In this document: piece by piece, positions 1 through 64,000 of the stretch
Layout: each line of letters begins with the position of its first letter
Numbering within the stretch: position 1 is the stretch's first letter
Assembly (NCBI GenBank): GCA_023151185.1
Contig: JAKLJL010000001.1
Span: forward strand, 248,001-312,000
DNA length: 64,000 nucleotides
Direction of reading: 5' to 3'
DNA from: Bacteroidota bacterium
Lineage (GTDB): Bacteria; Bacteroidota; JABWAT01
Notes under the pieces: generated by a model
Database searches by the model: none
Told to the model about the DNA's origin: nothing
What the model saw: the letters and a program-made list of their open reading frames with translations, nothing else
Made by a program: the position numbers and the translations under genes

Positions 1-555
1 GAAAAGGGGCTTCTGCTGCATCTGGATGGTGCCAGACTTTGGAATGCCCACATTGAATCAGGGATTCCACTGAAGGAATATGCCCGGTATTTTGATAGCC
101 TTTCAGTCTGTTTTTCAAAAGGACTTGGGGCGCCGGTCGGTTCAATGGTTCTGGGGACTGAGTCCTTTATCAGGAAAGTTCACCGGTTCCGGAAGATGTG
201 GGGTGGTGGGATGCGTCAGGCAGGAAGTCTTGCTGCTGCGTGCCGGTTTGCAGTTACCCATCATCTCGAAGGAATCAGACAGGATCATATCCACCTGGGG
301 ATTCTTGCCGAGGCTTTTTCAAAAATTCCGGGTGTTTCAATAGACTGGGAAACTGTCAGAACCAATATTCTGATCGCTGATGTCTCAGGAACAGGAAAAA
401 CCGCTGCTGAGTGGTCGGCTCTTCTCAAAGAGGAAAATATTCTGGTTTCCCCATTTTCTGCCACTACCATCCGGATGGTGACACACCGGGATGTCACCCC
501 AGGAATGATCGATACTGCTGTCACGGTATTTGAAAGCTTTTCCCAACCAAAATAA
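1..555 (+). CDS. ltaE: L-threonine aldolase, low-specificity type (5' end missing)
   Basis: The window opens inside this gene; 184 C-terminal residues are present and the reading frame is open from base 1. Low-specificity threonine aldolases are PLP enzymes that cleave L-threonine or allo-threonine to glycine and acetaldehyde. The visible part has the family signatures HLDGARLWNA (the Asp that contacts the PLP ring nitrogen) and CFSKGLGAPVGS, whose Lys forms the Schiff base, followed by RKMWGGGMRQAG. The C-terminal small domain is complete and ends at TAA. A RidA-like gene follows after 15 bases, so the two are probably co-transcribed. The pairing is sensible, since PLP enzymes release the enamine/imine intermediates that Rid proteins hydrolyse. 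The start codon and N-terminal half lie outside the window. Confidence 0.9.
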   Translation, partial: EKGLLLHLDGARLWNAHIESGIPLKEYARYFDSLSVCFSKGLGAPVGSMVLGTESFIRKVHRFRKMWGGGMRQAGSLAAACRFAVTHHLEGIRQDHIHLGILAEAFSKIPGVSIDWETVRTNILIADVSGTGKTAAEWSALLKEENILVSPFSATTIRMVTHRDVTPGMIDTAVTVFESFSQPK

Positions 556-570
556 GAAAAAGGACTGAAA

Positions 571-1029
571 ATGACGCCTGAATCCAAACTTACTTCTTTG
601 GGGATCACTCTTCCTCAACCTACGGCTCCCCTGGCCAATTACGTTCCGGTGAAACGTTCCGGAACAACACTTTACGTTTCAGGACAGTTACCGCTGGCCG
701 ATGGGAAATTGCTGGCGGAAGGAAAAACCGGTGCTGAGGTTTCTCCGGAACTTGCTGCAACCTGTGCCCGGCAGTGTATCATTAATGCACTTGCGGCCAT
801 CCGTGGTGAGATCGGAACTCTTGACCGGATCTTTCAGATTGTAAAACTAACCGGTTTTGTGGCTTCTGCCCCCGGGTTTACCGGTCAGCCTGCGGTGGTT
901 AATGGTGCCAGTGATTTCCTGGTCGAAGTCTTTGGAGATGCCGGGCGGCATGCCAGATCTGCAGTTGGCGTTTCGGAGTTGCCCAGAAACGCACCGGTCG
1001 AAATTGAACTGATTGCCGAACTGAAGTAA
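571..1029 (+). CDS. RidA/YjgF-family enamine/imine deaminase-like protein
   Basis: A 152-residue protein of the YjgF/YER057c/UK114 family. It matches the slightly longer subgroup (about 150 residues) rather than the 128-residue RidA. Family members form trimers and the Rid branch hydrolyses reactive enamines/imines left by PLP enzymes. The core is recognisable from LYVSGQLPLADGK through the C-terminal block HARSAVGVSELPRNAPVEIE, which holds the conserved Arg and the strand usually written as LP.ga.VEie. The start ATG follows AAGGACTGAAA, a usable Shine-Dalgarno sequence. It sits 15 bases after the threonine aldolase. Substrate is not predictable from sequence, and not all members of this subgroup have shown deaminase activity. 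Confidence 0.85.
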   Translation: MTPESKLTSLGITLPQPTAPLANYVPVKRSGTTLYVSGQLPLADGKLLAEGKTGAEVSPELAATCARQCIINALAAIRGEIGTLDRIFQIVKLTGFVASAPGFTGQPAVVNGASDFLVEVFGDAGRHARSAVGVSELPRNAPVEIELIAELK

Positions 1030-1053
1030 CTGGTCGGATTCACCCTTCCAAAC

Positions 1054-1085
1054 TTTGATTTTTACTCAGATTTATTCTAATTTTA
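1054..1085 (+). promoter_or_regulatory. Candidate Bacteroidota-type promoter for tRNA-Thr and atpDC
   Basis: TTTG at 1054-1057, a 20-base spacer, and TAATTTTA at 1078-1085, seven of eight positions of the Bacteroidota -7 consensus TAnnTTTG. Transcription would start near 1091, about 25 bases before the mature tRNA 5' end. A classical sigma-70 -35/-10 pair with 17-base spacing fits less well. Inferred from sequence only. Confidence 0.45.
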
Positions 1086-1115
1086 TAGTCTCTTTAAAAA
1101 TCGCTTTCTCATTTT

Positions 1116-3134
<2,019 letters not shown>

Positions 3135-3136
3135 TG

Positions 3137-3167
3137 AAAACCCCGCCGGTTCCGGCGGGGTTTTTTA
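3137..3167 (+). terminator. Rho-independent terminator of atpDC
   Basis: A perfect 9-bp stem, CCCCGCCGG/CCGGCGGGG at 3141-3160 with a TT loop, flanked by AAAA on the left and TTTTTTATTTT on the right. It lies directly after the atpC stop. The A/T flanks would also serve the opposite direction. Confidence 0.92.
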
Positions 3168-3177
3168 TTTTATACCT

Positions 3178-3924
3178 ATGCTTGTAAATCCTAAACCCGA
3201 ACAGCTTGCAGATTGGTTCAGTAAATCTTCACGAGTTGCCGTCCTTACCGGTGCCGGGGTTTCTGCTGAAAGCGGAGTTCCGACTTTCAGAGATAAAACT
3301 ACCGGACTTTGGGCTAAATTTAACCCGAAGGATCTGGCAACCTTTACTTCCTTCCTGTCGAAACCTGATCTGGTCTGGGAATGGTATGAATTCAGAAAAA
3401 AGGCCATCCACCAGACTGAACCGAATCCAGGACACCTTGCCCTTGTCCGGATGGAGGACTGGTTTGCTGACTTTACCCTGATAACCCAGAACATTGACAA
3501 TCTTCATCAGAGGGCAGGTTCTGCAAGGCTGATAGAGCTGCATGGAAATATTGAAAGAAATTACTGCATTACCTGTGGCCGGGAGAAGCGTGAAGTAACC
3601 GATCTGCCTCCAAAGTGTGATTCCTGTGGTGGGTTGGTCCGGCCGGATGTTGTCTGGTTCGGCGAGAACCTTCCCGAACGTGCACTGCAAAATGCATGGA
3701 AAAAGTCATCCGAAAGTACGATTTTTATGGTCATCGGCACGTCAGCAGAAGTTTATCCGGCAAACCGGCTGCCCTACGAAGCAAAATGTGCCGGTGCTCA
3801 GGTCATTGTAATCAATCCGGATGAAAATCCGGTCACCCATTATGCAGATGCCCAGGTTTTCGGAAAGTCAGGCGATTACCTGCCTCACCTGTGTAATGAA
3901 ATCCAAAAGAAACTGAATGCGTAA
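3178..3924 (+). CDS. cobB: Sir2-family NAD-dependent protein deacylase (class III type)
   Basis: A 248-residue sirtuin that removes acyl groups from lysines using NAD+. The NAD-binding GAGVSAESGVPTFR block is at residues 25-38, TQNIDNLH in the middle, catalytic His122 lies in LHGN, and a zinc site is formed by Cys130, Cys133, Cys147 and Cys150. Tyr70 and Arg73 (YEFR) give the Y-x-x-R pair that defines class III sirtuins such as SIRT5 and E. coli CobB and favours succinyl- or malonyl-lysine. An open frame extends upstream into atpC, but ATG 3178 after the terminator is the credible start; it has no Shine-Dalgarno sequence, only an A/T-rich leader. It overlaps the next gene by eight bases. Confidence 0.92.
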   Translation: MLVNPKPEQLADWFSKSSRVAVLTGAGVSAESGVPTFRDKTTGLWAKFNPKDLATFTSFLSKPDLVWEWYEFRKKAIHQTEPNPGHLALVRMEDWFADFTLITQNIDNLHQRAGSARLIELHGNIERNYCITCGREKREVTDLPPKCDSCGGLVRPDVVWFGENLPERALQNAWKKSSESTIFMVIGTSAEVYPANRLPYEAKCAGAQVIVINPDENPVTHYADAQVFGKSGDYLPHLCNEIQKKLNA

Positions 3925-6319
3925 ATTCTGTCTTTTATTTCTTTTTACCGGCGTGGTTTCCTTCGGCTTGTTTGCCCAGCCGGCTCCTGAGTCAAAGGAA
4001 GAGGAAAAACCGGGCCGTATTGCCGTCTGGTGGGCTAATTTTGTCAGTTATTTTAACGGGTATTATAATGCAACCCGTTTGTACGACCGGACCATTCAGC
4101 TTTTTTACGAAGATAACCTGAAAAACGGCAATGAGATCGGGACTGTTTTTCCGGTATTTAAAAAGGGAAGTACCGGCCGTGCAGATCTTCAGAAGGTTGC
4201 CAATAAAGCGACCTCTATTTATCAGAACCATCCTGAATCGGTACTTGCAGATGATGCTCTCCTGCTCATGGGAAAATGTTATTATTTCATGGGAGATCTC
4301 TCACCTGCCGAACGAAAATTCAGGGAAGTGATTGCCAATTATACCGATCCGGAAGTTGTATTTGAAGCGACCCTGTTTCTTTCAAGGGCTTTTTTGGAAC
4401 AGAACAAAAATGAGGAGGCCCTGTCGCTGATCCAGGACCTGATCAAACGTCCGGATGTTCCCGATCAGGTAAAGGGAGAAGCCAACCTGCTGCTGGGTGA
4501 ACGGTACTATTTATCCGGGCAGATTGAAGATGCCATCCCCCTGTTTGCAGAAGGAATCCGGCTTTATGATGATTCTGAAGCAGATGCCCGTGCAAGTTAC
4601 CTCATTGCTAAATCCATGTTCAGGCTGGGGCGGCCGACGGAAGCAAGGCGTTACTATCTGGACGCAGCTTCTGCTTCTGATATTCCCGCAGTAGATTACT
4701 GGAGCGGTGTCAGGTCAATTGAATGCTTCCTGTCTGAAAATAAGCCTGATGAGGCTCAGGAATTTCTTAATGATCTGCTGGATGATGAAGATCTGGGAGG
4801 ATATTACTCAGCCTTAACTCTGGAACAGGCGAGAGTCTATTCGGCAAAAAATGAAACTGAATCTGCCCGGCAGGCCTATCAGGATTTTATAAATGACGGA
4901 AAATCGACTCAATTGCTAGCTGCAGGGTGGTTTGAACTTGGAAATATGGTTTTAAATCAGGATAAAAATCTGGAACTGGCCCGTTACTTTTACGAAAAAG
5001 CCGGGCAGGCAGGTCAGCCGGATACCGTTGCAGAAAAAGCAAAGAAAATCGAAGCAGATCTGAAAGGATATCTGGAACTTGTTTATGAACTGAAAGATAT
5101 CAGTAAAGTGCTTTCCCTTGGAATTAAAATTAAACGGGTGTCGCCGGATTCAAGCCGGTCCAGGCCGGACTCCCTCAGGGTTCAGCCTGATTCTCTGTCG
5201 TCAAAGGATTCTTTGACAGTTGAATTAGCTGAAACTGAAACCGCTGAGCAAACACTTCCGGGGCAATACCCTCAGCAAGCCGGACAGGTGTCGGATCTTC
5301 CATTACCAAATTCCCGGCCAGAAGCGGACCGTCAGGCTACTTTTCCGGGCAATCCGGATTTCAATCAATTTCCGCCCCAGGGGGGGGATGAAACTTTTAA
5401 CCTCCCGGGCGAGGATCCATTCAGCGAACCCCTGCCGGTTTCAGGAGCAGGGACAAAACAACTGTCGGATAAACCAGATCCATTTTCTGAGAGAGAATAT
5501 TCAAAGTCATTTATTATTGCCAGGTATAAACCTAAATATGAGCAGGCTGCAGACAGTCTGTCTTACCTGGGTTTACTGGGAAATAAAGAAAAATTATCCG
5601 AAAAATTGGTCGAGCATTTTTATTTCATTTCGGGTAAGATGGATTCTGTGATTTCAGCAACCAACGCCTTTATCCGGGATTACCCGGCTTCTCCAAAAAT
5701 TCCCAGGTTGATCTATGCTCGGGCAGCAGCCTTTGCAAGAAATCAAAAAACAGATCTCTATCAGGCAGATCTGAAACTTTTGTCTGAAAATTATTCCCGG
5801 ACTCCTTATGGGGCCGAAGCCAGAAAACGGCTTGGGTTACCCGATTCCGCCGGACTTGCCCAGGCAGATGCAGAAATGAAGTTGAACCGGGTTGTTTACT
5901 GGATTGAAAACGGTAATCGGGACTCACTTACTTTGGTTTTGGATGAGCTTGTAAAAACTGATTCCACCTCCGCACTTTATCCCAGAATTTTGTTTGCCCG
6001 GGGCTATTCAGCCGAAAAACTTGACAAAAACTGGCAGGAAGCCTCCTTTTGGTATGAAAAGATCATGAAAAAATATCCGGCCACACCATTGGGGAAATCT
6101 CTAAGAGAACAATTGACCGTCTCTTCTGCAGAAGCACCCCAGAAAGACGCCAAAGAAAATAAAAGCCAGGAAACGGGTGAAGTAGAAACTGCCAGGGATC
6201 AAGGTCAAAAGCAGGAAACGGCTTCTGCCGTATCCGGTAAAAAAGAAATTAAGTTTGCCATAACGCCCAATCTGCCGGCCAGATTCAAACGACAGCCCAA
6301 AATTGCCCTTTCATGGTAA
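3917..6319 (+). CDS. Large exported TPR protein, probably PorW/SprE-like (type IX secretion)
   Basis: An 800-residue protein with a cleavable signal peptide (basic start, hydrophobic core, cut near LFAQ) and no lipobox Cys. Residues about 30-375 carry TPR-like helices; the opening pattern NFVSYFNGYYNATRLYDR and the later DDALLLMGKCYYFMGD resemble the PorW/SprE family of periplasmic TPR proteins of the type IX secretion and gliding machinery. A Ser/Pro/Gln/Asp-rich disordered linker spans about 400-515, and a second TPR block about 530-710, before a basic tail. Most PorW/SprE proteins are lipoproteins, so the missing lipobox is a difference. It overlaps the sirtuin by eight bases and folC by seven. 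TPR export is certain; the PorW assignment rests on pattern recall. Confidence 0.6.
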   Translation: MRKFCLLFLFTGVVSFGLFAQPAPESKEEEKPGRIAVWWANFVSYFNGYYNATRLYDRTIQLFYEDNLKNGNEIGTVFPVFKKGSTGRADLQKVANKATSIYQNHPESVLADDALLLMGKCYYFMGDLSPAERKFREVIANYTDPEVVFEATLFLSRAFLEQNKNEEALSLIQDLIKRPDVPDQVKGEANLLLGERYYLSGQIEDAIPLFAEGIRLYDDSEADARASYLIAKSMFRLGRPTEARRYYLDAASASDIPAVDYWSGVRSIECFLSENKPDEAQEFLNDLLDDEDLGGYYSALTLEQARVYSAKNETESARQAYQDFINDGKSTQLLAAGWFELGNMVLNQDKNLELARYFYEKAGQAGQPDTVAEKAKKIEADLKGYLELVYELKDISKVLSLGIKIKRVSPDSSRSRPDSLRVQPDSLSSKDSLTVELAETETAEQTLPGQYPQQAGQVSDLPLPNSRPEADRQATFPGNPDFNQFPPQGGDETFNLPGEDPFSEPLPVSGAGTKQLSDKPDPFSEREYSKSFIIARYKPKYEQAADSLSYLGLLGNKEKLSEKLVEHFYFISGKMDSVISATNAFIRDYPASPKIPRLIYARAAAFARNQKTDLYQADLKLLSENYSRTPYGAEARKRLGLPDSAGLAQADAEMKLNRVVYWIENGNRDSLTLVLDELVKTDSTSALYPRILFARGYSAEKLDKNWQEASFWYEKIMKKYPATPLGKSLREQLTVSSAEAPQKDAKENKSQETGEVETARDQGQKQETASAVSGKKEIKFAITPNLPARFKRQPKIALSW

Positions 6320-7548
6320 CTGATCCCATTGCCTTTCTGTCAGAAAGAATCCGGTTTGGCATAAAACCCGGCCTTGCTTCAATGGAAGCGCTCATGACAG
6401 AAACCGGAAATCCCGAAAAATGCTGCCCGGTCATACACCTTGCCGGAACAAACGGTAAGGGAAGTACGGCCTCTTTTATTGCTTCGGTTCTTACCGAACA
6501 TGGTTTCAAAACCGCTCTTTATACCTCACCGCACCTGGTTTATCTGAATGAACGGATCCGTCTGAACGGGAATACAATTCCGGATGCAGCTTTCTGCCGG
6601 ATTCTTGAATCCATCAGGAAACCTTCAGAAGAAATGGGCATGACTTTTTTTGAAATTGTCACGGCAGCAGCTTTTTTATGGTTCAGAGAACAGTCTCCCG
6701 ATTTTGCGGTTGTCGAGACCGGGCTGGGAGGCCGCCTGGATGCAACCAATATTGTTGATCCTGTTGTCTCGGTCATAACGTCGGTTGGGTTTGACCATAC
6801 CGAACACCTCGGAACCACACTCCAGGCAATTGCATCCGAAAAAGCAGGAATTATTAAAACCGGGAAACCGGTAATTTGTGCGGATCTTCCCCCCGAGGCA
6901 CTCGGCGTTGTGCGGTCCGCCGCAAATGAAAAACAGGCACAACTGACGGTTGTCCGGTCCCGAAAGCCAGGATATCTTGCCCGAAATGCCGATCTGGCCG
7001 AGGCGGTTATTTCCCAACTGGGAAAATCGGGCTTGATCCGGCTGGATTCTGGTAAAATCAGGGCAGGGATTTTAAACATGCCGGAAAATACCGGATTGCA
7101 GGGACGTTTTCAGCGCCTGAAGGATGGAGTCAGGGAAATCATTCTGGATGCAGCCCACAATCCGGATGGCATTAAAGTGCTTAAAGAACTATTCCGGTTT
7201 TATTTTGGAAGCCGGCAGCCGGTTCTCGTTTTCGGATGCGTTGGCGGAAAAGATTCTATAACCATGCTTCGTGAATTACGGGATCTGGCAGATGAAATTC
7301 ACCTAACGGTTCCCTTACTGAACCGGGGCAATACGCCCGGAATGCTGAAGGTTCAGGCTGACTCTCTGGGCTTTTCTGCCAGTTCCTATCCGGATTTTAA
7401 GCAAGCCTATGAGGCTGTCCGGTTTATCCATAGAGACCGGCCAATTGTGATCTGCGGCAGTTTATACCTGCTTGGTGAGGCAATTTCGCTGTTTTCTAAC
7501 CTGAAAATGGTAAAAATTGCACCGGGTGGCTTGACAATGAATCAGTGA
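6313..7548 (+). CDS. folC: Bifunctional folylpolyglutamate/dihydrofolate synthase
   Basis: A 411-residue Mur-ligase-fold enzyme that adds glutamate to dihydropteroate and to reduced folates. The N-terminal block IRFGIKPGLASMEALM leads to the P-loop HLAGTNGKGSTASFI at about residues 37-51. SPHLVYLNERIRLNG is the omega-loop region, ETGLGGRLDATNIV the second nucleotide-site signature, and DAAHNPDG the start of the C-terminal domain. Length is normal. The start codon lies inside the stop region of the upstream TPR gene (seven-base overlap), so it probably depends on translation of that gene and on the promoter in front of the sirtuin. Confidence 0.95.
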   Translation: MVTDPIAFLSERIRFGIKPGLASMEALMTETGNPEKCCPVIHLAGTNGKGSTASFIASVLTEHGFKTALYTSPHLVYLNERIRLNGNTIPDAAFCRILESIRKPSEEMGMTFFEIVTAAAFLWFREQSPDFAVVETGLGGRLDATNIVDPVVSVITSVGFDHTEHLGTTLQAIASEKAGIIKTGKPVICADLPPEALGVVRSAANEKQAQLTVVRSRKPGYLARNADLAEAVISQLGKSGLIRLDSGKIRAGILNMPENTGLQGRFQRLKDGVREIILDAAHNPDGIKVLKELFRFYFGSRQPVLVFGCVGGKDSITMLRELRDLADEIHLTVPLLNRGNTPGMLKVQADSLGFSASSYPDFKQAYEAVRFIHRDRPIVICGSLYLLGEAISLFSNLKMVKIAPGGLTMNQ

Positions 7549-7771
7549 AGTGTGATTTTGCACTTACTGTTAAAACCACTGTGGTCCTGACTTTTTATAT
7601 TATCTTCAACTTATAGCTTAACAGACCACCAACAGCCTTGATTTCAATTCACCGGAAACGAAATTTACACCAGTTTAACTTACCAAATTCCTTTCTGAAA
7701 CAACCTGAATGAACCGGACAGACCGGATGTTTTTATTTCCAGCCAGAATACCCGTTTAAGGAGAGACCTGC
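7549..7771. other. Intergenic region upstream of rho (223 bases)
   Basis: The longest gap without a gene in the window. It must hold the rho promoter and leader. I find no promoter pair with a confident match and no strong hairpin. The TATTATCTTC stretch near 7600 is a weak -7 candidate. A good Shine-Dalgarno AAGGAGAG at 7758-7765 precedes the rho ATG. A long unstructured leader could suit Rho autoregulation as described in other bacteria, but that is a guess. Confidence 0.5.
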
Positions 7772-9046
7772 ATGTCAACGATGGACATTAATGTCCTGAA
7801 ATTAAAAAAGATCGCCGAACTTCATGATCTTGCGAGAAGCATGGGCCTGCAAGCCTATAATGATCTGAGAAAACAGGAACTGATCTTTAAAATTGTCGAA
7901 GCCCAGTCCCGGAAGGACACTGAAAACCAGGAAACCGGTGTTATTCTGAACTCCGGCGTTCTTGAAACCCTTCCCGACGGTTATGGCTTTCTCAGAAGTC
8001 CCGACTATAATTACCTTCCCAGCCCGGATGATATTTATGTATCGCCCAGCCAGATTAAACGGTTCAATCTCAGAACCGGTGATACGGTTCTGGGTCAGGT
8101 TCGTCCGCCGAAAGAAGGAGAACGGTTTTTTGCACTTCTCCGGGTTGATAAAGTTAATGATCTGGATCCTGACCGTACCCGGGACCGGGTTCTTTTTGAT
8201 AACCTGACACCACTCTATGCCAATAAACGCCTGAGTCTGGAATCTGCACCCGGCGATTATTCACTTAGAATTATGGATTTGTTTACCCCGATCGGAAAGG
8301 GCCAGCGGGGTCTGATTACAGCCCAGCCGAAAACAGGTAAAACCGTTCTGATGCAGAAAATTGCCAATGCCATTATCCGGAACAATCCTGAAGCAGTTCT
8401 GATTGTACTTCTGATTGATGAACGTCCGGAAGAAGTGACGGATATGGAACGGACTGTTAATGCCGAAGTAATTGCTTCTACATTTGATGAACCACCCGAA
8501 AGACACGTTCAGGTTTCGGATATGGTGCTTGAAAAAGCACGGCGTCTGGTCGAAGCCAAAAAAGATGTGGTGATTCTGCTCGATTCCATAACCCGTCTTG
8601 CCCGGGCTTACAACATTGTTGTGCCTCACTCCGGAAAAATTCTTTCGGGAGGTCTTGATTCGAACGCTCTTCACAGACCGAAACGGTTTTTTGGTGCTGC
8701 CCGGAATGTTGAAGAAGGTGGGTCACTTACCATTATTGCAACAGCTCTGATTGATACCGGTTCCCGTATGGATGATGTGATCTTTGAAGAATTCAAAGGT
8801 ACCGGTAACATGGAAATCATTCTGGACCGCCGGTTGTCTGACCGCCGGATTTTCCCGGCTATTGACCTGCTGAGATCAGGTACACGGAAGGAAGAACTTC
8901 TCATTCCGCCTGAAGACCTGAACCGGATCTGGATTCTGAGAAAAATCCTGTCGGATATGAATCCGGTAGAAGCAATGGAATTCCTGCTCGAGAAAATGAG
9001 AGGAACCAAGAGCAACAAAGAATTCCTCCGTGCCATGAACGGATGA
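7772..9046 (+). CDS. rho: Transcription termination factor Rho
   Basis: A 424-residue hexameric RNA-dependent ATPase. The N-terminal Rho_N helical part ([15 protein letters not shown]) is at about residues 10-45, then the cold-shock-like RNA-binding domain with [14 protein letters not shown], then the RecA-like ATPase with P-loop [14 protein letters not shown], the [13 protein letters not shown] block, [11 protein letters not shown] and the Q/R-loop [20 protein letters not shown]. Length is typical of a Rho with no extra insertion domain. Initiation at ATG 7772, six bases after AAGGAGAG, is well supported. It is a single-gene unit, facing the leftward tcdA cluster across a shared hairpin terminator. 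Confidence 0.98.
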
Positions 9047-9052
9047 GTCCTG

Positions 9053-9080
9053 AAAACCCGGCCCTGAGCCGGGTTTTTTA
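9053..9080. terminator. Terminator between convergent rho and tcdA
   Basis: A GC-rich hairpin AACCCGGC (9055-9062), loop CCTGA, GCCGGGTT (9068-9075), followed by a T run for rightward rho transcripts. The opposite strand has TTTT after the stem, so it may also stop leftward tcdA transcripts, although the tcdA stop codon lies at its edge. Confidence 0.9.
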
Positions 9081-9827
9081 TTTCACTTCTGCAAGTTCCT
9101 TTCTGCAGTCCCCGATCAGTTGCCTGATTACTACAGAGGCAACAAAGCCGCCAAACAAAGCCGGCATATAGGAAATTGTGCCGATGGTGGATTTTTTATT
9201 CTGGTCTGTCAGGTTGGGAATTACTCTGGATTTGTCGATATCTTCCGGAGAAAAGATAACTTTAACGCCTTTTCTGATCCCCAGATGGTGAAGGCGTTTC
9301 CTGACCATTTTAGCCAGTTTGCAGTTGTAGGATTTTGAAATATCTGCAATCCTGATTTTTTCCGGATCCGTTTTCCCGCCGGCTCCCATGGAGCTGACCA
9401 CCCTGAGCCCCCGCTGCCGGGCATGATATATGAAAAAGGATTTGGGCGCAAGGGTATCAATACAATCAACCACCAGATCATAATTGGCCTGGTGCAGAAC
9501 CTGAACCATCCTGTCATCTTTAAGGTAATCGGTCAGTACAGTCAGTTCTATCTCGGGGTTGATGTCTCTCAGGCGGTCTTCCATGACTTTGGCTTTTAAT
9601 TTCCCGGTGGTGCTGACCAGTGCCGGAAGCTGACGGTTCCGGTTCGACGGCACAACTGAATCACCATCCACAATCGTCATTTTCCCGACTCCGGCCCTGC
9701 AGATAAACTCTGCAGCAAAGGCACCGACTCCGCCAAGACCGGCAATTAATACATGCTTTCCCGCCAGGCCTGAAATAATTTCGGAACCAAGCAATAATTC
9801 TGTCCGGCCCTGCCATTCCGGTATCAT
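9078..9827 (-). CDS. tcdA: tRNA threonylcarbamoyladenosine dehydratase, E1-like
   Basis: A 249-residue ThiF/MoeB/E1-superfamily protein matching TcdA (CsdL/YgdL), which uses ATP to cyclise t6A37 of tRNA to ct6A. The nucleotide-binding loop is [19 protein letters not shown] at about residues 30-48, the Asp of VDGDSV and the Arg-rich [10 protein letters not shown] follow, then [13 protein letters not shown] and [11 protein letters not shown], all typical of TcdA rather than ThiF or MoeB. No CxxC zinc pairs are seen, as expected for TcdA. It is the second of two overlapping leftward genes: its ATG lies within the 3' end of the TatD-like gene (four-base overlap). Confidence 0.9.
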
Positions 9828-10477
9828 AATGTCTCCTTAAAAACGGTTCGGTAATTGGCCAAAGTTATTTCTTTCAGTACCCCGACCGGCTGCCCGGTGA
9901 TTTTTGATGCCTGCTGGTAGACAGTCCGGATTCCGGCATCCGAATCATCCGTTTCAAAAAACAATCTTTCAGACGGAATAGCCGGTAAAGCTGACGTCAC
10001 TTTACTTGCTTCCCTGAGAATCTGGGGTCCGACTGAAAGGTAACATCCGGCAAGGACCAGATCCCGGACAATCCGGGAATTTTCGTTGAAACCGTGAATA
10101 ATCCAGGGCTGAAGAAACCTTCCGTTTTTTCTGATTTGAAGTAAATCTGAATAAGCCCGGACACAATGAATAATTACCGGTTTTTTCACCTGTTCTGCCA
10201 GATTCAAATGGGCTAAAAACCAGTTTTTCTGAATCTCAAATGAGGTTCCGATAGCCCTGTCGAGACCGGTTTCACCAACAGCAATCAATTTTGGGTTTAC
10301 GGCAAATTTTTCGACCCTGGCAAAATCAGAATCCAGAGGCCTGGAATTCAGGCTCCACGGGTGAACACCCATGGTAAACGGCTGGTCTGTACAGGGGTCT
10401 TCGTGGGCAAAGTAACTTCTCAGGACCCGAAGCTCAGTATCGCTGACGAACCGGTGCGAATGAATATCAAGGAACAT
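9824..10477 (-). CDS. TatD-family metal-dependent hydrolase
   Basis: A 217-residue amidohydrolase-fold protein of the TatD group, which includes 3'-5' DNA exonucleases and uncharacterised hydrolases. The metal ligands are visible: LDIHSHRF at residues 3-10 (HxH), GETGLDRA at about 80, IIHCVRAYSD, and IIHGF near 130. The last acid is probably in FFETDDSD. It is shorter than E. coli TatD (about 260), a size common for Bacteroidota members. It lies between the thioredoxin-fold gene and tcdA and overlaps tcdA by four bases. The substrate is unknown; a link to tRNA modification would be inference from context only. Confidence 0.85.
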   Translation of the reverse strand: MFLDIHSHRFVSDTELRVLRSYFAHEDPCTDQPFTMGVHPWSLNSRPLDSDFARVEKFAVNPKLIAVGETGLDRAIGTSFEIQKNWFLAHLNLAEQVKKPVIIHCVRAYSDLLQIRKNGRFLQPWIIHGFNENSRIVRDLVLAGCYLSVGPQILREASKVTSALPAIPSERLFFETDDSDAGIRTVYQQASKITGQPVGVLKEITLANYRTVFKETL

Positions 10478-10512
10478 GACGGTACCGGATCTTTTTCTTT
10501 TTCGTGAAAAAG

Positions 10513-10995
10513 TCAGTCTTTATACTCATCCGGATTCAGTGCCCCGGGGCTCCAGCTTCTCAGAAAGTCGAGGATATTTTTCTTGCTGTACCCTTTTCCT
10601 TCTTCCAGGTAAGCAGAATTCTGGGTGTGCAGGTAGTTTCCTTTCCCGTCAAGAATCACGAAAACCGGAAATCCGAACCGCTGCGGGTACCGAAGATCCT
10701 TCAGGATTTCCAGGTTCTTATTCTCCTCTGAGTAGTTCACCCTGATGCGGATATACCCGGCAGTAAATGCAGAATCGATCTGGGTATCTCCGGTTGTAAA
10801 CTTGTGAAACCTGAGGCACCAGGTGCACCAGTTTCCGCCAATCTGAATAAAGACGTGTTTCCCTTCCTTTCCTGCCTTTTCGACTGCTTCAGCAATTTCC
10901 TTTTTTGCATCTGCGGCAGGATTATAAATTTGGGGTTTTGCTTCCTGGGCAAATAAAAGTGCCGGAATCAATAAAAAGGTGAGAATGAGTTTCAT
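10513..10995 (-). CDS. Exported thioredoxin-fold protein
   Basis: A 160-residue protein with a signal peptide (MKLILTFLLIPALLFAQ) followed by a thioredoxin-7/DUF255-like domain. The redox motif WCTWC in IQIGGNWCTWCLRF is at about residues 54-58, and the cis-Pro segment is RFGFPVFVILD. An upstream in-frame start at 11037 exists, but ATG 10995 has AAGGAG five bases upstream and gives a clean signal peptide. Proteins of this type act as periplasmic disulfide reductases or reductant carriers. It is first in the leftward cluster with the TatD-like gene (35 bases) and tcdA. Confidence 0.88.
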   Translation of the reverse strand: MKLILTFLLIPALLFAQEAKPQIYNPAADAKKEIAEAVEKAGKEGKHVFIQIGGNWCTWCLRFHKFTTGDTQIDSAFTAGYIRIRVNYSEENKNLEILKDLRYPQRFGFPVFVILDGKGNYLHTQNSAYLEEGKGYSKKNILDFLRSWSPGALNPDEYKD

Positions 10996-10999
10996 GTGG

Positions 11000-11176
11000 G
11001 CTCCTTTCATTTGGCTGCAAACTTCCGGTTTCGGCAATCAAAAGGCAAAAACGATGCGGATTCACCGGGAGGGTAGGTCCAGGAACCCTGCCCAAGGAAG
11101 GCTTGAAATTGATTTAAACCAAGATTTCGGATATCTTCGCACCCTTTATATTCACATTTAAAAGCTAACCAACTCC
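11000..11176. other. Divergent intergenic region between the thioredoxin-fold gene and prfB
   Basis: About 175 bases serving two outward-reading genes. It contains an imperfect inverted repeat, GGGAGGGT (11067-11074) against ACCCTGCCC (11085-11093), and the candidate prfB promoter at 11109-11139. I could not pick a convincing leftward promoter. Confidence 0.5.
11109..11139 (+). promoter_or_regulatory. Candidate Bacteroidota-type promoter of prfB
   Basis: TTG at 11109-11111, a 20-base spacer, then TATCTTCG at 11132-11139, seven of eight positions of TAnnTTTG. A start near 11146 would give a leader of about 30 bases before the prfB ATG. Confidence 0.45.
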
Positions 11177-12281
11177 ATGCTCGATCTTCAGAAAGAAAAA
11201 TTAAAGACTTATTCCGATCAGGTTTCCAGTTTACGGAGGTTTCTTTGACCTGGATAACAAGATTTCCCTGTTAGCCAAACTCGAAGCCAAAACAGAAGAA
11301 CCCGGCTTTTGGGAGGACAACCGAAAAGCCAAAGCCCACATGAAATCCATCGACGACCTGAAGTCCTGGGTTACCGGATTTAAAACCGTCCAGCGTCTGC
11401 TCGATGATTCCCAAACACTGTATGAGTTGGCCATAGAGTCTGAAGACGATTCGTTCGGTTCTGAGATTGATGCCGAACTGTCAAAACTTGAAAAAGCGTT
11501 GAATGATCTGGAACTGCGCCAGATGCTTTCCGGACCGGATGACGGCAGAAACTGCCAGATGGTCATCAATGCCGGTGCCGGCGGAACAGAAGCACAGGAC
11601 TGGTCAGAAATGCTGATGCGGATGTACATCCGGTGGGGCGAACAAAGCGGGTATTCTGTAACCGTCGCAGATGTTCTGGAAGGTGACGGAGCCGGAATAA
11701 AATCCTGTACGCTCGAATTTGAGGGGAATTTTGCTTACGGATACCTGAAAGCAGAAATCGGCGTTCACCGCCTGGTCCGGATTTCGCCCTTTGATTCGAA
11801 TGCCCGCCGTCATACATCCTTTTCTTCGGTTTTCGTTTATCCGGAGGTGGATGATGATGTTGAAATTACCATCAACCCGGCAGATATTGAGATGGACACC
11901 TTCCGGTCTGGCGGAAAAGGCGGACAGAATGTTAATAAAGTGGAAACTGCTGTACGGATCAGGCACCTGCCGTCCGGAATTGTTGTTGCCTGCCAGCAGG
12001 AACGCAGCCAGCTTCAGAACCGGGAACGGGCAATGAAAATGCTGAAAGCCCGCCTGTACCAGCAACGCCGTGATGAGGAACAGGCCCGTCTGGATGCCAT
12101 CGAAGGAACCAAGAAAAAAATTGAATGGGGATCCCAGATCAGGTCTTATGTGTTTCATCCGTACAATCTGGTGAAAGATTTAAGAACTGACTATGAAACC
12201 AGTGACGTCCAGGGAGTTATGGATGGAGACCTGGACGAGTTTATCAAGTCATACCTGCTGAAAACCGGAAAAGCTGGGTAA
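11177..12281 (+). CDS. prfB: Peptide chain release factor 2, with programmed +1 frameshift
   Basis: RF2 releases completed peptides at UGA and UAA. The product is about 367 residues made from two frames: codons 1-23 from ATG 11177 ([10 protein letters not shown]), then CTT followed by in-frame TGA at 11246-11248. A +1 slip at CTT-TGA-C continues in the frame starting GAC at 11247 ([15 protein letters not shown]). This is the conserved RF2 autoregulatory frameshift, stimulated here by CGGAGG. The body has the stop-reading tripeptide SPF in [16 protein letters not shown] and the catalytic GGQ in [14 protein letters not shown]. No ATG for the second frame occurs before 11340, well inside domain 1, which supports the frameshift model. 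alr follows after one base. Confidence 0.97.
11231..11249 (+). promoter_or_regulatory. RF2 programmed frameshift site
   Basis: The segment TTACGGAGGTTTCTTTGAC carries a Shine-Dalgarno-like CGGAGG, the slippery CTT codon (11243-11245), the in-frame UGA (11246-11248) and the stimulatory following C. When RF2 is scarce the ribosome slips to the +1 frame and makes more RF2. The usual form is AGGGGGTATCTTTGAC, so the spacer is TTT rather than TAT here. Confidence 0.93.
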
Positions 12282-12282
12282 C

Positions 12283-13401
12283 GTGGATATCCGGACCTGT
12301 GCCGAAATCAGTCTGACTGCCGTCCGCCATAATTTTAAAAGTGTGCGGAACTGGGTTCCTTCCCGAACGAAAATCATGTCGGTGGTAAAGGCCAATGCTT
12401 ACGGCCATGGCATCGAAGTGATCAGCAAAACTCTGGTTGAATCCGGAACCGACTATCTGGCCGTCGCCAATACGGATGAAGCCAGGAAAATCCGAAAAGA
12501 GGGAATCAGTGTACCGGTTCTGGTTTTCGGAAACCCGGACCCCATGTGTGTGGATGACTACTTCGAACTGGAACTGGATGCCAGTGTTTCGGATGTAGAA
12601 ACCGCTGCTTTTCTGGATCGTGCTGCCCGGCTGAGAGGCAGAAAAATAGAGGTTCACCTGAAGGTCGATACCGGAATGGGCCGGTACGGACTTCATTTTC
12701 ACCTGTTCCGTGAGGCACTGCCGGAAATTGCCTCGTGTAAAAACATCAACCTGAAATCAATCTGGAGCCATTTTCCCAATGCAGACGACCGGGACCGGAC
12801 TTTTACCCGGAATCAGCTTAATGAGTTCAACCGCTGTGTAGAGTTTGCCGAGAAATCAGGATTTTCATTTGAACTGAAGCACATTGCCAATTCTGCAGCT
12901 ACCCTGTACTATCCCGATGCCCACTTCGACATGGTCAGGCCGGGACTTTTGCTTTACGGCTATTCACCCGACGGGCCAGATTCATCACCGGTCAGTCTGA
13001 CTCCGGCCATGTCACTGGTTTCTCATGTTTCTCTCATAAAACCCGTTTCGAAGGGAACAACAGTATCTTATGGCAGCCGGTGGGTGGCAGATGAAGATAC
13101 TGAACTGGCCGTTATTCCGATCGGGTATGCAGATGGGGTGACCCGGGCGAATTCAAACCGGATGAAAGTTTCAATCGGGGGAAATCTGTATCCTCAGGTT
13201 GGAACAGTTACCATGGATAACCTGATCATTAATCTGGGCCGTGCCCATTCAGTCAGGAAACTGGACGAAGTTATCATTTTTGGAAATGATCTCGTTACCG
13301 CGGCAGATGTTGCCTCCTGGACCGGAACAATTCCCTGGGAAGTTTTATGCGGTATTACCGGCCGGGTTCCGAGAGTGTATCTTGGCAGTGACCGGATTTA
13401 G
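12283..13401 (+). CDS. alr: Alanine racemase
   Basis: A 372-residue PLP enzyme that makes D-alanine for peptidoglycan. The PLP lysine is Lys36 in VVKANAYGHG, HLKVDTGMGRYG is the barrel signature, MVRPGLLLYGYSP follows, and the second catalytic Tyr is in TVSYGSRW near residue 265. The region usually reading CMDQ is MDNLIINLG. The start is GTG, one base after the prfB stop, with MDIRTCAEISLTAVRHNF matching the normal family start. lysS follows after 103 bases. Length and motifs are complete. Confidence 0.95.
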   Translation: MDIRTCAEISLTAVRHNFKSVRNWVPSRTKIMSVVKANAYGHGIEVISKTLVESGTDYLAVANTDEARKIRKEGISVPVLVFGNPDPMCVDDYFELELDASVSDVETAAFLDRAARLRGRKIEVHLKVDTGMGRYGLHFHLFREALPEIASCKNINLKSIWSHFPNADDRDRTFTRNQLNEFNRCVEFAEKSGFSFELKHIANSAATLYYPDAHFDMVRPGLLLYGYSPDGPDSSPVSLTPAMSLVSHVSLIKPVSKGTTVSYGSRWVADEDTELAVIPIGYADGVTRANSNRMKVSIGGNLYPQVGTVTMDNLIINLGRAHSVRKLDEVIIFGNDLVTAADVASWTGTIPWEVLCGITGRVPRVYLGSDRI

Positions 13402-13504
13402 GTACTCAAACCAGGTTCACTCACGAACTTACCGGTTCCTGACTGCCTGAAAAAGCAAATTTAACAACCTGTATCACCTTATTTTTTATCAAGTCGAGGT
13501 TCCC

Positions 13505-15040
13505 GTGTCTGAGCAGTTAAACGACCAGATGATCCAACGCCGGAAGTATCTTGAGGATCTCCGGTCAGCCGGAGTAAATCCTTTTGCCTATTCCTGGGAA
13601 ATTACAATAAAATCGGGTACAATTCTGGCGGATCCGGCTCCTTTTTTTACAAAAGGAACCAATGATGCCGGTGAAACCATCGATATTCCGGCAAAGCAGC
13701 CGGTTTCTCTCGCCGGCCGGATTATGGCCATCCGGCACATGGGAAAAGCCGCCTTTTTTCATTTGATGGATTCTGATGGCAGAATTCAGGTTTACCTGAG
13801 AAAGGATGATGTCGGTGAAGAGAAATATGCCCAGTTTAAAATGTACGACCTTGGGGATATTGTTGGAGTGAAAGGGTATGTTTTCCGGACAAAAACCGGA
13901 GAAATTTCTGTCCATGCCGAACAGATTGAAATTCTGACCAAAACCCTTCGGCCGCTTCCGATTGCCAAAGAAAAGGAAGTTGACGGGCAGAAGGTGATTT
14001 ATGATGAGTTTTCTGACAAGGATACCCGGTACCGGCAGCGGTATGTTGATCTGGTTGTGAATCCGGAAGTCAGAAAAGTGTTCAAACTCCGGTCCCGGAT
14101 CGTTCAGTCTCTGCGCGATTATTTTAACTCCTTTGGATATCTGGAAGTTGAAACTCCGATTTTACAACCGATTTATGGCGGTGCTGCAGCCAGACCTTTC
14201 ACAACAACCCACAATGCACTCGGTATGACTCTTTACCTCAGAATTTCGAATGAGTTATATCTGAAACGTCTGATTGTTGGCGGCTTTGATGGTGTTTATG
14301 AATTTTCCCGGGATTTCCGGAATGAAGGAATGGACCGGTTTCACAATCCTGAATTCACCCAGGTCGAAATTTATGTGGCCTATAAGGACTACAACTGGAT
14401 GATGGAATTTGTTGAAAAGGCCGTTGAAAAAGTCTGTCTGGATATTCATGGGACAACCAAAATTTCTTACCAGGGAAAGGAAGTTGATTTTAAAACGCCC
14501 TGGCGCCGGGTTACCATGTTTGACTCGATTGCCGAAAAAATCGGCGTCAATCTGGAAGGAAAGACAGAACAGGAACTACGGAAAATTGCCAAAGACCACC
14601 ATCTGGATCTGGATCCGAAACTGGGTGTCGGTAAAATTATTGATGAGTTTTTCGGAACTTTCGTTGAAAAGACCCTGATCAATCCGACTTTTATCACCGA
14701 CTACCCGGTCGAGATGTCTCCGCTTGCGAAGAAGCACCGGTCAAAATCCGGTTTGGTTGAACGGTTCGAAGCAATTGTAGGCGGGAAAGAAATGTGTAAT
14801 GCCTTTTCTGAACTTAATGATCCCATCGACCAGAAGGAACGGTTCGAAGAACAGGGCCGGCTCGGTGAACGGGGTGATGATGAAGCTATGGTCATGGATG
14901 ATGATTTCATCCGGGCACTTGAATTTGGTATGCCCCCGACTGCAGGTCTCGGAATCGGAATTGACCGTCTGACCATGATCCTGCTCGATCAGGAATCCAT
15001 CCGCGATGTGTTGTTTTTCCCGACAATGCGGCCGGAGTAA
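13505..15040 (+). CDS. lysS: Lysyl-tRNA synthetase, class II
   Basis: A 511-residue class II enzyme that charges tRNA-Lys. An OB-fold anticodon-binding domain (about residues 60-165) with [21 protein letters not shown] leads to the catalytic domain with [23 protein letters not shown] (motif 1), [18 protein letters not shown] (motif 2) and [15 protein letters not shown] (motif 3). The start is GTG at 13505 after a weak GAGG, giving [19 protein letters not shown] as in homologues. It is probably transcribed with prfB-alr or from its own promoter in the 103-base gap, where I found no convincing match. Confidence 0.97.
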
Positions 15041-15126
15041 AAGTCAGGACTGTTTTTGGAGGATCAGGCCGGGGAAGTTTTGCAGCTTTTCAGGTAAAAG
15101 TCCTGGACTTATACCCCGGGGACTTT
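15038..15126. repeat. AAGTCC/GGACTT inverted repeats downstream of lysS
   Basis: Related palindromic pieces cluster here: AAAAGTCAGGACTGTTTTT directly over the lysS stop, AAGTCCTGGACTT at 15098-15110, and AAAGTCC (15097-15103) able to pair with GGACTTT (15120-15126). The first piece may act as a weak terminator because T runs follow it. Alternative pairing among the copies is possible. The rest of the 184-base gap to 15224 shows nothing further. Confidence 0.45.
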
Positions 15127-15224
15127 CATAGCATCCGCATGTTCTGTTTCCTCTTCCCAATCAGTAAGGTGAAAAACATCAGGTTCAGTTTTCTTTTATT
15201 AACCGGTCCATATTTTTTAATTTC

Positions 15225-16442
15225 ATGCTGAATTTCGAACGGATTGTTGCCCGCCGGTTTTTTAAATCCAGAAAGAACAAGTCGTTCGTTGGGTTTATAA
15301 CTGCCTTTGCTATCGGCGGTGTTGCTATTGGTTCGGCAGCCATGATAATCACACTGGCGATTGTAAACGGATTCTCAGACGAAATCCAGAAAAAACTGAT
15401 CGCCTTCGGGAGTCATATCTCGGTTACAGCCTTCTCCGGGAAATCCTTCGCCTGGCCTGATAGTGGCCTGGTTGCCCTCGACACCCTTCATTTTATCCGC
15501 AAAAAAAGCCCTGTTTATTCCCGGGAAGCGATAGCCCGGTCCAGAAAATCAATTGAAGGCGTTCTCGTTAACGGAATCATTCCGGGAAATGAAACAATCC
15601 AGATCCGGAATTATATCACTGAAGGACGGTACCTGCAGACCGATGATTCGGTCAGGCATCCGATGGTGATCGGGAAAAAAATGGCTCAGTTGCTCAGTCT
15701 GAAACCCGGCGAAAAACTGACTTTATTCGGGATTTCGGGAACTCCTTCCCCGGGAAATATGCCGAATGTCATTCAGGGGAAAGTTGTCGGGATTTACGAT
15801 ACCGGGATGCAGGGCTTCGATGATTTGTTCATTTATGTTCCGTTGGCCTCGGCACAGGAACTTTTTTTGAAACCTGGCGAGATAACTGAAATTTCCCTTG
15901 AAACCGACAACCTGAATCTGGCAGATGGGTATTCTGACTCACTTCAGAATCTGCTGGTCTGGCCATACTATTCCCGGTCTATTTTTCAGACTCAGGCAAA
16001 CCTGTTTAACTGGATTGCCCTTCAGGAGCAGATGATCCCGATTATTATAGTGATCCTGATTCTCATTGCCATCGTCAACATTGTGGGTACGATTCTGATG
16101 ATGATTGTGGATAAAACTGCCGAAATCGGAATTCTGAGGTCGATGGGGACTGACCGGAAGCAGATCACCCGTGTATTTGTGATGCAGGGACTTTTCATCA
16201 CTCTGACCGGTCTTGTCATCGGAAATGCAGTCGGACTGGGATTCTGCATTCTTCAAAGTGAATTTCACCTGATTCCTTTACCCGCCGAAGCCTATTTCAT
16301 GTCATCCGTGCCGATCCTCTGGACGGTTTCCGACCTGATCATTGTCAATTTTCTGACGATTATTCTGGCTCTTTTTGCTTCCTGGATTCCTTCGGTGGTT
16401 GCCGCCCGTCTGAATATTGCAGATTCCGTGAGGTTCAGATGA
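15225..16442 (+). CDS. LolC/LolE-family ABC transporter permease (first copy)
   Basis: A 405-residue inner-membrane permease of the FtsX/MacB_PCD fold. One N-terminal transmembrane helix (about 22-45, GFITAFAIGGVAIGSAAMIITLAI) is followed by a large periplasmic domain to about residue 265 and three C-terminal helices, the last group holding TAEIGILRSMGTDRKQI, the coupling segment typical of LolC/E. Lol permeases extract outer-membrane lipoproteins. The start lacks a Shine-Dalgarno sequence and has a T/A-rich leader instead. The second copy begins within its stop (ATGA), so the two probably form a heterodimer. The ATPase partner LolD is not in the window. Confidence 0.88.
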   Translation: MLNFERIVARRFFKSRKNKSFVGFITAFAIGGVAIGSAAMIITLAIVNGFSDEIQKKLIAFGSHISVTAFSGKSFAWPDSGLVALDTLHFIRKKSPVYSREAIARSRKSIEGVLVNGIIPGNETIQIRNYITEGRYLQTDDSVRHPMVIGKKMAQLLSLKPGEKLTLFGISGTPSPGNMPNVIQGKVVGIYDTGMQGFDDLFIYVPLASAQELFLKPGEITEISLETDNLNLADGYSDSLQNLLVWPYYSRSIFQTQANLFNWIALQEQMIPIIIVILILIAIVNIVGTILMMIVDKTAEIGILRSMGTDRKQITRVFVMQGLFITLTGLVIGNAVGLGFCILQSEFHLIPLPAEAYFMSSVPILWTVSDLIIVNFLTIILALFASWIPSVVAARLNIADSVRFR

Positions 16443-17674
16443 ATTCCTTTGAATGGATGATGGCCCTCAGGTATGTATTTTCTAAAAAACGGATCACCCT
16501 GATCGGTATTATTTCAAAAATTTCGATAACCGGTGTTACTGTCGGTGTTGCAGCCCTGATTGTGGTTTTATCGGTTTTCAATGGTTTTTCTGCCCTTGTG
16601 GAAGGGCTGCTAAAAGGTGTCGATCCTGATATCCGGATTGAAGCTTCGGATAAACGGTATCTCGCAGAAGAGGATTCGGTCTTGTTTTCTGTGCTGAAGG
16701 AAATTCCTGAAATAAGTCTGGTCTCAAGATTTGCTGAAGGGAAGGCCCTGCTGACTCATGACAATGAAAATCAGGTTGCCTGGGTACATGGGGTCGAAGA
16801 TTCCTTGTTTAACCGGATGACCAGGCTCGATGATCATTTGGTAATGGGGAAGTCCCGGTTCAGGTCAGAAACCGGAGAAAAAGGAATTTTAGTGGGAATC
16901 GGGCTCAGCGACAAACTGAGTGCAATTGAAGGGGCAACCATTGCGGCCATTTCGCCGGTTGGACTGGATAAGGTTTTTACCCAGATGCAGACTCCGAGAA
17001 CCCGGCGGTTTGAGGTAACCGGTGTTTTTTCGGTCCAGAGGGTTTATGATGTCGGATTTGCCTATGCCTCTTTCGAAGATGTTCAGGACTTATTTCAATT
17101 GCCTGGAAAAATGTCGGGTGTTGAACTAAGGCTGATTCCCGGGGCAGATGCCGGTAAAATCAAGGAAATTCTGTCAGAAAAACTGGGTAAAGGCTATTGG
17201 GTGCAAACCTGGTACGACCTCAGAAGAGAAATGTATTCTATAATGAAACTTGAAAAATGGGGAGCCTACCTGATTCTTGCCCTGATCATTATCATTGCAG
17301 CTTTTAACATTGTCGGTACTCTAACGATGACTGTTCTTGAAAAAAGACGGGACATCGGGGTTCTGATGGCTATGGGAACCTCCAGGCAGCAGATTTACCG
17401 GATTTTTCTGAAACAGGGGCTTATTGTCGGATTCTCGGGTGTTTTAATTGGCTCACTGCTGGGATATGGGGTGGTTTTTCTCCAGATGACTACCGGGTTT
17501 TACCAAATTCCCAACTCACAAAGTTTTCTGGTTGATGCTTTTCCGGTATCAGTTGAATGGGTGGATTTTCTGGCCACAACTGCAATGGCCCTCTTATTGA
17601 CCTCGGTTTCGGCCATTTATCCGGCCCGTTTGGCCTCTTCACTCGATCCGGTTGAAGCCATCCGGTATGAGTAA
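16439..17674 (+). CDS. LolC/LolE-family ABC transporter permease (second copy)
   Basis: A 411-residue protein with the same layout as its neighbour: helix at about 25-47 (ISITGVTVGVAALIVVLSVF), a periplasmic domain, then three C-terminal helices with RRDIGVLMAMGTSRQQIYRIF. The two paralogues share the family coupling motif but are clearly diverged, which fits separate LolC and LolE roles. I cannot say which is which; the hook that contacts LolA cannot be placed by eye. Start ATG lies in the stop of the previous gene. Confidence 0.88.
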   Translation: MNSFEWMMALRYVFSKKRITLIGIISKISITGVTVGVAALIVVLSVFNGFSALVEGLLKGVDPDIRIEASDKRYLAEEDSVLFSVLKEIPEISLVSRFAEGKALLTHDNENQVAWVHGVEDSLFNRMTRLDDHLVMGKSRFRSETGEKGILVGIGLSDKLSAIEGATIAAISPVGLDKVFTQMQTPRTRRFEVTGVFSVQRVYDVGFAYASFEDVQDLFQLPGKMSGVELRLIPGADAGKIKEILSEKLGKGYWVQTWYDLRREMYSIMKLEKWGAYLILALIIIIAAFNIVGTLTMTVLEKRRDIGVLMAMGTSRQQIYRIFLKQGLIVGFSGVLIGSLLGYGVVFLQMTTGFYQIPNSQSFLVDAFPVSVEWVDFLATTAMALLLTSVSAIYPARLASSLDPVEAIRYE

Positions 17675-17718
17675 CCGGTTAATTCTTTACCTTTCGGAAA
17701 TTTTAAACCGGTTTTTCC
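17673..17718 (+). terminator. Possible terminator after the Lol permeases
   Basis: AACCGGTT at 17673-17680 can pair with AACCGGTT at 17706-17713, followed by TTTCC. The loop is long, and CCGG-containing words are very common in this DNA, so the call is weak. Confidence 0.3.
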
Positions 17719-17755
17719 TGTTTATTCGGGGAGACCTATCAGGACGTTTGCGGCC

Positions 17756-18991
17756 ATGAAAAAATTCGATATTCCGTCAATATACCGGTCCTCCATCACG
17801 ACCCGTGTTAAGGACTTCCAAAACCGGATGGATCCCCGCCGCAGAAATTTCAGTCCGACAATTTTGGACTTTGGTCCCGTTGAATTTATTGTTCCCCGTC
17901 ATTTCGGTTTCTGCTACGGTGTTCAGAATGCCATCGAAATCGCATACCGGACAATCGAAGAAAATGCCGGGAAACGGGTGTTTTTTCTCTCCGAAATGAT
18001 TCACAACCCCACGGTAAATTCAGATCTGATCAGCCGTGGTGTCCGGTTTATTTTTGAACCAACCGGCAAACAGATCATTCACTGGGATGACCTTTCCCCG
18101 CAGGATGTGGTAGTCGTTCCGGCATTTGGCACCACGATCGAAATTCAGCAGGAACTGCTTCACCGGGGAATTGATCCTTACACCTTCGATACGACCTGCC
18201 CGTTTGTTGAAAAAGTCTGGAAAAAGGGAATTGAACTGGGTGAAGACGGATTCACCAATGTGATTCATGGAAAATTCAACCACGAAGAAACCCGGGCAAC
18301 CTTTTCACATGTTTCCCAGAAAAGTCCGGCCGTCGTAATTCTGGATGTAGACGAAGCCCGTTTTCTTGCTGATGTGATAACCGGAGTTAAAAGCCGGCCG
18401 GAATTTATTGACCGCTTCGGACATAAAAGCACCGCTGGATTTGATCCTGACCGGGATTTGCAAAAATTCGGAGTGATCAATCAAACAACCATGCTCGCAT
18501 CCGAAACAAAGGAAATAATGGAAATCCTGAAAGCAGCCGTTACCAGCCGATGGGGAACTGCAGATGCCAGAATCCATTATGCAGATACCTCTGATACCCT
18601 CTGTTATGCAACAAATGAGAATCAGTCGGCAACAATCGAAGCTCTGAAAACCCGTGCCGACGGAGCCTTTGTTGTTGGCGGATACAACTCTTCAAACACG
18701 TCTCACCTGGTCGAATTATGTGAAGCCGTTCTGCCAACCTGGTTTATTAAGGATGAAACTGAAATTTGTTCAGGAACAAGCCTTTTTCATTTTGACTGGC
18801 GGAATAAGAAGAAGCTGAAATCAGAAAACTGGAAACCGGAAGGCCGTGATAAAGTCCGGTTCATTATGAATTCCGGTGCAAGTTGCCCGGATTCCACATT
18901 GGATGGCGTCATGCTCAGAATCCTGGGTTTTTTCCCCGGAAGTGCTGATCCGGAAAAAGTGATTGCCCGCCTGATGGAGGGAAATTCCTGA
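17756..18991 (+). CDS. ispH: 4-hydroxy-3-methylbut-2-enyl diphosphate reductase, long form
   Basis: IspH carries out the last step of the MEP isoprenoid pathway, reducing HMBPP to IPP and DMAPP with a 4Fe-4S cluster. The three cluster cysteines are Cys53 (GFCYGV), the Cys of DTTCPFV and the Cys of SGASCPD near residue 369. VIHGKFNHEET and GGYNSSNTSHL are substrate-site blocks. At 411 residues it belongs to the long clade (about 400, as in cyanobacteria and plants) rather than the usual 310-residue form; the extra length lies in the N-terminus and in insertions. The stop shares one base with the next gene (TGATG). Confidence 0.95.
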   Translation: MKKFDIPSIYRSSITTRVKDFQNRMDPRRRNFSPTILDFGPVEFIVPRHFGFCYGVQNAIEIAYRTIEENAGKRVFFLSEMIHNPTVNSDLISRGVRFIFEPTGKQIIHWDDLSPQDVVVVPAFGTTIEIQQELLHRGIDPYTFDTTCPFVEKVWKKGIELGEDGFTNVIHGKFNHEETRATFSHVSQKSPAVVILDVDEARFLADVITGVKSRPEFIDRFGHKSTAGFDPDRDLQKFGVINQTTMLASETKEIMEILKAAVTSRWGTADARIHYADTSDTLCYATNENQSATIEALKTRADGAFVVGGYNSSNTSHLVELCEAVLPTWFIKDETEICSGTSLFHFDWRNKKKLKSENWKPEGRDKVRFIMNSGASCPDSTLDGVMLRILGFFPGSADPEKVIARLMEGNS

Positions 18992-20115
18992 TGCGGCTGA
19001 TGGTGGTTTTTCTTCTGCTTCCTCTTGCTGGCTGCCAGGCCGGAGTTCCGGATGAAGTTCCACAGAAAACAAACGAGGTCACCCGGAATGTAACCCTTCC
19101 GCCGGGATTTAAAATGGAAGTTTTTGCGTCCGGAATTGAGGGTGCCCGGTCCATTACCCAAAGTCCTTCGGGAACAATTTATGTTGGTACCCGGCAAAAA
19201 AACGGATCGGTTTACGAAGTCAAAGACACAAATAATGATTTTTATGCAGATAAAATATCGGTTGTTGCTTCCGGGCTATTCATGCCTAACGGGGTTGCAT
19301 TCCTAAACGGAAGCCTTTTTGTTGCCGAAGTTAACCGGATTCTCCGGTTCGACGCTGTTGAAAAGCAGACCGGGTCGTGGCAAAAACCGGTTACCATCCG
19401 GGATGATTTTTCTGACAATACCTGGCATGGCTGGAAAGTTATCCGGTTCGGTCCGGATGGAAAGCTCTACATTCCGGTTGGCATGCCCTGCAATGTCTGT
19501 GAGCAGGAAGATAAACGGTTCGGGACCATCATGAGAATGAATCCGGATGGGTCAGAGCTTGAAATTTTTGCGCATGGAGTCAGGAACTCAGTGGGCTTTG
19601 ACTGGGATCCCGGAACGGGGGAACTCTGGTTTACTGACAACGGACGGGATAACATGGGGGACGACCTGCCGCCCTGTGAGCTGAACCATGCACCAGCAGC
19701 CGGACTTCATTTCGGATTCCCGTATATCCATGGTAAAAATATACCCGATCCGGAATTCGGAAAAGGAAAACGCCCGGAGGGTTTTACACCGGCTGCTGCT
19801 GAACTGGGCGCACATGTAGCTCCGCTTGGAATGCGGTTCTATACCGGAACGCAGTTTCCCGAATCCTACCGGAATCAGATTTTTATTGCCGAACACGGAT
19901 CCTGGAACCGGAGCACCAAAAACGGATACCGGGTTGTTCTGGTTACACTTGAAAACGGGAAGGCCGTTTCTGTTGAACCCTTTGCCGATAACTGGCAGGT
20001 CAATGAAGAAGTATTTGGCCGGCCGGTTGATGTTGAAGTTCTGAAGGACGGAAGTCTTCTTGTTTCGGATGATTTTTCGGACTGTCTGTACCGGATTTAC
20101 CGGGTTACTCCCTGA
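18991..20115 (+). CDS. PQQ-dependent sugar (sorbosone-type) dehydrogenase lipoprotein
   Basis: A 374-residue six-bladed beta-propeller of the soluble aldose-sugar/sorbosone dehydrogenase family. The N-terminus has a lipobox LAGC with Cys15, so it is an envelope lipoprotein. Family motifs include PNGVAFLNGSLFVAE, TWHGWKVIRFGPDGKLYIPVG, the MPCNVCE segment, and IAEHGSWNRS. These enzymes oxidise aldoses at the periplasmic side using PQQ, donating electrons to cytochromes or quinones. Not every homologue binds PQQ, and no PQQ synthesis genes are in the window. Coupled to ispH by a one-base overlap, with no obvious functional link. Confidence 0.85.
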   Translation: MRLMVVFLLLPLAGCQAGVPDEVPQKTNEVTRNVTLPPGFKMEVFASGIEGARSITQSPSGTIYVGTRQKNGSVYEVKDTNNDFYADKISVVASGLFMPNGVAFLNGSLFVAEVNRILRFDAVEKQTGSWQKPVTIRDDFSDNTWHGWKVIRFGPDGKLYIPVGMPCNVCEQEDKRFGTIMRMNPDGSELEIFAHGVRNSVGFDWDPGTGELWFTDNGRDNMGDDLPPCELNHAPAAGLHFGFPYIHGKNIPDPEFGKGKRPEGFTPAAAELGAHVAPLGMRFYTGTQFPESYRNQIFIAEHGSWNRSTKNGYRVVLVTLENGKAVSVEPFADNWQVNEEVFGRPVDVEVLKDGSLLVSDDFSDCLYRIYRVTP

Positions 20116-20141
20116 TATTTCCCTCCAATCCCAGCTAAAAG

Positions 20142-20172
20142 TTGATACTGTGTTAGCCCTGAAGTATATTAA
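20142..20172 (+). promoter_or_regulatory. Candidate promoter of recG
   Basis: TTG at 20142-20144, 20-base spacer, TATATTAA at 20165-20172, six of eight matches to TAnnTTTG. The distance to the recG GTG start (20207) is plausible. Weaker than the other candidates. Confidence 0.3.
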
Positions 20173-20206
20173 CTGCAAATAAAAGCAGTAGTTATCAGGA
20201 CGTCCT

Positions 20207-22318
20207 GTGTCTTCACTGACCTATACCACTGAAATTCAGTTTATCCCCGGCATCGGTCCGGAACGGGCCAAGGCCCTGAAAGCATCCGGAATTGATGTGG
20301 TGAAGCATTTATTGCATTACTATCCCAGAAAATATCTGGATAGAACCCGGATTCTGAAAATCGGAAACCTGAGGTGGGCCGAAGGCAGTGTTACCGTTAT
20401 CGGTACGGTGAAAAAGGCTGACCTGATCAAGAACCGGGGAAAGGGCGGGCAACGGCTGCAGGTATTTCTTGAAGACGGAACCGGAACCCTGGAACTGATT
20501 TTTTTTCAGGGAGTGCAATACCTTAAAACAACGTTCAGGCCGGGCGAAGCTTTTGCCGTATCCGGAAATCTGGAACAGTTCGGCCCCAGGTTTTCAATGA
20601 TTCATCCTGAGTATGATCATATTCAGCAGGATGAGGACGAACTCAAGCTGATTAACACGGGCGGAATCATTCCTCTGTATCCCACCACTGACCTGCTCAG
20701 AAAAACAGGATTTGATTCACGTGGATTCAGGCGGATCCTGAAACGGGTTTTCGAACGCCTCGACCTGAACTCAATCCCAGATCCGCTACCTCTGGCACTC
20801 CGCAACCGGTTTTCAGTGTCGGATCTTTCTCTTTCACTCAAAGCCGTTCACCAGCCTGCATCCAATGACGAATTAATTTCCGGGCTTAACCGGTTGAAAC
20901 TCGAAGAAATTCTTTATTTCAGTCTTCAGGTTGCACTCAGAAAACTTCAGATCCGTGAAAATGAAAAGGGGTTTACCTTTTCAGCCGAAGATAATCTGGT
21001 GAAAAAATTTTATCAGGCACTGCCGTTTCAACTTACATCGGGGCAGATTTCTGTTCTGAGAGACATCCGGCAAGACTTAAAACGACCGCACCCGATGAAC
21101 CGTCTGATTCAGGGGGATGTCGGTTCGGGTAAAACAGTGGTTGCGATGATGGCTATGCTGATGGCGGTGGATAACGGATTTCAGGCTGCATTCATGGCCC
21201 CGACTGAAATCTTGGCCGAACAGCATTATAAAACGATGGAGACCTACTTTAAACCGCTGGGTCTTGACGTGGTTTTACTCACCGGAAGTCTGAAGCAGGG
21301 AAGCAAAAACACCGGTTTGGGACTCATCCAGACCGGAATGAGCCGGCTGGTTGTCGGAACCCATGCTCTGATTGAGGACCAGGTTATTTTTCAGAACCTC
21401 GGGCTGATTGTGGTGGATGAACAGCACCGGTTTGGGGTGATGCAGCGGGCCAGACTGAAGCAGAAGGGTATTCTTCCGCACGTACTGGTCATGTCGGCCA
21501 CACCTATTCCCAGAACCCTTGCCATGACAGTGTATGGTGATCTCGAAGTTTCCAAAATCAAAGAACTTCCTACCGGAAGGCTCCCGGTAAAAACAACGGT
21601 AATCTATGACAAAGACCGGCTGCAGCTTATCCGGACGATTCGTGAACAGATAAAAAAAGGCCGTCAGGCATATTTTGTCTATCCGCTGATTGAGGAATCC
21701 GAAAAACTGGATCTGAAGGCAGCAACTGAAGCATTCGAGGAAATCCGGTCAGATTTTGAAGGATTTACAACCGGATTGCTTCACGGCCGGATGAATTCTG
21801 AAGAAAAAGAAGCTGTTATGTCCGGGTTCAAGTCGGGAAGCATTCAGGTGCTGGTATCAACAACGGTCATAGAGGTTGGGGTCGATGTTCCCAATGCAAC
21901 CGTGATGGTAATTGAACATGCCGAGAGGTTTGGCCTGGCACAGCTTCATCAGCTCAGGGGCCGTGTCGGACGGGGTCATGACCAAAGCTATTGTTTTCTG
22001 ATTACGTCCTTTAAGCTGTCGAAAGATGGAAAGGAACGTCTTGCAACCATGGAGCAAACCACCGACGGCTTTGTCATTGCTGAAAAAGACCTCGAGATCA
22101 GAGGAGCCGGCGATCTTTACGGCACCCGCCAGTCGGGATTACCCGATCTGCAACTGCTCGATCTGGTAAAAGATGAAAAACTGGTGGTTCAATCAAGAGA
22201 AATGGCTTCTGCCATTCTTGAATCGGATCCTCACCTCAGAAAACCCGAACACAGTCTGCTAAGGGAACGTCTCCGGAATGAACCTTCAGATGCTATTTTA
22301 TTGAATGAAATTGCCTGA
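20207..22318 (+). CDS. recG: ATP-dependent DNA helicase RecG
   Basis: A 703-residue superfamily 2 helicase that regresses stalled replication forks and processes branched DNA. The N-terminal wedge begins IPGIGPERAKALKASGI and contains an OB fold (about 60-160). The helicase part has RLIQGDVGSGKTVVA (motif I, about residue 303), APTEILAEQHY (Ia), VVDEQHRFGV (II, DEQH), VMSATPIPRTLA (III), and the second RecA domain with STTVIEVGVDVPNA and QLRGRVGRG (VI). Start is GTG 20207. recN follows 54 bases later, so the two repair genes may form one unit. Confidence 0.97.
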   Translation: MSSLTYTTEIQFIPGIGPERAKALKASGIDVVKHLLHYYPRKYLDRTRILKIGNLRWAEGSVTVIGTVKKADLIKNRGKGGQRLQVFLEDGTGTLELIFFQGVQYLKTTFRPGEAFAVSGNLEQFGPRFSMIHPEYDHIQQDEDELKLINTGGIIPLYPTTDLLRKTGFDSRGFRRILKRVFERLDLNSIPDPLPLALRNRFSVSDLSLSLKAVHQPASNDELISGLNRLKLEEILYFSLQVALRKLQIRENEKGFTFSAEDNLVKKFYQALPFQLTSGQISVLRDIRQDLKRPHPMNRLIQGDVGSGKTVVAMMAMLMAVDNGFQAAFMAPTEILAEQHYKTMETYFKPLGLDVVLLTGSLKQGSKNTGLGLIQTGMSRLVVGTHALIEDQVIFQNLGLIVVDEQHRFGVMQRARLKQKGILPHVLVMSATPIPRTLAMTVYGDLEVSKIKELPTGRLPVKTTVIYDKDRLQLIRTIREQIKKGRQAYFVYPLIEESEKLDLKAATEAFEEIRSDFEGFTTGLLHGRMNSEEKEAVMSGFKSGSIQVLVSTTVIEVGVDVPNATVMVIEHAERFGLAQLHQLRGRVGRGHDQSYCFLITSFKLSKDGKERLATMEQTTDGFVIAEKDLEIRGAGDLYGTRQSGLPDLQLLDLVKDEKLVVQSREMASAILESDPHLRKPEHSLLRERLRNEPSDAILLNEIA

Positions 22319-22372
22319 AAGTCAGCATCCCGGCGTTTCGGTTTGGTCGGTAACTTTTGTAAATTACCGGCT

Positions 22373-24079
22373 ATGCTGACGAAACTCTATATCAGGAATT
22401 TTGCAATAATCTCAGAGCTGGATATTTCCTTTTCCGGAAATCTGAACATTCTGACTGGCGAAACCGGTGCGGGAAAGTCGATTCTGCTGGGTGCTGTTTC
22501 CCTGATTCTGGGCGAACGGGCCTCTGCTGATATGATCCGGTATGGCGAGGAAAGAGCCTTGGTTGAAGCCGTTTTTAAGCTCAGTCCTGCTTCCGTAATT
22601 GACACAGTCCTTACCGGGCATGATCTGGATAAATCCGGCGAATTCCTGACCATACGCCGTGAAATTACCGCCAAAGGGCAAAACCGGATTTTTATCAATG
22701 ACCAGTCGGCCACATTGGCTGCTTTAAAATCACTCGGTGAACTGCTGGTAGATCTTCACGGACAGCATGATCACCAATCTCTGCTGAATCCGGAAAAACA
22801 GCTTGATTTTCTGGATGAATTCTGTAATCACACCGGTTTACTAAAAGAAACGGCCCGGCTTTGGGCTGATGCTGAACACAAACGGAAAAGCCTGAATCAG
22901 CTTGAAAAGCAACGGGATCTGATTTTGGAGAAGCGGGAACTTTTTGAGTTTCAGCTTAAAGAAATCAGGCAGGCGGATCCGAAAGAGGGAGAAGACATTG
23001 AACTTGAACAGGAACTTACTGTTCTGGAAAATGCTGAATTTCTTTTTCAGACTTCAGGAGCTGTTGGTTACAGTCTGACGGGAGCCGAAGAGGGAAATCT
23101 CGTAAGGCTGCTCACAGAAGTCAGAAAAAAAATTGAAGACCTGCATCAGATCGATAAAAGCCTCGCCGATTATGTTAAGGAGTTTGATTCGGCTTTGATT
23201 TCCATCCGGGAAACAGGCCGGTTTTTCGAAAACTATGCCGGAAAAGTGGTCATCGATCCGGAACGGTTGGTTCTGGTAAAAAGTCGTCTGGATGAACTGA
23301 ACCGGCTGAAAAAGAAATACGGTCCGTCACTGACTGAGGTTAGGGCCCGGGCAGAACAGCTTGAAAATGAACTTGCCGGCGGGTTGAATGTTGATGAGAA
23401 CCTGAGCCGGATGAAATCGGAATTTTCCGAACTTCAGGCTGCCTACCGGAACCAGGCAGAACAGCTTTCTTCTTCACGAAAACAGAAGGCTGCCAGACTG
23501 GCTGTAATGGTCAAAGACCACCTGAAAGAACTGGGTCTTGAAAAAGCTTCCTTTTCAGTTCAGTTCGGAACGGTTCCCATGCCGGGTTCCTGGGTGCTTT
23601 CTGCAGGGGCTCCGGTTGAAGCCGGGGAATCCGGATTCGATTCGGTCAGTTTTATGATTTCTGCCAATACCGGTGAGCCGGAAAAGCCATTGGCAAGGGT
23701 AGCCTCCGGTGGCGAGATTTCAAGAATTATGCTGGCGATAAAGGCCTCGACTGCCACTGTCGGCGGTATTGGTGTCCTGATTTTTGACGAGATTGATACC
23801 GGCGTCAGCGGAAAAACAGCTTTTTCGGTCGGGAAACTGCTGACACGGCTTGCAAAAGACCGGCAGGTTTTTGTGATTACCCATCTTCCTCAGGTAGCTT
23901 CTGTGCCGGGTGATCATTTCATGGTTTCAAAAAGAGTTTCAGCCGGCAGCACAGAATCCACTGTCCGGCTTCTGACTGAAAGCTCCCGGGTCGAAGAAAT
24001 TGCAAAACTTCTCTCGGGTGATACAATTACAGAGCTTTCCCGGACACAGGCAAAAGAATTACTGACAACCCCAAGATAA
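22373..24079 (+). CDS. recN: DNA repair protein RecN
   Basis: A 568-residue SMC-like ATPase that acts early at double-strand breaks. The N-terminal ATPase half has LYIRNFAIISELDISF and the P-loop LTGETGAGKSILLGA at about residues 27-41, then DLHGQHDHQSLL. The centre (about 150-370) is coiled coil. The C-terminal half has the signature RVASGGEISRIMLAIK and Walker B VLIFDEIDTGVSG, then ITHLPQVA. An in-frame TTG exists at 22343, but ATG 22373 gives the normal family start. It follows recG; cysS is 46 bases downstream. Confidence 0.97.
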   Translation: MLTKLYIRNFAIISELDISFSGNLNILTGETGAGKSILLGAVSLILGERASADMIRYGEERALVEAVFKLSPASVIDTVLTGHDLDKSGEFLTIRREITAKGQNRIFINDQSATLAALKSLGELLVDLHGQHDHQSLLNPEKQLDFLDEFCNHTGLLKETARLWADAEHKRKSLNQLEKQRDLILEKRELFEFQLKEIRQADPKEGEDIELEQELTVLENAEFLFQTSGAVGYSLTGAEEGNLVRLLTEVRKKIEDLHQIDKSLADYVKEFDSALISIRETGRFFENYAGKVVIDPERLVLVKSRLDELNRLKKKYGPSLTEVRARAEQLENELAGGLNVDENLSRMKSEFSELQAAYRNQAEQLSSSRKQKAARLAVMVKDHLKELGLEKASFSVQFGTVPMPGSWVLSAGAPVEAGESGFDSVSFMISANTGEPEKPLARVASGGEISRIMLAIKASTATVGGIGVLIFDEIDTGVSGKTAFSVGKLLTRLAKDRQVFVITHLPQVASVPGDHFMVSKRVSAGSTESTVRLLTESSRVEEIAKLLSGDTITELSRTQAKELLTTPR

Positions 24080-24125
24080 ATGTGAACTGATAACCGGACA
24101 GCACGGAAAATAATGCGATGAGATT

Positions 24126-25571
24126 ATGTCTGAATTGACTGTTTTTAATACCCTGACCCGAAAACTGGAAAAATTTGAACCGGTAAAACCGGATCGGGTC
24201 AGAATGTACGTCTGCGGTCCCACCGTATATGGGGATTCCCACCTGGGTCATGCCAAATCGTATATTTCGTTTGACCTGGTTAACAGGTGGCTTAAAGTTT
24301 CGGGGTTTAATCCGCTTTACGTTCAGAATATTACGGATGTCGGTCACCTTGTGGGTGATGCCGAAGAAGGGGAAGATAAAATCCAGAAGCTTTCGAAAGA
24401 GACGGCTTCTGAACCAATGGCAATCGCAGAAGGATTTACCCGGTCTTACTTCGAAGATATGGACCGCCTGAATATTCTTAGACCACATATTTCACCCAGA
24501 GCAACCGGCCATATCCCCGAGCAGATCGAAATGATTCAGAATCTGATTGCAAAGGGGATTGCCTACGAGTCAAACGGTTCAGTTTACTTTGATGTAAAAA
24601 AATTTCCGGGATACGGTAAACTCTCCGGACGGAAAACAGATGAACTTCTGGAAGGAGTCCGGGTCGAAATCCACGAAGACAAGAAAAATCCGCTTGATTT
24701 TGCATTATGGAAAAAGGCTGAACCGAACCACCTCATGCGGTGGAATTCTCCCTGGGGAGTCGGGTTTCCCGGCTGGCACATCGAATGCTCGGCCATGTCG
24801 ATGAAATATCTGGGTGAATCCTTCGACATTCACGGAGGCGGACTTGAAAATCAGTTTCCGCATCATGAGTGTGAAATTGCCCAGTCAGAAGCTGCAACCG
24901 GAAAACCATTTGTTAAATACTGGCTTCATAATAATATGGTGACGGTTAACGGCGAGAAAATGGGCAAATCGAAGGGGAACTTCATCCTGGTGAAGGATCT
25001 GGTCAAAACTTATGACCCCATGGTCATCCGGTTTCTTGTCCTTAGTTCTCATTACCGGTCACCCATCGACTTTTCAGCAGAGGGGCTTACATCCGCACAA
25101 AATGGATATGAACGCCTGATGAATGTGGTTGGCCCGATTTTGAAATTTGAAACTGCCGGCAGAAATGAACTGACATTGCCTGCCATCCGGAACTGGTTTA
25201 TGGAATTCTCTGAGGCCATGAACGATGATTTTAACTCTCCCCGGGCTCTTGCCGTTTTGTTTAACGTGGTAAAGGCCCTCAATACAAACCCTGAGTATCT
25301 GGTCGACCCGGCCGTCCGGGAAGAACTGCCGGTATTCTTTAAACTGACTGCCGGTGAAGTTTTGGGACTTTTGCCGGAAACACGTTCCGGAAAATCCTTC
25401 GAAAAAGAGCTGGAAACTGCCATGAATCTGATCCTGGAACTCCGGACGGGCTTTCGCCAGGAAAAGAACTGGGCAAAATCTGACCTGATCCGGGACCGGC
25501 TTACTGCCGGCGGACTTCTGATTGAAGATGGAAAAGAAGGGTCAAGATGGAAAATTAAGACCAATTCCTGA
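24126..25571 (+). CDS. cysS: Cysteinyl-tRNA synthetase
   Basis: A 481-residue class I synthetase. The N-terminal Rossmann domain has [17 protein letters not shown] (HIGH box as HLGHA, and the first zinc Cys), NITDVGHL, then the zinc-site block [14 protein letters not shown] with [20 protein letters not shown]. The KMSKS loop is EKMGKSKGN at about residues 277-285. The C-terminal DALR-type helical domain and a short tail are complete. It follows recN after 46 bases with no visible terminator. Confidence 0.98.
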
Positions 25572-25614
25572 GCCTGTCTTGTTGGACTAATCTACTGAAA
25601 GCACCCGTTCTACT

Positions 25615-26748
25615 ATGAAAACCGTTTCCTTTTTTGCCTCTTTCCTGTTATTGCTGTCCTGCGGAAAAAGTGACCTGACTGTCCGGTTGGTCGTCCCGCC
25701 CGGAACTCCCGACTCTTCTGTCATTTGTATTGCCGGCAACCATCCGGCTCTGGGTTCCTGGGATCCGGGAAAAATAACCCTGAATCCTGAATCAGATTCC
25801 GTATGGGTTTTTACCGGAAGTTTTGAAAAAACGGATACGGTTGAATTTAAAATCACCCGTGGAAACTGGAACCGGCAGATTATGATGGTTCCCGGAATCC
25901 TTCCCGGAAATACGACAGTTTTGATGAACGAGGACCGTGAAATTACCCTTCGGCCGGTTGCCTGGTCGGATGTGTGGTTTTCTGAGCATCAGGGAATTAC
26001 CGGTCTTTCTGAAAAAATCAGCGGACTGGCTGCTGCCGGGCTTAACTTTCCGAAAGACATTGTTGTCTGGCTTCCTCCGTCCTATAAAACCGATATAAAA
26101 AAACGGTACCCGGTTCTTTACCTCCATGATGGTCAGAATGTGTTTGATCCGTCCACTTCTTTTAACGGAACGGAATGGCGGGCTGATGAAACTGCTGATT
26201 CTCTGATCCGTGCAGGAAAAATTGAAGAGCTGATTCTGGTTGCCATCTCGAATTCAGCGGACCGGACTCCTGAATATTCGGATACTGATCTGGGTAATGC
26301 CTATCTGGACTTTGTTGCCGGCCACCTGAAACCAATGATTGACAAGCGTTACCGGACCAGGCCTGATCCCGCAAACACTGCAGTAATGGGATCGTCCATG
26401 GGCGGACTTGCCTCATTTCTGTTTGTCTGGAAACGGCCCGATGTTTTTGGAAAGGCCGCCTGCCTGTCTTCAGCATTTTTAATTGATGACTATAAAATTG
26501 TGAAGGAAGTTGAGTCCTGGGAAGGTGAAAAGAAGCAGATCCGGGTTTATCTGGATGATGGCACCGCAGGGCTTGAAGAAAAACTCAGACCCGGTTATGA
26601 CCGGATGCTGACGGCTCTGATCAGTAAGGGGTTTCAGGATTCAACCGATGTTCTGGGCTTCATTGATGAGGGTGCAGAGCATAACGAAGCTGCCTGGGCA
26701 AAACGCCTTCCGGTTTCACTCGGGTTTCTTTTCGGACGAAAACCATGA
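25615..26748 (+). CDS. Esterase lipoprotein with N-terminal starch-binding-like domain
   Basis: A 377-residue protein. The signal peptide ends in lipobox LLSC (Cys16), so it is membrane-anchored in the envelope. Residues about 21-120 resemble a CBM20-like beta-sandwich (ICIAGNHPALGSWDP is the telling stretch). The rest is an alpha/beta hydrolase of the Fes/EstA (esterase D) group: VLYLHDGQNVFD, nucleophile Ser in GSSMGG near residue 262, and a candidate catalytic His in GAEHNEAAW. The group includes enterochelin, feruloyl and acetyl esterases; substrate is unknown. A hotdog thioesterase starts within its stop (ATGA). Confidence 0.85.
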   Translation: MKTVSFFASFLLLLSCGKSDLTVRLVVPPGTPDSSVICIAGNHPALGSWDPGKITLNPESDSVWVFTGSFEKTDTVEFKITRGNWNRQIMMVPGILPGNTTVLMNEDREITLRPVAWSDVWFSEHQGITGLSEKISGLAAAGLNFPKDIVVWLPPSYKTDIKKRYPVLYLHDGQNVFDPSTSFNGTEWRADETADSLIRAGKIEELILVAISNSADRTPEYSDTDLGNAYLDFVAGHLKPMIDKRYRTRPDPANTAVMGSSMGGLASFLFVWKRPDVFGKAACLSSAFLIDDYKIVKEVESWEGEKKQIRVYLDDGTAGLEEKLRPGYDRMLTALISKGFQDSTDVLGFIDEGAEHNEAAWAKRLPVSLGFLFGRKP

Positions 26749-27254
26749 CAGACCATAAAGAATACATCCCAACAGGAATCAAGGAATTTAAGGGAACTGC
26801 CCTGGTTACCAAAACCATGACAGACCTTCAGGGTTACATTACTGCCGGTGACCTTTTTAAACTGCTGGATCTGACCGCGCATGCCTGTGCCCGCCGGTAT
26901 TGCGGTCAGACCGTTCAGACCGTTCAGGTCGATCCGCTTGAATTCAAAGTCCGGGTGAAGGCTGGTGACCGCCTGACCTTGCTTGCAACGGTAAATATAA
27001 CCGGTGAAACCAGCATGGAGATCGGGCTGAAGGTGATCAACAAACCTGAAGGAACCGATATTGAACAAACCGTGGTAACCGGCTTTTTTCACCTGGTTGC
27101 CCTCGACAGTACCGGCAGACCGGTAAAAGTTCTTCCCCTGAAACCGGCAACTGAATCTGAAGAGCAACGTCTGGAACTGGCCCGTCTCAGAAAGCAGCTC
27201 CGAAAAGAATATGCGATGAAAATGACAGAACTCAACCGGCTGATGTCGTACTGA
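26745..27254 (+). CDS. Hotdog-fold acyl-CoA thioesterase (YciA/BACH type)
   Basis: A 169-residue single hotdog domain followed by a charged C-terminal helix (about 130-169). The pattern matches acyl-CoA thioesterases: GDLFKLLDLTAHACARRYCG is the hotdog helix, VDPLEFKVRVKAGDRLTLLATV the substrate-site strands, and ETSMEIGLKV the next strand. These hydrolyse acyl-CoAs to free fatty acids and CoA in the cytoplasm. It is coupled to the esterase gene by ATGA, although one product is periplasmic and the other cytoplasmic, so co-expression need not mean a shared pathway. Confidence 0.82.
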   Translation: MTDHKEYIPTGIKEFKGTALVTKTMTDLQGYITAGDLFKLLDLTAHACARRYCGQTVQTVQVDPLEFKVRVKAGDRLTLLATVNITGETSMEIGLKVINKPEGTDIEQTVVTGFFHLVALDSTGRPVKVLPLKPATESEEQRLELARLRKQLRKEYAMKMTELNRLMSY

Positions 27255-27333
27255 CCGGGCAGATTGATTTTCCTGCTGCTTTTACCGTTCTTCCCCTAAA
27301 CGCACAACTTAACTCAGGTTTCTCCGGATTCTC

Positions 27334-29205
27334 ATGAAATTTACCGACCAGTTCATCGCTTCGGTTCAGGATGCCAGTGATATTCTGGATGTCGTTTCTG
27401 AACGCGTTCAGATGAAGAAAAAGGGCTCAAATTATTGGGGAAACTGCCCGTTTCATAACGAAAAAACGCCTTCGTTTTCAGTAAATCCTGCCAAACGGAT
27501 TTTTAAATGCTTCGGCTGCGGAAAAGGTGGATCTGTATTCAATTTCATTATGGAATACGACCATGTCTCTTTTCACGATGCCGTTAAAATTCTGGCAGAA
27601 AAAGCCAGAATCGAACTTCCCCGGTCAGAAAAAGAGCAGTCCGAGGCGTTTTCTGCAGAGGACTCACTCTTCGAAGTAAACCGGTGGGCAGCAAAACAGT
27701 TTTTTGATAACCTGAAATCGGAATCCGGCCAGCCGGCAAGAGCCTACCTCGAAAAACGGGGAATTTCATCCGATTCCATTGTCAGGTTCGGCATTGGCTA
27801 TGCCAATTCCGGGTGGGATGACCTTAAATCCTCAGCCTACCGGGATCAGGTTAAAACTGAATACCTTGAACAGCTTGGATTGGTTATCAGAAGCGACAAC
27901 GGGAGTCTTTACGACCGGTTCAGAGACCGGGTCATGTTCCCGATAATGGATCCGGTTGGAAGAGTGATCGGTTTTGGCGGGCGGATTCTTCAGCAGGCTG
28001 TCGATTTTGCCAAGTACATGAACTCACCCGAGTCTTCAGTTTATAATAAATCCCGGGTTCTGTACGGACTTTTTCAGGCTCGGGAGGAAATCCGGAAGAA
28101 AGACGAAGTCATTCTGGTTGAAGGCTATCTGGATGTCATTTCCCTTCATCAGAATGGAGTAAAAAATGCAGTTGCCACTTCAGGAACTGCCCTTACTCCC
28201 GATCAGATCAGGCTGATCAAACGGTATACACAGAAAAATTTTATCTTTCTGTATGATGGCGACAATGCAGGGCTAAAAGCGATGGAACGGTCGATAGAAC
28301 TGCTTTTTGATGAAGGGCTTTTCCCGCAGATTGTCATGCTTCCGGATGGGCACGACCCCGATTCCTTTATTCAGGCCAACGGAGAGAAGGGTTTTCTGGA
28401 TTTTCTCAGAGAAAACCGGAAAAGCTTTATCGAGTTTACCATTGACTATGCAGGAGTCAGAGGGGAAGGGGATAATATCCTGAACCGCCAGGTAATTATC
28501 AGCAGGTTAACTGATCTGATAGCCCGGTTTCCGGATCCTGTTGGCAGGGAAATTATGATTCAGGAAGTTTCAAGAACGACACGTGTGGCCCAGTCAACCC
28601 TGGATGCTGATCTTGCCGGAAAACTGAAATCTTCCAGACAGATTCCCCAGCAGAATTTCAGGCCGGAAGTGAAACCTGAAAACCCTGTTCCTGACGCCGC
28701 AAAGCCACAGGTTCAACGGGTAAAACTTTCTTCTGCAGAACTGGATTTACTCAAAATTATATCGGATTACACCCGGGAAATCGTTCATTTTCTGACTTTT
28801 TTCATTGAACCGCACCATTTTCTGAATGAAACGGCGCGGGGAGTTTATGAAAAGGCGGTTCAACTTTCCGGACAGGCAGAGTTTTGGGAATTCAGTCAGT
28901 TGCGTGAACTTTGCAATGACGGTGAAAAAGAACTTCTCGACCGGGTTTCCTTCGAAAAATATTCCATCAGCCCAAAATGGAAAGATCTGGGGTTTGACCG
29001 GGAATCTGTTGATATGAAAAAATGGGTTCAGGATGCCATCATCCGCCTGAGACTGCAGTTTATTGAAGCTGAAGTTCTGGCCATCAGGGAACTGCTTAAG
29101 ATGGAAACCGATTCTGACAAGGTCCTGGCCCTGATGGTCAGAAACAAAGAACTTCTGACTGAAACACAGCGCCTGCAATCAGGTTCACTCTTTTCGGAGA
29201 ATTGA
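27334..29205 (+). CDS. dnaG: DNA primase
   Basis: A 623-residue primase that makes RNA primers at the replication fork. The N-terminal CHC2 zinc finger starts at Cys38 and His41 (NCPFHNEKTPSFSV) and is completed by FKCFGCGKGG. The core has FRDRVMFPIMDPVGRVIGFGGR, and the Toprim block is VILVEGYLDVISLHQ with FLYDGDNAG. The C-terminal part (about 450-623) is the DnaB-interacting helical region, weakly conserved as usual. SLC13-type transporter gene begins four bases after the stop. Confidence 0.97.
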   Translation: MKFTDQFIASVQDASDILDVVSERVQMKKKGSNYWGNCPFHNEKTPSFSVNPAKRIFKCFGCGKGGSVFNFIMEYDHVSFHDAVKILAEKARIELPRSEKEQSEAFSAEDSLFEVNRWAAKQFFDNLKSESGQPARAYLEKRGISSDSIVRFGIGYANSGWDDLKSSAYRDQVKTEYLEQLGLVIRSDNGSLYDRFRDRVMFPIMDPVGRVIGFGGRILQQAVDFAKYMNSPESSVYNKSRVLYGLFQAREEIRKKDEVILVEGYLDVISLHQNGVKNAVATSGTALTPDQIRLIKRYTQKNFIFLYDGDNAGLKAMERSIELLFDEGLFPQIVMLPDGHDPDSFIQANGEKGFLDFLRENRKSFIEFTIDYAGVRGEGDNILNRQVIISRLTDLIARFPDPVGREIMIQEVSRTTRVAQSTLDADLAGKLKSSRQIPQQNFRPEVKPENPVPDAAKPQVQRVKLSSAELDLLKIISDYTREIVHFLTFFIEPHHFLNETARGVYEKAVQLSGQAEFWEFSQLRELCNDGEKELLDRVSFEKYSISPKWKDLGFDRESVDMKKWVQDAIIRLRLQFIEAEVLAIRELLKMETDSDKVLALMVRNKELLTETQRLQSGSLFSEN

Positions 29206-29209
29206 CCGG

Positions 29210-30454
29210 ATGGAGTTTGTCTTCAGTGACGATTTTCTCATAGCCGCAGTTTTCGTATTAACCTATCTGTTCATTTCCATTCAGCGGATTCCGTTTTTGC
29301 ATCTCGACCGGCCGGGGGTGGCATTGGCAGGCGCCGTGCTGATGGTTTTGGTTACACCCCTGACGCTTGATGATGCCTACCAGATGATCGAGTGGAATAC
29401 GATTACGTTGCTTTTGGGGATGATGATTATGGTTGGGGCACTCCGGGACGGTGGTTTTTTCAGAAGAATCAGCTACCGGGTGCTGATTCACTCCGGAACA
29501 ACCAGGCAGTTACTGTGGCTGGTGATTTTCCTTTCCGGTTTACTGAGTGCTTTGTTTGTAAACGATACCATTTGCCTGCTGATGACTCCGGTGATCCTGA
29601 CCCTTGCCGATGATGCTGACCTGAACCCGGTACCGCTGCTGATTGCCCTGGCGACTTCTGCCAATATCGGGTCAGTCATGACTTTGGTTGGCAACCCGCA
29701 GAATATGCTGGTGGGCTCTTTTTCCGGAATTTCCTTTCTCAGTTTTTTTTGTATACTCGCTCCGGTTGCAGTGATTGCTCTTCTGGTAAATGGCTGGCTG
29801 ATCCGACTTATTTACCGCCGTGAGTTCCCCGATCGCCGTCTTACCGGATTTCAGCATTTCCAGAAACCCAGAGTAGACTGGTTTCAGGTTAGGTGGACGG
29901 TGGTGGTTTTTTTATTGGTTCTGGTTCTGTTTTTAACTGGAGTGCCCCTTGCACTGGGTGCTTTGATTGGTGCTGTGGCCGTATTAATCATTGCCAGAAA
30001 AAGTCCGCAGCATTTTTTTGTTCATGTCGACTGGTCTCTTCTTCTGATGTTTGCTTCATTGTTTGTTGTGGTTGGCGCCTTGCGGTCAACACACTGGATG
30101 GATTTTCTTAAGGATTTTGTTCATTCTGCAACAGACGGGAACCTGATGTCCTGGATTTCGTTTTCTCTCCTTACACTTGCCGGATCGAACCTGGTAAGCA
30201 ACGTTCCCTTTGTAATCCTGATGAAACCGGTGGTTGAATCTTTACCGGATGCTCACACTTTTTGGCTGCTGCTTGCCATGGTTTCTACCTTTGCGGGAAA
30301 TCTGACCTTGCTGGGGTCAGTTGCCAATCTGATCGTGGCAGAGTCTTCAAAAAAACGGGTCAACCTGTCGTTCATTGAGTTTCTTAAGGTCGGGGTTCCG
30401 GTTACTTTTCTATCTGTTTTGATTGGTTTACTCTGGATTTGGATAGTGTCATGA
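29210..30454 (+). CDS. SLC13/ArsB-superfamily anion transporter
   Basis: A 414-residue integral membrane protein with about 10-11 hydrophobic segments. The two half-repeats carry the ion-transporter signatures LFVNDTICLLMTPVI with ATSANIGSVMTLVGNPQNM, and AGSNLVSNVPFVILMKP with AGNLTLLGSVANLIVAESS. These Asn/Thr/Pro-rich hairpins build the substrate site in the CitMHS/ArsB/SLC13 superfamily, which carries citrate, other dicarboxylates, sulfate or arsenite. The substrate cannot be told by eye. It is coupled to mutY by ATGA. Confidence 0.85.
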   Translation: MEFVFSDDFLIAAVFVLTYLFISIQRIPFLHLDRPGVALAGAVLMVLVTPLTLDDAYQMIEWNTITLLLGMMIMVGALRDGGFFRRISYRVLIHSGTTRQLLWLVIFLSGLLSALFVNDTICLLMTPVILTLADDADLNPVPLLIALATSANIGSVMTLVGNPQNMLVGSFSGISFLSFFCILAPVAVIALLVNGWLIRLIYRREFPDRRLTGFQHFQKPRVDWFQVRWTVVVFLLVLVLFLTGVPLALGALIGAVAVLIIARKSPQHFFVHVDWSLLLMFASLFVVVGALRSTHWMDFLKDFVHSATDGNLMSWISFSLLTLAGSNLVSNVPFVILMKPVVESLPDAHTFWLLLAMVSTFAGNLTLLGSVANLIVAESSKKRVNLSFIEFLKVGVPVTFLSVLIGLLWIWIVS

Positions 30455-31527
30455 CGGAATTGATCCGAACTGCAATCCCTGGGTTGCTTGCCTGGTACAG
30501 GGTGAACAAACGGGAAATGCCCTGGCGGGATACACCCGATTTCTGGAAAGTCTGGGTATCAGAAATCATGCTCCAGCAAACTCAGGTCGAAACTGTGAGA
30601 CCCTATTTTACAGAATTTATTTCAAAGTTTCCTGATGTTCACTCCCTTGCGCGCGCAGAGGAACAGGAGGTTTTGAAAGCCTGGGAAGGGCTGGGGTATT
30701 ATACCCGTGCCCGGAATCTGCAAAAGGCAGCCCGGAAGGTTTCCGCCGAAATGAACGGTCAGCTTCCGAAAAGCTTTTCAAGGTTGCTGGATCTTCCCGG
30801 ATTAGGTCCTTATTCAGCGGCGGCTATTGCCAGCATTGTTTTTAAGGAACCTGTGCCGGCAGTTGACGGCAATGTTCTCCGGGTTTTTACCCGGCTGACG
30901 GAACTCGGTGATGATATTTCACGTCCACAAACCAGAACACTGGTGTTTGGCATATTGTCGGATGTCATTTCAGGCTTTCCGCCCGGTGACTTCAACCAGG
31001 CCATGATGGAACTTGGGGCCATTGTCTGCAAACCCCGCCAGCCTGACTGCCCGGTCTGCCCGCTCAACCGGATTTGTGCTTCGCATAAAAACGGAACCCA
31101 GCTCAGATTTCCGGTGAAGAAAAAAGCAGCTGTGAAACCCCATCACCTGATTGGTGTCGGAATTTGCATGCGGGAAGGGAAAGTCCTGATTGCCAAACGG
31201 CATGAAAAACAGATGCTAGCCGGACTTTGGGAATTTCCCGGCGGAAAAATTGAAAATGGTGAAACGGAAGAAGAGTGTATTTTGCGTGAAATGAGGGAAG
31301 AAACGGGACTTACCGTCGAACTTGTTCGGAAAATCGCAAAAACTGATCACGCTTTTACTCATTTTTCCATAACTTTAAATGCCTGGCTCTGCAACTGGGT
31401 ATCGGGTGAAGCACAACCTCTCAGTGGAAGTGAAATCAGGTGGATTTTGCCGGAAGAACTGGACGACTATCCGTTCCCGAAAGCAAACAAGGTGATCATT
31501 AAAGAGTTCCGGAGTGCAGTCAAATGA
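30451..31527 (+). CDS. mutY: A/G-specific adenine glycosylase
   Basis: A 358-residue base-excision enzyme that removes adenine mispaired with 8-oxoguanine. N-terminal HhH-GPD domain: EIMLQQTQVETV with the catalytic Glu, LPGLGPYSAAAIAS hairpin and VDGNVLRV with the catalytic Asp. The 4Fe-4S cluster cysteines have the family spacing C-x6-C-x2-C-x5-C around residues 197-213. The C-terminal domain is a MutT-like NUDIX fold with a complete-looking Nudix box (GGKIENGETEEECILREMRE), unlike many MutY proteins where it is eroded. ATG 30451 overlaps the transporter stop; four residues could be added from an upstream TTG. Confidence 0.95.
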   Translation: MTELIRTAIPGLLAWYRVNKREMPWRDTPDFWKVWVSEIMLQQTQVETVRPYFTEFISKFPDVHSLARAEEQEVLKAWEGLGYYTRARNLQKAARKVSAEMNGQLPKSFSRLLDLPGLGPYSAAAIASIVFKEPVPAVDGNVLRVFTRLTELGDDISRPQTRTLVFGILSDVISGFPPGDFNQAMMELGAIVCKPRQPDCPVCPLNRICASHKNGTQLRFPVKKKAAVKPHHLIGVGICMREGKVLIAKRHEKQMLAGLWEFPGGKIENGETEEECILREMREETGLTVELVRKIAKTDHAFTHFSITLNAWLCNWVSGEAQPLSGSEIRWILPEELDDYPFPKANKVIIKEFRSAVK

Positions 31528-32567
31528 AAAAATGCGGGCTTTTTTTTATCGTTCTTTCAGGATTTGTGACTGCCTTTTCTCAGGAAATACCGGTTTGGGA
31601 ACGGGAACGGGGTGAACCGGCATCTGAATATAACCGGAGAGTGAACAAATTTCTGGATGCCCACCCAGGCACATGTATCATCCGGACAAAAGAAAATCCC
31701 GCGGCCTCACAACCGGGTTTCCGGGAAAATGATGAGTGGCTGAAACCGGTTAATATCGGTGCAGAAACCAGACTGATCTCTTTCCAGCCCGTTGGAAAAC
31801 GGAGTAAATTTCACTTTCTGGGAGACAGTCTATACCACGTCAGAGACTATGAAGGAGCCAGGCAGGCTTACCTGAAATCCATTGATCTGAATCCGAAAAA
31901 CTGGTTTTCTTACCTGTATCTTGGCGATACCTTTTTCATTTTTGACCGTCTGGATACAGCAAAATACTGGTTTGAAGCTGCTGTCGAGGTAAATCCAAGA
32001 TCCTGGAAAGCCTGGAAATATCTCGGAGACCTCCGTTTCGAAGCTGGCGATACAACCGGGGCCGTCGATGCGGCTATCCGGTCAATTCTGCTGAATCCGT
32101 ACGGATTTGAATCCTGGGGTCTGCTGTCTATTGCCGGAGAGGCCTATGGGTTTTCTGCCTGGAGTCCGGCAGATTCGGTTCCGGTTGTTCAGGATTTAGG
32201 TAACGGGTGTCTGCTGGCTGAAGAGAGACAACTTTCCAGGCCCGATGGTCAGGCCATGGCCAGGTATCTGTCTCTTTTTCCTGTTAAAGCCCTCACCCCT
32301 CAGAAACTCGAAACTGCTTATACCCTTTTTGCAGAAACCTGGGAATCAGTTCGCCCTGATTCTTCAGAGTTTGTCTTCGAAAAGGAGCCGTACAGGGAAT
32401 ATCTGCTGACAGTTTCCAAAACGGGAAAAATGAACTGGCACGTGTTCTTTTCGCATACCCTTATGGCGTATCCTGAAGCCGGACTCTTGCTGAATGATGA
32501 AGAGTTTGAGGAAATGGTTCAGTTTTTCAAGAACCATTTTATTATTTATCGCACCAGGGGAAAATAA
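31524..32567 (+). CDS. Exported TPR protein of unknown function
   Basis: A 347-residue protein with a signal peptide (cut near AFSQ). After an N-terminal stretch with ERERGEPASEYNRRVN, residues about 95-190 form three TPR repeats (SLYHVRDYEGARQAYLKSIDLNPKNW and two successors). The C-terminal part has no recognisable domain. It begins in the mutY stop (ATGA) and is followed by another exported TPR gene with its own promoter-like region. The repeats suggest a protein-binding role in the periplasm. Nothing more specific is supported. Confidence 0.75.
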   Translation: MKKCGLFFIVLSGFVTAFSQEIPVWERERGEPASEYNRRVNKFLDAHPGTCIIRTKENPAASQPGFRENDEWLKPVNIGAETRLISFQPVGKRSKFHFLGDSLYHVRDYEGARQAYLKSIDLNPKNWFSYLYLGDTFFIFDRLDTAKYWFEAAVEVNPRSWKAWKYLGDLRFEAGDTTGAVDAAIRSILLNPYGFESWGLLSIAGEAYGFSAWSPADSVPVVQDLGNGCLLAEERQLSRPDGQAMARYLSLFPVKALTPQKLETAYTLFAETWESVRPDSSEFVFEKEPYREYLLTVSKTGKMNWHVFFSHTLMAYPEAGLLLNDEEFEEMVQFFKNHFIIYRTRGK

Positions 32568-32573
32568 AAAAGG

Positions 32574-32604
32574 TTGATAAACAGACCGTATTGGTTTATT
32601 TTTA
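32574..32604 (+). promoter_or_regulatory. Candidate Bacteroidota-type promoter of the 32641 TPR gene
   Basis: TTG at 32574-32576, 20-base spacer, TATTTTTA at 32597-32604 (seven of eight to TAnnTTTG). A Shine-Dalgarno CAGGAG precedes the ATG at 32641. Confidence 0.45.
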
Positions 32605-32640
32605 TAATTTATATCACTTGCAAATGACAGGAGTTCTTTC

Positions 32641-33507
32641 ATGCGCCTTTTAAAAAGTTATCTGGTTCCCCTTTTTCTGTTTGCCTCCTTCAGTTTGGGG
32701 TTCGCCCAGGCAGGTCAGGTTTCTGATGAAGAAAATGAAGCGAACAAGTATTTTAATGAAGGAAATGCCTTTCTGAAGAAAAATCAGAACACAGAAGCAA
32801 TTGCTCAATATGAGAAGGCAATCAGTACCTACGGAAAGGCTGCCCGGTATTATTATAACCTTGCAGTAGCCCACCGCCGTCTCAGTAACTTTGAAGCTGC
32901 GATTTCTGCACTTAAAAAGGCAGTTGAAGTTGACCCGGCTTTTGCTCAGTCATATAACCTCCTGGGAAAATCATACGAGCAGGTAGGCAAAACTGCCGAT
33001 GCCATTGCCATTTACCAAAAGGGAATTGAAACTGTTCCGAATGAAGAAGAAAATTACATCAGCATTGGCCGGGCTTACATTACTGCAAAAAAATATTCTG
33101 ATGCAGTTAAAAGCCTGAAGAAGGCCATTGAACTTCAGCCCAAAGACGGCTTTGCCTTCTATTATTTGGGTATTGCCTATTTTGAAAATTCAAATATGGA
33201 AGAAGCCGTAAACACCTTTAAAAAGGGAACTGAAGTTGATCCGAAAAACGATGAACTTTTCTTCCGTCTCGGTATGGCCTATAATGAACTGGGCAAATAT
33301 GAATCTGCCCTGGAACAGATTCAGAAATCCATTGAACTGAAAAAGGGATCTGCCAACAGAAAAGGCGGTAACTTTTTTGAGCTTGGCCGTTCCTACAAAG
33401 GGCTGGGAAAATATGATGAAGCTAAAAAGGCTTTTCAGAATGCCAAGGCAGATGCCTCCTGGGCAAGAAATGCCGACTATCAGCTTGATCTCCTGAAGAA
33501 AAAATAA
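32641..33507 (+). CDS. Exported TPR-repeat protein
   Basis: A 288-residue protein with a signal peptide (cut after GFAQA) and about seven tandem TPR units filling the mature part, each with the 34-residue spacing (for example SYNLLGKSYEQVGKTADAIA and FYYLGIAYFENSNMEEAVN). It is lysine-rich and has no other domain. It has its own promoter candidate and a hairpin terminator, so it is probably a single-gene unit. Likely a periplasmic scaffold for protein-protein contacts; partner unknown. Confidence 0.82.
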   Translation: MRLLKSYLVPLFLFASFSLGFAQAGQVSDEENEANKYFNEGNAFLKKNQNTEAIAQYEKAISTYGKAARYYYNLAVAHRRLSNFEAAISALKKAVEVDPAFAQSYNLLGKSYEQVGKTADAIAIYQKGIETVPNEEENYISIGRAYITAKKYSDAVKSLKKAIELQPKDGFAFYYLGIAYFENSNMEEAVNTFKKGTEVDPKNDELFFRLGMAYNELGKYESALEQIQKSIELKKGSANRKGGNFFELGRSYKGLGKYDEAKKAFQNAKADASWARNADYQLDLLKKK

Positions 33508-33514
33508 AATTGTC

Positions 33515-33548
33515 CTGCCGGAACCTCTTGATTCCGGCAGAGTTTTGA
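33515..33548 (+). terminator. Terminator after the 32641 TPR gene
   Basis: Perfect 9-bp stem CTGCCGGAA (33515-33523) and TTCCGGCAG (33532-33540) with an 8-base loop, followed by AGTTTTG. The T run is short. Confidence 0.7.
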
Positions 33549-33565
33549 TTTACCTTTACTTTACG

Positions 33566-33970
33566 ATGAAAAAGATCAGTTTATCTCTTCTTTTGCTGGG
33601 TTTCGGATTACTGATTGCCGGATTTTCGCCGGATAATCTTCTGATCGATTACTTCAAAGTCAGAAGTCTGGGTGACCGGATTCTTCTGGAATGGAAAAGT
33701 TCAGGAGAAACCGGTTTGGTTCAATATGAACTTGAACGGAAAAAGGAATCAGAAACAGAGTATACAACGATCAAAACGTTAAGCCCTCAGGGTGACGGAT
33801 CCGTTTATCAGTTTATGGACCTGGGGCTCTATAAAACTCAGGGGACTACAGTAAACTACCGGCTTAAAATGGTTACCAGAACCGGGGCCACTTACCTTGA
33901 AGGAAGCGGGAATTATACCACGACCTCTGTCCGAAAAACCTGGGGCTCAATAAAAGCCATGTTTAAATGA
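33566..33970 (+). CDS. Small exported FnIII-like domain protein
   Basis: A 134-residue protein with an N-terminal hydrophobic signal or anchor (SLSLLLLGFGLLIAGF) and one beta-sandwich domain, residues about 28-120, with pattern IDYFKVRSLGDRILLEWKSS...VQYELERKK...YRLKMV, typical of fibronectin type III-like domains in FCB surface proteins. An upstream in-frame ATG at 33545 would put charged-free residues before the signal; ATG 33566 (MKKISLSL) is better. A strong terminator follows, so it is a separate small unit. Function unknown. Confidence 0.72.
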   Translation: MKKISLSLLLLGFGLLIAGFSPDNLLIDYFKVRSLGDRILLEWKSSGETGLVQYELERKKESETEYTTIKTLSPQGDGSVYQFMDLGLYKTQGTTVNYRLKMVTRTGATYLEGSGNYTTTSVRKTWGSIKAMFK

Positions 33971-34000
33971 AAAACCGAAACTTAGTTTCGGTTTTTTTTT
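33971..34000 (+). terminator. Strong terminator after the FnIII-like gene
   Basis: Eleven-base stem AAAACCGAAAC (33971-33981), loop TTA, GTTTCGGTTTT (33985-33995), followed by more T. It separates this unit from pyrB. Confidence 0.9.
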
Positions 34001-34049
34001 GCCGTTTCAGTAAACCGACTCCTACCCTTAATTCTTGACAGATTCCGTT

Positions 34050-34979
34050 ATGTTTCCTTCCCGACATTTTACCGGTATCGAAACCCTGACCACCGAAGAA
34101 TTGCTTTCTGTTCTGAAACTTGCAGCAGAATACAGGGCTGTTCTGGAGCAGGAAGATAAAAACCTGGATGACCTTCGGACGTCTACCGTTGCCAACCTTT
34201 TTTTTGAAAATTCGACCCGGACCCGTTTTTCATTTGAACTTGCCGAGCGGCGCCTCGGAGCCACGGTCATCAATTTTAACAACGAGTCGAGCAGTACTGC
34301 AAAAGGTGAAACTGTTCTGGATACCATAAAAAATCTGGAAGTCATGAAAATTGACATTGTGGTGATCCGTCATACCCTTTCAGGAATTTGTAACCTGTTA
34401 AGCCGGTCAGTTTCTGCCTCAATTATCAATGCCGGTGAAGGAACCCATGAACATCCAACCCAGGCGCTTCTGGATGTGCTGTCCCTCCAGCAGCATTTTC
34501 ACGACCTTAATGGTCTTTCGGTAGGTATTATCGGAGATATTCTTCATTCCCGTGTCGCCAGGTCCCTGATATTTGCTTTGAACCTGCTGGGAGCCCATGT
34601 TCACCTGATCGGACCTAAAACACTGCTACCCGATTCCTTTACCAGATTTGGGGCCAAAATTCACTACCAGCTTGATCCGATTCTGCCGGAACTCGATGCT
34701 ACCGTCAGTTTAAGGATCCAGATGGAACGGATGGAATCCGGTTACCTTCCTTCACTGATCGAATTTCACAAAGCCTATGGTATTGATGAACGGCGGATTT
34801 CGAGAATGAAAAGCCATGCCGTGATCATGCATCCCGGTCCGGTAAACCGGGGGGTTGAACTCTCACATTATGCAGTCGATTGCGGAAAAAGTATCATACT
34901 CGATCAGGTCACCAACGGTGTAGCCGTCAGGATGGCAGTTTTAAAAATGATCCATGAATTCCGGAAAAGTGCAAGATGA
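34050..34979 (+). CDS. pyrB: Aspartate carbamoyltransferase catalytic subunit
   Basis: A 309-residue enzyme for the committed pyrimidine step, joining carbamoyl phosphate to aspartate. The carbamoyl-phosphate site STRTRFSFELA, the HEHPTQALLD block with HxxTQ, and HPGPVNRGVEL are all intact. An in-frame TTG at 34035 could add five residues; ATG 34050 (MFPSRHF) matches the normal start. A pyrI regulatory subunit is absent from the neighbourhood. The next gene, a degenerate dihydroorotase homologue, starts within its stop (ATGA), as in organisms where an inactive dihydroorotase is a structural partner of PyrB. Confidence 0.96.
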   Translation: MFPSRHFTGIETLTTEELLSVLKLAAEYRAVLEQEDKNLDDLRTSTVANLFFENSTRTRFSFELAERRLGATVINFNNESSSTAKGETVLDTIKNLEVMKIDIVVIRHTLSGICNLLSRSVSASIINAGEGTHEHPTQALLDVLSLQQHFHDLNGLSVGIIGDILHSRVARSLIFALNLLGAHVHLIGPKTLLPDSFTRFGAKIHYQLDPILPELDATVSLRIQMERMESGYLPSLIEFHKAYGIDERRISRMKSHAVIMHPGPVNRGVELSHYAVDCGKSIILDQVTNGVAVRMAVLKMIHEFRKSAR

Positions 34980-36283
34980 TTCTATTCAGAAATTTCGATA
35001 TCAGAGATCCATGGCCTGGCGGATTTCAGGGGCTGGGTGATGTTTTGGTCCACCCGACCGGTGTAATTGCTGAAACAGGCAGAGAAATTCAGGCTCAGGG
35101 CGCCCGGGTGATTGAAGGAAATAAACGGCTTCTGGTTCCCGGATTCTGCGATACAAATGCTAATTTCGGTGAACCGGGACTGGAATACAGGGAAACCGTC
35201 ATAACCGGATCAGAGGCTGCACTTGCCGGCGGTTTTACAACAGTTTTTATTTATCCGAATACCCGGCCGGTCATTGATTCCCTTCAGGTTTTTGAATACC
35301 TCAAAGACAAAATCGGGAACTCACCGATCCGGATTGAAATCGTGGCGGCCCTGTCAAAAAACTGCGAGGGCCAGCTTATTTCACCAGTTAAATCGTTTAC
35401 GGATGTTGGTGTTAAAGTCTTTTCGGATGGATATCAGCCGGTTCAGGATGCCCAGTTTATGAAACGGGCCAGCCAGTATCTTTCCATGTATGATGCACTT
35501 GCTGTCTGCCTTCCGCAGGATAAATCCCTGGCTGCAAACGGGGTCCTGAACGAAGGGTTTCAATCGATCCGTCTTGGCCTTCCAGGAATTCCTGCTATTT
35601 CAGAATCGGTGATGATTCACCGTGATGCAGAAATTGCCAGAGAAACCGGCATCCGCATTCATTTTAACAATATCACAACCCGTGCCGGAATTGATGCCTT
35701 TATTTTCCACCGTGACAGAGGCGCAAATGTAACAGCCGGGATCGCACCGTTTTACTTTATTCTTTCAGATGAAAACCTGGACTGGTATAATCCGAATTTC
35801 AAACTAAACCCCCCTTTGAGATCACCCGAAGATGTTCTGGCAGTTGCAGACTTTCTTAAATCGGGTGGGTTCGATGCAATCTGTTCCTCACACACCCCTC
35901 AATCAGAAATTGAAAAAACGACAGATTTTCTTTCAGCACCTGTTGGTGCCATATCACTCGAAACAACATTTCCTCTGGCCTACACCTACCTGGTTAAACC
36001 GGGACTCATTTCACTGACCCGGCTTCTTGAACTTCTGGTTGTAAGCCCGAGGTTGAGGTTTGGAGCTGAACCCAATCCTCTGAAAAAGGGCTCCAGAGCT
36101 GATTTTGTTGTCATTGATCCATTCGAGACCCATTCCGTCCTGAAGGAGACCATCCGGTCGAAATCCAGAAATACTCCGTTTCTCAATTTTAAGCTGGCAT
36201 CCTCGGTTGATATGGTTTTTACCCGGAACCAGCTTCATTTGCTGTATGAAAAAACAAGTTCTGATTACGCAGCACATACCTGA
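34976..36283 (+). CDS. Dihydroorotase-like protein lacking metal ligands (pseudo-DHOase)
   Basis: A 435-residue amidohydrolase-fold protein clearly related to type I dihydroorotase (GFCDTNANFGEPGLEYRETV, FTTVFIYPNTRPV). The metal-binding residues are gone. The HxH after the first strand is Asn61-Ala-Asn63. The TPHHL region reads APFYF. The final catalytic Asp of the TDHAPH motif is Ser (CSSHTPQ, residues 303-309). It is therefore unlikely to be catalytic. In Pseudomonas and others an inactive PyrC' holds the PyrB dodecamer together, and Bacteroidota carry similar degenerate copies as I recall. Coupled to pyrB by ATGA. A true PyrC should exist elsewhere in the genome. Confidence 0.85.
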   Translation: MILFRNFDIRDPWPGGFQGLGDVLVHPTGVIAETGREIQAQGARVIEGNKRLLVPGFCDTNANFGEPGLEYRETVITGSEAALAGGFTTVFIYPNTRPVIDSLQVFEYLKDKIGNSPIRIEIVAALSKNCEGQLISPVKSFTDVGVKVFSDGYQPVQDAQFMKRASQYLSMYDALAVCLPQDKSLAANGVLNEGFQSIRLGLPGIPAISESVMIHRDAEIARETGIRIHFNNITTRAGIDAFIFHRDRGANVTAGIAPFYFILSDENLDWYNPNFKLNPPLRSPEDVLAVADFLKSGGFDAICSSHTPQSEIEKTTDFLSAPVGAISLETTFPLAYTYLVKPGLISLTRLLELLVVSPRLRFGAEPNPLKKGSRADFVVIDPFETHSVLKETIRSKSRNTPFLNFKLASSVDMVFTRNQLHLLYEKTSSDYAAHT

Positions 36284-37199
36284 GGCTGGCGTTTCTCTTT
36301 TAACCGGCCAGTTCGAGGTTGTTTACCTGAATGACCGGACGCCGAGACCTGCCTCAGTTTTAGCCGCCTCCTGCCCGGATGCTTCTGCAATTCTCTGTCT
36401 TCTTTCAGACAGAATTGACGGGGCATTGATGGACCGGTTTCCACGGTTGGAACTTATTTCCAATTACGCAGCAGGGGTCAATAACATTGACCTTAAAGCT
36501 GCTGCTGCCAGAGGAATTCTGGTCTGTAACACTCCAGACGTGCTGACTGAGGCAACAGCAGATCTGGCTTTGGCTCTTTTACTTGCCGCTGCCAGAAAGA
36601 TTATCCCGGCAGACCGGTTTTGCCGGGAGGGAAATTTCAACGGATGGGCTTCTGATTTATTCTGCGGTTTCGGGTTTACCGGAAAACAGATTGGCATTAT
36701 CGGAATGGGTAAAATTGGTCTTGCCTTTGCCCGGCGGGCCGAGTCTCTTGGAATGTCGGTTGTTTATTCCAACAGAACGCCTAATCCGCTTGCACCCCCA
36801 AACTATAGGCTGACTGATCTGGAGTCTCTGATAAAGGAAAGTGATGTGGTGTCGCTTCACACACCGCTAACACCTGAAACCAGAGGGATGATGAATGCCG
36901 CCAGGTTTGCATCCATGAAAGAAGGATCCATTTTCCTGAACACAGGCAGAGGTGAACTTCACGATGAAGAGGCGTTGGTGACTGCTTTAGCTTCAGGTAA
37001 GCTTTTTGCCGCCGGCCTGGATGTTTTCGAAAAGGAACCCGGGATTCATCCGGGACTGCTGGCTTCCGGAAAGGTCGTTCTCACACCTCATATCGGGTCT
37101 GCGACGATCGAAACAAGAAATGCCATGGCACAGCTTGCAGCACAGGCCGTTTCCGATTGTCTGAATGGCAAAATCCCCCAGAACCGGGTGATAGTATGA
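36246..37199 (+). CDS. D-2-hydroxyacid dehydrogenase (glyoxylate/hydroxypyruvate reductase type)
   Basis: A 317-residue NAD(P)-dependent dehydrogenase. The Rossmann motif GIIGMGKIGLAFARRAESLG is at about residues 148-167; the catalytic triad is the Arg of NYAAGVNNIDL context, Glu in DVFEKEP and His in LTPHIGSAT, with NTGRGELHDEEAL before it. Members reduce glyoxylate, hydroxypyruvate or related acids. A frame extends upstream to 36207, but ATG 36246 (MKKQVLITQHI) fits the family. It still overlaps the pseudo-DHOase by 38 bases and its stop is overlapped by the histidine kinase start (ATGA). Confidence 0.88.
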   Translation: MKKQVLITQHIPEAGVSLLTGQFEVVYLNDRTPRPASVLAASCPDASAILCLLSDRIDGALMDRFPRLELISNYAAGVNNIDLKAAAARGILVCNTPDVLTEATADLALALLLAAARKIIPADRFCREGNFNGWASDLFCGFGFTGKQIGIIGMGKIGLAFARRAESLGMSVVYSNRTPNPLAPPNYRLTDLESLIKESDVVSLHTPLTPETRGMMNAARFASMKEGSIFLNTGRGELHDEEALVTALASGKLFAAGLDVFEKEPGIHPGLLASGKVVLTPHIGSATIETRNAMAQLAAQAVSDCLNGKIPQNRVIV

Positions 37200-40100
37200 A
37201 TTCAGGAAACCGCAGGGACTATCTTCTTCTTGCTTTCGGAATTTTGGTTCTCACTGTCCTGATGACGCTTGCCTGGTCAACTTCATCTGATCAGGAAAAT
37301 TATTCATCCGAAAAATTCAAACAATTTCTGATCATTCTTCAGAACGAATTTTCCTCCCAAACTGAAGAAGTGGAGCAAACCAGCCGCCGGATTTTTGGTG
37401 ATTCGGTTCTGACCTCCCTCATCCGGGACCGGAAATGGGAAATGGTCAGCACCGTATTGCACCAATATCCCAGGGAATTCAGTCTTTTTGTTGTTTCAAC
37501 CAAAGGAAAGCCCTTAGCCTGGACCGGTCTTACCAATGATCTGCTCGAACAGGTTAAACTGTTGCCCTACAGCCGGGTTCCCGTTCCGTTTCAAACCCAG
37601 GAAGCTGTCTATCTGATTGCTCAGAAATCGGTTTTCAGTCCGTCAAAAGAGGAATTCCGGTTGGTCGTGTTCAAAGTTTTGGGATATTCTAACCTGTACT
37701 ATCCGTCCTCGGCAGTTCCCCCGAGCCTTGCCGCTTCGCTTGCCGGTGAACTTTCCCTCAAATCGGTCCCGCTTGTTTCTCTATCGGGAGACAGGCAGAA
37801 TGTAAAACATCCGGTCAGGCTGGCTGCAGGTGTAGCCGGGCAGGATTCTGTCTTTTTTAATTTTGACCTGGATCAGTTAAATCTGGCTCTCGACAATAGC
37901 CTCAGAACTTACCGGCAAATGATTCATGCCGGAGTTTACCTGGCAGAATTCTCTGTTCTGCTGATTGTCATTCTGCTGCTTTTTCGCCTAAAAAGTCCAA
38001 GGAATTTATTTTTTGCACAGATTTCGGCTGTTTATCTGGTATTCTGTTTTCTGAATTCCTGGCTGTCACTGAGTTCGGTATTCTTTCCGGCAGAATATTC
38101 GGCCCCGGCCACGTACATTTCAAGGCAGACGTTCGGTATTTTCCCGGATTTCATTTCCTGGCTCGATTTCGGGTTAATGGGCTTTGGTGCTGCCCTGATC
38201 ATTTTATCATTTGAATTCCCAAAAAGAAAAACCCGGCCAGGTCCCGGCTTGTTTCTGACCTGGATCGGACTGGCCTCCTTCCTGATCTCGGTTTCTTACC
38301 TGTTTATCACCGAAATTATTGGCTCTCTGTTTCTTGACGGATTTGTTTCCGGCCTTCCGCTTGATGTTTCACTCTGGCAGCCTGCCTTTTGGCTTTTGGT
38401 TAGTTTCTCCGGGTTTTTTACGTTGGTTCATGCCGGTACGTGGGTGATCTACAAGGGATTTCATATCAGTTTTCTGAAAAAAGGCGGGGCTCTGATCTGG
38501 TCGGCCGGAGTGTTGGTCTCCTTTCTAATCTATTTCGGAATTCAGGTGATCTGGAATCCAAATCTGGCCGATCAGATCTGGTTCCATAGTATCATTTTCG
38601 GACTGATGCTGCTTGCTTTTGGCTATTCAGTCCTGAAACGCCTCAGGTGGCGCCATAATGTCAGATCCTTTTTTCAGTACGGATTGCTTCTGGCGCAGGG
38701 ATTCATCCCAGTCTTTTTCCTGTTCCTTCACCTTCTTGATACCCGGTTGGATGTCCTTCAGAAGAATTATGCAGTTAAACTGACCAACCCGAATGACGGA
38801 TGGTTTTTTTACCTGACGGATGAAACAACTGAATTATTAAAAGACCGGATCCTGCAGGAATCCGTTTTAACCAACCCGGATGGGAGCCAACAGGGTTTTG
38901 CTTACTCCGTATGGCTCCAGTCGACGTTAAGCCGGGAACGTCTGGATGTCAGAATCCGTGTTTATGAATCTGAATTGAACCTGATCTCGGAATGGCGGTT
39001 TGGAAGCCTGCCTCCTGCATCGTTTTTACAGGACAGTCTTGCTACCGATTCACTTAAGAAGTCTGCACCCGATGTAACCGACCTCAGGTTTCAGGTCAGG
39101 GAAAATGGCGAGAACCAGATTGGATTGATCCGGACGGTAGCCAAAATAAAATCCGGAACTGATTCTCTGCTTGGATTTTTTATCCTTGATGTTGTCAAAC
39201 CCAAATCCAGAACCGAAATATCGCAGCTTGGACTACTTTCTGCAGAAAATGAAGAATTCAGCACGCTGCATTTTTCCGGAGTCCGGTATGAAAAGGGGAC
39301 GGGGAGTGAGTTAATGGTCCTGCCGCTTTTTCCTTCCCGGCTGGACAGCACGATCCTCAGGCAGATTGATTGGTACGGTCAGGCTGAATTACTGAGGACG
39401 GAGGAGAATAAACTCTACCGGCTCTTTTTTTACCAAAACCCCAAATCGCCCGATGAAGTCTGGGCTGTTGCCCGGATGGTGAATACCCCAGTCTGGTACT
39501 GGAATCAATTTTCCTATTATCTGTTGCTGCTGATATTTGTCCTTCTCGGGACCTACTTTTTACTTCAGGCCGTGAATTGGTATAAAAACGGAAAGTTGGT
39601 ATTCAGTTTCAGGGAACGGGTTTTTGCTGGAATAATTACGGCTTCCCTGGTGCCGTTTTGGCTGCTGATTCTGTTTTTTCAGCAGTCATTCCAAACTCAT
39701 GCCGTCAATACATCCAAACTCCTGCTTGAAAATTACTATAAGGGAATTTTGCCGCAGGTTCGGGACCAACTGGCGGAAAAACCCGGTAAAATTCAAACTG
39801 GTGATCAGGATTATCTGCTGTACAAAAATGGCCAGGTACTTTTTTCCACCCGCCCCGAATGGATTAAACTGAATCTGATGCCCGATTGGTCAAGCGATGA
39901 GTTTCTGCCGGAAAGGTCGGGCTCGGGTGCAGTTTCCATCCGGTATCAGGAATATTTTCTGAATGATATCCGGTTCATAGTCGGGTACTACCCGGTTCCT
40001 GCAGAAGGAAATGACCAGATTGTGCTGGCAATTCCGAATCTGCTGACCAAGCAGCAGGCCGAAGGTGAAATAGATTCTGCAAGAAGCTATCTGGTTGGCG

Positions 40101-40990
40101 GATATGTTCTGTTTATTCTGTTTCTGGTTATTTTCCTTTCTGCCTGGATTAACTGGCTTTTAAAACCTCTCAAGATTATTGAAAATGCCTTTACCAGTAT
40201 CGGAAGGCAAAAGGATCCGGTTTTTGTTGAAGTCAGGGGAGTGCCCGAAATGGAGGAATTTGCCCGGTCATTCAATAAAATGGTTGGTGATCTGAACCGG
40301 TATAAAACCAGTCTTGCTTCGGCAGAACGGCAGCTCGCCTGGCAGGAGATGGCCAAGCAGGTTGCTCATGAAATCAAAAATCCGTTAAACCCGCTGAAAC
40401 TGAACACCCAGCTTCTGATCAGTCTGTTTCAAACCAAAAACCCCAAATTTGAGCAGGTTTTTGAGAAAATGTCGAAAACCATTTTAAACGAAATTGAAAC
40501 GATTGACAGGATCGCCAAAACATTTGCAACCTACTCACGAATGCCTGAACGAAACCCGGCACCATTGGATTTGTTCTATATTGCCGGGGAAACCGCCCGT
40601 TTATACCGGTCAGATGTGGTTGAAATCGAGTTGACTTCGGCTGGTGAACCGGGTATGGTTCTGGCAGATAAGGATGAGATGTCGCGGGTGTTTAATAATC
40701 TGATTAAAAATGCTGTTCAGGCTGGTAAAAAGGAATCTGCCAGGATCGAGATCAGTTTTACTTACCAACCAGGCTGGCTGAAAATCGCCGTTCTGGATTT
40801 TGGCAAAGGGATTCCGTCAAATCTAATAAAACAGGTCCTCGAACCCAATTTCAGCACGAAAACGGATGGAATGGGGCTGGGACTTTCGATTTGCCGAAAG
40901 GTGATCCAGGACATGCGGGGTGATTTGCAACTGTCGAGTCAGGAAGGGGAGTGGACCCGGGCAGAAATTCTGCTGCCGGTTATTTCCTGA
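37196..40990 (+). CDS. Large multi-pass NtrY-like sensor histidine kinase
   Basis: A 1264-residue kinase. A first membrane helix (about 10-29) is followed by an extracytoplasmic part to about 240, then about eight closely spaced helices (about 245-525), a second extracytoplasmic part (about 530-770), two helices, a third (about 850-960), a last helix at about 965-988, HAMP, HisKA and HATPase. The phospho-acceptor His1058 lies in MAKQVAHEIKNPLNPLKL, the NtrY-type H-box; NNLIKNAVQAG is the N box and GKGIPSNL and GLGLSICRKV the G boxes. It starts within the stop of the dehydrogenase gene. No response regulator lies nearby. The 3' end overlaps a convergent gene by 11 bases. Confidence 0.9.
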   Translation: MNSGNRRDYLLLAFGILVLTVLMTLAWSTSSDQENYSSEKFKQFLIILQNEFSSQTEEVEQTSRRIFGDSVLTSLIRDRKWEMVSTVLHQYPREFSLFVVSTKGKPLAWTGLTNDLLEQVKLLPYSRVPVPFQTQEAVYLIAQKSVFSPSKEEFRLVVFKVLGYSNLYYPSSAVPPSLAASLAGELSLKSVPLVSLSGDRQNVKHPVRLAAGVAGQDSVFFNFDLDQLNLALDNSLRTYRQMIHAGVYLAEFSVLLIVILLLFRLKSPRNLFFAQISAVYLVFCFLNSWLSLSSVFFPAEYSAPATYISRQTFGIFPDFISWLDFGLMGFGAALIILSFEFPKRKTRPGPGLFLTWIGLASFLISVSYLFITEIIGSLFLDGFVSGLPLDVSLWQPAFWLLVSFSGFFTLVHAGTWVIYKGFHISFLKKGGALIWSAGVLVSFLIYFGIQVIWNPNLADQIWFHSIIFGLMLLAFGYSVLKRLRWRHNVRSFFQYGLLLAQGFIPVFFLFLHLLDTRLDVLQKNYAVKLTNPNDGWFFYLTDETTELLKDRILQESVLTNPDGSQQGFAYSVWLQSTLSRERLDVRIRVYESELNLISEWRFGSLPPASFLQDSLATDSLKKSAPDVTDLRFQVRENGENQIGLIRTVAKIKSGTDSLLGFFILDVVKPKSRTEISQLGLLSAENEEFSTLHFSGVRYEKGTGSELMVLPLFPSRLDSTILRQIDWYGQAELLRTEENKLYRLFFYQNPKSPDEVWAVARMVNTPVWYWNQFSYYLLLLIFVLLGTYFLLQAVNWYKNGKLVFSFRERVFAGIITASLVPFWLLILFFQQSFQTHAVNTSKLLLENYYKGILPQVRDQLAEKPGKIQTGDQDYLLYKNGQVLFSTRPEWIKLNLMPDWSSDEFLPERSGSGAVSIRYQEYFLNDIRFIVGYYPVPAEGNDQIVLAIPNLLTKQQAEGEIDSARSYLVGGYVLFILFLVIFLSAWINWLLKPLKIIENAFTSIGRQKDPVFVEVRGVPEMEEFARSFNKMVGDLNRYKTSLASAERQLAWQEMAKQVAHEIKNPLNPLKLNTQLLISLFQTKNPKFEQVFEKMSKTILNEIETIDRIAKTFATYSRMPERNPAPLDLFYIAGETARLYRSDVVEIELTSAGEPGMVLADKDEMSRVFNNLIKNAVQAGKKESARIEISFTYQPGWLKIAVLDFGKGIPSNLIKQVLEPNFSTKTDGMGLGLSICRKVIQDMRGDLQLSSQEGEWTRAEILLPVIS

Positions 40991-42020
40991 CCTTCTTTTT
41001 GGGTGTTGGTTTTGCTGCCGGCTTTTTTACCTGCCTGGCCGGATCTGAATAATCTGCTTCCCTGAAATCCCTGAAATATCTGAACCGGTATCCTTTTTTA
41101 GTCAAAGCAGCAAGCCGGTCCTGAAGCTCCTGATCACCGGGAAATTCGGATGATACCAGATAAATCTGGTATTTCGATTTACCCTTTTGCTGAGAAAGAA
41201 CCAAATCGAGGTCTTTGGTTGATTTCAGAACGGACTCAGATGTCAATACCGATCTTGTTCTGAATTTGGGCTGCTTTTCAGGATCCGTCCTGACGGACCG
41301 GTCATTCATCAGGTAAACTGATGCGGCAGGGAAAATGACAGAAAGTTTGTTTTTTCTCTGAAGAATGTCTTTTTGGGCAAGGGCTGAACTGATCGTCAGT
41401 TTACCGTCACCTGCCGGTATCAGCATCCCGAAATCAATGGCATTTCCCGAGAGGTCTGCAGCCAGTTTCTGAGCAGAGGAAACCGGATCAGCCGGAAGCA
41501 GAACCGTTGCCTGAAGCACCTTTGACCGGATGATTCCCGGAATGTCAGTTTCCTCTTTTTCAGGTAGAACCAGAAGATAAATATCCGAGTTTTGCCGGGT
41601 GACTTTGTCTGTCAGTTCAAAAAGATAACTGGCAACAACCGACTTGCCGTCAAAAGCATGCAGCGAGACAATCTGGTCCTTCCGGTTATCATATCCTTCA
41701 AGCCGAAGCGGACTTTCAGCCGTCAGCACCTGGCTCATCTCAGTATGCAGGTCGGTAACCGGAAGGTCTTTTGGTGTTTTGATAACCCAGACCGGTCTTT
41801 TTATTCTTCTTCCGGCGGGTTCAGATTTTGAAATCCAGCCGTCCTCAATTCCATAATCAGAAAGTACTTTAACCAGAGACTGGTGATAGGAGGGGACCCA
41901 ACGTGTGCTGTCAAAATGGTATTCAGGGTGCTCCTGGTCCGGTTCAGAAAGAAAAAAAATGCTTCCTGAAATCGTTGTAACCACCGTCAGGATCAGGATA
42001 AAAACAAATCGAACAGCCAT
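40980..42020 (-). CDS. Membrane-anchored protein, possibly degenerate divergent polysaccharide deacetylase
   Basis: A 346-residue protein with one N-terminal membrane helix (about 4-24) and a soluble extracytoplasmic part; the tail is Lys/Pro-rich (PAAKPTPKKKVRK). I do not recognise it with confidence. The layout WVIKTPKDLPVTDLHTEM followed by ATVLLPADPVSSAQKLAADL and FGMLIPA is reminiscent of divergent polysaccharide deacetylases (fvlP...s...a......f.ihlPm), but the metal-binding residues of that family are not evident. It is convergent with the kinase gene (11-base overlap) and divergent from yggS across a palindrome-rich 57-base gap. Confidence 0.6.
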   Translation of the reverse strand: MAVRFVFILILTVVTTISGSIFFLSEPDQEHPEYHFDSTRWVPSYHQSLVKVLSDYGIEDGWISKSEPAGRRIKRPVWVIKTPKDLPVTDLHTEMSQVLTAESPLRLEGYDNRKDQIVSLHAFDGKSVVASYLFELTDKVTRQNSDIYLLVLPEKEETDIPGIIRSKVLQATVLLPADPVSSAQKLAADLSGNAIDFGMLIPAGDGKLTISSALAQKDILQRKNKLSVIFPAASVYLMNDRSVRTDPEKQPKFRTRSVLTSESVLKSTKDLDLVLSQQKGKSKYQIYLVSSEFPGDQELQDRLAALTKKGYRFRYFRDFREADYSDPARQVKKPAAKPTPKKKVRK

Positions 42021-42024
42021 ATTT

Positions 42025-42056
42025 TTTGATGTTTCCGCTTAAAATGATTAACTTTT
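42025..42056 (+). promoter_or_regulatory. Candidate Bacteroidota-type promoter of yggS
   Basis: TTTG at 42025-42028, 20-base spacer, TAACTTTT at 42049-42056 (seven of eight). The start would fall near 42062, inside the GCCTGATCAGGC palindrome. The first of these elements lies almost against the divergent start codon at 42020. Confidence 0.45.
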
Positions 42057-42070
42057 AAGCCTGATCAGGC
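42038..42070. repeat. Adjacent palindromes in the divergent yggS gap
   Basis: CTTAAAA (42038-42044) and TTTTAAG (42053-42059) form one inverted repeat, and the perfect 12-base palindrome GCCTGATCAGGC occupies 42059-42070, eight bases before the yggS ATG. The pair could be an operator, or a small hairpin in the yggS leader. Nothing similar was noticed at other starts in the window. Confidence 0.8.
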
Positions 42071-42077
42071 ATAAAAA

Positions 42078-42752
42078 ATGAGTATTTTCAGCAATTATCA
42101 GGAAGTCCGGGAAAAGATACAACGGCTTTGCGGTGAAATTGGCCGTGATCCGGCTGAAATATCTCTGGTCGCAGTTTCAAAAACCAGATCTGCAGATGAA
42201 ATCAGAGAATTATATGATGCCGGTGTCAGAGATTTTGGCGAGAACCGGGTGCAGGAGCTAACTGAAAAAGCGGTGGTTTTACCCACTGATATACGGTGGC
42301 ACCTGATTGGCCAGCTTCAGACCAACAAAGTCAGGCAGGTGATTCCGATAGCCTGGCTGATTCACTCTGTTGACCGGTTTTCACTGCTGGATGAGATTGA
42401 GAAACAATCTGCCCGGCAGGGAAAAAAGTCCCGGATTTTGCTCCAAATCCGGGTTGCCGAGGAAGAAACCAAAGCCGGATGCCCGCCGGATGAAATTGAG
42501 CAGTTGTACGAATACGCCTCGAGTCACCGCCATCTGGAACTGGCCGGATGCATGACAATGGCAAGTTTTACCGAGGACCGGCTGCAGATTGAAAGAGAAT
42601 TTCACCATTTTATTCACTCTGTCCCTGCCCGGATGAAAAAACAAAAAAACCTGATTCTTTCTGCAGGAATGTCAGGAGATTGGGAAACTGCAATCCGGGC
42701 AGGTGCAAACTTAGTCAGAATCGGAACGGCAATTTTTGGTGACAGAACCTAA
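42078..42752 (+). CDS. yggS: PLP homeostasis protein (YggS/PLPBP family)
   Basis: A 224-residue alanine-racemase-barrel protein that binds PLP but has no known enzyme activity; it maintains vitamin B6 and amino-acid balance. PLP Lys is in LVAVSKTRSADEI near residue 35, then GENRVQEL, WHLIGQLQTNK, SVDRFSLLDEI and MSGDWETAIRAGANLVRIGTAIFG, all standard. Start ATG 42078 lacks a clear Shine-Dalgarno and lies just downstream of the GCCTGATCAGGC palindrome. A DivIVA-like gene follows after 18 bases, the same neighbour order (yggS near divIVA) seen in many bacteria. Confidence 0.95.
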   Translation: MSIFSNYQEVREKIQRLCGEIGRDPAEISLVAVSKTRSADEIRELYDAGVRDFGENRVQELTEKAVVLPTDIRWHLIGQLQTNKVRQVIPIAWLIHSVDRFSLLDEIEKQSARQGKKSRILLQIRVAEEETKAGCPPDEIEQLYEYASSHRHLELAGCMTMASFTEDRLQIEREFHHFIHSVPARMKKQKNLILSAGMSGDWETAIRAGANLVRIGTAIFGDRT

Positions 42753-42770
42753 TTTTAACACGGAAGTTAT

Positions 42771-43520
42771 ATGAAATTATCAGCACTGGATATAAAAAAG
42801 CAGGATTTCAAGAAAGCAATGCGGGGGTATGAACCTGCCGAAGTCAGGGCTTTTCTGGATATTGTTTCCTCCCAGTGGGAATCTGTCATGACCGAAAACC
42901 GTGAACAGGCCCTCCGGCTTGCAGAATTGGAAACCCAGTTAAAAGATTACCGGCAGGTCGAGAAAGTTCTGCACCAAACCATGCTGAATGCCGAGGAAAC
43001 CAGCCGCCAGACAATTGAAAATGCAAGGCAGCAATCCCAGAATATGATAAAAGAAGCCGAAATAAAAGGCCTTTCCATTATTGAAGCTGCCAAACGGGAT
43101 GTGGCTGACCTGCGGCAGCAGATTCAGATCCTGAAATCCCACAGAATGGACCTGATCAACCGGTTGAAGGGAATGGTTGAACTGCTTGATAAAAACGTGA
43201 AGGAATTTGAACTGCAGCATTCTGCCCCCCAGTCGCTTGAAGTTACCGAAACCCCGGATCCTGTACCGGCAATCCGGCAGCAACCGGCAGAACCGGCACA
43301 GGTTACCATTTTTCCGAAAGAAAAGGACAATCCGGTTCAGTTTGAACAGGTTGGCCTGGCTGAACCCGGTCCGGTTTTTCAGGAACCGGCCAAGACCACC
43401 TTTGTCCCGGTTGCCCAGGAATTGACACCTGCACCGGCCAGACAGGAAGAGAAGTCTGTCCCTGTCAGTCCGACAAAAGAGAAAATCAACCTGGATCATA
43501 TTTTAAATCAGTTAGACTGA
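42771..43520 (+). CDS. DivIVA-like coiled-coil protein
   Basis: A 249-residue protein. The N-terminal DivIVA lipid-binding domain is recognisable: LSALDIKKQDFKKAMRGYEPAEVRAFLDIV, residues 3-32, then a long coiled coil to about 145 rich in Glu, Gln and Arg, then a Pro/Gln/Glu-rich disordered region (about 150-235) and a short end HILNQLD. DivIVA proteins gather at curved membranes, poles or septa and recruit partners. In Gram-negative bacteria the role is poorly known. It sits between yggS and a nucleoside phosphorylase with two bases to the latter. Confidence 0.85.
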   Translation: MKLSALDIKKQDFKKAMRGYEPAEVRAFLDIVSSQWESVMTENREQALRLAELETQLKDYRQVEKVLHQTMLNAEETSRQTIENARQQSQNMIKEAEIKGLSIIEAAKRDVADLRQQIQILKSHRMDLINRLKGMVELLDKNVKEFELQHSAPQSLEVTETPDPVPAIRQQPAEPAQVTIFPKEKDNPVQFEQVGLAEPGPVFQEPAKTTFVPVAQELTPAPARQEEKSVPVSPTKEKINLDHILNQLD

Positions 43521-43522
43521 CC

Positions 43523-44347
43523 ATGGACGGCTTATTTTCAAAAATCCGGACTGCTGCTGAGTTTATCAGAACCCGGACGGAACTCAGACCTTCAACCGGA
43601 ATTATTCTGGGTACCGGCCTCAGCGGATTGGCACGGGAAATGGACATCGTCTGTGAAATTGAATATGGAGAGATTCCCTTTTTCGTAAGGTCAACTGTTG
43701 AATCGCATCAGGGAAAGCTGATTTTCGGACAAATAGGTGGTAAACCGGTCGTAGCCATGAAGGGCCGTTTCCATTACTATGAAGGCTATACCCTCCAGCA
43801 GATAACCTTTCCGGTCAGGGTAATGAAAGCCCTGGGAGTTGAAACCCTGCTGATTTCGAATGCAGCCGGATGCCTGAATCCGCTTTGGAAAAAAGGGGAT
43901 TTGATGGTGATTTCGGATCACATCAATCTTCTTGGTGACAATCCGCTTATTGGTCGGAATGATGACCGCCTGGGACCCCGGTTCCCCGATATGAGTGACG
44001 CCTACTCAAAAGACCTCATTCAGTTGGCTGAATCTGTGGCGCTTGATCAAAAAATCCAGATCAGAAAAGGGGTTTATGCTGCAATGACAGGCCCTTGTCT
44101 CGAAACAGCATCTGAATACCGGTTGCTCAGGGCAATTGGTGCAGATGCAATCGGGATGTCGACGGTGCCTGAAGCCATTGTTGCCAGCCATCAGGGAACC
44201 CGTGTGTTCGGGATCTCTATCCTGACGGATGATTGTTTCCCGGATGTTTTAAAACCGGTTGCCCTTTCAGAAATCCTGGAAGTTGCCGGGCATGCAGAGC
44301 CTCTGATGACAAAACTCATGGCCGGAATTATTTCGAAATTAACCTGA
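43523..44347 (+). CDS. Purine nucleoside phosphorylase (trimeric class)
   Basis: A 274-residue enzyme of the PNP/MTAP family that splits purine nucleosides with phosphate. IILGTGLSGLAREM is the phosphate loop, STVESHQGKLIFG and KGRFHYYEGYT follow, LISNAAGCLNPLWKKGDLM holds the base-site Asn, and AAMTGPCLETASEYR and DAIGMSTVPEAIVA the phosphate/ribose sites. In human PNP the base contact Asn243 sits in LITNK; the matching segment here is ILTDD with Asp236. That change in the human enzyme is known to raise activity on adenosine, so specificity may be broader than inosine/guanosine. It follows the DivIVA-like gene after two bases. Confidence 0.92.
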   Translation: MDGLFSKIRTAAEFIRTRTELRPSTGIILGTGLSGLAREMDIVCEIEYGEIPFFVRSTVESHQGKLIFGQIGGKPVVAMKGRFHYYEGYTLQQITFPVRVMKALGVETLLISNAAGCLNPLWKKGDLMVISDHINLLGDNPLIGRNDDRLGPRFPDMSDAYSKDLIQLAESVALDQKIQIRKGVYAAMTGPCLETASEYRLLRAIGADAIGMSTVPEAIVASHQGTRVFGISILTDDCFPDVLKPVALSEILEVAGHAEPLMTKLMAGIISKLT

Positions 44348-44475
44348 CTTTCCGAGAAGGTGTAAATTTCTGAACCTGCAGGATCTGCCGGTTTTGGGGT
44401 AGTGGCTTGACCGGAGTCACCCGTTTCAGTGGTATATTGGCTTTTAATTTCTTTTTCTCCTAATTTTACCGGTCT
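44348..44475. other. Intergenic region upstream of the sugar transferase gene
   Basis: 128 bases. TTG at 44407-44409 and TATATTGG at 44433-44440 resemble a promoter, but the spacer is 23 bases, longer than usual. No hairpin terminator for the phosphorylase gene is clear. Confidence 0.4.
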
Positions 44476-45888
44476 ATGAACCGATACCTCGTTTCTCAAT
44501 CACTCCGGATCCGATTTCTGGTCGATATTTTTTTCCTGGTGATTGCCTTCAGTGTTGCTCATTACCTTCGGTATTCCCACTTCCCAACATTGATTGAACG
44601 GGATCCCTACAGCCTTTTTTATCTTTTTCTGGTTTTCCTCTGGATTACAATTTCATTGATGTTTCCTGTCTATCATGAGCAAAGGGGACATTCTATTACC
44701 AATTCAGTGACAGAATTCCTGAAGTATGTTGCCATTTATGTCAGCTTTATTGCCCTTTCGATTGTCATTGCCCGCTGGACTTTCGTCAGCCGCCGTACTC
44801 TTATCTACTTCATCTCAATATTTCTTTTTTCCGGAATCAGTTTCAGGGTTATCTACAAATTATATGTCTATTACATCCGGGCAAAGGGAGATAACATCAA
44901 GAATCTGCTGGTAGTGGGGGCCGGTCCGGTTGCGGCAGTCATTGAAAGTAAAGTTCTGACCCGACCGGAAATGGGGTATAAAATTTCCGGATATTTAAAG
45001 GATGAGGCTGAAGACAGTGTTGTCAGGAAACCCCATAAAATTTGCGGTAAGGTCTCTGATCTTGAGACAATTCTGAAAACAACCGAAGTCAGAGAGGTTG
45101 CAATAGCACTTTCAGGAGCAAACCGGCAGCAGATACTTGAAGCTGTTTCGGTATGTGACCGGTTCGGTATCAGGTGCTGGATTGTTCCCGATTTTTTTGC
45201 ACTCACCTCCAAAGGGGCCGTTCTGGATTCCTTTGATGGAATTCCGATTCTTAAAGTCCGGGCGGAACCGCTTCAATCTGTCATGAACCGGTTTTACAAA
45301 CGCCTTTTCGATCTGTTTGTTGCCTTATTTACTTTGATAACCCTCATGCCGGTTCTGATGCTGGTTATCTGGGTTGCAAACCGGTTTTATTCGCCGGGCC
45401 CGTTATTTTTCAGACAACCCCGGAACGGGATGAACGGGAATGTATTTCTCTGCTACAAATTCAGAAGTATGAATGTTCAGCAGTGCGATGAAAACCCCAC
45501 TGAATTTAAACAGGCCACTAAAAATGATCCCCGGATTTCCAAAGTTGGCGCCATACTCAGAAAAACGAACCTGGATGAATTCCCTCAGGTGATCAATGTA
45601 CTTCTTGGTGAAATGAGCATTGTCGGGCCAAGACCTCACCCTGTTGAATTGAATAACCAGTGGGTGGAAGAAATATCCAAATATTCGATCCGTCATTTTG
45701 TAAAACCCGGCCTGACTGGCTGGGCTCAGGTAAACGGTTACCGGGGTGAGACCGAGACCAAGCGGAAAATGGTGAAGCGGATTCAATATGACGTCTGGTA
45801 CATCGAAAACTGGACCTTTGGTCTGGATTTAAAAATTATTCTGTACACGGCCCTTAAGATGGTTCGTGGAGATAAAACTGCCTATTAA
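44476..45888 (+). CDS. Polyprenyl-phosphate sugar-1-phosphate transferase (WcaJ/WbaP type)
   Basis: A 470-residue membrane enzyme that starts a surface polysaccharide by moving a hexose-1-phosphate onto undecaprenyl phosphate. About four to five N-terminal helices (residues 12-130) lead to a Rossmann-like domain (NLLVVGAGPVAAVIESKV). The catalytic bacterial sugar transferase domain (about 268-470) has one reentrant helix (LFDLFVALFTLITLMPVLMLVI), GPLFFRQPRNGMNG, CYKFRSM, LRKTNLDEFPQVINVLLGEMSIVGPRPHP and GLTGWAQVNGYRGET. Donor could be UDP-glucose or UDP-galactose. gmd and fcl follow 15 bases later, so GDP-fucose probably ends in the same glycan. Confidence 0.93.
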   Translation: MNRYLVSQSLRIRFLVDIFFLVIAFSVAHYLRYSHFPTLIERDPYSLFYLFLVFLWITISLMFPVYHEQRGHSITNSVTEFLKYVAIYVSFIALSIVIARWTFVSRRTLIYFISIFLFSGISFRVIYKLYVYYIRAKGDNIKNLLVVGAGPVAAVIESKVLTRPEMGYKISGYLKDEAEDSVVRKPHKICGKVSDLETILKTTEVREVAIALSGANRQQILEAVSVCDRFGIRCWIVPDFFALTSKGAVLDSFDGIPILKVRAEPLQSVMNRFYKRLFDLFVALFTLITLMPVLMLVIWVANRFYSPGPLFFRQPRNGMNGNVFLCYKFRSMNVQQCDENPTEFKQATKNDPRISKVGAILRKTNLDEFPQVINVLLGEMSIVGPRPHPVELNNQWVEEISKYSIRHFVKPGLTGWAQVNGYRGETETKRKMVKRIQYDVWYIENWTFGLDLKIILYTALKMVRGDKTAY

Positions 45889-45903
45889 CATCAAAGAGAA
45901 AAA

Positions 45904-46911
45904 ATGAAAAAAGCACTTATTACCGGAATTACCGGGCAGGATGGATCCTACCTTGCAGAACTTCTGCTTGAAAAAGGGTACGAAGTTCACGGTGTGATCC
46001 GCAGAGCCTCGACTTTCAACACCGGGCGGATTGACCACCTCTATAAGGACCCTCACGTGAATAACGTCAGGATGTTTCTGCATTATGGTGACATTGCCGA
46101 TTCAGCCAACATGATCAAGCTGATTCATGACATTCAGCCGGATGAGATTTATCATCTCGCTGCCCAGTCGCATGTCAGAGTTTCTTTTGATATCCCTGAA
46201 TATACCGGTGATGTAACCGGAATCGGAACTGCCCGGATTCTGGAAGCCATCCGGATGACCGGGTGCAAATCCAGATTTTACCAGGCTTCCAGTTCTGAAA
46301 TGTACGGTCTTGTTCAGGAAGTTCCGCAAAAGGAAACCACTCCGTTTTATCCCAGAAGTCCGTATGGTGCTGCCAAGGTTTACGCCTACTGGCTTACGGT
46401 TAATTACCGTGAATCCTACAACATGTTTGCAACCAACGGTATTCTGTTTAATCACGAATCACCACGCCGCGGTGAGACCTTTGTTACCCGGAAAGTAACC
46501 CGTGCAGTGGCCCAGATTCTTGCCGGCATGCAGGATAAACTGTACATGGGAAATCTGGATGCCAAGCGGGATTGGGGATTTGCAAAGGAATATGTCGAAG
46601 CCATGTATCTCATGCTTCAGCAGGAAAAAGCAGATGATTATGTAATTGCAACCGGCGAAACCCACACCGTCAGAGAATTTCTGGAAGAAGCTTTTGGATA
46701 TGTCGGACGTGATTACCGGGACTATGTTGAAATTGATCCGGTTTATTACCGTCCGGCAGAAGTTGACCTGCTGATCGGGGATGCCACCAAAGCAGAAAAA
46801 GAACTCAAGTGGAAGCCGAAAACGACTTTCAGGGATCTGGTCAGAATCATGGTTGATGCTGATATTGAAGCACTCGAAAAGCAACACAAAATCAAAATTG
46901 CCCGGGCATGA
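45904..46911 (+). CDS. gmd: GDP-mannose 4,6-dehydratase
   Basis: A 335-residue short-chain dehydrogenase converting GDP-mannose to GDP-4-keto-6-deoxymannose. [23 protein letters not shown] is the NADP site, [15 protein letters not shown] and [12 protein letters not shown]-type [16 protein letters not shown] follow, the catalytic Thr/Ser and Glu are in [11 protein letters not shown], and [19 protein letters not shown] holds the Tyr-x3-Lys pair. [20 protein letters not shown] is the GMD signature. fcl begins within its stop codon, so the two steps of GDP-fucose synthesis are coupled. Supply of GDP-mannose comes from manC 6.5 kb downstream. Confidence 0.97.
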
Positions 46912-47849
46912 TGAAACCTGACTCGAAAATATTTGTTGCCGGTCACCGGGGATTAGTCGGTTCTGCCATAGTCAGAAAACTGCAATCGTCAGGATTTACC
47001 ACTATTCTTACAAAAACCAGAGCAGAACTGGATTTAACCAGTTACTCTGATGTCATGGCCTTTTTCAGCACCGAAAAACCTGAGTTTGTGTTTTTGGCAG
47101 CGGCAAAAGTAGGCGGTATCCAGGCAAATAATATCTACCGGGCCGACTTTTTGCTCGAAAACCTGAAAATTCAGAATAATGTCATTGAAGCCGCATGGAA
47201 ACATCAGGTTAAAAAACTGATGTTCCTTGGTAGTTCCTGCATCTATCCAAAACTGGCACCCCAGCCTTTGAAGGAAGAGTATCTGCTGACAGGCTTGCTT
47301 GAGCCGACCAATGAACCCTATGCAATTGCAAAAATTGCCGGGATCAAACTCTGTGAAAGCTTTAACCGGCAGTATGGGACCGATTTTATTTCTGTTATGC
47401 CGACCAATCTGTACGGTCCCAATGACAATTTTGATCTGAATTCTTCACATGTTATGCCGGCTTTGATCCGGAAATTTGTTTCGGCCAGAGAAAACAACGA
47501 GTCAACGGTTACGGTTTGGGGATCGGGTACCCCAATGCGGGAATTTCTGTATTCTGATGATATGGCTGATGCCTGTGTGTTTCTGATGCAGAGATATTCA
47601 GGGAATGAATTTTTTAATATCGGAACCGGCCAAGATGTAACGATCAGAGAATTGGCGGAAACCATTCAAAAAATCACTGGTTTTCAGGGAGAGTTGGTTT
47701 TTGACAAAACCAAACCGGATGGAACACCCCGGAAACTGATGGACGTTTCCCGTTTGAAAGCCCTGGGTTGGTCTCCTTCAGTCCCTCTGGAAGAAGGGAT
47801 CCGGCTGGCAGTTAACTGGTATCTTCAGAATCAAGCCCGGTTTAAATAA
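46908..47849 (+). CDS. fcl: GDP-L-fucose synthase
   Basis: A 313-residue epimerase/reductase making GDP-L-fucose. [19 protein letters not shown] is the NADP site, [20 protein letters not shown] the family block, [24 protein letters not shown] holds the catalytic Ser, and [21 protein letters not shown] the Tyr-x3-Lys. [20 protein letters not shown] is a signature of this enzyme. ATG overlaps the gmd stop. A hairpin terminator follows, closing the unit that starts with the sugar transferase. Confidence 0.97.
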
Positions 47850-47883
47850 AAAAATGGGATCCTGTCGGGGTTCCCATTTTTTG
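47847..47883 (+). terminator. Terminator after fcl
   Basis: AAAAATGGGA (about 47850-47859) pairs with TCCCATTTTT (from 47872), followed by further T. It overlaps the end of the fcl stop codon. Confidence 0.85.
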
Positions 47884-47959
47884 CCCCGTCACCAAATGGG
47901 TGCCGGTGCTGAATTCCCCTGCGCCGCCCAAGAAATTTTTTAGTCCCCGTCAGTGTTGA

Positions 47960-47989
47960 TTGTCCCTGCAGGTAATTCGCTTAAATTTG
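47960..47989 (+). promoter_or_regulatory. Bacteroidota-type promoter of the C25 peptidase gene
   Basis: TTG at 47960-47962, a 19-base spacer and TAAATTTG at 47982-47989, an exact match to TAnnTTTG. The inferred start is near 47995 with a leader of about 24 bases. Best promoter match in the window. No Shine-Dalgarno sequence precedes the ATG at 48019 (GGGGATTGA only). Confidence 0.6.
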
Positions 47990-48018
47990 CAGATTCAAAA
48001 TCTTTTGATGGGGATTGA

Positions 48019-51000
48019 ATGGTTTCGAAAGTTCTGGCTACGGTCATCCTTCTTGCCGTGATGCCTTTTTCTGGCATTTCACAGTCAAAAATGTCACTCT
48101 CTGTTCATGGACTTTATCAGGTTCCTGAAAATTCACTGGATGGTTTCCCCGATATCCGGTTTTCTACCCACCTGAACAGCAACCTCCCGGTGCTTCTCCT
48201 CGCCGGGAACTATTACCTTCCATCCTTTCCTGACAGGTCGGGTGATCCCGAATATTTATCTGAACAGTTGAATCTTTACTCCAGAACTCTTCCGGTCCTG
48301 ATAAAAAAGGGCTCCGGGACCTTTAGAACCTACACAATTGACACAACTCACTATACCGGTATTCCGGTTACCGCACCCGATACCCTGACCGTTACATCCC
48401 GGATTGAGCGGGACCTTGATTTTTACCAGGGGGATGCTTCCTACACCAACTGGACGGAGGCAACTCCCGGAGAGGGCTGGATCTGGGCTTATCTGAACAA
48501 AGGCGGCACTTTAAATATTACCCTTCCCCAGTGGGTAAACGGTTTTACCGGCCCCATGCAGGCCAAAGTCAGGCTCAGGGGAGTGAGCCGGGATACAGCG
48601 GCTGATCCTGATCACGTAATACAGGTTTCCTGGAAAGGAACTGTGATTGAAAAGTCATTTACCGGTTACAATTACCTTGCCCCTGATTTTTCATTCCCCG
48701 GCGGATCTTCAACGTCACGGGTTTTAGCCATTAAATCAGTCGGGGTAACGAAAACGACCGTAGACCGGATTTATGTTGACTGGGTTGAAATCTCGGGAAA
48801 AAGATCGGCTGCGGTCGACACCACCATGATGGGGATTTCGATTCCTGCAACCAGGCAGAATTCCGAATTTTTAGTTTTAAAGGTTCCGGTTGCCAGAAAT
48901 TACATGCTGATTGATTCTCTCGGAAGCAAAGTCCGGTTTCCACAGGAACTGTCTGTTTCCGGTGCCGAGAAATTGATTGCGTTCTCTCTGACAGGCCTTT
49001 CATCCGGATCGCTGTTCCTCACAGATTTGGCTTCGGTACTTTCACTGCCGCAAATCACACCTGTAACGGCTTCCGGCAGTCTGCCCGGTTCTGAAAATTT
49101 CCTGATTATTTCTCATCCTGATTTTCTTTCCTTCGCCGAAGACTATGCCTCATACAGATCCGAAACACCCGGAATTGTACCCCGGGTTGCTACAACTGAA
49201 GAAATTTATTCCGGCTTTTCGGCAATGAACCCGACACCCTGGGCTATCCGGGCCTTTCTTCAGGCCGAAACCAAACGGAATCCGGCTTTGAAATCGGTCC
49301 TGCTGGTTGGCAATGCCAATTGGGATCATCGGGAAATTACCAACAAATCGGGAAAAAAAGCCTTTATACCGGGTTTTGGTATGCCGGTGAGTGATCAGTG
49401 GCTGGTTGCTTTTGCGGATACCAATAAAGTTTTCTCATTTCTGGATATCGGCCGGCTTCCTATTAACACTGTGCAGGAGGGAACCCAGTTTCTTGAAAAA
49501 GTCAAACGGTGGGAGAATCAGAAATCCACGGATCCGAATGTTAAAAGATTTACTTTTATCAATGGCGGGTTTGATGCCAGTGAGCAGAAAACCTTTTATA
49601 ACCAGACGATGCGGATCATAAATGATTACGTCTACGACCCGTCGGTTATGGGAAAAATCGACACCATAATCAAACGGACCGAAGGATACCAGGATGCGGG
49701 GAAGGAAACACCGAAAATCCAGAAATCCTTTAAGGAAGGAATGGTTTGGTTAAGTTTTATTGGGCACGCCGGCAGCCGGACGTGGGATCTGATGCTAAGC
49801 GATGTCAGAGAACTGCCGGTTGGCGATGGATTGTATCCGTTTATCACCTCCATGACCTGTTTCACCGGAGATTACGGAAATCCGTCACAGGAAAGTTTCA
49901 GTGAAGATTTTGTTCTGAAATCTGACCGGGGCGCCATCGGGTTTATCGGGACATCGGGGCTGGGATACGTGGATCTTGACGAACTGCTGAGCCGGGGGTT
50001 TTATAACGCAGCCCTCAAAGGCCGGAACAAGTCTATGGGCAGACTGATTACGGCTGCTAAAAATGAACTTGCCAAAAAGTACAAGCAAAATGACCGGGTC
50101 AGATCCATTTTAAGGCAGTATAACCTGATCGGGGATCCAACCCTTGAACTTCCTCTTAAAAATTTTCCTGACCTATCGGTTACCAGTCAGACCCGGTTAC
50201 TGAAAAATACCGATACAACCTATACACTGAATTTATCCGTTTTGAACAACGGAAAAGTCCTTGCTGATACCGTTGTTATCAGAGTCAGGGATCTGACCTC
50301 CTCAGGAAATCAGGAGGTCCTGGTGCAGGGTTATCCGGTTTCAGGCTCGTTCCTGACGACCTCCGTTCCGCTTAAATTCACCACACCTGGAACCCATTCC
50401 GTTGAAACAGAAGTTCAGTTTAAATCGGTTACAGACAGTTTTCAGGTGAACAACGAAAAAGCTTTTGAAATTCTGATTCCGAGGAACACGCTTACCCTTT
50501 TCAATCTGGCGGATAACCAGATTTTACCATCTGGAAACTTTCTCCTTAGGCTATACTATCCGGGAGAAACCAACCTTTCCTGGGCGGTAAAAAATCCGGA
50601 TGGTCAGATTCTTCTTTCCGGGGTAAAATCCGTAAAAAACCTGGACTCGCTTCAGATAAACCTGATCTCCCTGTCGGCAGGATTTGAGTATACTCTGGAA
50701 CTCAAACCAGAACAGGAAGATCAGCCGTCTTCAGTTTCATTTTTTACTGCTGCCGGTCAGAAGGAAAGAACTGTCAAGATTCCTTATGGTTTGGCCCTGT
50801 CTCCACTCACCCGGTTAAGTCATGGACAGATCGGGATTTTAACCGGTGCAGAATTGATCGGTGCCGGGAGTGCAGGGTTTGAATCCGGGAATTTTGGCTT
50901 CATCACCTCTGGAAGCAAAACTGTTTTTTGCGGTTTCAGAGGAATTATTGCAGCCCGGATTGACAGTCTGACTTTGGAAATTAAGGAATCAGGAGAGTTT

Positions 51001-52521
51001 GATACTTACCTGAATACAGCCAACGCAGATTCCCTGAATTCCTGGATAAAGCGCCGTCTGAATTCAAATGATTATCTGATTTTTGCAATAAAGGATGAGG
51101 GCAGCCGTAACCTGACAGCCGATTTGAAATCAACCTTCAGGAGCCTTGGCAGTATTTATGCTGATTCAGTTAAAATCAGGGAAGCCTGGGTTTTTGGAGT
51201 TAAAGCAGGTAAAACTCCAGTTAAAATTTTTGAATCCTATTCAAGGAGCCGCCTCGTAAAAGCTTATGCAGAATTCGAGGCACCCTATCAACCCGGGCTT
51301 ATAACGGTTTCAATTCCGGGAAACCCGGGCAAAAAACTCGAAAAACTTTCCTTTACTATCCTTTCGGCTGACAGCAGTTGGATCCGGTCAACGTCAGCCG
51401 GGTTGCCGGAACCTGCATCGGCCGGCCATTATGAGTTGACTGTACCCGAAACCGATACGTTAAGTCTGGTATTTAAAAATTCTGTTTTTACCCAGCAGCC
51501 TGTACTTGAGTTTGATTCTTCAGAATACGATGAAGACTATCCGTCCGGGGTCTTTGGTCTTGAAAAATCGGTACCCAAACTTTCTGTTGGTGAGCCTTTT
51601 TCAATTTCAACATCCCTGTTTCAGCCGTATTTTTCTGATTCTGAGGTAACCCGGCTTCAGTTTACCATTACCCGGAATTCGACTGTTTTCATGACAAAGG
51701 ACAGCACCTTCACAAAGAACAGATTCCAGATCCCGGTTCAGTTTCAGGTTCCGCAGAATACCATTACAGACACGGGATTGTATAATTTCACAATCAAGAT
51801 CACCGAAGGAGACCACTTTCCCGATTTTGTGTCTGTTTCTGATACGTTTTCTGTGGTGCTTTCAACAGGGGTCAATGCTTTTGACCCTGCTGCAACAGTC
51901 TTTTTCAAGGAAAGAGAACTCAATCCGGCAGAAAAGGAACTGGTCACCCAAAAAGGTCCAGTCAGAATCCGGATAGACTATGATGATTTTATCCCGCTGG
52001 ATGATACCACCAAGGTTGTGGTGACCCTGAACGGTGATGTTGTGCCGGCAGGGAAATCCTTAACCGTCAAGTCTGAAAATAACCGGCAGTATACAGAACT
52101 GAATTTTGATGCGGAACTGGTTCCGGGTATCAACCAGTTGGATCTTTCAGTGAAAATGCAATTTGGCGAGTATTCCGGTGAAGGCAAGCAGTTCAGTTAT
52201 GTTCTATCCGTAAATGCAGAAGACGGAATTTCTTCAATGGCGAATTACCCCAATCCGTTTGAAGAGGAAACCCGGGTCTTTTTCATTCTGGGCGGACTGG
52301 ACAATCCGGTTGAAACGACTCTGATGATTTACACTGTGAACGGACTGAAGATCAGAACCATTAAGTCGGCGACTTCAGAAATCGGATATAACACCCTGCT
52401 TTGGGACGGTCTTGATGAGGACCGGGATGTGGTCGCCAACGGAATTTACCTGTACAAACTGCTGGTTAATTTTGGAGATAAAACGGTTTCACAAACCGGA
52501 AAAATGCTGAAGGTCAGATGA
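48019..52521 (+). CDS. Gingipain/PorU-like C25 cysteine peptidase with FlgD-like C-terminal domain
   Basis: A 1500-residue secreted protein with a signal peptide (MVSKVLATVILLAVMPFSGISQ). The caspase-like C25 domain spans about residues 360-720; catalytic His583 lies in FIGHAGSRTWD and Cys614 in SMTCFTGDYG, and the domain ends with the usual YNLIGDPTLELPL. A CARDB-like Ig domain (about 720-815), a long beta-rich part of unclear domains and a FlgD-like Ig domain (about 1405-1500: NYPNPFEEETRVFF...NGIYLYKL) follow. The C-terminal domain is of the kind recognised by type IX secretion in FCB bacteria. It could be the PorU sortase or a substrate; the length and domain mix leave both open. A TPR lipoprotein starts in its stop (ATGA). 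Confidence 0.88.
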   Translation: MVSKVLATVILLAVMPFSGISQSKMSLSVHGLYQVPENSLDGFPDIRFSTHLNSNLPVLLLAGNYYLPSFPDRSGDPEYLSEQLNLYSRTLPVLIKKGSGTFRTYTIDTTHYTGIPVTAPDTLTVTSRIERDLDFYQGDASYTNWTEATPGEGWIWAYLNKGGTLNITLPQWVNGFTGPMQAKVRLRGVSRDTAADPDHVIQVSWKGTVIEKSFTGYNYLAPDFSFPGGSSTSRVLAIKSVGVTKTTVDRIYVDWVEISGKRSAAVDTTMMGISIPATRQNSEFLVLKVPVARNYMLIDSLGSKVRFPQELSVSGAEKLIAFSLTGLSSGSLFLTDLASVLSLPQITPVTASGSLPGSENFLIISHPDFLSFAEDYASYRSETPGIVPRVATTEEIYSGFSAMNPTPWAIRAFLQAETKRNPALKSVLLVGNANWDHREITNKSGKKAFIPGFGMPVSDQWLVAFADTNKVFSFLDIGRLPINTVQEGTQFLEKVKRWENQKSTDPNVKRFTFINGGFDASEQKTFYNQTMRIINDYVYDPSVMGKIDTIIKRTEGYQDAGKETPKIQKSFKEGMVWLSFIGHAGSRTWDLMLSDVRELPVGDGLYPFITSMTCFTGDYGNPSQESFSEDFVLKSDRGAIGFIGTSGLGYVDLDELLSRGFYNAALKGRNKSMGRLITAAKNELAKKYKQNDRVRSILRQYNLIGDPTLELPLKNFPDLSVTSQTRLLKNTDTTYTLNLSVLNNGKVLADTVVIRVRDLTSSGNQEVLVQGYPVSGSFLTTSVPLKFTTPGTHSVETEVQFKSVTDSFQVNNEKAFEILIPRNTLTLFNLADNQILPSGNFLLRLYYPGETNLSWAVKNPDGQILLSGVKSVKNLDSLQINLISLSAGFEYTLELKPEQEDQPSSVSFFTAAGQKERTVKIPYGLALSPLTRLSHGQIGILTGAELIGAGSAGFESGNFGFITSGSKTVFCGFRGIIAARIDSLTLEIKESGEFDTYLNTANADSLNSWIKRRLNSNDYLIFAIKDEGSRNLTADLKSTFRSLGSIYADSVKIREAWVFGVKAGKTPVKIFESYSRSRLVKAYAEFEAPYQPGLITVSIPGNPGKKLEKLSFTILSADSSWIRSTSAGLPEPASAGHYELTVPETDTLSLVFKNSVFTQQPVLEFDSSEYDEDYPSGVFGLEKSVPKLSVGEPFSISTSLFQPYFSDSEVTRLQFTITRNSTVFMTKDSTFTKNRFQIPVQFQVPQNTITDTGLYNFTIKITEGDHFPDFVSVSDTFSVVLSTGVNAFDPAATVFFKERELNPAEKELVTQKGPVRIRIDYDDFIPLDDTTKVVVTLNGDVVPAGKSLTVKSENNRQYTELNFDAELVPGINQLDLSVKMQFGEYSGEGKQFSYVLSVNAEDGISSMANYPNPFEEETRVFFILGGLDNPVETTLMIYTVNGLKIRTIKSATSEIGYNTLLWDGLDEDRDVVANGIYLYKLLVNFGDKTVSQTGKMLKVR

Positions 52522-53483
52522 GAGGCTGGTTTAAAACTGCAGTTTCAGTTTTTCTTTTTTTACTTTGGGGTTGCTCTTCCCGGTTCACGGGGACGGAAGC
52601 TAAACAGAATCCGGAAGAAGTAAAGGTACTCAGAACAGACCTTCAGGCACTTGCAGATTCCTTTCAGGCCGGCAGGTTTGAGTTTGTCTCCTGGTTTTCA
52701 GGAAAATTACGTCCCAGTGTGACTGAGTTTCTTTCAGCCGAAGGAGCCTGGCTGGCCAATACCCGGGGACTTGCGTTTTTTTATCAGCAAAAAAATGACA
52801 GTGCCTTAACTGAATTTGAATTCGCAGTCTGCATGGATTCAGGTTATGCAGAAGCCTGGAATAATAAAGGACACCTGCTGCTGCTTTCCGGCAGACTGGA
52901 TTCAGCAGAAATCAGTTTCAGAAAAAGCCTCCTTTTGAATCCCGATTATGATCCCGCCCGGCTGAATCTTGAAATTACCGGATTGTTTAAATCCGGGGAA
53001 CTGAACTGGCAGGATCTGGGGCTTATGTCCATTGCAGATTCAACCCGAAATCCTGAAGAAAAAGTCAGAATTTACACCCAGCTTTTAAACCTCGCACCCT
53101 TTTATGTTCAGGTATATAACAATCTGGCTGTAGCAGAATATCAGACGGGCAGTATTAACCAGGCTTTTCAGCATTTAAGTGCAGCTGTTATTTTAGATCC
53201 GACTTATGCCATGGCTCATAACAATCTGGGCTATATTTACCATGAGTATGGTTTGTATGAAGATGCCATCCGTCATTATCTGATTGCCATCCGCCTCAGA
53301 TTTAATTTTTTTACAGCACTCGAAAACCTTGCCTTTACTTACCTGACAACCGGAGATGTTAAGAATGCGAGGCTTGTCATCAACCGGGTACTTGAAATTG
53401 AACCCGGCAGAAAGCAGGCACTTGAACTGGATCAGCAGGTGAAAGAGGCCGAAAATCAACTTACTCAACAGGAATCACAATGA
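52518..53483 (+). CDS. TPR-repeat lipoprotein
   Basis: A 321-residue protein. Signal peptide with lipobox LLWGC (Cys19). TPR units lie at about residues 77-155 and 195-300 (AWNNKGHLLLLSGRLDSAEISFRKSL; VYNNLAVAEYQTGSINQAF; AHNNLGYIYHEYGLYEDAI). It begins in the stop of the C25 peptidase gene and overlaps the manC start (both ATGA), so the three are expressed together from the promoter at 47960. Its placement suggests an envelope partner of the peptidase or of its secretion. That is inference from context. Confidence 0.8.
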   Translation: MRGWFKTAVSVFLFLLWGCSSRFTGTEAKQNPEEVKVLRTDLQALADSFQAGRFEFVSWFSGKLRPSVTEFLSAEGAWLANTRGLAFFYQQKNDSALTEFEFAVCMDSGYAEAWNNKGHLLLLSGRLDSAEISFRKSLLLNPDYDPARLNLEITGLFKSGELNWQDLGLMSIADSTRNPEEKVRIYTQLLNLAPFYVQVYNNLAVAEYQTGSINQAFQHLSAAVILDPTYAMAHNNLGYIYHEYGLYEDAIRHYLIAIRLRFNFFTALENLAFTYLTTGDVKNARLVINRVLEIEPGRKQALELDQQVKEAENQLTQQESQ

Positions 53484-54556
53484 ATTATGCCGTCATTATG
53501 GCCGGCGGAAGCGGTACCCGGTTCTGGCCGGTGTCACGAACTGCTACACCCAAACAATTTTTAGCCATCACCGAACAGAGAACCATGATCCAGGCGACGG
53601 TTGACCGTCTTCTGCCGGTCTTCCCGAAAGAAAATATCCTGATCGTTGGCAACCAGGCTCACGAAACGCTGCTGACTGAACAACTGCCTGAGTTTACTGC
53701 CGATCAGTTTATTCTTGAACCTTTCGGAAGAAATACGGCACCCGCAATCGGGTTGGCTGCCGCAGTTCTCCGGAAAAAAGACCCCGAAGCTGTTATGCTG
53801 GTCGTTCCCTCTGATCAGATTATCCGGAAACAGGACCATTTTCTTGAAATTGTCAAAGAAGGCCTGCTTCTGGCCAAGGCCGAACCTCATGCCCTGATTA
53901 CCCTGGGTTTGAAACCTTCCCGTCCAGAAACGGGGTATGGGTACATCCAGATTGATGAAGATTTTCACCTCGACAGCTACCCGAATGCTTTCCCGGTAAA
54001 AACCTTTGCTGAAAAACCTAACCTTGAAACTGCCCGCCGGTTCCTTGCTGCAGGCGATTTCCTGTGGAATTCAGGGATGTTTATCTGGCAGGCTGAAACC
54101 ATTCTTCAGGAAATTAAAACCCATATTCCGGATCTGGATATTGAACTTGATGCATTGAGTCCGTTTTTCGGCACTTCCGGTTTTTATCCGGTTCTGTCGG
54201 AAAGTTATGGGCGGATGCCCAATATCTCGATTGATTACGGAATCATGGAAAAAGCCGGACTTGTTTTTGTTCTGAAAGCTGATCTGGGTTGGTCGGATGT
54301 GGGATCCTGGGATGAAGTGGCAAACCTTTCACATACCGACGAAAATGCAAATGCCCTTACAGGAACCGTTCTGGTTTCGGGAACATCGAACTGTCTGGTG
54401 AAAGGGAAGGAAAAACTAATTGCACTTGTCGGGGTTGAAGACCTGATTGTGGTCGAAACAGCCGATGCACTTTTAATTTGCCGGAAAGGCCAGAGTCAGC
54501 AGGTAAAAAATATTGTTGATCAGTTGAAAATTGGTGATTTTGGCGGGTATCTTTAG
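53480..54556 (+). CDS. manC: Mannose-1-phosphate guanylyltransferase
   Basis: A 358-residue nucleotidyltransferase making GDP-mannose from mannose-1-phosphate and GTP. VIMAGGSGTRFWPVSRTATPKQFL is the pyrophosphorylase signature at residues 5-28, followed by LEPFGRNTAPAIGLAA, LVVPSDQII and FAEKPNLETA; the Mg/sugar site includes WNSGMFIW. There is no C-terminal isomerase domain, so it is the single-function form. It provides the substrate for gmd-fcl upstream. ATG overlaps the stop of the TPR lipoprotein gene. Confidence 0.95.
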   Translation: MNYAVIMAGGSGTRFWPVSRTATPKQFLAITEQRTMIQATVDRLLPVFPKENILIVGNQAHETLLTEQLPEFTADQFILEPFGRNTAPAIGLAAAVLRKKDPEAVMLVVPSDQIIRKQDHFLEIVKEGLLLAKAEPHALITLGLKPSRPETGYGYIQIDEDFHLDSYPNAFPVKTFAEKPNLETARRFLAAGDFLWNSGMFIWQAETILQEIKTHIPDLDIELDALSPFFGTSGFYPVLSESYGRMPNISIDYGIMEKAGLVFVLKADLGWSDVGSWDEVANLSHTDENANALTGTVLVSGTSNCLVKGKEKLIALVGVEDLIVVETADALLICRKGQSQQVKNIVDQLKIGDFGGYL

Positions 54557-54580
54557 ATTTTAAAGATTTCGGGACCTTTC

Positions 54581-55021
54581 ATGTTTCAGGTTCACCTCCG
54601 TTTTTCGGCTCTGGTACTTTTGGCGGTCCTGCTTCTGGCCGGGTGTTCGGGAACGGCACGGTTTACTTCAGATAAAGAGTCCGGGCGGGTTGTTTTTAGA
54701 GGAAAATCCCAGGAAGCAACCGGCACATCCACAGAATTTGCCGGAGTTGCCAGTTATTACGGACCCAAATTTCACGGCCGGAAAACTGCCAGCGGCGAAA
54801 CCTTCGATATGTACCAGTACACTGCAGCCCACCGGGCCCTGCCGTTCGGAACCCGGATCCGGGTGACCAACCAGAATAACGGTAAAACTGTGGTTGTCAG
54901 AGTCAATGACCGCGGTCCCTTTGTCAAAAACCGGATTCTGGACTTGAGTTATGCAGCCGCCAAGGAAATTGACCTGGTCACTGCCGGCACTGCTCAAATC
55001 TCCATTCTGATCCTGAAATAA
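54581..55021 (+). CDS. rlpA: RlpA-like septal lipoprotein (lytic transglycosylase)
   Basis: A 146-residue lipoprotein (lipobox LLAGC, Cys22) with one double-psi beta-barrel domain, residues about 48-145: GVASYYGPKFHGRKTASGETFD, AAHRALPFGTRIRVTN and VRVNDRGPFVKNRILDLS. The His of AAHRALPFGT and Asp of NDRGPF are the catalytic pair known from Pseudomonas RlpA, which cleaves naked glycan strands. The C-terminal SPOR domain of longer RlpA proteins is absent, so recruitment to the septum would need another route. It is 25 bases after manC. Confidence 0.92.
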   Translation: MFQVHLRFSALVLLAVLLLAGCSGTARFTSDKESGRVVFRGKSQEATGTSTEFAGVASYYGPKFHGRKTASGETFDMYQYTAAHRALPFGTRIRVTNQNNGKTVVVRVNDRGPFVKNRILDLSYAAAKEIDLVTAGTAQISILILK

Positions 55022-55029
55022 CAGGAGTT

Positions 55030-55827
55030 ATGCTGAAACGTCACATCACCCTGATTTCAGATTTTGGATCCCGGGATTATTACGTTCCGTCCTTAACTGC
55101 CAGAATTGCAGATATCAACCCGGATGCATCCGTCCATCATTTGTCCCATGAAGTTGGCCGGCAGAATATTGTCGAGGCTGCATTTACTCTCCGCAATGCC
55201 TACCCCTTTTTCCCGTCAGGAACCATTCATGTCATCATCGTGGATCCAGAGGTTGGTTCTGACCGGGATGCGGTTGCTGTTGAGCATGACGGACATTTTT
55301 TCGTTGCGCCGGATAACGGTATCCTGACACTTGCCTTGCAGACAACCCATCCTGAAAGAGTGGTCTCGATTAAAAATTCCCCTTATGCAGATGCCATTGT
55401 TTCTCCTGTTTTTCACGGGCGGGATATTTTTGTCCCTGTCGCCGCCTGGATGTCACGGGGTGTGCCACTGCAGATTACGGGTGTTCATAAACCGGAACTG
55501 ATCGATTTAAGATGGGGACTGCCATCCTGGGACCGCCAGAAAATAGCAGGTCAGGTCATTCATATCGATCATTTCGGAAACCTGATTACCAATATCAGTG
55601 AGAAGTTTCTGGATCATTGGGCCGGCGGGGCCGGTTTCAAAGTTGGAATGGCCGGTTGGGATCCGTTGCCGCTGTCTAGAATTTACAGTGATGTTGAGCC
55701 GGGTGATCCGGTGGCGCTGATCGGTTCTGGCGGGCTGCTCGAAATCGCAGTGTATCAGGCAGATGCTGCAGCACTTTTTGATGTCAGAATCGGAACACAG
55801 ATCATTGTCAGCCGGGAGGTTTCCTGA
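55030..55827 (+). CDS. SAM hydroxide adenosyltransferase (DUF62 family)
   Basis: A 265-residue protein of the fluorinase/chlorinase-like family, the common member of which hydrolyses S-adenosylmethionine to adenosine and methionine. N-terminal domain: ITLISDFGSRDYYV, DASVHHLSHEV, GTIHVIIVDPEVGSDR, APDNGILTL. C-terminal barrel: HIDHFGNLITNI and LIGSGGLLEIAV. Length is that of the hydrolases, and no halogenase-specific insertion is apparent. Preceded by AGGAG; nine bases after rlpA. Confidence 0.88.
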   Translation: MLKRHITLISDFGSRDYYVPSLTARIADINPDASVHHLSHEVGRQNIVEAAFTLRNAYPFFPSGTIHVIIVDPEVGSDRDAVAVEHDGHFFVAPDNGILTLALQTTHPERVVSIKNSPYADAIVSPVFHGRDIFVPVAAWMSRGVPLQITGVHKPELIDLRWGLPSWDRQKIAGQVIHIDHFGNLITNISEKFLDHWAGGAGFKVGMAGWDPLPLSRIYSDVEPGDPVALIGSGGLLEIAVYQADAAALFDVRIGTQIIVSREVS

Positions 55828-55844
55828 TTCTCAGACTGGTTAGA

Positions 55845-56117
55845 ATGAAATTTTCACCGGCAGAAACCAGCAGGTTTCTGGATGTTTTTTATCAGTCACG
55901 CCCGGTGATCCTTTCCGGATTCGGGTGCTCCCGTCTGGAGCTTTTCAGGTTGCCCGATGACCCTGATACCGTTATCACCCTGTCTGAATGGGAAAGCACC
56001 GGCCATCTGAACCGGTATAGGGAATCTGAATTTTTTACTGAAACCTGGAAAACCATCCGGCCCTGGATGGTGGAGGCGCCAATCGCAGAATCCTGGAATC
56101 CGGCAGACCAGCCATGA
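55845..56117 (+). CDS. Antibiotic biosynthesis monooxygenase (ABM)-fold protein
   Basis: A 90-residue ferredoxin-like protein of the ABM family. The pattern SRFLDVFYQSRPVILSGFGCSRLELFRLPDDPDTVITLSEW with EFFTETWKTIRPW is typical of these small dimeric domains, which include heme oxygenases, quinol monooxygenases and many of unknown role. It overlaps the following methyltransferase by four bases (ATGA). No substrate can be assigned. Confidence 0.78.
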   Translation: MKFSPAETSRFLDVFYQSRPVILSGFGCSRLELFRLPDDPDTVITLSEWESTGHLNRYRESEFFTETWKTIRPWMVEAPIAESWNPADQP

Positions 56118-56863
56118 AAACAGTATTGGTGTCCGGATTTCAGAAAGTACCCGGTTCTGCTATCCCCTGGTTTAAATCCGGGAAGAAAAAAGACCCCAAC
56201 AGGTTGACTCTGGCTCAGAAGTCGGGTTTCTGGAAGCTGACCGCCTGGGGATATGAAAAATTCTGGCGGCTGAAATCACTGGGTCTGCTTACCGGAAACC
56301 GGATTACCGTTTCGGAAGAGCTCAGGATTTTGTCCGGATATTTATCTGCCCTTCCCGAAAACCCGGCGGTTTGTGATTTGACCTGCTCAACCGGACTTTA
56401 CGGCAGAACAGTTCTGGAAACCGTTCCGGGCTCACGAATTTATTTTCTGGATGCTAGCCCGGCCATGCTGGCTGGCACCGCCAAATCAATACGGGAAGGG
56501 GATTATGGCCGGGTGATTCTTGCTGAAGCTTTTTGCGAAGATCCTGTTTTCCTGCCTGAGTCTCTGGATGCGGTGATTTGCGGCGGCTCCTGGAATGAGA
56601 TCACGGCCGTAATGGAAACCGTGAACCAGACTTTTCTGTCGTTGAAACCGGGGGGATTGACTTTCTGGATGGGAATTCTGCCTGCTGTATCCCGGTTTGG
56701 CAAACTATTCCAGAGACTGGCGGTTCTTTTCGGCGGACTTCGGTTTGATCCGGAATCCAGAATTTCCGAACAGTTCAAACTTGCAGGATTTGAGGAAATC
56801 AGGATTTTTTCTGTTGCCCCGGTGTTTATTCTGACAGCAAAAAAGCCGGGGAAAAATGGGTAA
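56114..56863 (+). CDS. Class I SAM-dependent methyltransferase
   Basis: A 249-residue protein. Motif I is VCDLTCSTGLYGRTV near residue 93 (an unusual DLTCSTG for DLGCGTG), motif II IYFLDASPAML, and the acidic LDAVICGGSWNEI is motif post-II; LSLKPGGLTFW is motif III. It resembles UbiE/Coq5-like small-molecule methyltransferases. It overlaps the ABM-fold gene by four bases and the HAD gene by eight, so all three are co-expressed. Target unknown. Confidence 0.82.
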   Translation: MKTVLVSGFQKVPGSAIPWFKSGKKKDPNRLTLAQKSGFWKLTAWGYEKFWRLKSLGLLTGNRITVSEELRILSGYLSALPENPAVCDLTCSTGLYGRTVLETVPGSRIYFLDASPAMLAGTAKSIREGDYGRVILAEAFCEDPVFLPESLDAVICGGSWNEITAVMETVNQTFLSLKPGGLTFWMGILPAVSRFGKLFQRLAVLFGGLRFDPESRISEQFKLAGFEEIRIFSVAPVFILTAKKPGKNG

Positions 56864-57542
56864 GCTTATTCTGTTTGATATAGACGGAACCTTGCTTTCA
56901 GTCCCGGGAACGGCTCAGAAAATGGTTCAGGAAGCACTTCATCTTTCGCTCGGCCCCCGGTTTTCGCTTCCGTACCAGTCGTTTTCGGGCAGAACCGACT
57001 GGGAAATCTTCAGGGATACACTATCAGAACACCATCAGAACCCCGATCAGCCCGAATTGTGGGAAAAGTTTTGCCGGATTTACACCTCCCTTTTTCACAC
57101 TCAGGTCACCCGGAGTCAGGTAATCGTTCATCCGGGTGGAAGGGAACTCCTCAAACGGGTTTCAGAAACCACCGGTTTTTTTCCTTTTCTGCTTACCGGT
57201 AACATCCGGGAAACGGCTTTTCAGAAACTGAGGCTTGCAGACCTGGATTCCTTTTTTCACTCGGGTGGATTTGGTGATGACCACTGGATCCGTGAAGAAC
57301 TCGGGCCCGTTGCCGTTAGCCGGGCAGTCAGGAAATTTTCGACCCGGTTCACACCGGGTGACCTTGTTGTGATCGGGGATTCACCCCGTGATGCAGCCGT
57401 TGCACGTCATCTGGGGGCAGTTTGCATCGGGGTAACCAATGGTCTTCATTCTGCAGATGAACTTTCTGCAGCCGGCTGCCGGTTTGTGGTTTCCTGCCTT
57501 CAGGATGCCGAACCAATTCTGTTCGCCTCCTCGACTAATTGA
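56856..57542 (+). CDS. HAD-superfamily phosphatase (phosphoglycolate phosphatase-like)
   Basis: A 228-residue HAD hydrolase with motif I LFDIDGTLLS (Asp nucleophile), a helical cap (about 18-90), motif II LLTGN, a Lys/Arg in motif III, and motif IV VIGDSPRDAAVARHLG. Architecture fits the Gph/PhnX-like group; substrate is not assignable. Starts inside the methyltransferase gene (eight-base overlap). Confidence 0.85.
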   Translation: MGKLILFDIDGTLLSVPGTAQKMVQEALHLSLGPRFSLPYQSFSGRTDWEIFRDTLSEHHQNPDQPELWEKFCRIYTSLFHTQVTRSQVIVHPGGRELLKRVSETTGFFPFLLTGNIRETAFQKLRLADLDSFFHSGGFGDDHWIREELGPVAVSRAVRKFSTRFTPGDLVVIGDSPRDAAVARHLGAVCIGVTNGLHSADELSAAGCRFVVSCLQDAEPILFASSTN

Positions 57543-57583
57543 CAGGCTCTGCTTATTTTGCAGTTTTTCCGGATTTTTCTTTG

Positions 57584-58801
57584 ATGGCAAGATTTCTCTT
57601 TTCTTTTCTGGTGATTTTCTGTTTGTGGTCTGCGCAGGCACAGAAAAAGACCCTTGTCCTTTCCGGATGGGCAACTTCACCGCAGGAACGGGATGACCTC
57701 AAGAAAAAGACAGAAATTTATAATTCCCTTCAGAAAAAAGTCAGTGTTAGTTATGAACCGGTGATGATGACCGATTATTACAACCAGAATCTGGTTGGGA
57801 AGATCAAGTCGGGCAATTCACCGGATGTTTTCTATCTGAGGGATGCCGATATCCGGTTTTATCTCGGGCTGGAAGCAGTTAAACCAATTCAGACCTTTCT
57901 GCAAAAGGCAGGCCTTGGCCAGGAAACCTTATATAAACCCTGTGCCGATGCTTTTGTTGTAAACGGTCAGGTTTATGCCATACCGAAAGACTTCAACATT
58001 ATCGGGCTGACGGTCAATGAAAAACTGAGACGCCAGGCTGGTCTCCCGGATAAAGGCCCCGAATCAATAGCTGATCTTGAAACCTGGCTCGAAAAAATGA
58101 ATGGGGTTGGCGGCGACCCGAAAAGAAAAGGGTTAGTGGCATCCGGTCACGATTTCGAAATTCTTCCCTTCATATCACAGGCAGCAGGTGCCGGCTGGAA
58201 TATTGCAGCGCCCGGTGAGCGGGAACTGCTGCCGGGATTGCGGCTTTATTCCTCACTGACATCGAAAAACCTGCTTCTTCTCGACTTTAATGTCCAGACT
58301 TCGATTCAGACTTTTGCCAGCGGAAAAACCGGATCGGTTATTCAGGGAATCTGGTTTTTTCCGCTGTTCAGAGATCAGTTTCCCGGTCTTGAATTTAAAA
58401 TTTACCCGTTGCCGTCTGCCGTTTCAGGGAAAAAACCGGTCACGGTTCTGACAACAGTTGGCTGGGCGGTTGCCTCATCCTGCAAAAATCCGCAGGAAGC
58501 AGTCGACTTTATCGCCTGGCTGGTCAGTTCGTTTAACTATCAGGACTGGTTAAAAAACGGGGTTGCCTTCCCGCCAGGGAATGAGGCAATCAGGCAGATA
58601 AAAAAAGGCCGTGAGTCAAGATTTGGTGCCCGGGAATTATTAGCTTCGGTGGATCAGACTTCCGGCCTGATCCGGATACCGCCCGAAGCAGTGGATGTTG
58701 TGTGCCGGGAATACAAATCGATGCTTGTTTCCTCGAAAAAGCCCGAGGATATTGTAAAAACAGTTCTTGCCCGGCTTGCTGAAAAGAAAGGACAGAAATG
58801 A
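57584..58801 (+). CDS. Extracellular solute-binding protein, family 1 (sugar type)
   Basis: A 405-residue periplasmic binding protein with a signal peptide (MARFLFSFLVIFCLWSAQAQ). The two-lobed type II fold is recognised from SGNSPDVFYLRDADIRFYL, VYAIPKDFNIIGLTVNEKL, IQGIWFFPLFRD and the hinge TTVGWAVASSCKNPQEAVDFIAWL. An earlier in-frame TTG (57539) would give a poor signal sequence, so ATG 57584 is chosen. No ABC permease or ATPase lies beside it. Its stop overlaps the start of a sensor kinase (ATGA), which suggests it passes ligand information to the kinase. Confidence 0.88.
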   Translation: MARFLFSFLVIFCLWSAQAQKKTLVLSGWATSPQERDDLKKKTEIYNSLQKKVSVSYEPVMMTDYYNQNLVGKIKSGNSPDVFYLRDADIRFYLGLEAVKPIQTFLQKAGLGQETLYKPCADAFVVNGQVYAIPKDFNIIGLTVNEKLRRQAGLPDKGPESIADLETWLEKMNGVGGDPKRKGLVASGHDFEILPFISQAAGAGWNIAAPGERELLPGLRLYSSLTSKNLLLLDFNVQTSIQTFASGKTGSVIQGIWFFPLFRDQFPGLEFKIYPLPSAVSGKKPVTVLTTVGWAVASSCKNPQEAVDFIAWLVSSFNYQDWLKNGVAFPPGNEAIRQIKKGRESRFGARELLASVDQTSGLIRIPPEAVDVVCREYKSMLVSSKKPEDIVKTVLARLAEKKGQK

Positions 58802-60690
58802 TCCGGTTTACACTGGCTACAAAACTGCTTGCCGCCTTTCTGGTTATCTTATCGCTGCTGATGGCCATTTCTGCCTACATGGCCATTTCGCGTGAGGCAG
58901 ACCGTCTCGAGTCTGACCTCATCAATCACTCAAAAACCCTTTCAGAACTGGGTTCAGGGCTGCTTTATGATGAACTTATCCAGAATTCCCCCATCCCGCT
59001 GCAGGCCAGAATGTCCAGTCTCATTAAACAGATGGATTATGCAGTAAACGTGACGTTTTTCGGTGTCAGGGGAAACCAGTATTATAATCATTCAGACAGT
59101 ATTGAAAGTACAGCCGATCTTACTGATTCTGCCCATAAAATTATTTTTGATCCGGAATCCTGGTTCGACACCAAATCGATTGCCATCAACCCAAAAACCG
59201 GAAATTATTTTTATGTGATTGTTCCGATTGTAACAAGAGGTATACCGTTAACTGAAGACAGCCGGTACGCTTTTAACGGCATTATTCAGGTTACCTTCTC
59301 TAAAGATTACATCCGGACAATGGTGAAACGGGTTTCAAACGGAATCATTGTGCTTTCTCTGATTCTTGCCGCCGGAGGCGGATTTCTGGCCTGGCTGTCT
59401 TCCCGGTATTTCAACAAACGGATTGAACGGCTCTCTTTGGCGTCTGCCGAATTTAAAAAGGGAAATTATAAGTATCGAATCGGTGAATTTTCTGCCGATG
59501 AACTGGGTGATTTGTCCCACGCTTTCAACGACATGGCGAAAGCAGCATCAGAATCATTTGAACAGCTTGAAGAAAAAAATGCAAGTCTTGAAAAACTGAC
59601 CTCCCGGTTGGTAAAAAGTGAGGCAAGAATCCGGTCCTTGTGGGAAAATGCCAGCGACAGTATTCTTCACCTCGAAACAGACGGAACAATCCGGTTTGCC
59701 AATTCCCGGTTTTTAACCCTGACGGGAAGCAATCTGGCCGTTATGCCTGAGAATCTGTTTCCTTTGGTTCAGGAATCTGACAGGCCCATTGTTTCCGGTT
59801 TTATTTCGTCTCTTCTGGACCATCAGGACCGGGCCGGATCGGCCATTACGTTTCAGTTGATCAACGGTGCAGTTGTTGAAATGACTGCGACCGAACTTTC
59901 TGATGAAACCGGTACCCTGGTGCAGGCCTTCATCCGGGATGTTACCGAACGGAAAGCCCTGCAGGAACAGTTGGTCCAATCGAGAAAAATGGAAACGGTT
60001 GGCCGTCTCGCAGGCGGTGTTGCCCATGACTTCAATAACCTGCTGGCCATTATTATCCCCAATACTGAACTGGTCAGAATGAGGACAACAGACCCGAAAA
60101 TTCAGCAGTATACCGATCAGGTCCTCAGTGCTTCGAAACGTGCGGCTGATGTTGTCAGGCACCTTCTCGATTTTTCACGCCAGAAGGCGATCGATTTTCA
60201 TGACCGGTCTGTTCATTCTGTTCTCGAAACAACGGTCGCCATGATGAAGGAACTGATCACAGACTCGATCAGGATCGAAACCGGCTTTTTTGCCCGGGAA
60301 GACCGGATTTCTCTGGATGAGCACCAGTTTATCCAGATGATGATCAACCTGGCCATATTTGCAAGAGATTCAATGCCTGCCGGCGGGACAGTCAGGATTG
60401 AAACCCGGAACGCAGGTATCCACAGAAATAATGCCCTTACCGAAATGGTCATGGTCAAGGTGTCAGATAACGGATCCGGGATCCCCAAGGAACTGCTTCC
60501 GAAAATATTTGAACCATTTTTTAATACAAAAAAAGTAGGAGAAGGAACGGGCCTCGGTCTTGCCGGTGTCTATTCAATCGTGCTCCAGCATAACGGAATT
60601 ATTGAAGTTGAATCTGAGGAAGGGAAGGGAACTTCATTTACACTGATGTTCCCGGCGGTCACTGTTTCACCCAACCAGGAAATACAATGA
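58798..60690 (+). CDS. Sensor histidine kinase with periplasmic, HAMP, PAS, HisKA and HATPase domains
   Basis: A 630-residue kinase. Helices at about 10-30 and 183-203 enclose a periplasmic domain of about 150 residues. HAMP at about 204-256 ([27 protein letters not shown]), a coiled linker, a PAS at about 278-390 ([21 protein letters not shown]), HisKA with His410 in [14 protein letters not shown], and HATPase with [23 protein letters not shown] and [13 protein letters not shown]. The H-box HDFNN places it in the PAS/hybrid-kinase-like group, yet no receiver domain is present and no response regulator is nearby. Coupled to the solute-binding protein gene. Confidence 0.93.
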
Positions 60691-61304
60691 AACCCATTAT
60701 AGTAGGAATTGCCGGCGGAACGGCTTCCGGAAAATCGACCATTACCAAACGGATTGCCGAACTGCTTGGGCCAGAAAAGCAGATTGTCATCGATCACGAT
60801 TCTTATTACAAGGATATCTCGGTTTATGGGGATACACCCATTACTGAAATCAACTTCGACCATCCGGATGCACTCGAAACCGGGCTTCTCATTGAACACA
60901 TCCGCCACCTGAAAAAAAATCAGGAAATTCAGATGCCGGTTTATGACTTTTCGACTCACCGCAGACTGAAAGAAACCCGCCACGTTGAGCCCCGGGATGT
61001 GATCATTGTAGACGGAATTCTCATCTTCACTGAAAGAAAACTCAGGGAATTGTGCAATATCAAGATATTTGTTGATACTGATGATGATGAACGGTTGCTC
61101 CGCCGCCTGAAACGGGATATTTCTGAACGGGGCAGATCCATCGACAGTGTCTTTACCCAGTATATCAATTTTGTAAAACCCATGCACCTGGAATTTGTTG
61201 AACCTTCGAAACGGTGGGCTGATATTATCGTTCCCCGTGGCGGCGAAAACGTGGTGGCACTTGAAATGATCGTTTCACGGATTCAGAAAATGATTGACCT
61301 CTGA
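60687..61304 (+). CDS. udk: Uridine kinase
   Basis: A 205-residue kinase phosphorylating uridine and cytidine for pyrimidine salvage. P-loop GIAGGTASGKSTITKRIA at residues 7-24, then DHDSYYKD, NFDHPDALETGLLIEH, PVYDFSTHRR, VDGILIFTERKLREL and DTDDDERLLRRLKRDISERGRS. Complete. ATG lies in the kinase stop (ATGA), and garK starts one base into its stop (TGATG). Confidence 0.97.
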   Translation: MKPIIVGIAGGTASGKSTITKRIAELLGPEKQIVIDHDSYYKDISVYGDTPITEINFDHPDALETGLLIEHIRHLKKNQEIQMPVYDFSTHRRLKETRHVEPRDVIIVDGILIFTERKLRELCNIKIFVDTDDDERLLRRLKRDISERGRSIDSVFTQYINFVKPMHLEFVEPSKRWADIIVPRGGENVVALEMIVSRIQKMIDL

Positions 61305-62398
61305 TGGTGCTTTCGCCTGACAGCCGGATTTTTATTTCACCAACTGCTTTTAAGGAATCCATAACTGCCCGCGGACTGACAGAATTGATTCAGTCCTGGC
61401 TTTTTAATCAGGGCTTCCGGAACCTGACTTCCTTCCCCGGATCGGACGGCGGAAACGGATTTCTGGATTCATTTTCTGCCGGACTTGATGGCCGGTTTAT
61501 CCAGATAAATATTCCGCTTATCGGAGCAAAAACCCACATTCAGGAACAGGTTTTTCTTTTTGATGAGGGGAAAAAAGCCGCCATTGAAACGGCCTCGGTT
61601 ATTGGACTGGAACGGATTCCTCCCGGCAAAAGGAATCCGCTGACCTACCATTCAGGACCTTTGGGCTATGCTGTTAAAACCCTGACTGCTTCTTTCCCTG
61701 ATCTGAGTGAAATCTGGATCGGGGTCGGCGGGACAGCTACCGTCGATTTGGGTGCAGGGTTACTTCATGGGCTGGGATTTTTGTTCCTGGACGGAGACGG
61801 AAATCGGGTTAATCCGGTTCCTTCTGACTTTAACCGGATTTCAAAACTGGTTCCGCCTGCTGAACAATTTCCCCGTCTGGTATTTCATTTTGATGTTCAC
61901 GTGCAGTCAAAACCTGGTCCGGGATCCTTTGCCCGGGTCTATGGCCCGCAGAAAGGACTCTTCCCTGAAGGGATCAGCCAGATTGAACGGGAGACTGTCC
62001 GGATGGCAGATCAATTTAATCTTGATCTCTCCCTGACGGGTGCCGGGGGCGGACTGGGACTTTTCCCTTCCCGTTTTCTATCCGCAGAATTTGTTCACGG
62101 AACCGCCAGAATCTCCGGGCTAAAGGCTTTTTCTGACCGGTTCGCCCAGGCTGATCTTTATATCACCGGCGAAGGCCGCCTCGATTCTCAGTCTCTGCAG
62201 GGCAAATGGGTGTCTGCCTTTTTGAAAACGGAAAAACCTGTACTTTGTATCTGCAGCAGTTCAGAAACAGGCCTGGATCTTCCCCAAAACTGGACGGTTT
62301 TTTCCCTTGACCGGCTTGAGCCCGACCGGGAGAAAGCCATCCGTCAGGTAAAACCTCTCATCCGGCGGATTCTCGGAAGCCTGGTTTCCGGTACCTGA
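61304..62398 (+). CDS. Glycerate kinase (GarK/GlxK type)
   Basis: A 364-residue type I glycerate kinase phosphorylating D-glycerate. ISPTAFKESITARGLTEL at residues 10-27, PGSDGGNGFLDSF, the GVGGTATVDLGAGLLHGLGF block, GPQKGLFPEGI, LTGAGGGLGLFPSRFL, and YITGEGRLDSQSLQGK. All are standard. Glyoxylate/hydroxypyruvate reductase at 36246 could feed glycerate to it. Shares one base with udk. Confidence 0.92.
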   Translation: MVLSPDSRIFISPTAFKESITARGLTELIQSWLFNQGFRNLTSFPGSDGGNGFLDSFSAGLDGRFIQINIPLIGAKTHIQEQVFLFDEGKKAAIETASVIGLERIPPGKRNPLTYHSGPLGYAVKTLTASFPDLSEIWIGVGGTATVDLGAGLLHGLGFLFLDGDGNRVNPVPSDFNRISKLVPPAEQFPRLVFHFDVHVQSKPGPGSFARVYGPQKGLFPEGISQIERETVRMADQFNLDLSLTGAGGGLGLFPSRFLSAEFVHGTARISGLKAFSDRFAQADLYITGEGRLDSQSLQGKWVSAFLKTEKPVLCICSSSETGLDLPQNWTVFSLDRLEPDREKAIRQVKPLIRRILGSLVSGT

Positions 62399-62430
62399 TT
62401 TCTGAAGCCGGCTTAGGTAATAAACTCACT

Positions 62431-63150
62431 ATGAAAAAAGTCATTTCAATTGATTTCTGGAACACCCTGGTTGATACCTCGGGCACTGAAGAACGGAAAT
62501 GCCTCAGGTCGGAAAAAAGCCTGGCACTGCTCAGGCAGCACGACCCGGACCTAACAGAAACCCGCCTGAATGCTCAGGTTAAAGCCGGCATTGACTGGTT
62601 TAATTCGGTGTGGGTTCAGGAGCACAAAACACCCCAGACTGGTGAACTGGTTGAACGCCTTACTGCCGGACTTAACATCGATCTTTCTGAAACGGAATCC
62701 GGAGAGCTTATCCGGATTTTTGAATCTGGTGTTTTGGTTGCGCCGCCGCTGCCTGCACCGGGTGTCAGGGAAATTCTCCCAGAACTTGCATCACGGTACA
62801 CTTTGGGAATTATTTCGGATACCCACTTTTCGCCGGGACGGGTTTTGAAACAACTGCTCGAAATGCATGGACTGGTGAACTATTTTTCTGTTTTCGCCTT
62901 TTCTGATGAAAGAGGGGTGTCTAAACCACACCCTGAAATGTACCGTCATATTCTGAGGGAATCGGGAGCAAAAGAAAGTGAAATGGTTCACATCGGCGAT
63001 ATGAACCGCACGGATATTGCTGGTGCCCGGGCCTTGGGAATTCATTCTGTCCTTTACACCGGGATAAACCGGGAGGATGAATCAGCAACACAGGCAGACA
63101 AAATTGCCTCCCATTGGCATGAAGTACCTGGCCTGATCACCGGTTTCTGA
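62431..63150 (+). CDS. HAD-superfamily hydrolase (haloacid dehalogenase-like)
   Basis: A 239-residue HAD protein. Motif I is SIDFWNTLVD: the nucleophile Asp is present but the second acid of D-x-D is Trp, as in haloacid dehalogenase-like branches with DFWGTL. Motif II is IISDTHF, and motif IV HIGDMNRTDIAGARALG. Cap domain in between (about 18-108). Start ATG 62431, 32 bases after garK. Substrate unknown. Confidence 0.83.
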   Translation: MKKVISIDFWNTLVDTSGTEERKCLRSEKSLALLRQHDPDLTETRLNAQVKAGIDWFNSVWVQEHKTPQTGELVERLTAGLNIDLSETESGELIRIFESGVLVAPPLPAPGVREILPELASRYTLGIISDTHFSPGRVLKQLLEMHGLVNYFSVFAFSDERGVSKPHPEMYRHILRESGAKESEMVHIGDMNRTDIAGARALGIHSVLYTGINREDESATQADKIASHWHEVPGLITGF

Positions 63151-63542
63151 TGATGACCGCAGGCTTTCAGGATGTGCAGGGATACTGGGAAGACTTCCGG
63201 GAGTTTTCATATGAGGAGTGGCTGGATTTGCTTCCCCAACCTGCCGGGTCCCCTCCCGATTATTCCTTTCTTGATGACTTCCATAGATTATACTTTGATG
63301 AGAATTTTTCTGGCCTGGCGCCGGTTATTGGCGGATCACCGGCAGGAATCCTGATCTATTCAGACCGGTGTCCCTGGGAAATTCAGTTTCTCGAGTGTTT
63401 CCTGCCGGCCGATCAGACCGCTGTTCTGGGTATGATCCTGACCAATCATCTGACTCTTCATTCACTTTCTGTCAAAAAGTTGTCTTTCCGTGTATGGTCT
63501 CATCAGGAGACGGTCATCACATTTCTGAAGTCCTCCCGTTAG
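63150..63542 (+). CDS. Small protein of unknown function
   Basis: A 130-residue acidic, cytoplasmic protein that starts on the last base of the HAD gene stop (TGATG). I do not recognise a domain. The C-terminal part, IQFLECFLPADQTAVLGMILTNHLTLHSLSVKKLSFRVWSHQETVITFLKSS, has the strand-helix spacing of a GNAT fold, but the acetyl-CoA loop (R/QxxGxG/A) is missing. It may be a diverged or decayed GNAT-like protein. Codon usage resembles neighbours. Confidence 0.6.
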   Translation: MMTAGFQDVQGYWEDFREFSYEEWLDLLPQPAGSPPDYSFLDDFHRLYFDENFSGLAPVIGGSPAGILIYSDRCPWEIQFLECFLPADQTAVLGMILTNHLTLHSLSVKKLSFRVWSHQETVITFLKSSR

Positions 63543-63669
63543 TAGAAGCGCTTGCATTGCGTTTTTTTTCTCCTTACTTTGCTTTCAACTCCTGTAAATT
63601 TCCCGGTTTTCTGATATCTTGCTTTGGTTACACCGGGATTCAGGACACGCAATCAACGGAGGATCAGCC
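63543..63669. other. Intergenic region before the CBM48-like exported gene
   Basis: 127 bases. A weak GCGCTTGCATTGCG inverted stretch followed by eight T at about 63562 may be a terminator for the preceding operon. No clear promoter match; a Shine-Dalgarno GGAGGA at 63659-63664 precedes the next ATG. Confidence 0.4.
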
Positions 63670-64000
63670 ATGTTCAAACAATTTGCCTTACTGGCATTAA
63701 CCGTGCTTATATCTGCACCGGCAGTTTTTGCCCAGGATTCTGTTACAGTTTACTTCAGGTATAGTCCGGCCACATCCATATTCAGAGCCTATCTGCCTGG
63801 CGAGTTTAATAATTGGGGCCCCAATTCGGCAGGAACCATTGCCGTGAATGCGCCTTCACTGATGACTCTTGAAAACGGGGTTTATACCAAATCCGTCCGT
63901 CTGAAAATCGGTGGCGGGTCCGGAACATCAGGCGGTAAAAATGGCTATCAGTACAAAATTCATGAACACAAAAGTTCAGACGGAAAAACCTGGAACTGGC
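63670..64000 (+). CDS. Exported protein with early-set (CBM48-like) domain, 3' end missing
   Basis: 110 residues are visible before the window ends. Signal peptide MFKQFALLALTVLISAPAVFAQ, then a beta-sandwich with the telling VYFRYSPATSIFRAYLPGEFNNWGPNS, the pattern of isoamylase/glycogen-binding (CBM48/E-set) domains. GGAGGATC gives a strong ribosome site. The full protein may be an alpha-amylase-family enzyme or a glucan-binding surface protein. With the CBM20-like esterase at 25615, it suggests some use of alpha-glucans. Confidence 0.7.
   Translation, partial: MFKQFALLALTVLISAPAVFAQDSVTVYFRYSPATSIFRAYLPGEFNNWGPNSAGTIAVNAPSLMTLENGVYTKSVRLKIGGGSGTSGGKNGYQYKIHEHKSSDGKTWNW

Follow-up and report, generated by a model that had tools for sequence, protein, structure and literature searches.

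The window analysed here, a 64-kb stretch of contig C11 from a Bacteroidota genome (3.74 Mb, 97.7% complete), contains two overlapping genes that encode a sugar-type solute-binding protein (SBP) and a membrane sensor histidine kinase, and that probably constitute a binding-protein-dependent sensor rather than a component of a transporter. SBP-kinase couples are already known, and by analogy the window pair appears closest to the CuaD/CuaS or LuxP/LuxQ kind. The same genome encodes a second permease-less SBP-kinase couple, on contig C21, so that one Bacteroidota genome holds two such couples that are apparently unrelated. The locus comprises the following features:

56856..57542, + strand, HAD-type hydrolase, 41 bases before the SBP start; found at this place in three of the four genomes of the class, not in L016
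57584..58801, + strand, SBP of the SBP_bac_8/SBP_bac_1 type (Pfam), 405 aa, ATG at 57584, with a Sec signal peptide
57584..57640, + strand, predicted signal peptide, SBP residues 1-19, without a lipobox Cys (hydropathy; cleavage site by eye)
58798..58801, + strand, ATGA, the SBP stop overlapping the kinase start by 4 nt (ORF positions)
58798..60690, + strand, membrane sensor histidine kinase, 630 aa (ORF, Pfam, hydropathy)
58894..59331, + strand, predicted periplasmic domain of the kinase, approximately residues 33-178, ~150 aa (hydropathy)
59401..59544, + strand, HAMP domain, residues 202-249 (Pfam)
59623..59955, + strand, PAS region, residues 276-386 (PAS_8 at 276-326 over the cut-off; the rest is a sub-threshold PAS_4 match, 282-386)
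60001..60186, + strand, HisKA/DHp domain, residues 402-463, with H410-D411-F-N-N414 (phospho-His codon 60025-60027)
60316..60657, + strand, HATPase_c domain, residues 507-620 (Pfam)
60346..60375, + strand, N-box, residues 517-526, with Phe521 (codon 60358-60360) at the Asn position (alignment with solved kinases)
60687..61304, + strand, uridine kinase udk (TIGR00235 over the cut-off), a downstream neighbour of the same length in all four class genomes
61304..62398, + strand, glycerate kinase (profile match), a conserved downstream neighbour in all four

The SBP matches both SBP_bac_8 (PF13416, E = 3.3e-17) and SBP_bac_1 (PF01547, E = 3.9e-15), each above the gathering score, and the best solved relatives in the profile comparison are MBP1 (4r9f, E = 1.5e-17), a sugar SBP (4qrz), and an arabino-oligosaccharide SBP (6rjy). 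Tryptophan W257 of the GxW motif aligns with that of 4r9f and is kept in all four orthologues; judging by the SBP family, a sugar or an oligosaccharide is the probable ligand. A single hydrophobic stretch (residues 1-19) is recognizable by hydropathy, and its N-terminal position suggests export to the periplasm. As read by eye, cleavage would occur after SAQA, and no lipobox Cys is present.

In the kinase, hydropathy delineates two transmembrane segments, residues 1-32 and 179-202, which bound a periplasmic domain of about 150 residues, in agreement with the initial annotation of this DNA. The HDFNN H-box and the PAS domain described there were recovered as well (HisKA, H410-N414, and PAS_8), and Pfam detected no receiver (Response_reg) in the kinase. 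The best NCBIfam model was CckA, with a score of 233 bits, far under the 1000 bits needed. AlphaFold2 models, each built from three sequences, reached a mean pLDDT of 37.5 for the SBP and 48.1 for kinase residues 1-258, too low to be relied on; the long helix, strands, and long helix of the latter model hint at a PDC/Cache-like periplasmic domain, for which there was neither a Pfam match over the cut-off nor a PDB sequence match.

Downstream of the pair, the kinase and udk genes overlap by 4 nt, and udk and glycerate kinase by 1 nt; as previously proposed, all these genes are likely to share a transcript with the pair. The description of the SBP and the kinase as fused by translation was an overstatement: the stop of the former does overlap the start of the latter (ATGA, 58798-58801), but the two remain separate ORFs, joined by a stop/start overlap of the kind also found at the kinase-udk junction. 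A promoter scan of positions 53000-64000 yielded 8 sites, compared to 11.1 in shuffled sequences.

To assess the conservation of the pair, we used a sample of 394 genomes of the phylum, four of which, all from one family, represent the class of the present genome. A close SBP relative was detected in each of these four genomes and in none of the other 390: although the SBP search produced matches in 40 of the 394 genomes, only the four class genomes exceeded 40% identity, and the other matches were at 32% or less. Identity to the orthologues is 39-47% for the SBP and 39-59% for the kinase. The 4-nt overlap between the two genes is common to all four class genomes (the window, L013, L014, and L016), and this recurrence of the pair, which was suggested as a check in the initial annotation, is more than chance. 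Genes for udk and then glycerate kinase follow the pair in all four genomes, whereas kinase and udk overlap in only two of them and lie 12 and 18 bases apart in the remaining genomes; this difference favours the sensor interpretation. The overlap points to coupling of the SBP and the kinase inside a compact cluster and alone is no proof of a complex. Against a sensor, the neighbours (udk, glycerate kinase, and the HAD-type hydrolase) point to no ligand or regulon, and close relatives of the pair are confined to four genomes.

If the pair is a sensor, the two genes would encode one receptor, in which the SBP, located in the periplasm, would close on a small sugar or oligosaccharide and would dock on the kinase's periplasmic domain, from which HAMP and PAS would relay the change to the DHp domain. 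The output might consist of phosphatase control, or of reverse phosphotransfer, directed at an unlinked response regulator, and not of strong autophosphorylation. This output is proposed because all four orthologues have lost the N-box Asn while keeping the phospho-His, with Asp at H+1 and Asn at H+4.

The best solved relative of the kinase is CckA (5idj, E = 1.5e-41), whose N-box, NLAVNARDA, aligns with NLAIFARDS of the window kinase; the structures of LvrB, ZraS, and KinB also have Asn opposite Phe521. Across the four orthologues, this Asn is replaced by Phe, His, His, and Phe, with H410, the H+1 acid D411, and the H+4 N414 kept in each. The other kinase of the window (37001-40984) retains the N-box Asn (NNLIKNAVQA), as do all 41 C21-type kinases (N390) and the sensor relatives L124 and L125, two of the four that were looked at; by simple motif matching, no N-box turned up in L127 or in L129, the latter being truncated by the end of its locus.

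The N-box Asn participates in phosphoryl transfer and shows high conservation among HisKA kinases (PMC8292422). DrBphP, which has His both at the place of this Asn and at H+1, acts as a phosphatase and has no detectable kinase activity (PMC8292422), and EnvZ N347D is kinase-negative and phosphatase-positive, according to a title cited in PMC2688746. The window kinase resembles both in the loss of the N-box Asn, but EnvZ N347D is a laboratory mutant, and DrBphP is a light sensor whose H+1 acid is missing too, unlike that of the window kinase. Given the missing Asn and the intact phospho-His, H+1, and H+4 positions, the window kinase may be impaired in autophosphorylation and biased toward phosphatase activity, a reading by analogy that we rate as quite possible, although somewhat short of an even chance.

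The two-component sensor originally annotated accordingly fares differently in its two parts: dependence on the binding protein stands as the best reading, whereas an ordinary kinase cascade is doubtful, with the N-box Asn missing in all four orthologues, and this loss raises the likelihood of a phosphatase output above what was then supposed.

A variant that is compatible with the sensor interpretation is that the kinase is ordinary and active and tolerates the N-box change, and we consider this a possibility, while inclining against it. H410 and D411 are in place, G1 looks intact in all four orthologues, and the G2 and F boxes in three, such that the loss of the N-box Asn need not abolish the use of ATP; furthermore, HATPase_c scores are 62-79 bits. 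With domain borders set by us and a comparison set of 40 kinases, DHp is more conserved than CA both in the orthologues and in the comparison kinases, and for the two congeners, the difference in identity (14 and 15 points) falls inside the comparison range of 3.5-18. Against an active kinase, the Asn is substituted in every orthologue, and in G003, where G2 reads GTSLGL, CA shows 38% identity versus 69% for DHp, a 31-point gap that exceeds the comparison maximum of 18; as the one comparison beyond the range, it counts only weakly.

More specifically, an SBP might gate a natural kinase-negative HisKA phosphatase, so that nutrient binding would drain phosphate from an unlinked regulator rather than load it; this we put forward tentatively, as a rather unlikely scenario. 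We know of no described SBP-kinase couple of phosphatase sign, and a literature search, conducted largely without subscription papers, returned none. Should the window kinase act as a phosphatase, the output of ligand sensing by the SBP would be opposite in sign to the usual one.

The main alternative to a binding-protein-dependent sensor is that the kinase senses the ligand itself, via its periplasmic domain, which might bind it directly, and that the SBP is merely co-transcribed or a bystander in a tight housekeeping cluster. The entire cluster is indeed tightly packed, including the kinase-udk overlap in two of the four genomes, and adjacency does not guarantee interaction: SBP_bac_8 proteins encoded near AgtS and AruS in P. 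aeruginosa did not bind those kinases (PMC11113362). BLAST detected the sensor region of the kinase in the four class genomes, with one additional weak match (5 of 394), and a profile search extended this to 10 of 394 genomes, with weak matches in six that lie outside the class; the weak relatives L124-L127, L129, L130, and L068 match the window kinase by BLAST. Two of these distant relatives, L125 and L129, adjoin CxxCH-rich, cytochrome-like genes, as judged by eye, and no binding protein was seen by eye near them in these short loci. Nevertheless, a transporter-less SBP beside a kinase needs some role, the overlap between the two genes is kept in all four genomes, and the SBP is specific to this clade, on a long stem. 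When 36 binding proteins (11 of the 40 C21-type SBPs and our own one, 19 of the 26 distant SBPs described below, our C20 SBP, and those of the pair) were placed in a tree, the four pair SBPs formed one clade with 100/100 support, its stem measuring 2.42 changes per column; two rows of this tree, L039 and L041, are labelled permease-linked, with no permease visible in their short loci. Moreover, 10 of the 11 characterised SBP-kinase couples have adjoining genes (PMC11113362). Direct sensing by the kinase, with the SBP as a bystander, is considered unlikely.

The absence of a permease near the sugar-type SBP, observed in the initial annotation, was corroborated. There is no BPD_transp_1 match in the 64-kb window, and BLAST revealed no MalF/MalG-like frame in the window, in L013, L014, and L016, or in L062 and L063 (contigs of L014 and L013). 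As a control, we read 26 loci with distant SBP relatives (out of the 43 rows outside the class): a MalF-like frame is present in 23 of these, against none of the four pair loci. By sequence family, the window SBP belongs with the binding proteins of CUT1 ABC importers, but it is not encoded together with a permease of the MalF/MalG type. Elsewhere in the genome, there are three BPD_transp_1 matches, namely the MalF/MalG pair of C20, immediately preceded by a binding protein of its own (L004), and a permease on C4 that, by eye, adjoins a polar-amino-acid-type binding protein and an ATPase (L005). The three SBP_bac_8 matches of this genome are the C20 protein, the window SBP, and the C21 protein.

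The three relatives contain five permease pairs with SBP_bac_8 alongside (G001 C50 and C1; G002 C20 and C26; G003 C11), which were taken as MalF/MalG type, with BLAST confirmation covering G001 C1 only. The remaining permeases of these genomes, paired or single (G001 C95 and C82; G002 C23 and C15, the latter 85-97% like G001 C95; G003 C2) are sulfate-, taurine-, or phosphate-like, and each has a binding protein alongside, both as judged by eye. The search for orphan permeases suggested in the initial annotation thus came out in favour of a sensor: every MalF/MalG pair seen in the four class genomes had an SBP alongside. That the SBP feeds the MalF/MalG pair encoded elsewhere (C20), sharing it with the C20 SBP, and that its adjacency to the kinase is regulatory or accidental, is improbable: sharing is possible, given that a MalF/MalG pair is present elsewhere in each of the four genomes and that importer parts can scatter, as with the separately encoded ATPase of CuaABC in R. 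cellulolyticum (PMC10384115), but the C20 pair comes with its own SBP, to which the window SBP has no BLAST match at 1e-4, its G001 orthologue matching at 3e-7 over 173 residues.

Candidate SBP-kinase fusions among frames of 768-877 aa were rejected, because all five (L020, L024, L025, L033, and L034) carry a MalF-like part and look like SBP-permease fusions; this reading covers these five loci, with G115:C19 and G013:C20 left out.

Consistent with the initial observation that no regulator is encoded next door, the 64-kb window contains no receiver match, and the nearest one on the contig is ~48 kb away. The genome as a whole has 85 receiver matches, 83 of them over the cut-off, including several in frames of stand-alone length (118-160 aa), and the partner response regulator is likely unlinked to the pair. 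The previously suggested genome search for response regulators thus singled out no partner.

Among the known couples, LuxQ is a hybrid kinase that carries a receiver, and LuxP comes from another binding-protein family; XylFII-LytS of C. beijerinckii, HptA-HptS of S. aureus, and the G. stearothermophilus system, which we take to be AraPST, sit with a regulator, control sugar or sugar-phosphate transport genes, and involve different kinase families. The latter three are described as sensing SBPs with a kinase (PMC10384115, PMC8534201). The likeness to LuxP/LuxQ consists in a soluble periplasmic SBP that acts via the periplasmic domain of the kinase; LuxQ, however, has tandem PDC domains (PMC8534201), whereas the window kinase lacks a receiver and its SBP is of the SBP_bac_1/8 type. 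On this ground, CuaD is nearer to the window SBP than LuxP, the comparison initially drawn. In the CuaD/CuaS/CuaR system of Ruminiclostridium cellulolyticum, a Family 1 sugar-type SBP, distinct from the transport SBP, is encoded with the kinase, CuaD binds the extracellular part of CuaS in a two-hybrid test, and CuaS, like the window kinase, contains HAMP, at a length of 627 aa (PMC10384115). The differences are several: the regulator is in the same operon in CuaDSR and not in the operon of the window pair; the extracellular part of CuaS is ~265 aa compared with ~150 aa here; CuaD is a predicted lipoprotein with an adjoining transport operon (PMC10384115), whereas the window SBP appears soluble and has no transport genes; and the window kinase has lost the N-box Asn. 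About ten SBP-kinase couples have been characterised (PMC9602780), and the groups named for SBP-activated receptors, introduced by 'including', are Proteobacteria, Firmicutes, and archaea, with Bacteroidota not among them (PMC11113362). Our literature search returned no paper on the window pair or the C21 module and, for Ignavibacteria or Bacteroidota, nothing on point about an SBP-kinase-sigma-54 module.

The sensor interpretation is further supported by the C21 operon, the second permease-less arrangement of this kind in the genome, which encodes an N-terminally anchored SBP of 435 aa, then a kinase of 493 aa, then a receiver-sigma-54 activator of 485 aa. The C21 SBP matches 57 of the 394 phylum genomes, some weakly, and we followed up the best 40 places after our own C21 one. 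In all 40, the SBP, kinase, and regulator genes occur in the same order on one strand (the contig of L092 ends within the regulator gene), and no MalF/MalG-like frame was found in these loci. The kinases share an invariant FT-x-RIYH-xx-HKAEK block, with no Pfam HisKA match in our own C21 kinase, and the regulators keep D63, T92, and K118. The 12 C21-type SBPs in the tree form a clade apart from the window SBPs (100/100), and the two couples therefore probably arose separately. Many natural variants of the C21-type system are available for docking and co-evolution tests, which the window pair, with its four genomes, does not offer on its own. The C21 system itself is flanked by genes for a GH26 protein and a CE2 esterase; in five C21-type loci (L081, L082, L083, L085, and L088), a GH26 neighbour is matched across more than 500 residues, and the other 'GH26' matches, extending up to ~150 residues, are probably to the secretion tail.

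Elsewhere in the same genome as the window, contig C21 carries three genes, here denoted locus L012:
L012, 3181-7451: anchored solute-binding protein, kinase and receiver-sigma-54 regulator.
The kinase has an unusual RIYHxxHKAEK block and no HisKA match in Pfam, and a permease is absent from the module. The order of binding protein, kinase and regulator is kept in all 40 of the highest-scoring relatives' loci after its own (L081-L120). The C21 genes look like a three-component module that is widespread in Bacteroidota; our literature searches found no description of a module of this type.

Besides the HAMP-PAS sensor kinase of the window, there are two further histidine kinases of note:
window 37001-40984, + strand: second histidine kinase, a 1328-codon open frame in which the position of the start codon is not fixed;
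L016, 7620-9503: orthologous kinase of the class relative G003.
The second kinase ends in HisKA and HATPase_c domains, with the N-box Asn intact. In the G003 orthologue, identity is 38% in the CA domain versus 69% in DHp, the erosion of CA exceeds that in its congeners, and the G2 box reads GTSLGL, as if the kinase of this genus were decaying further.

Among the distant relatives of the HAMP-PAS kinase, those at L125:1465-3366 and L129:1480-3288 contain CxxCH haem-type motifs within the periplasmic domain, and both are adjoined by CxxCH-rich genes. At L068:1504-3405, the fusion partner of a membrane sensor region is not a kinase but a GT20 domain (trehalose-6-phosphate-synthase family); this sensor region resembles the window kinase's own only weakly, at about 25%. 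Among distant relatives of the window's binding protein, five loci (L020, L024, L025, L033 and L034) each contain one open frame of 768-877 aa that matches both this protein and the ABC permease MalF; these are probable binding protein-permease fusions.
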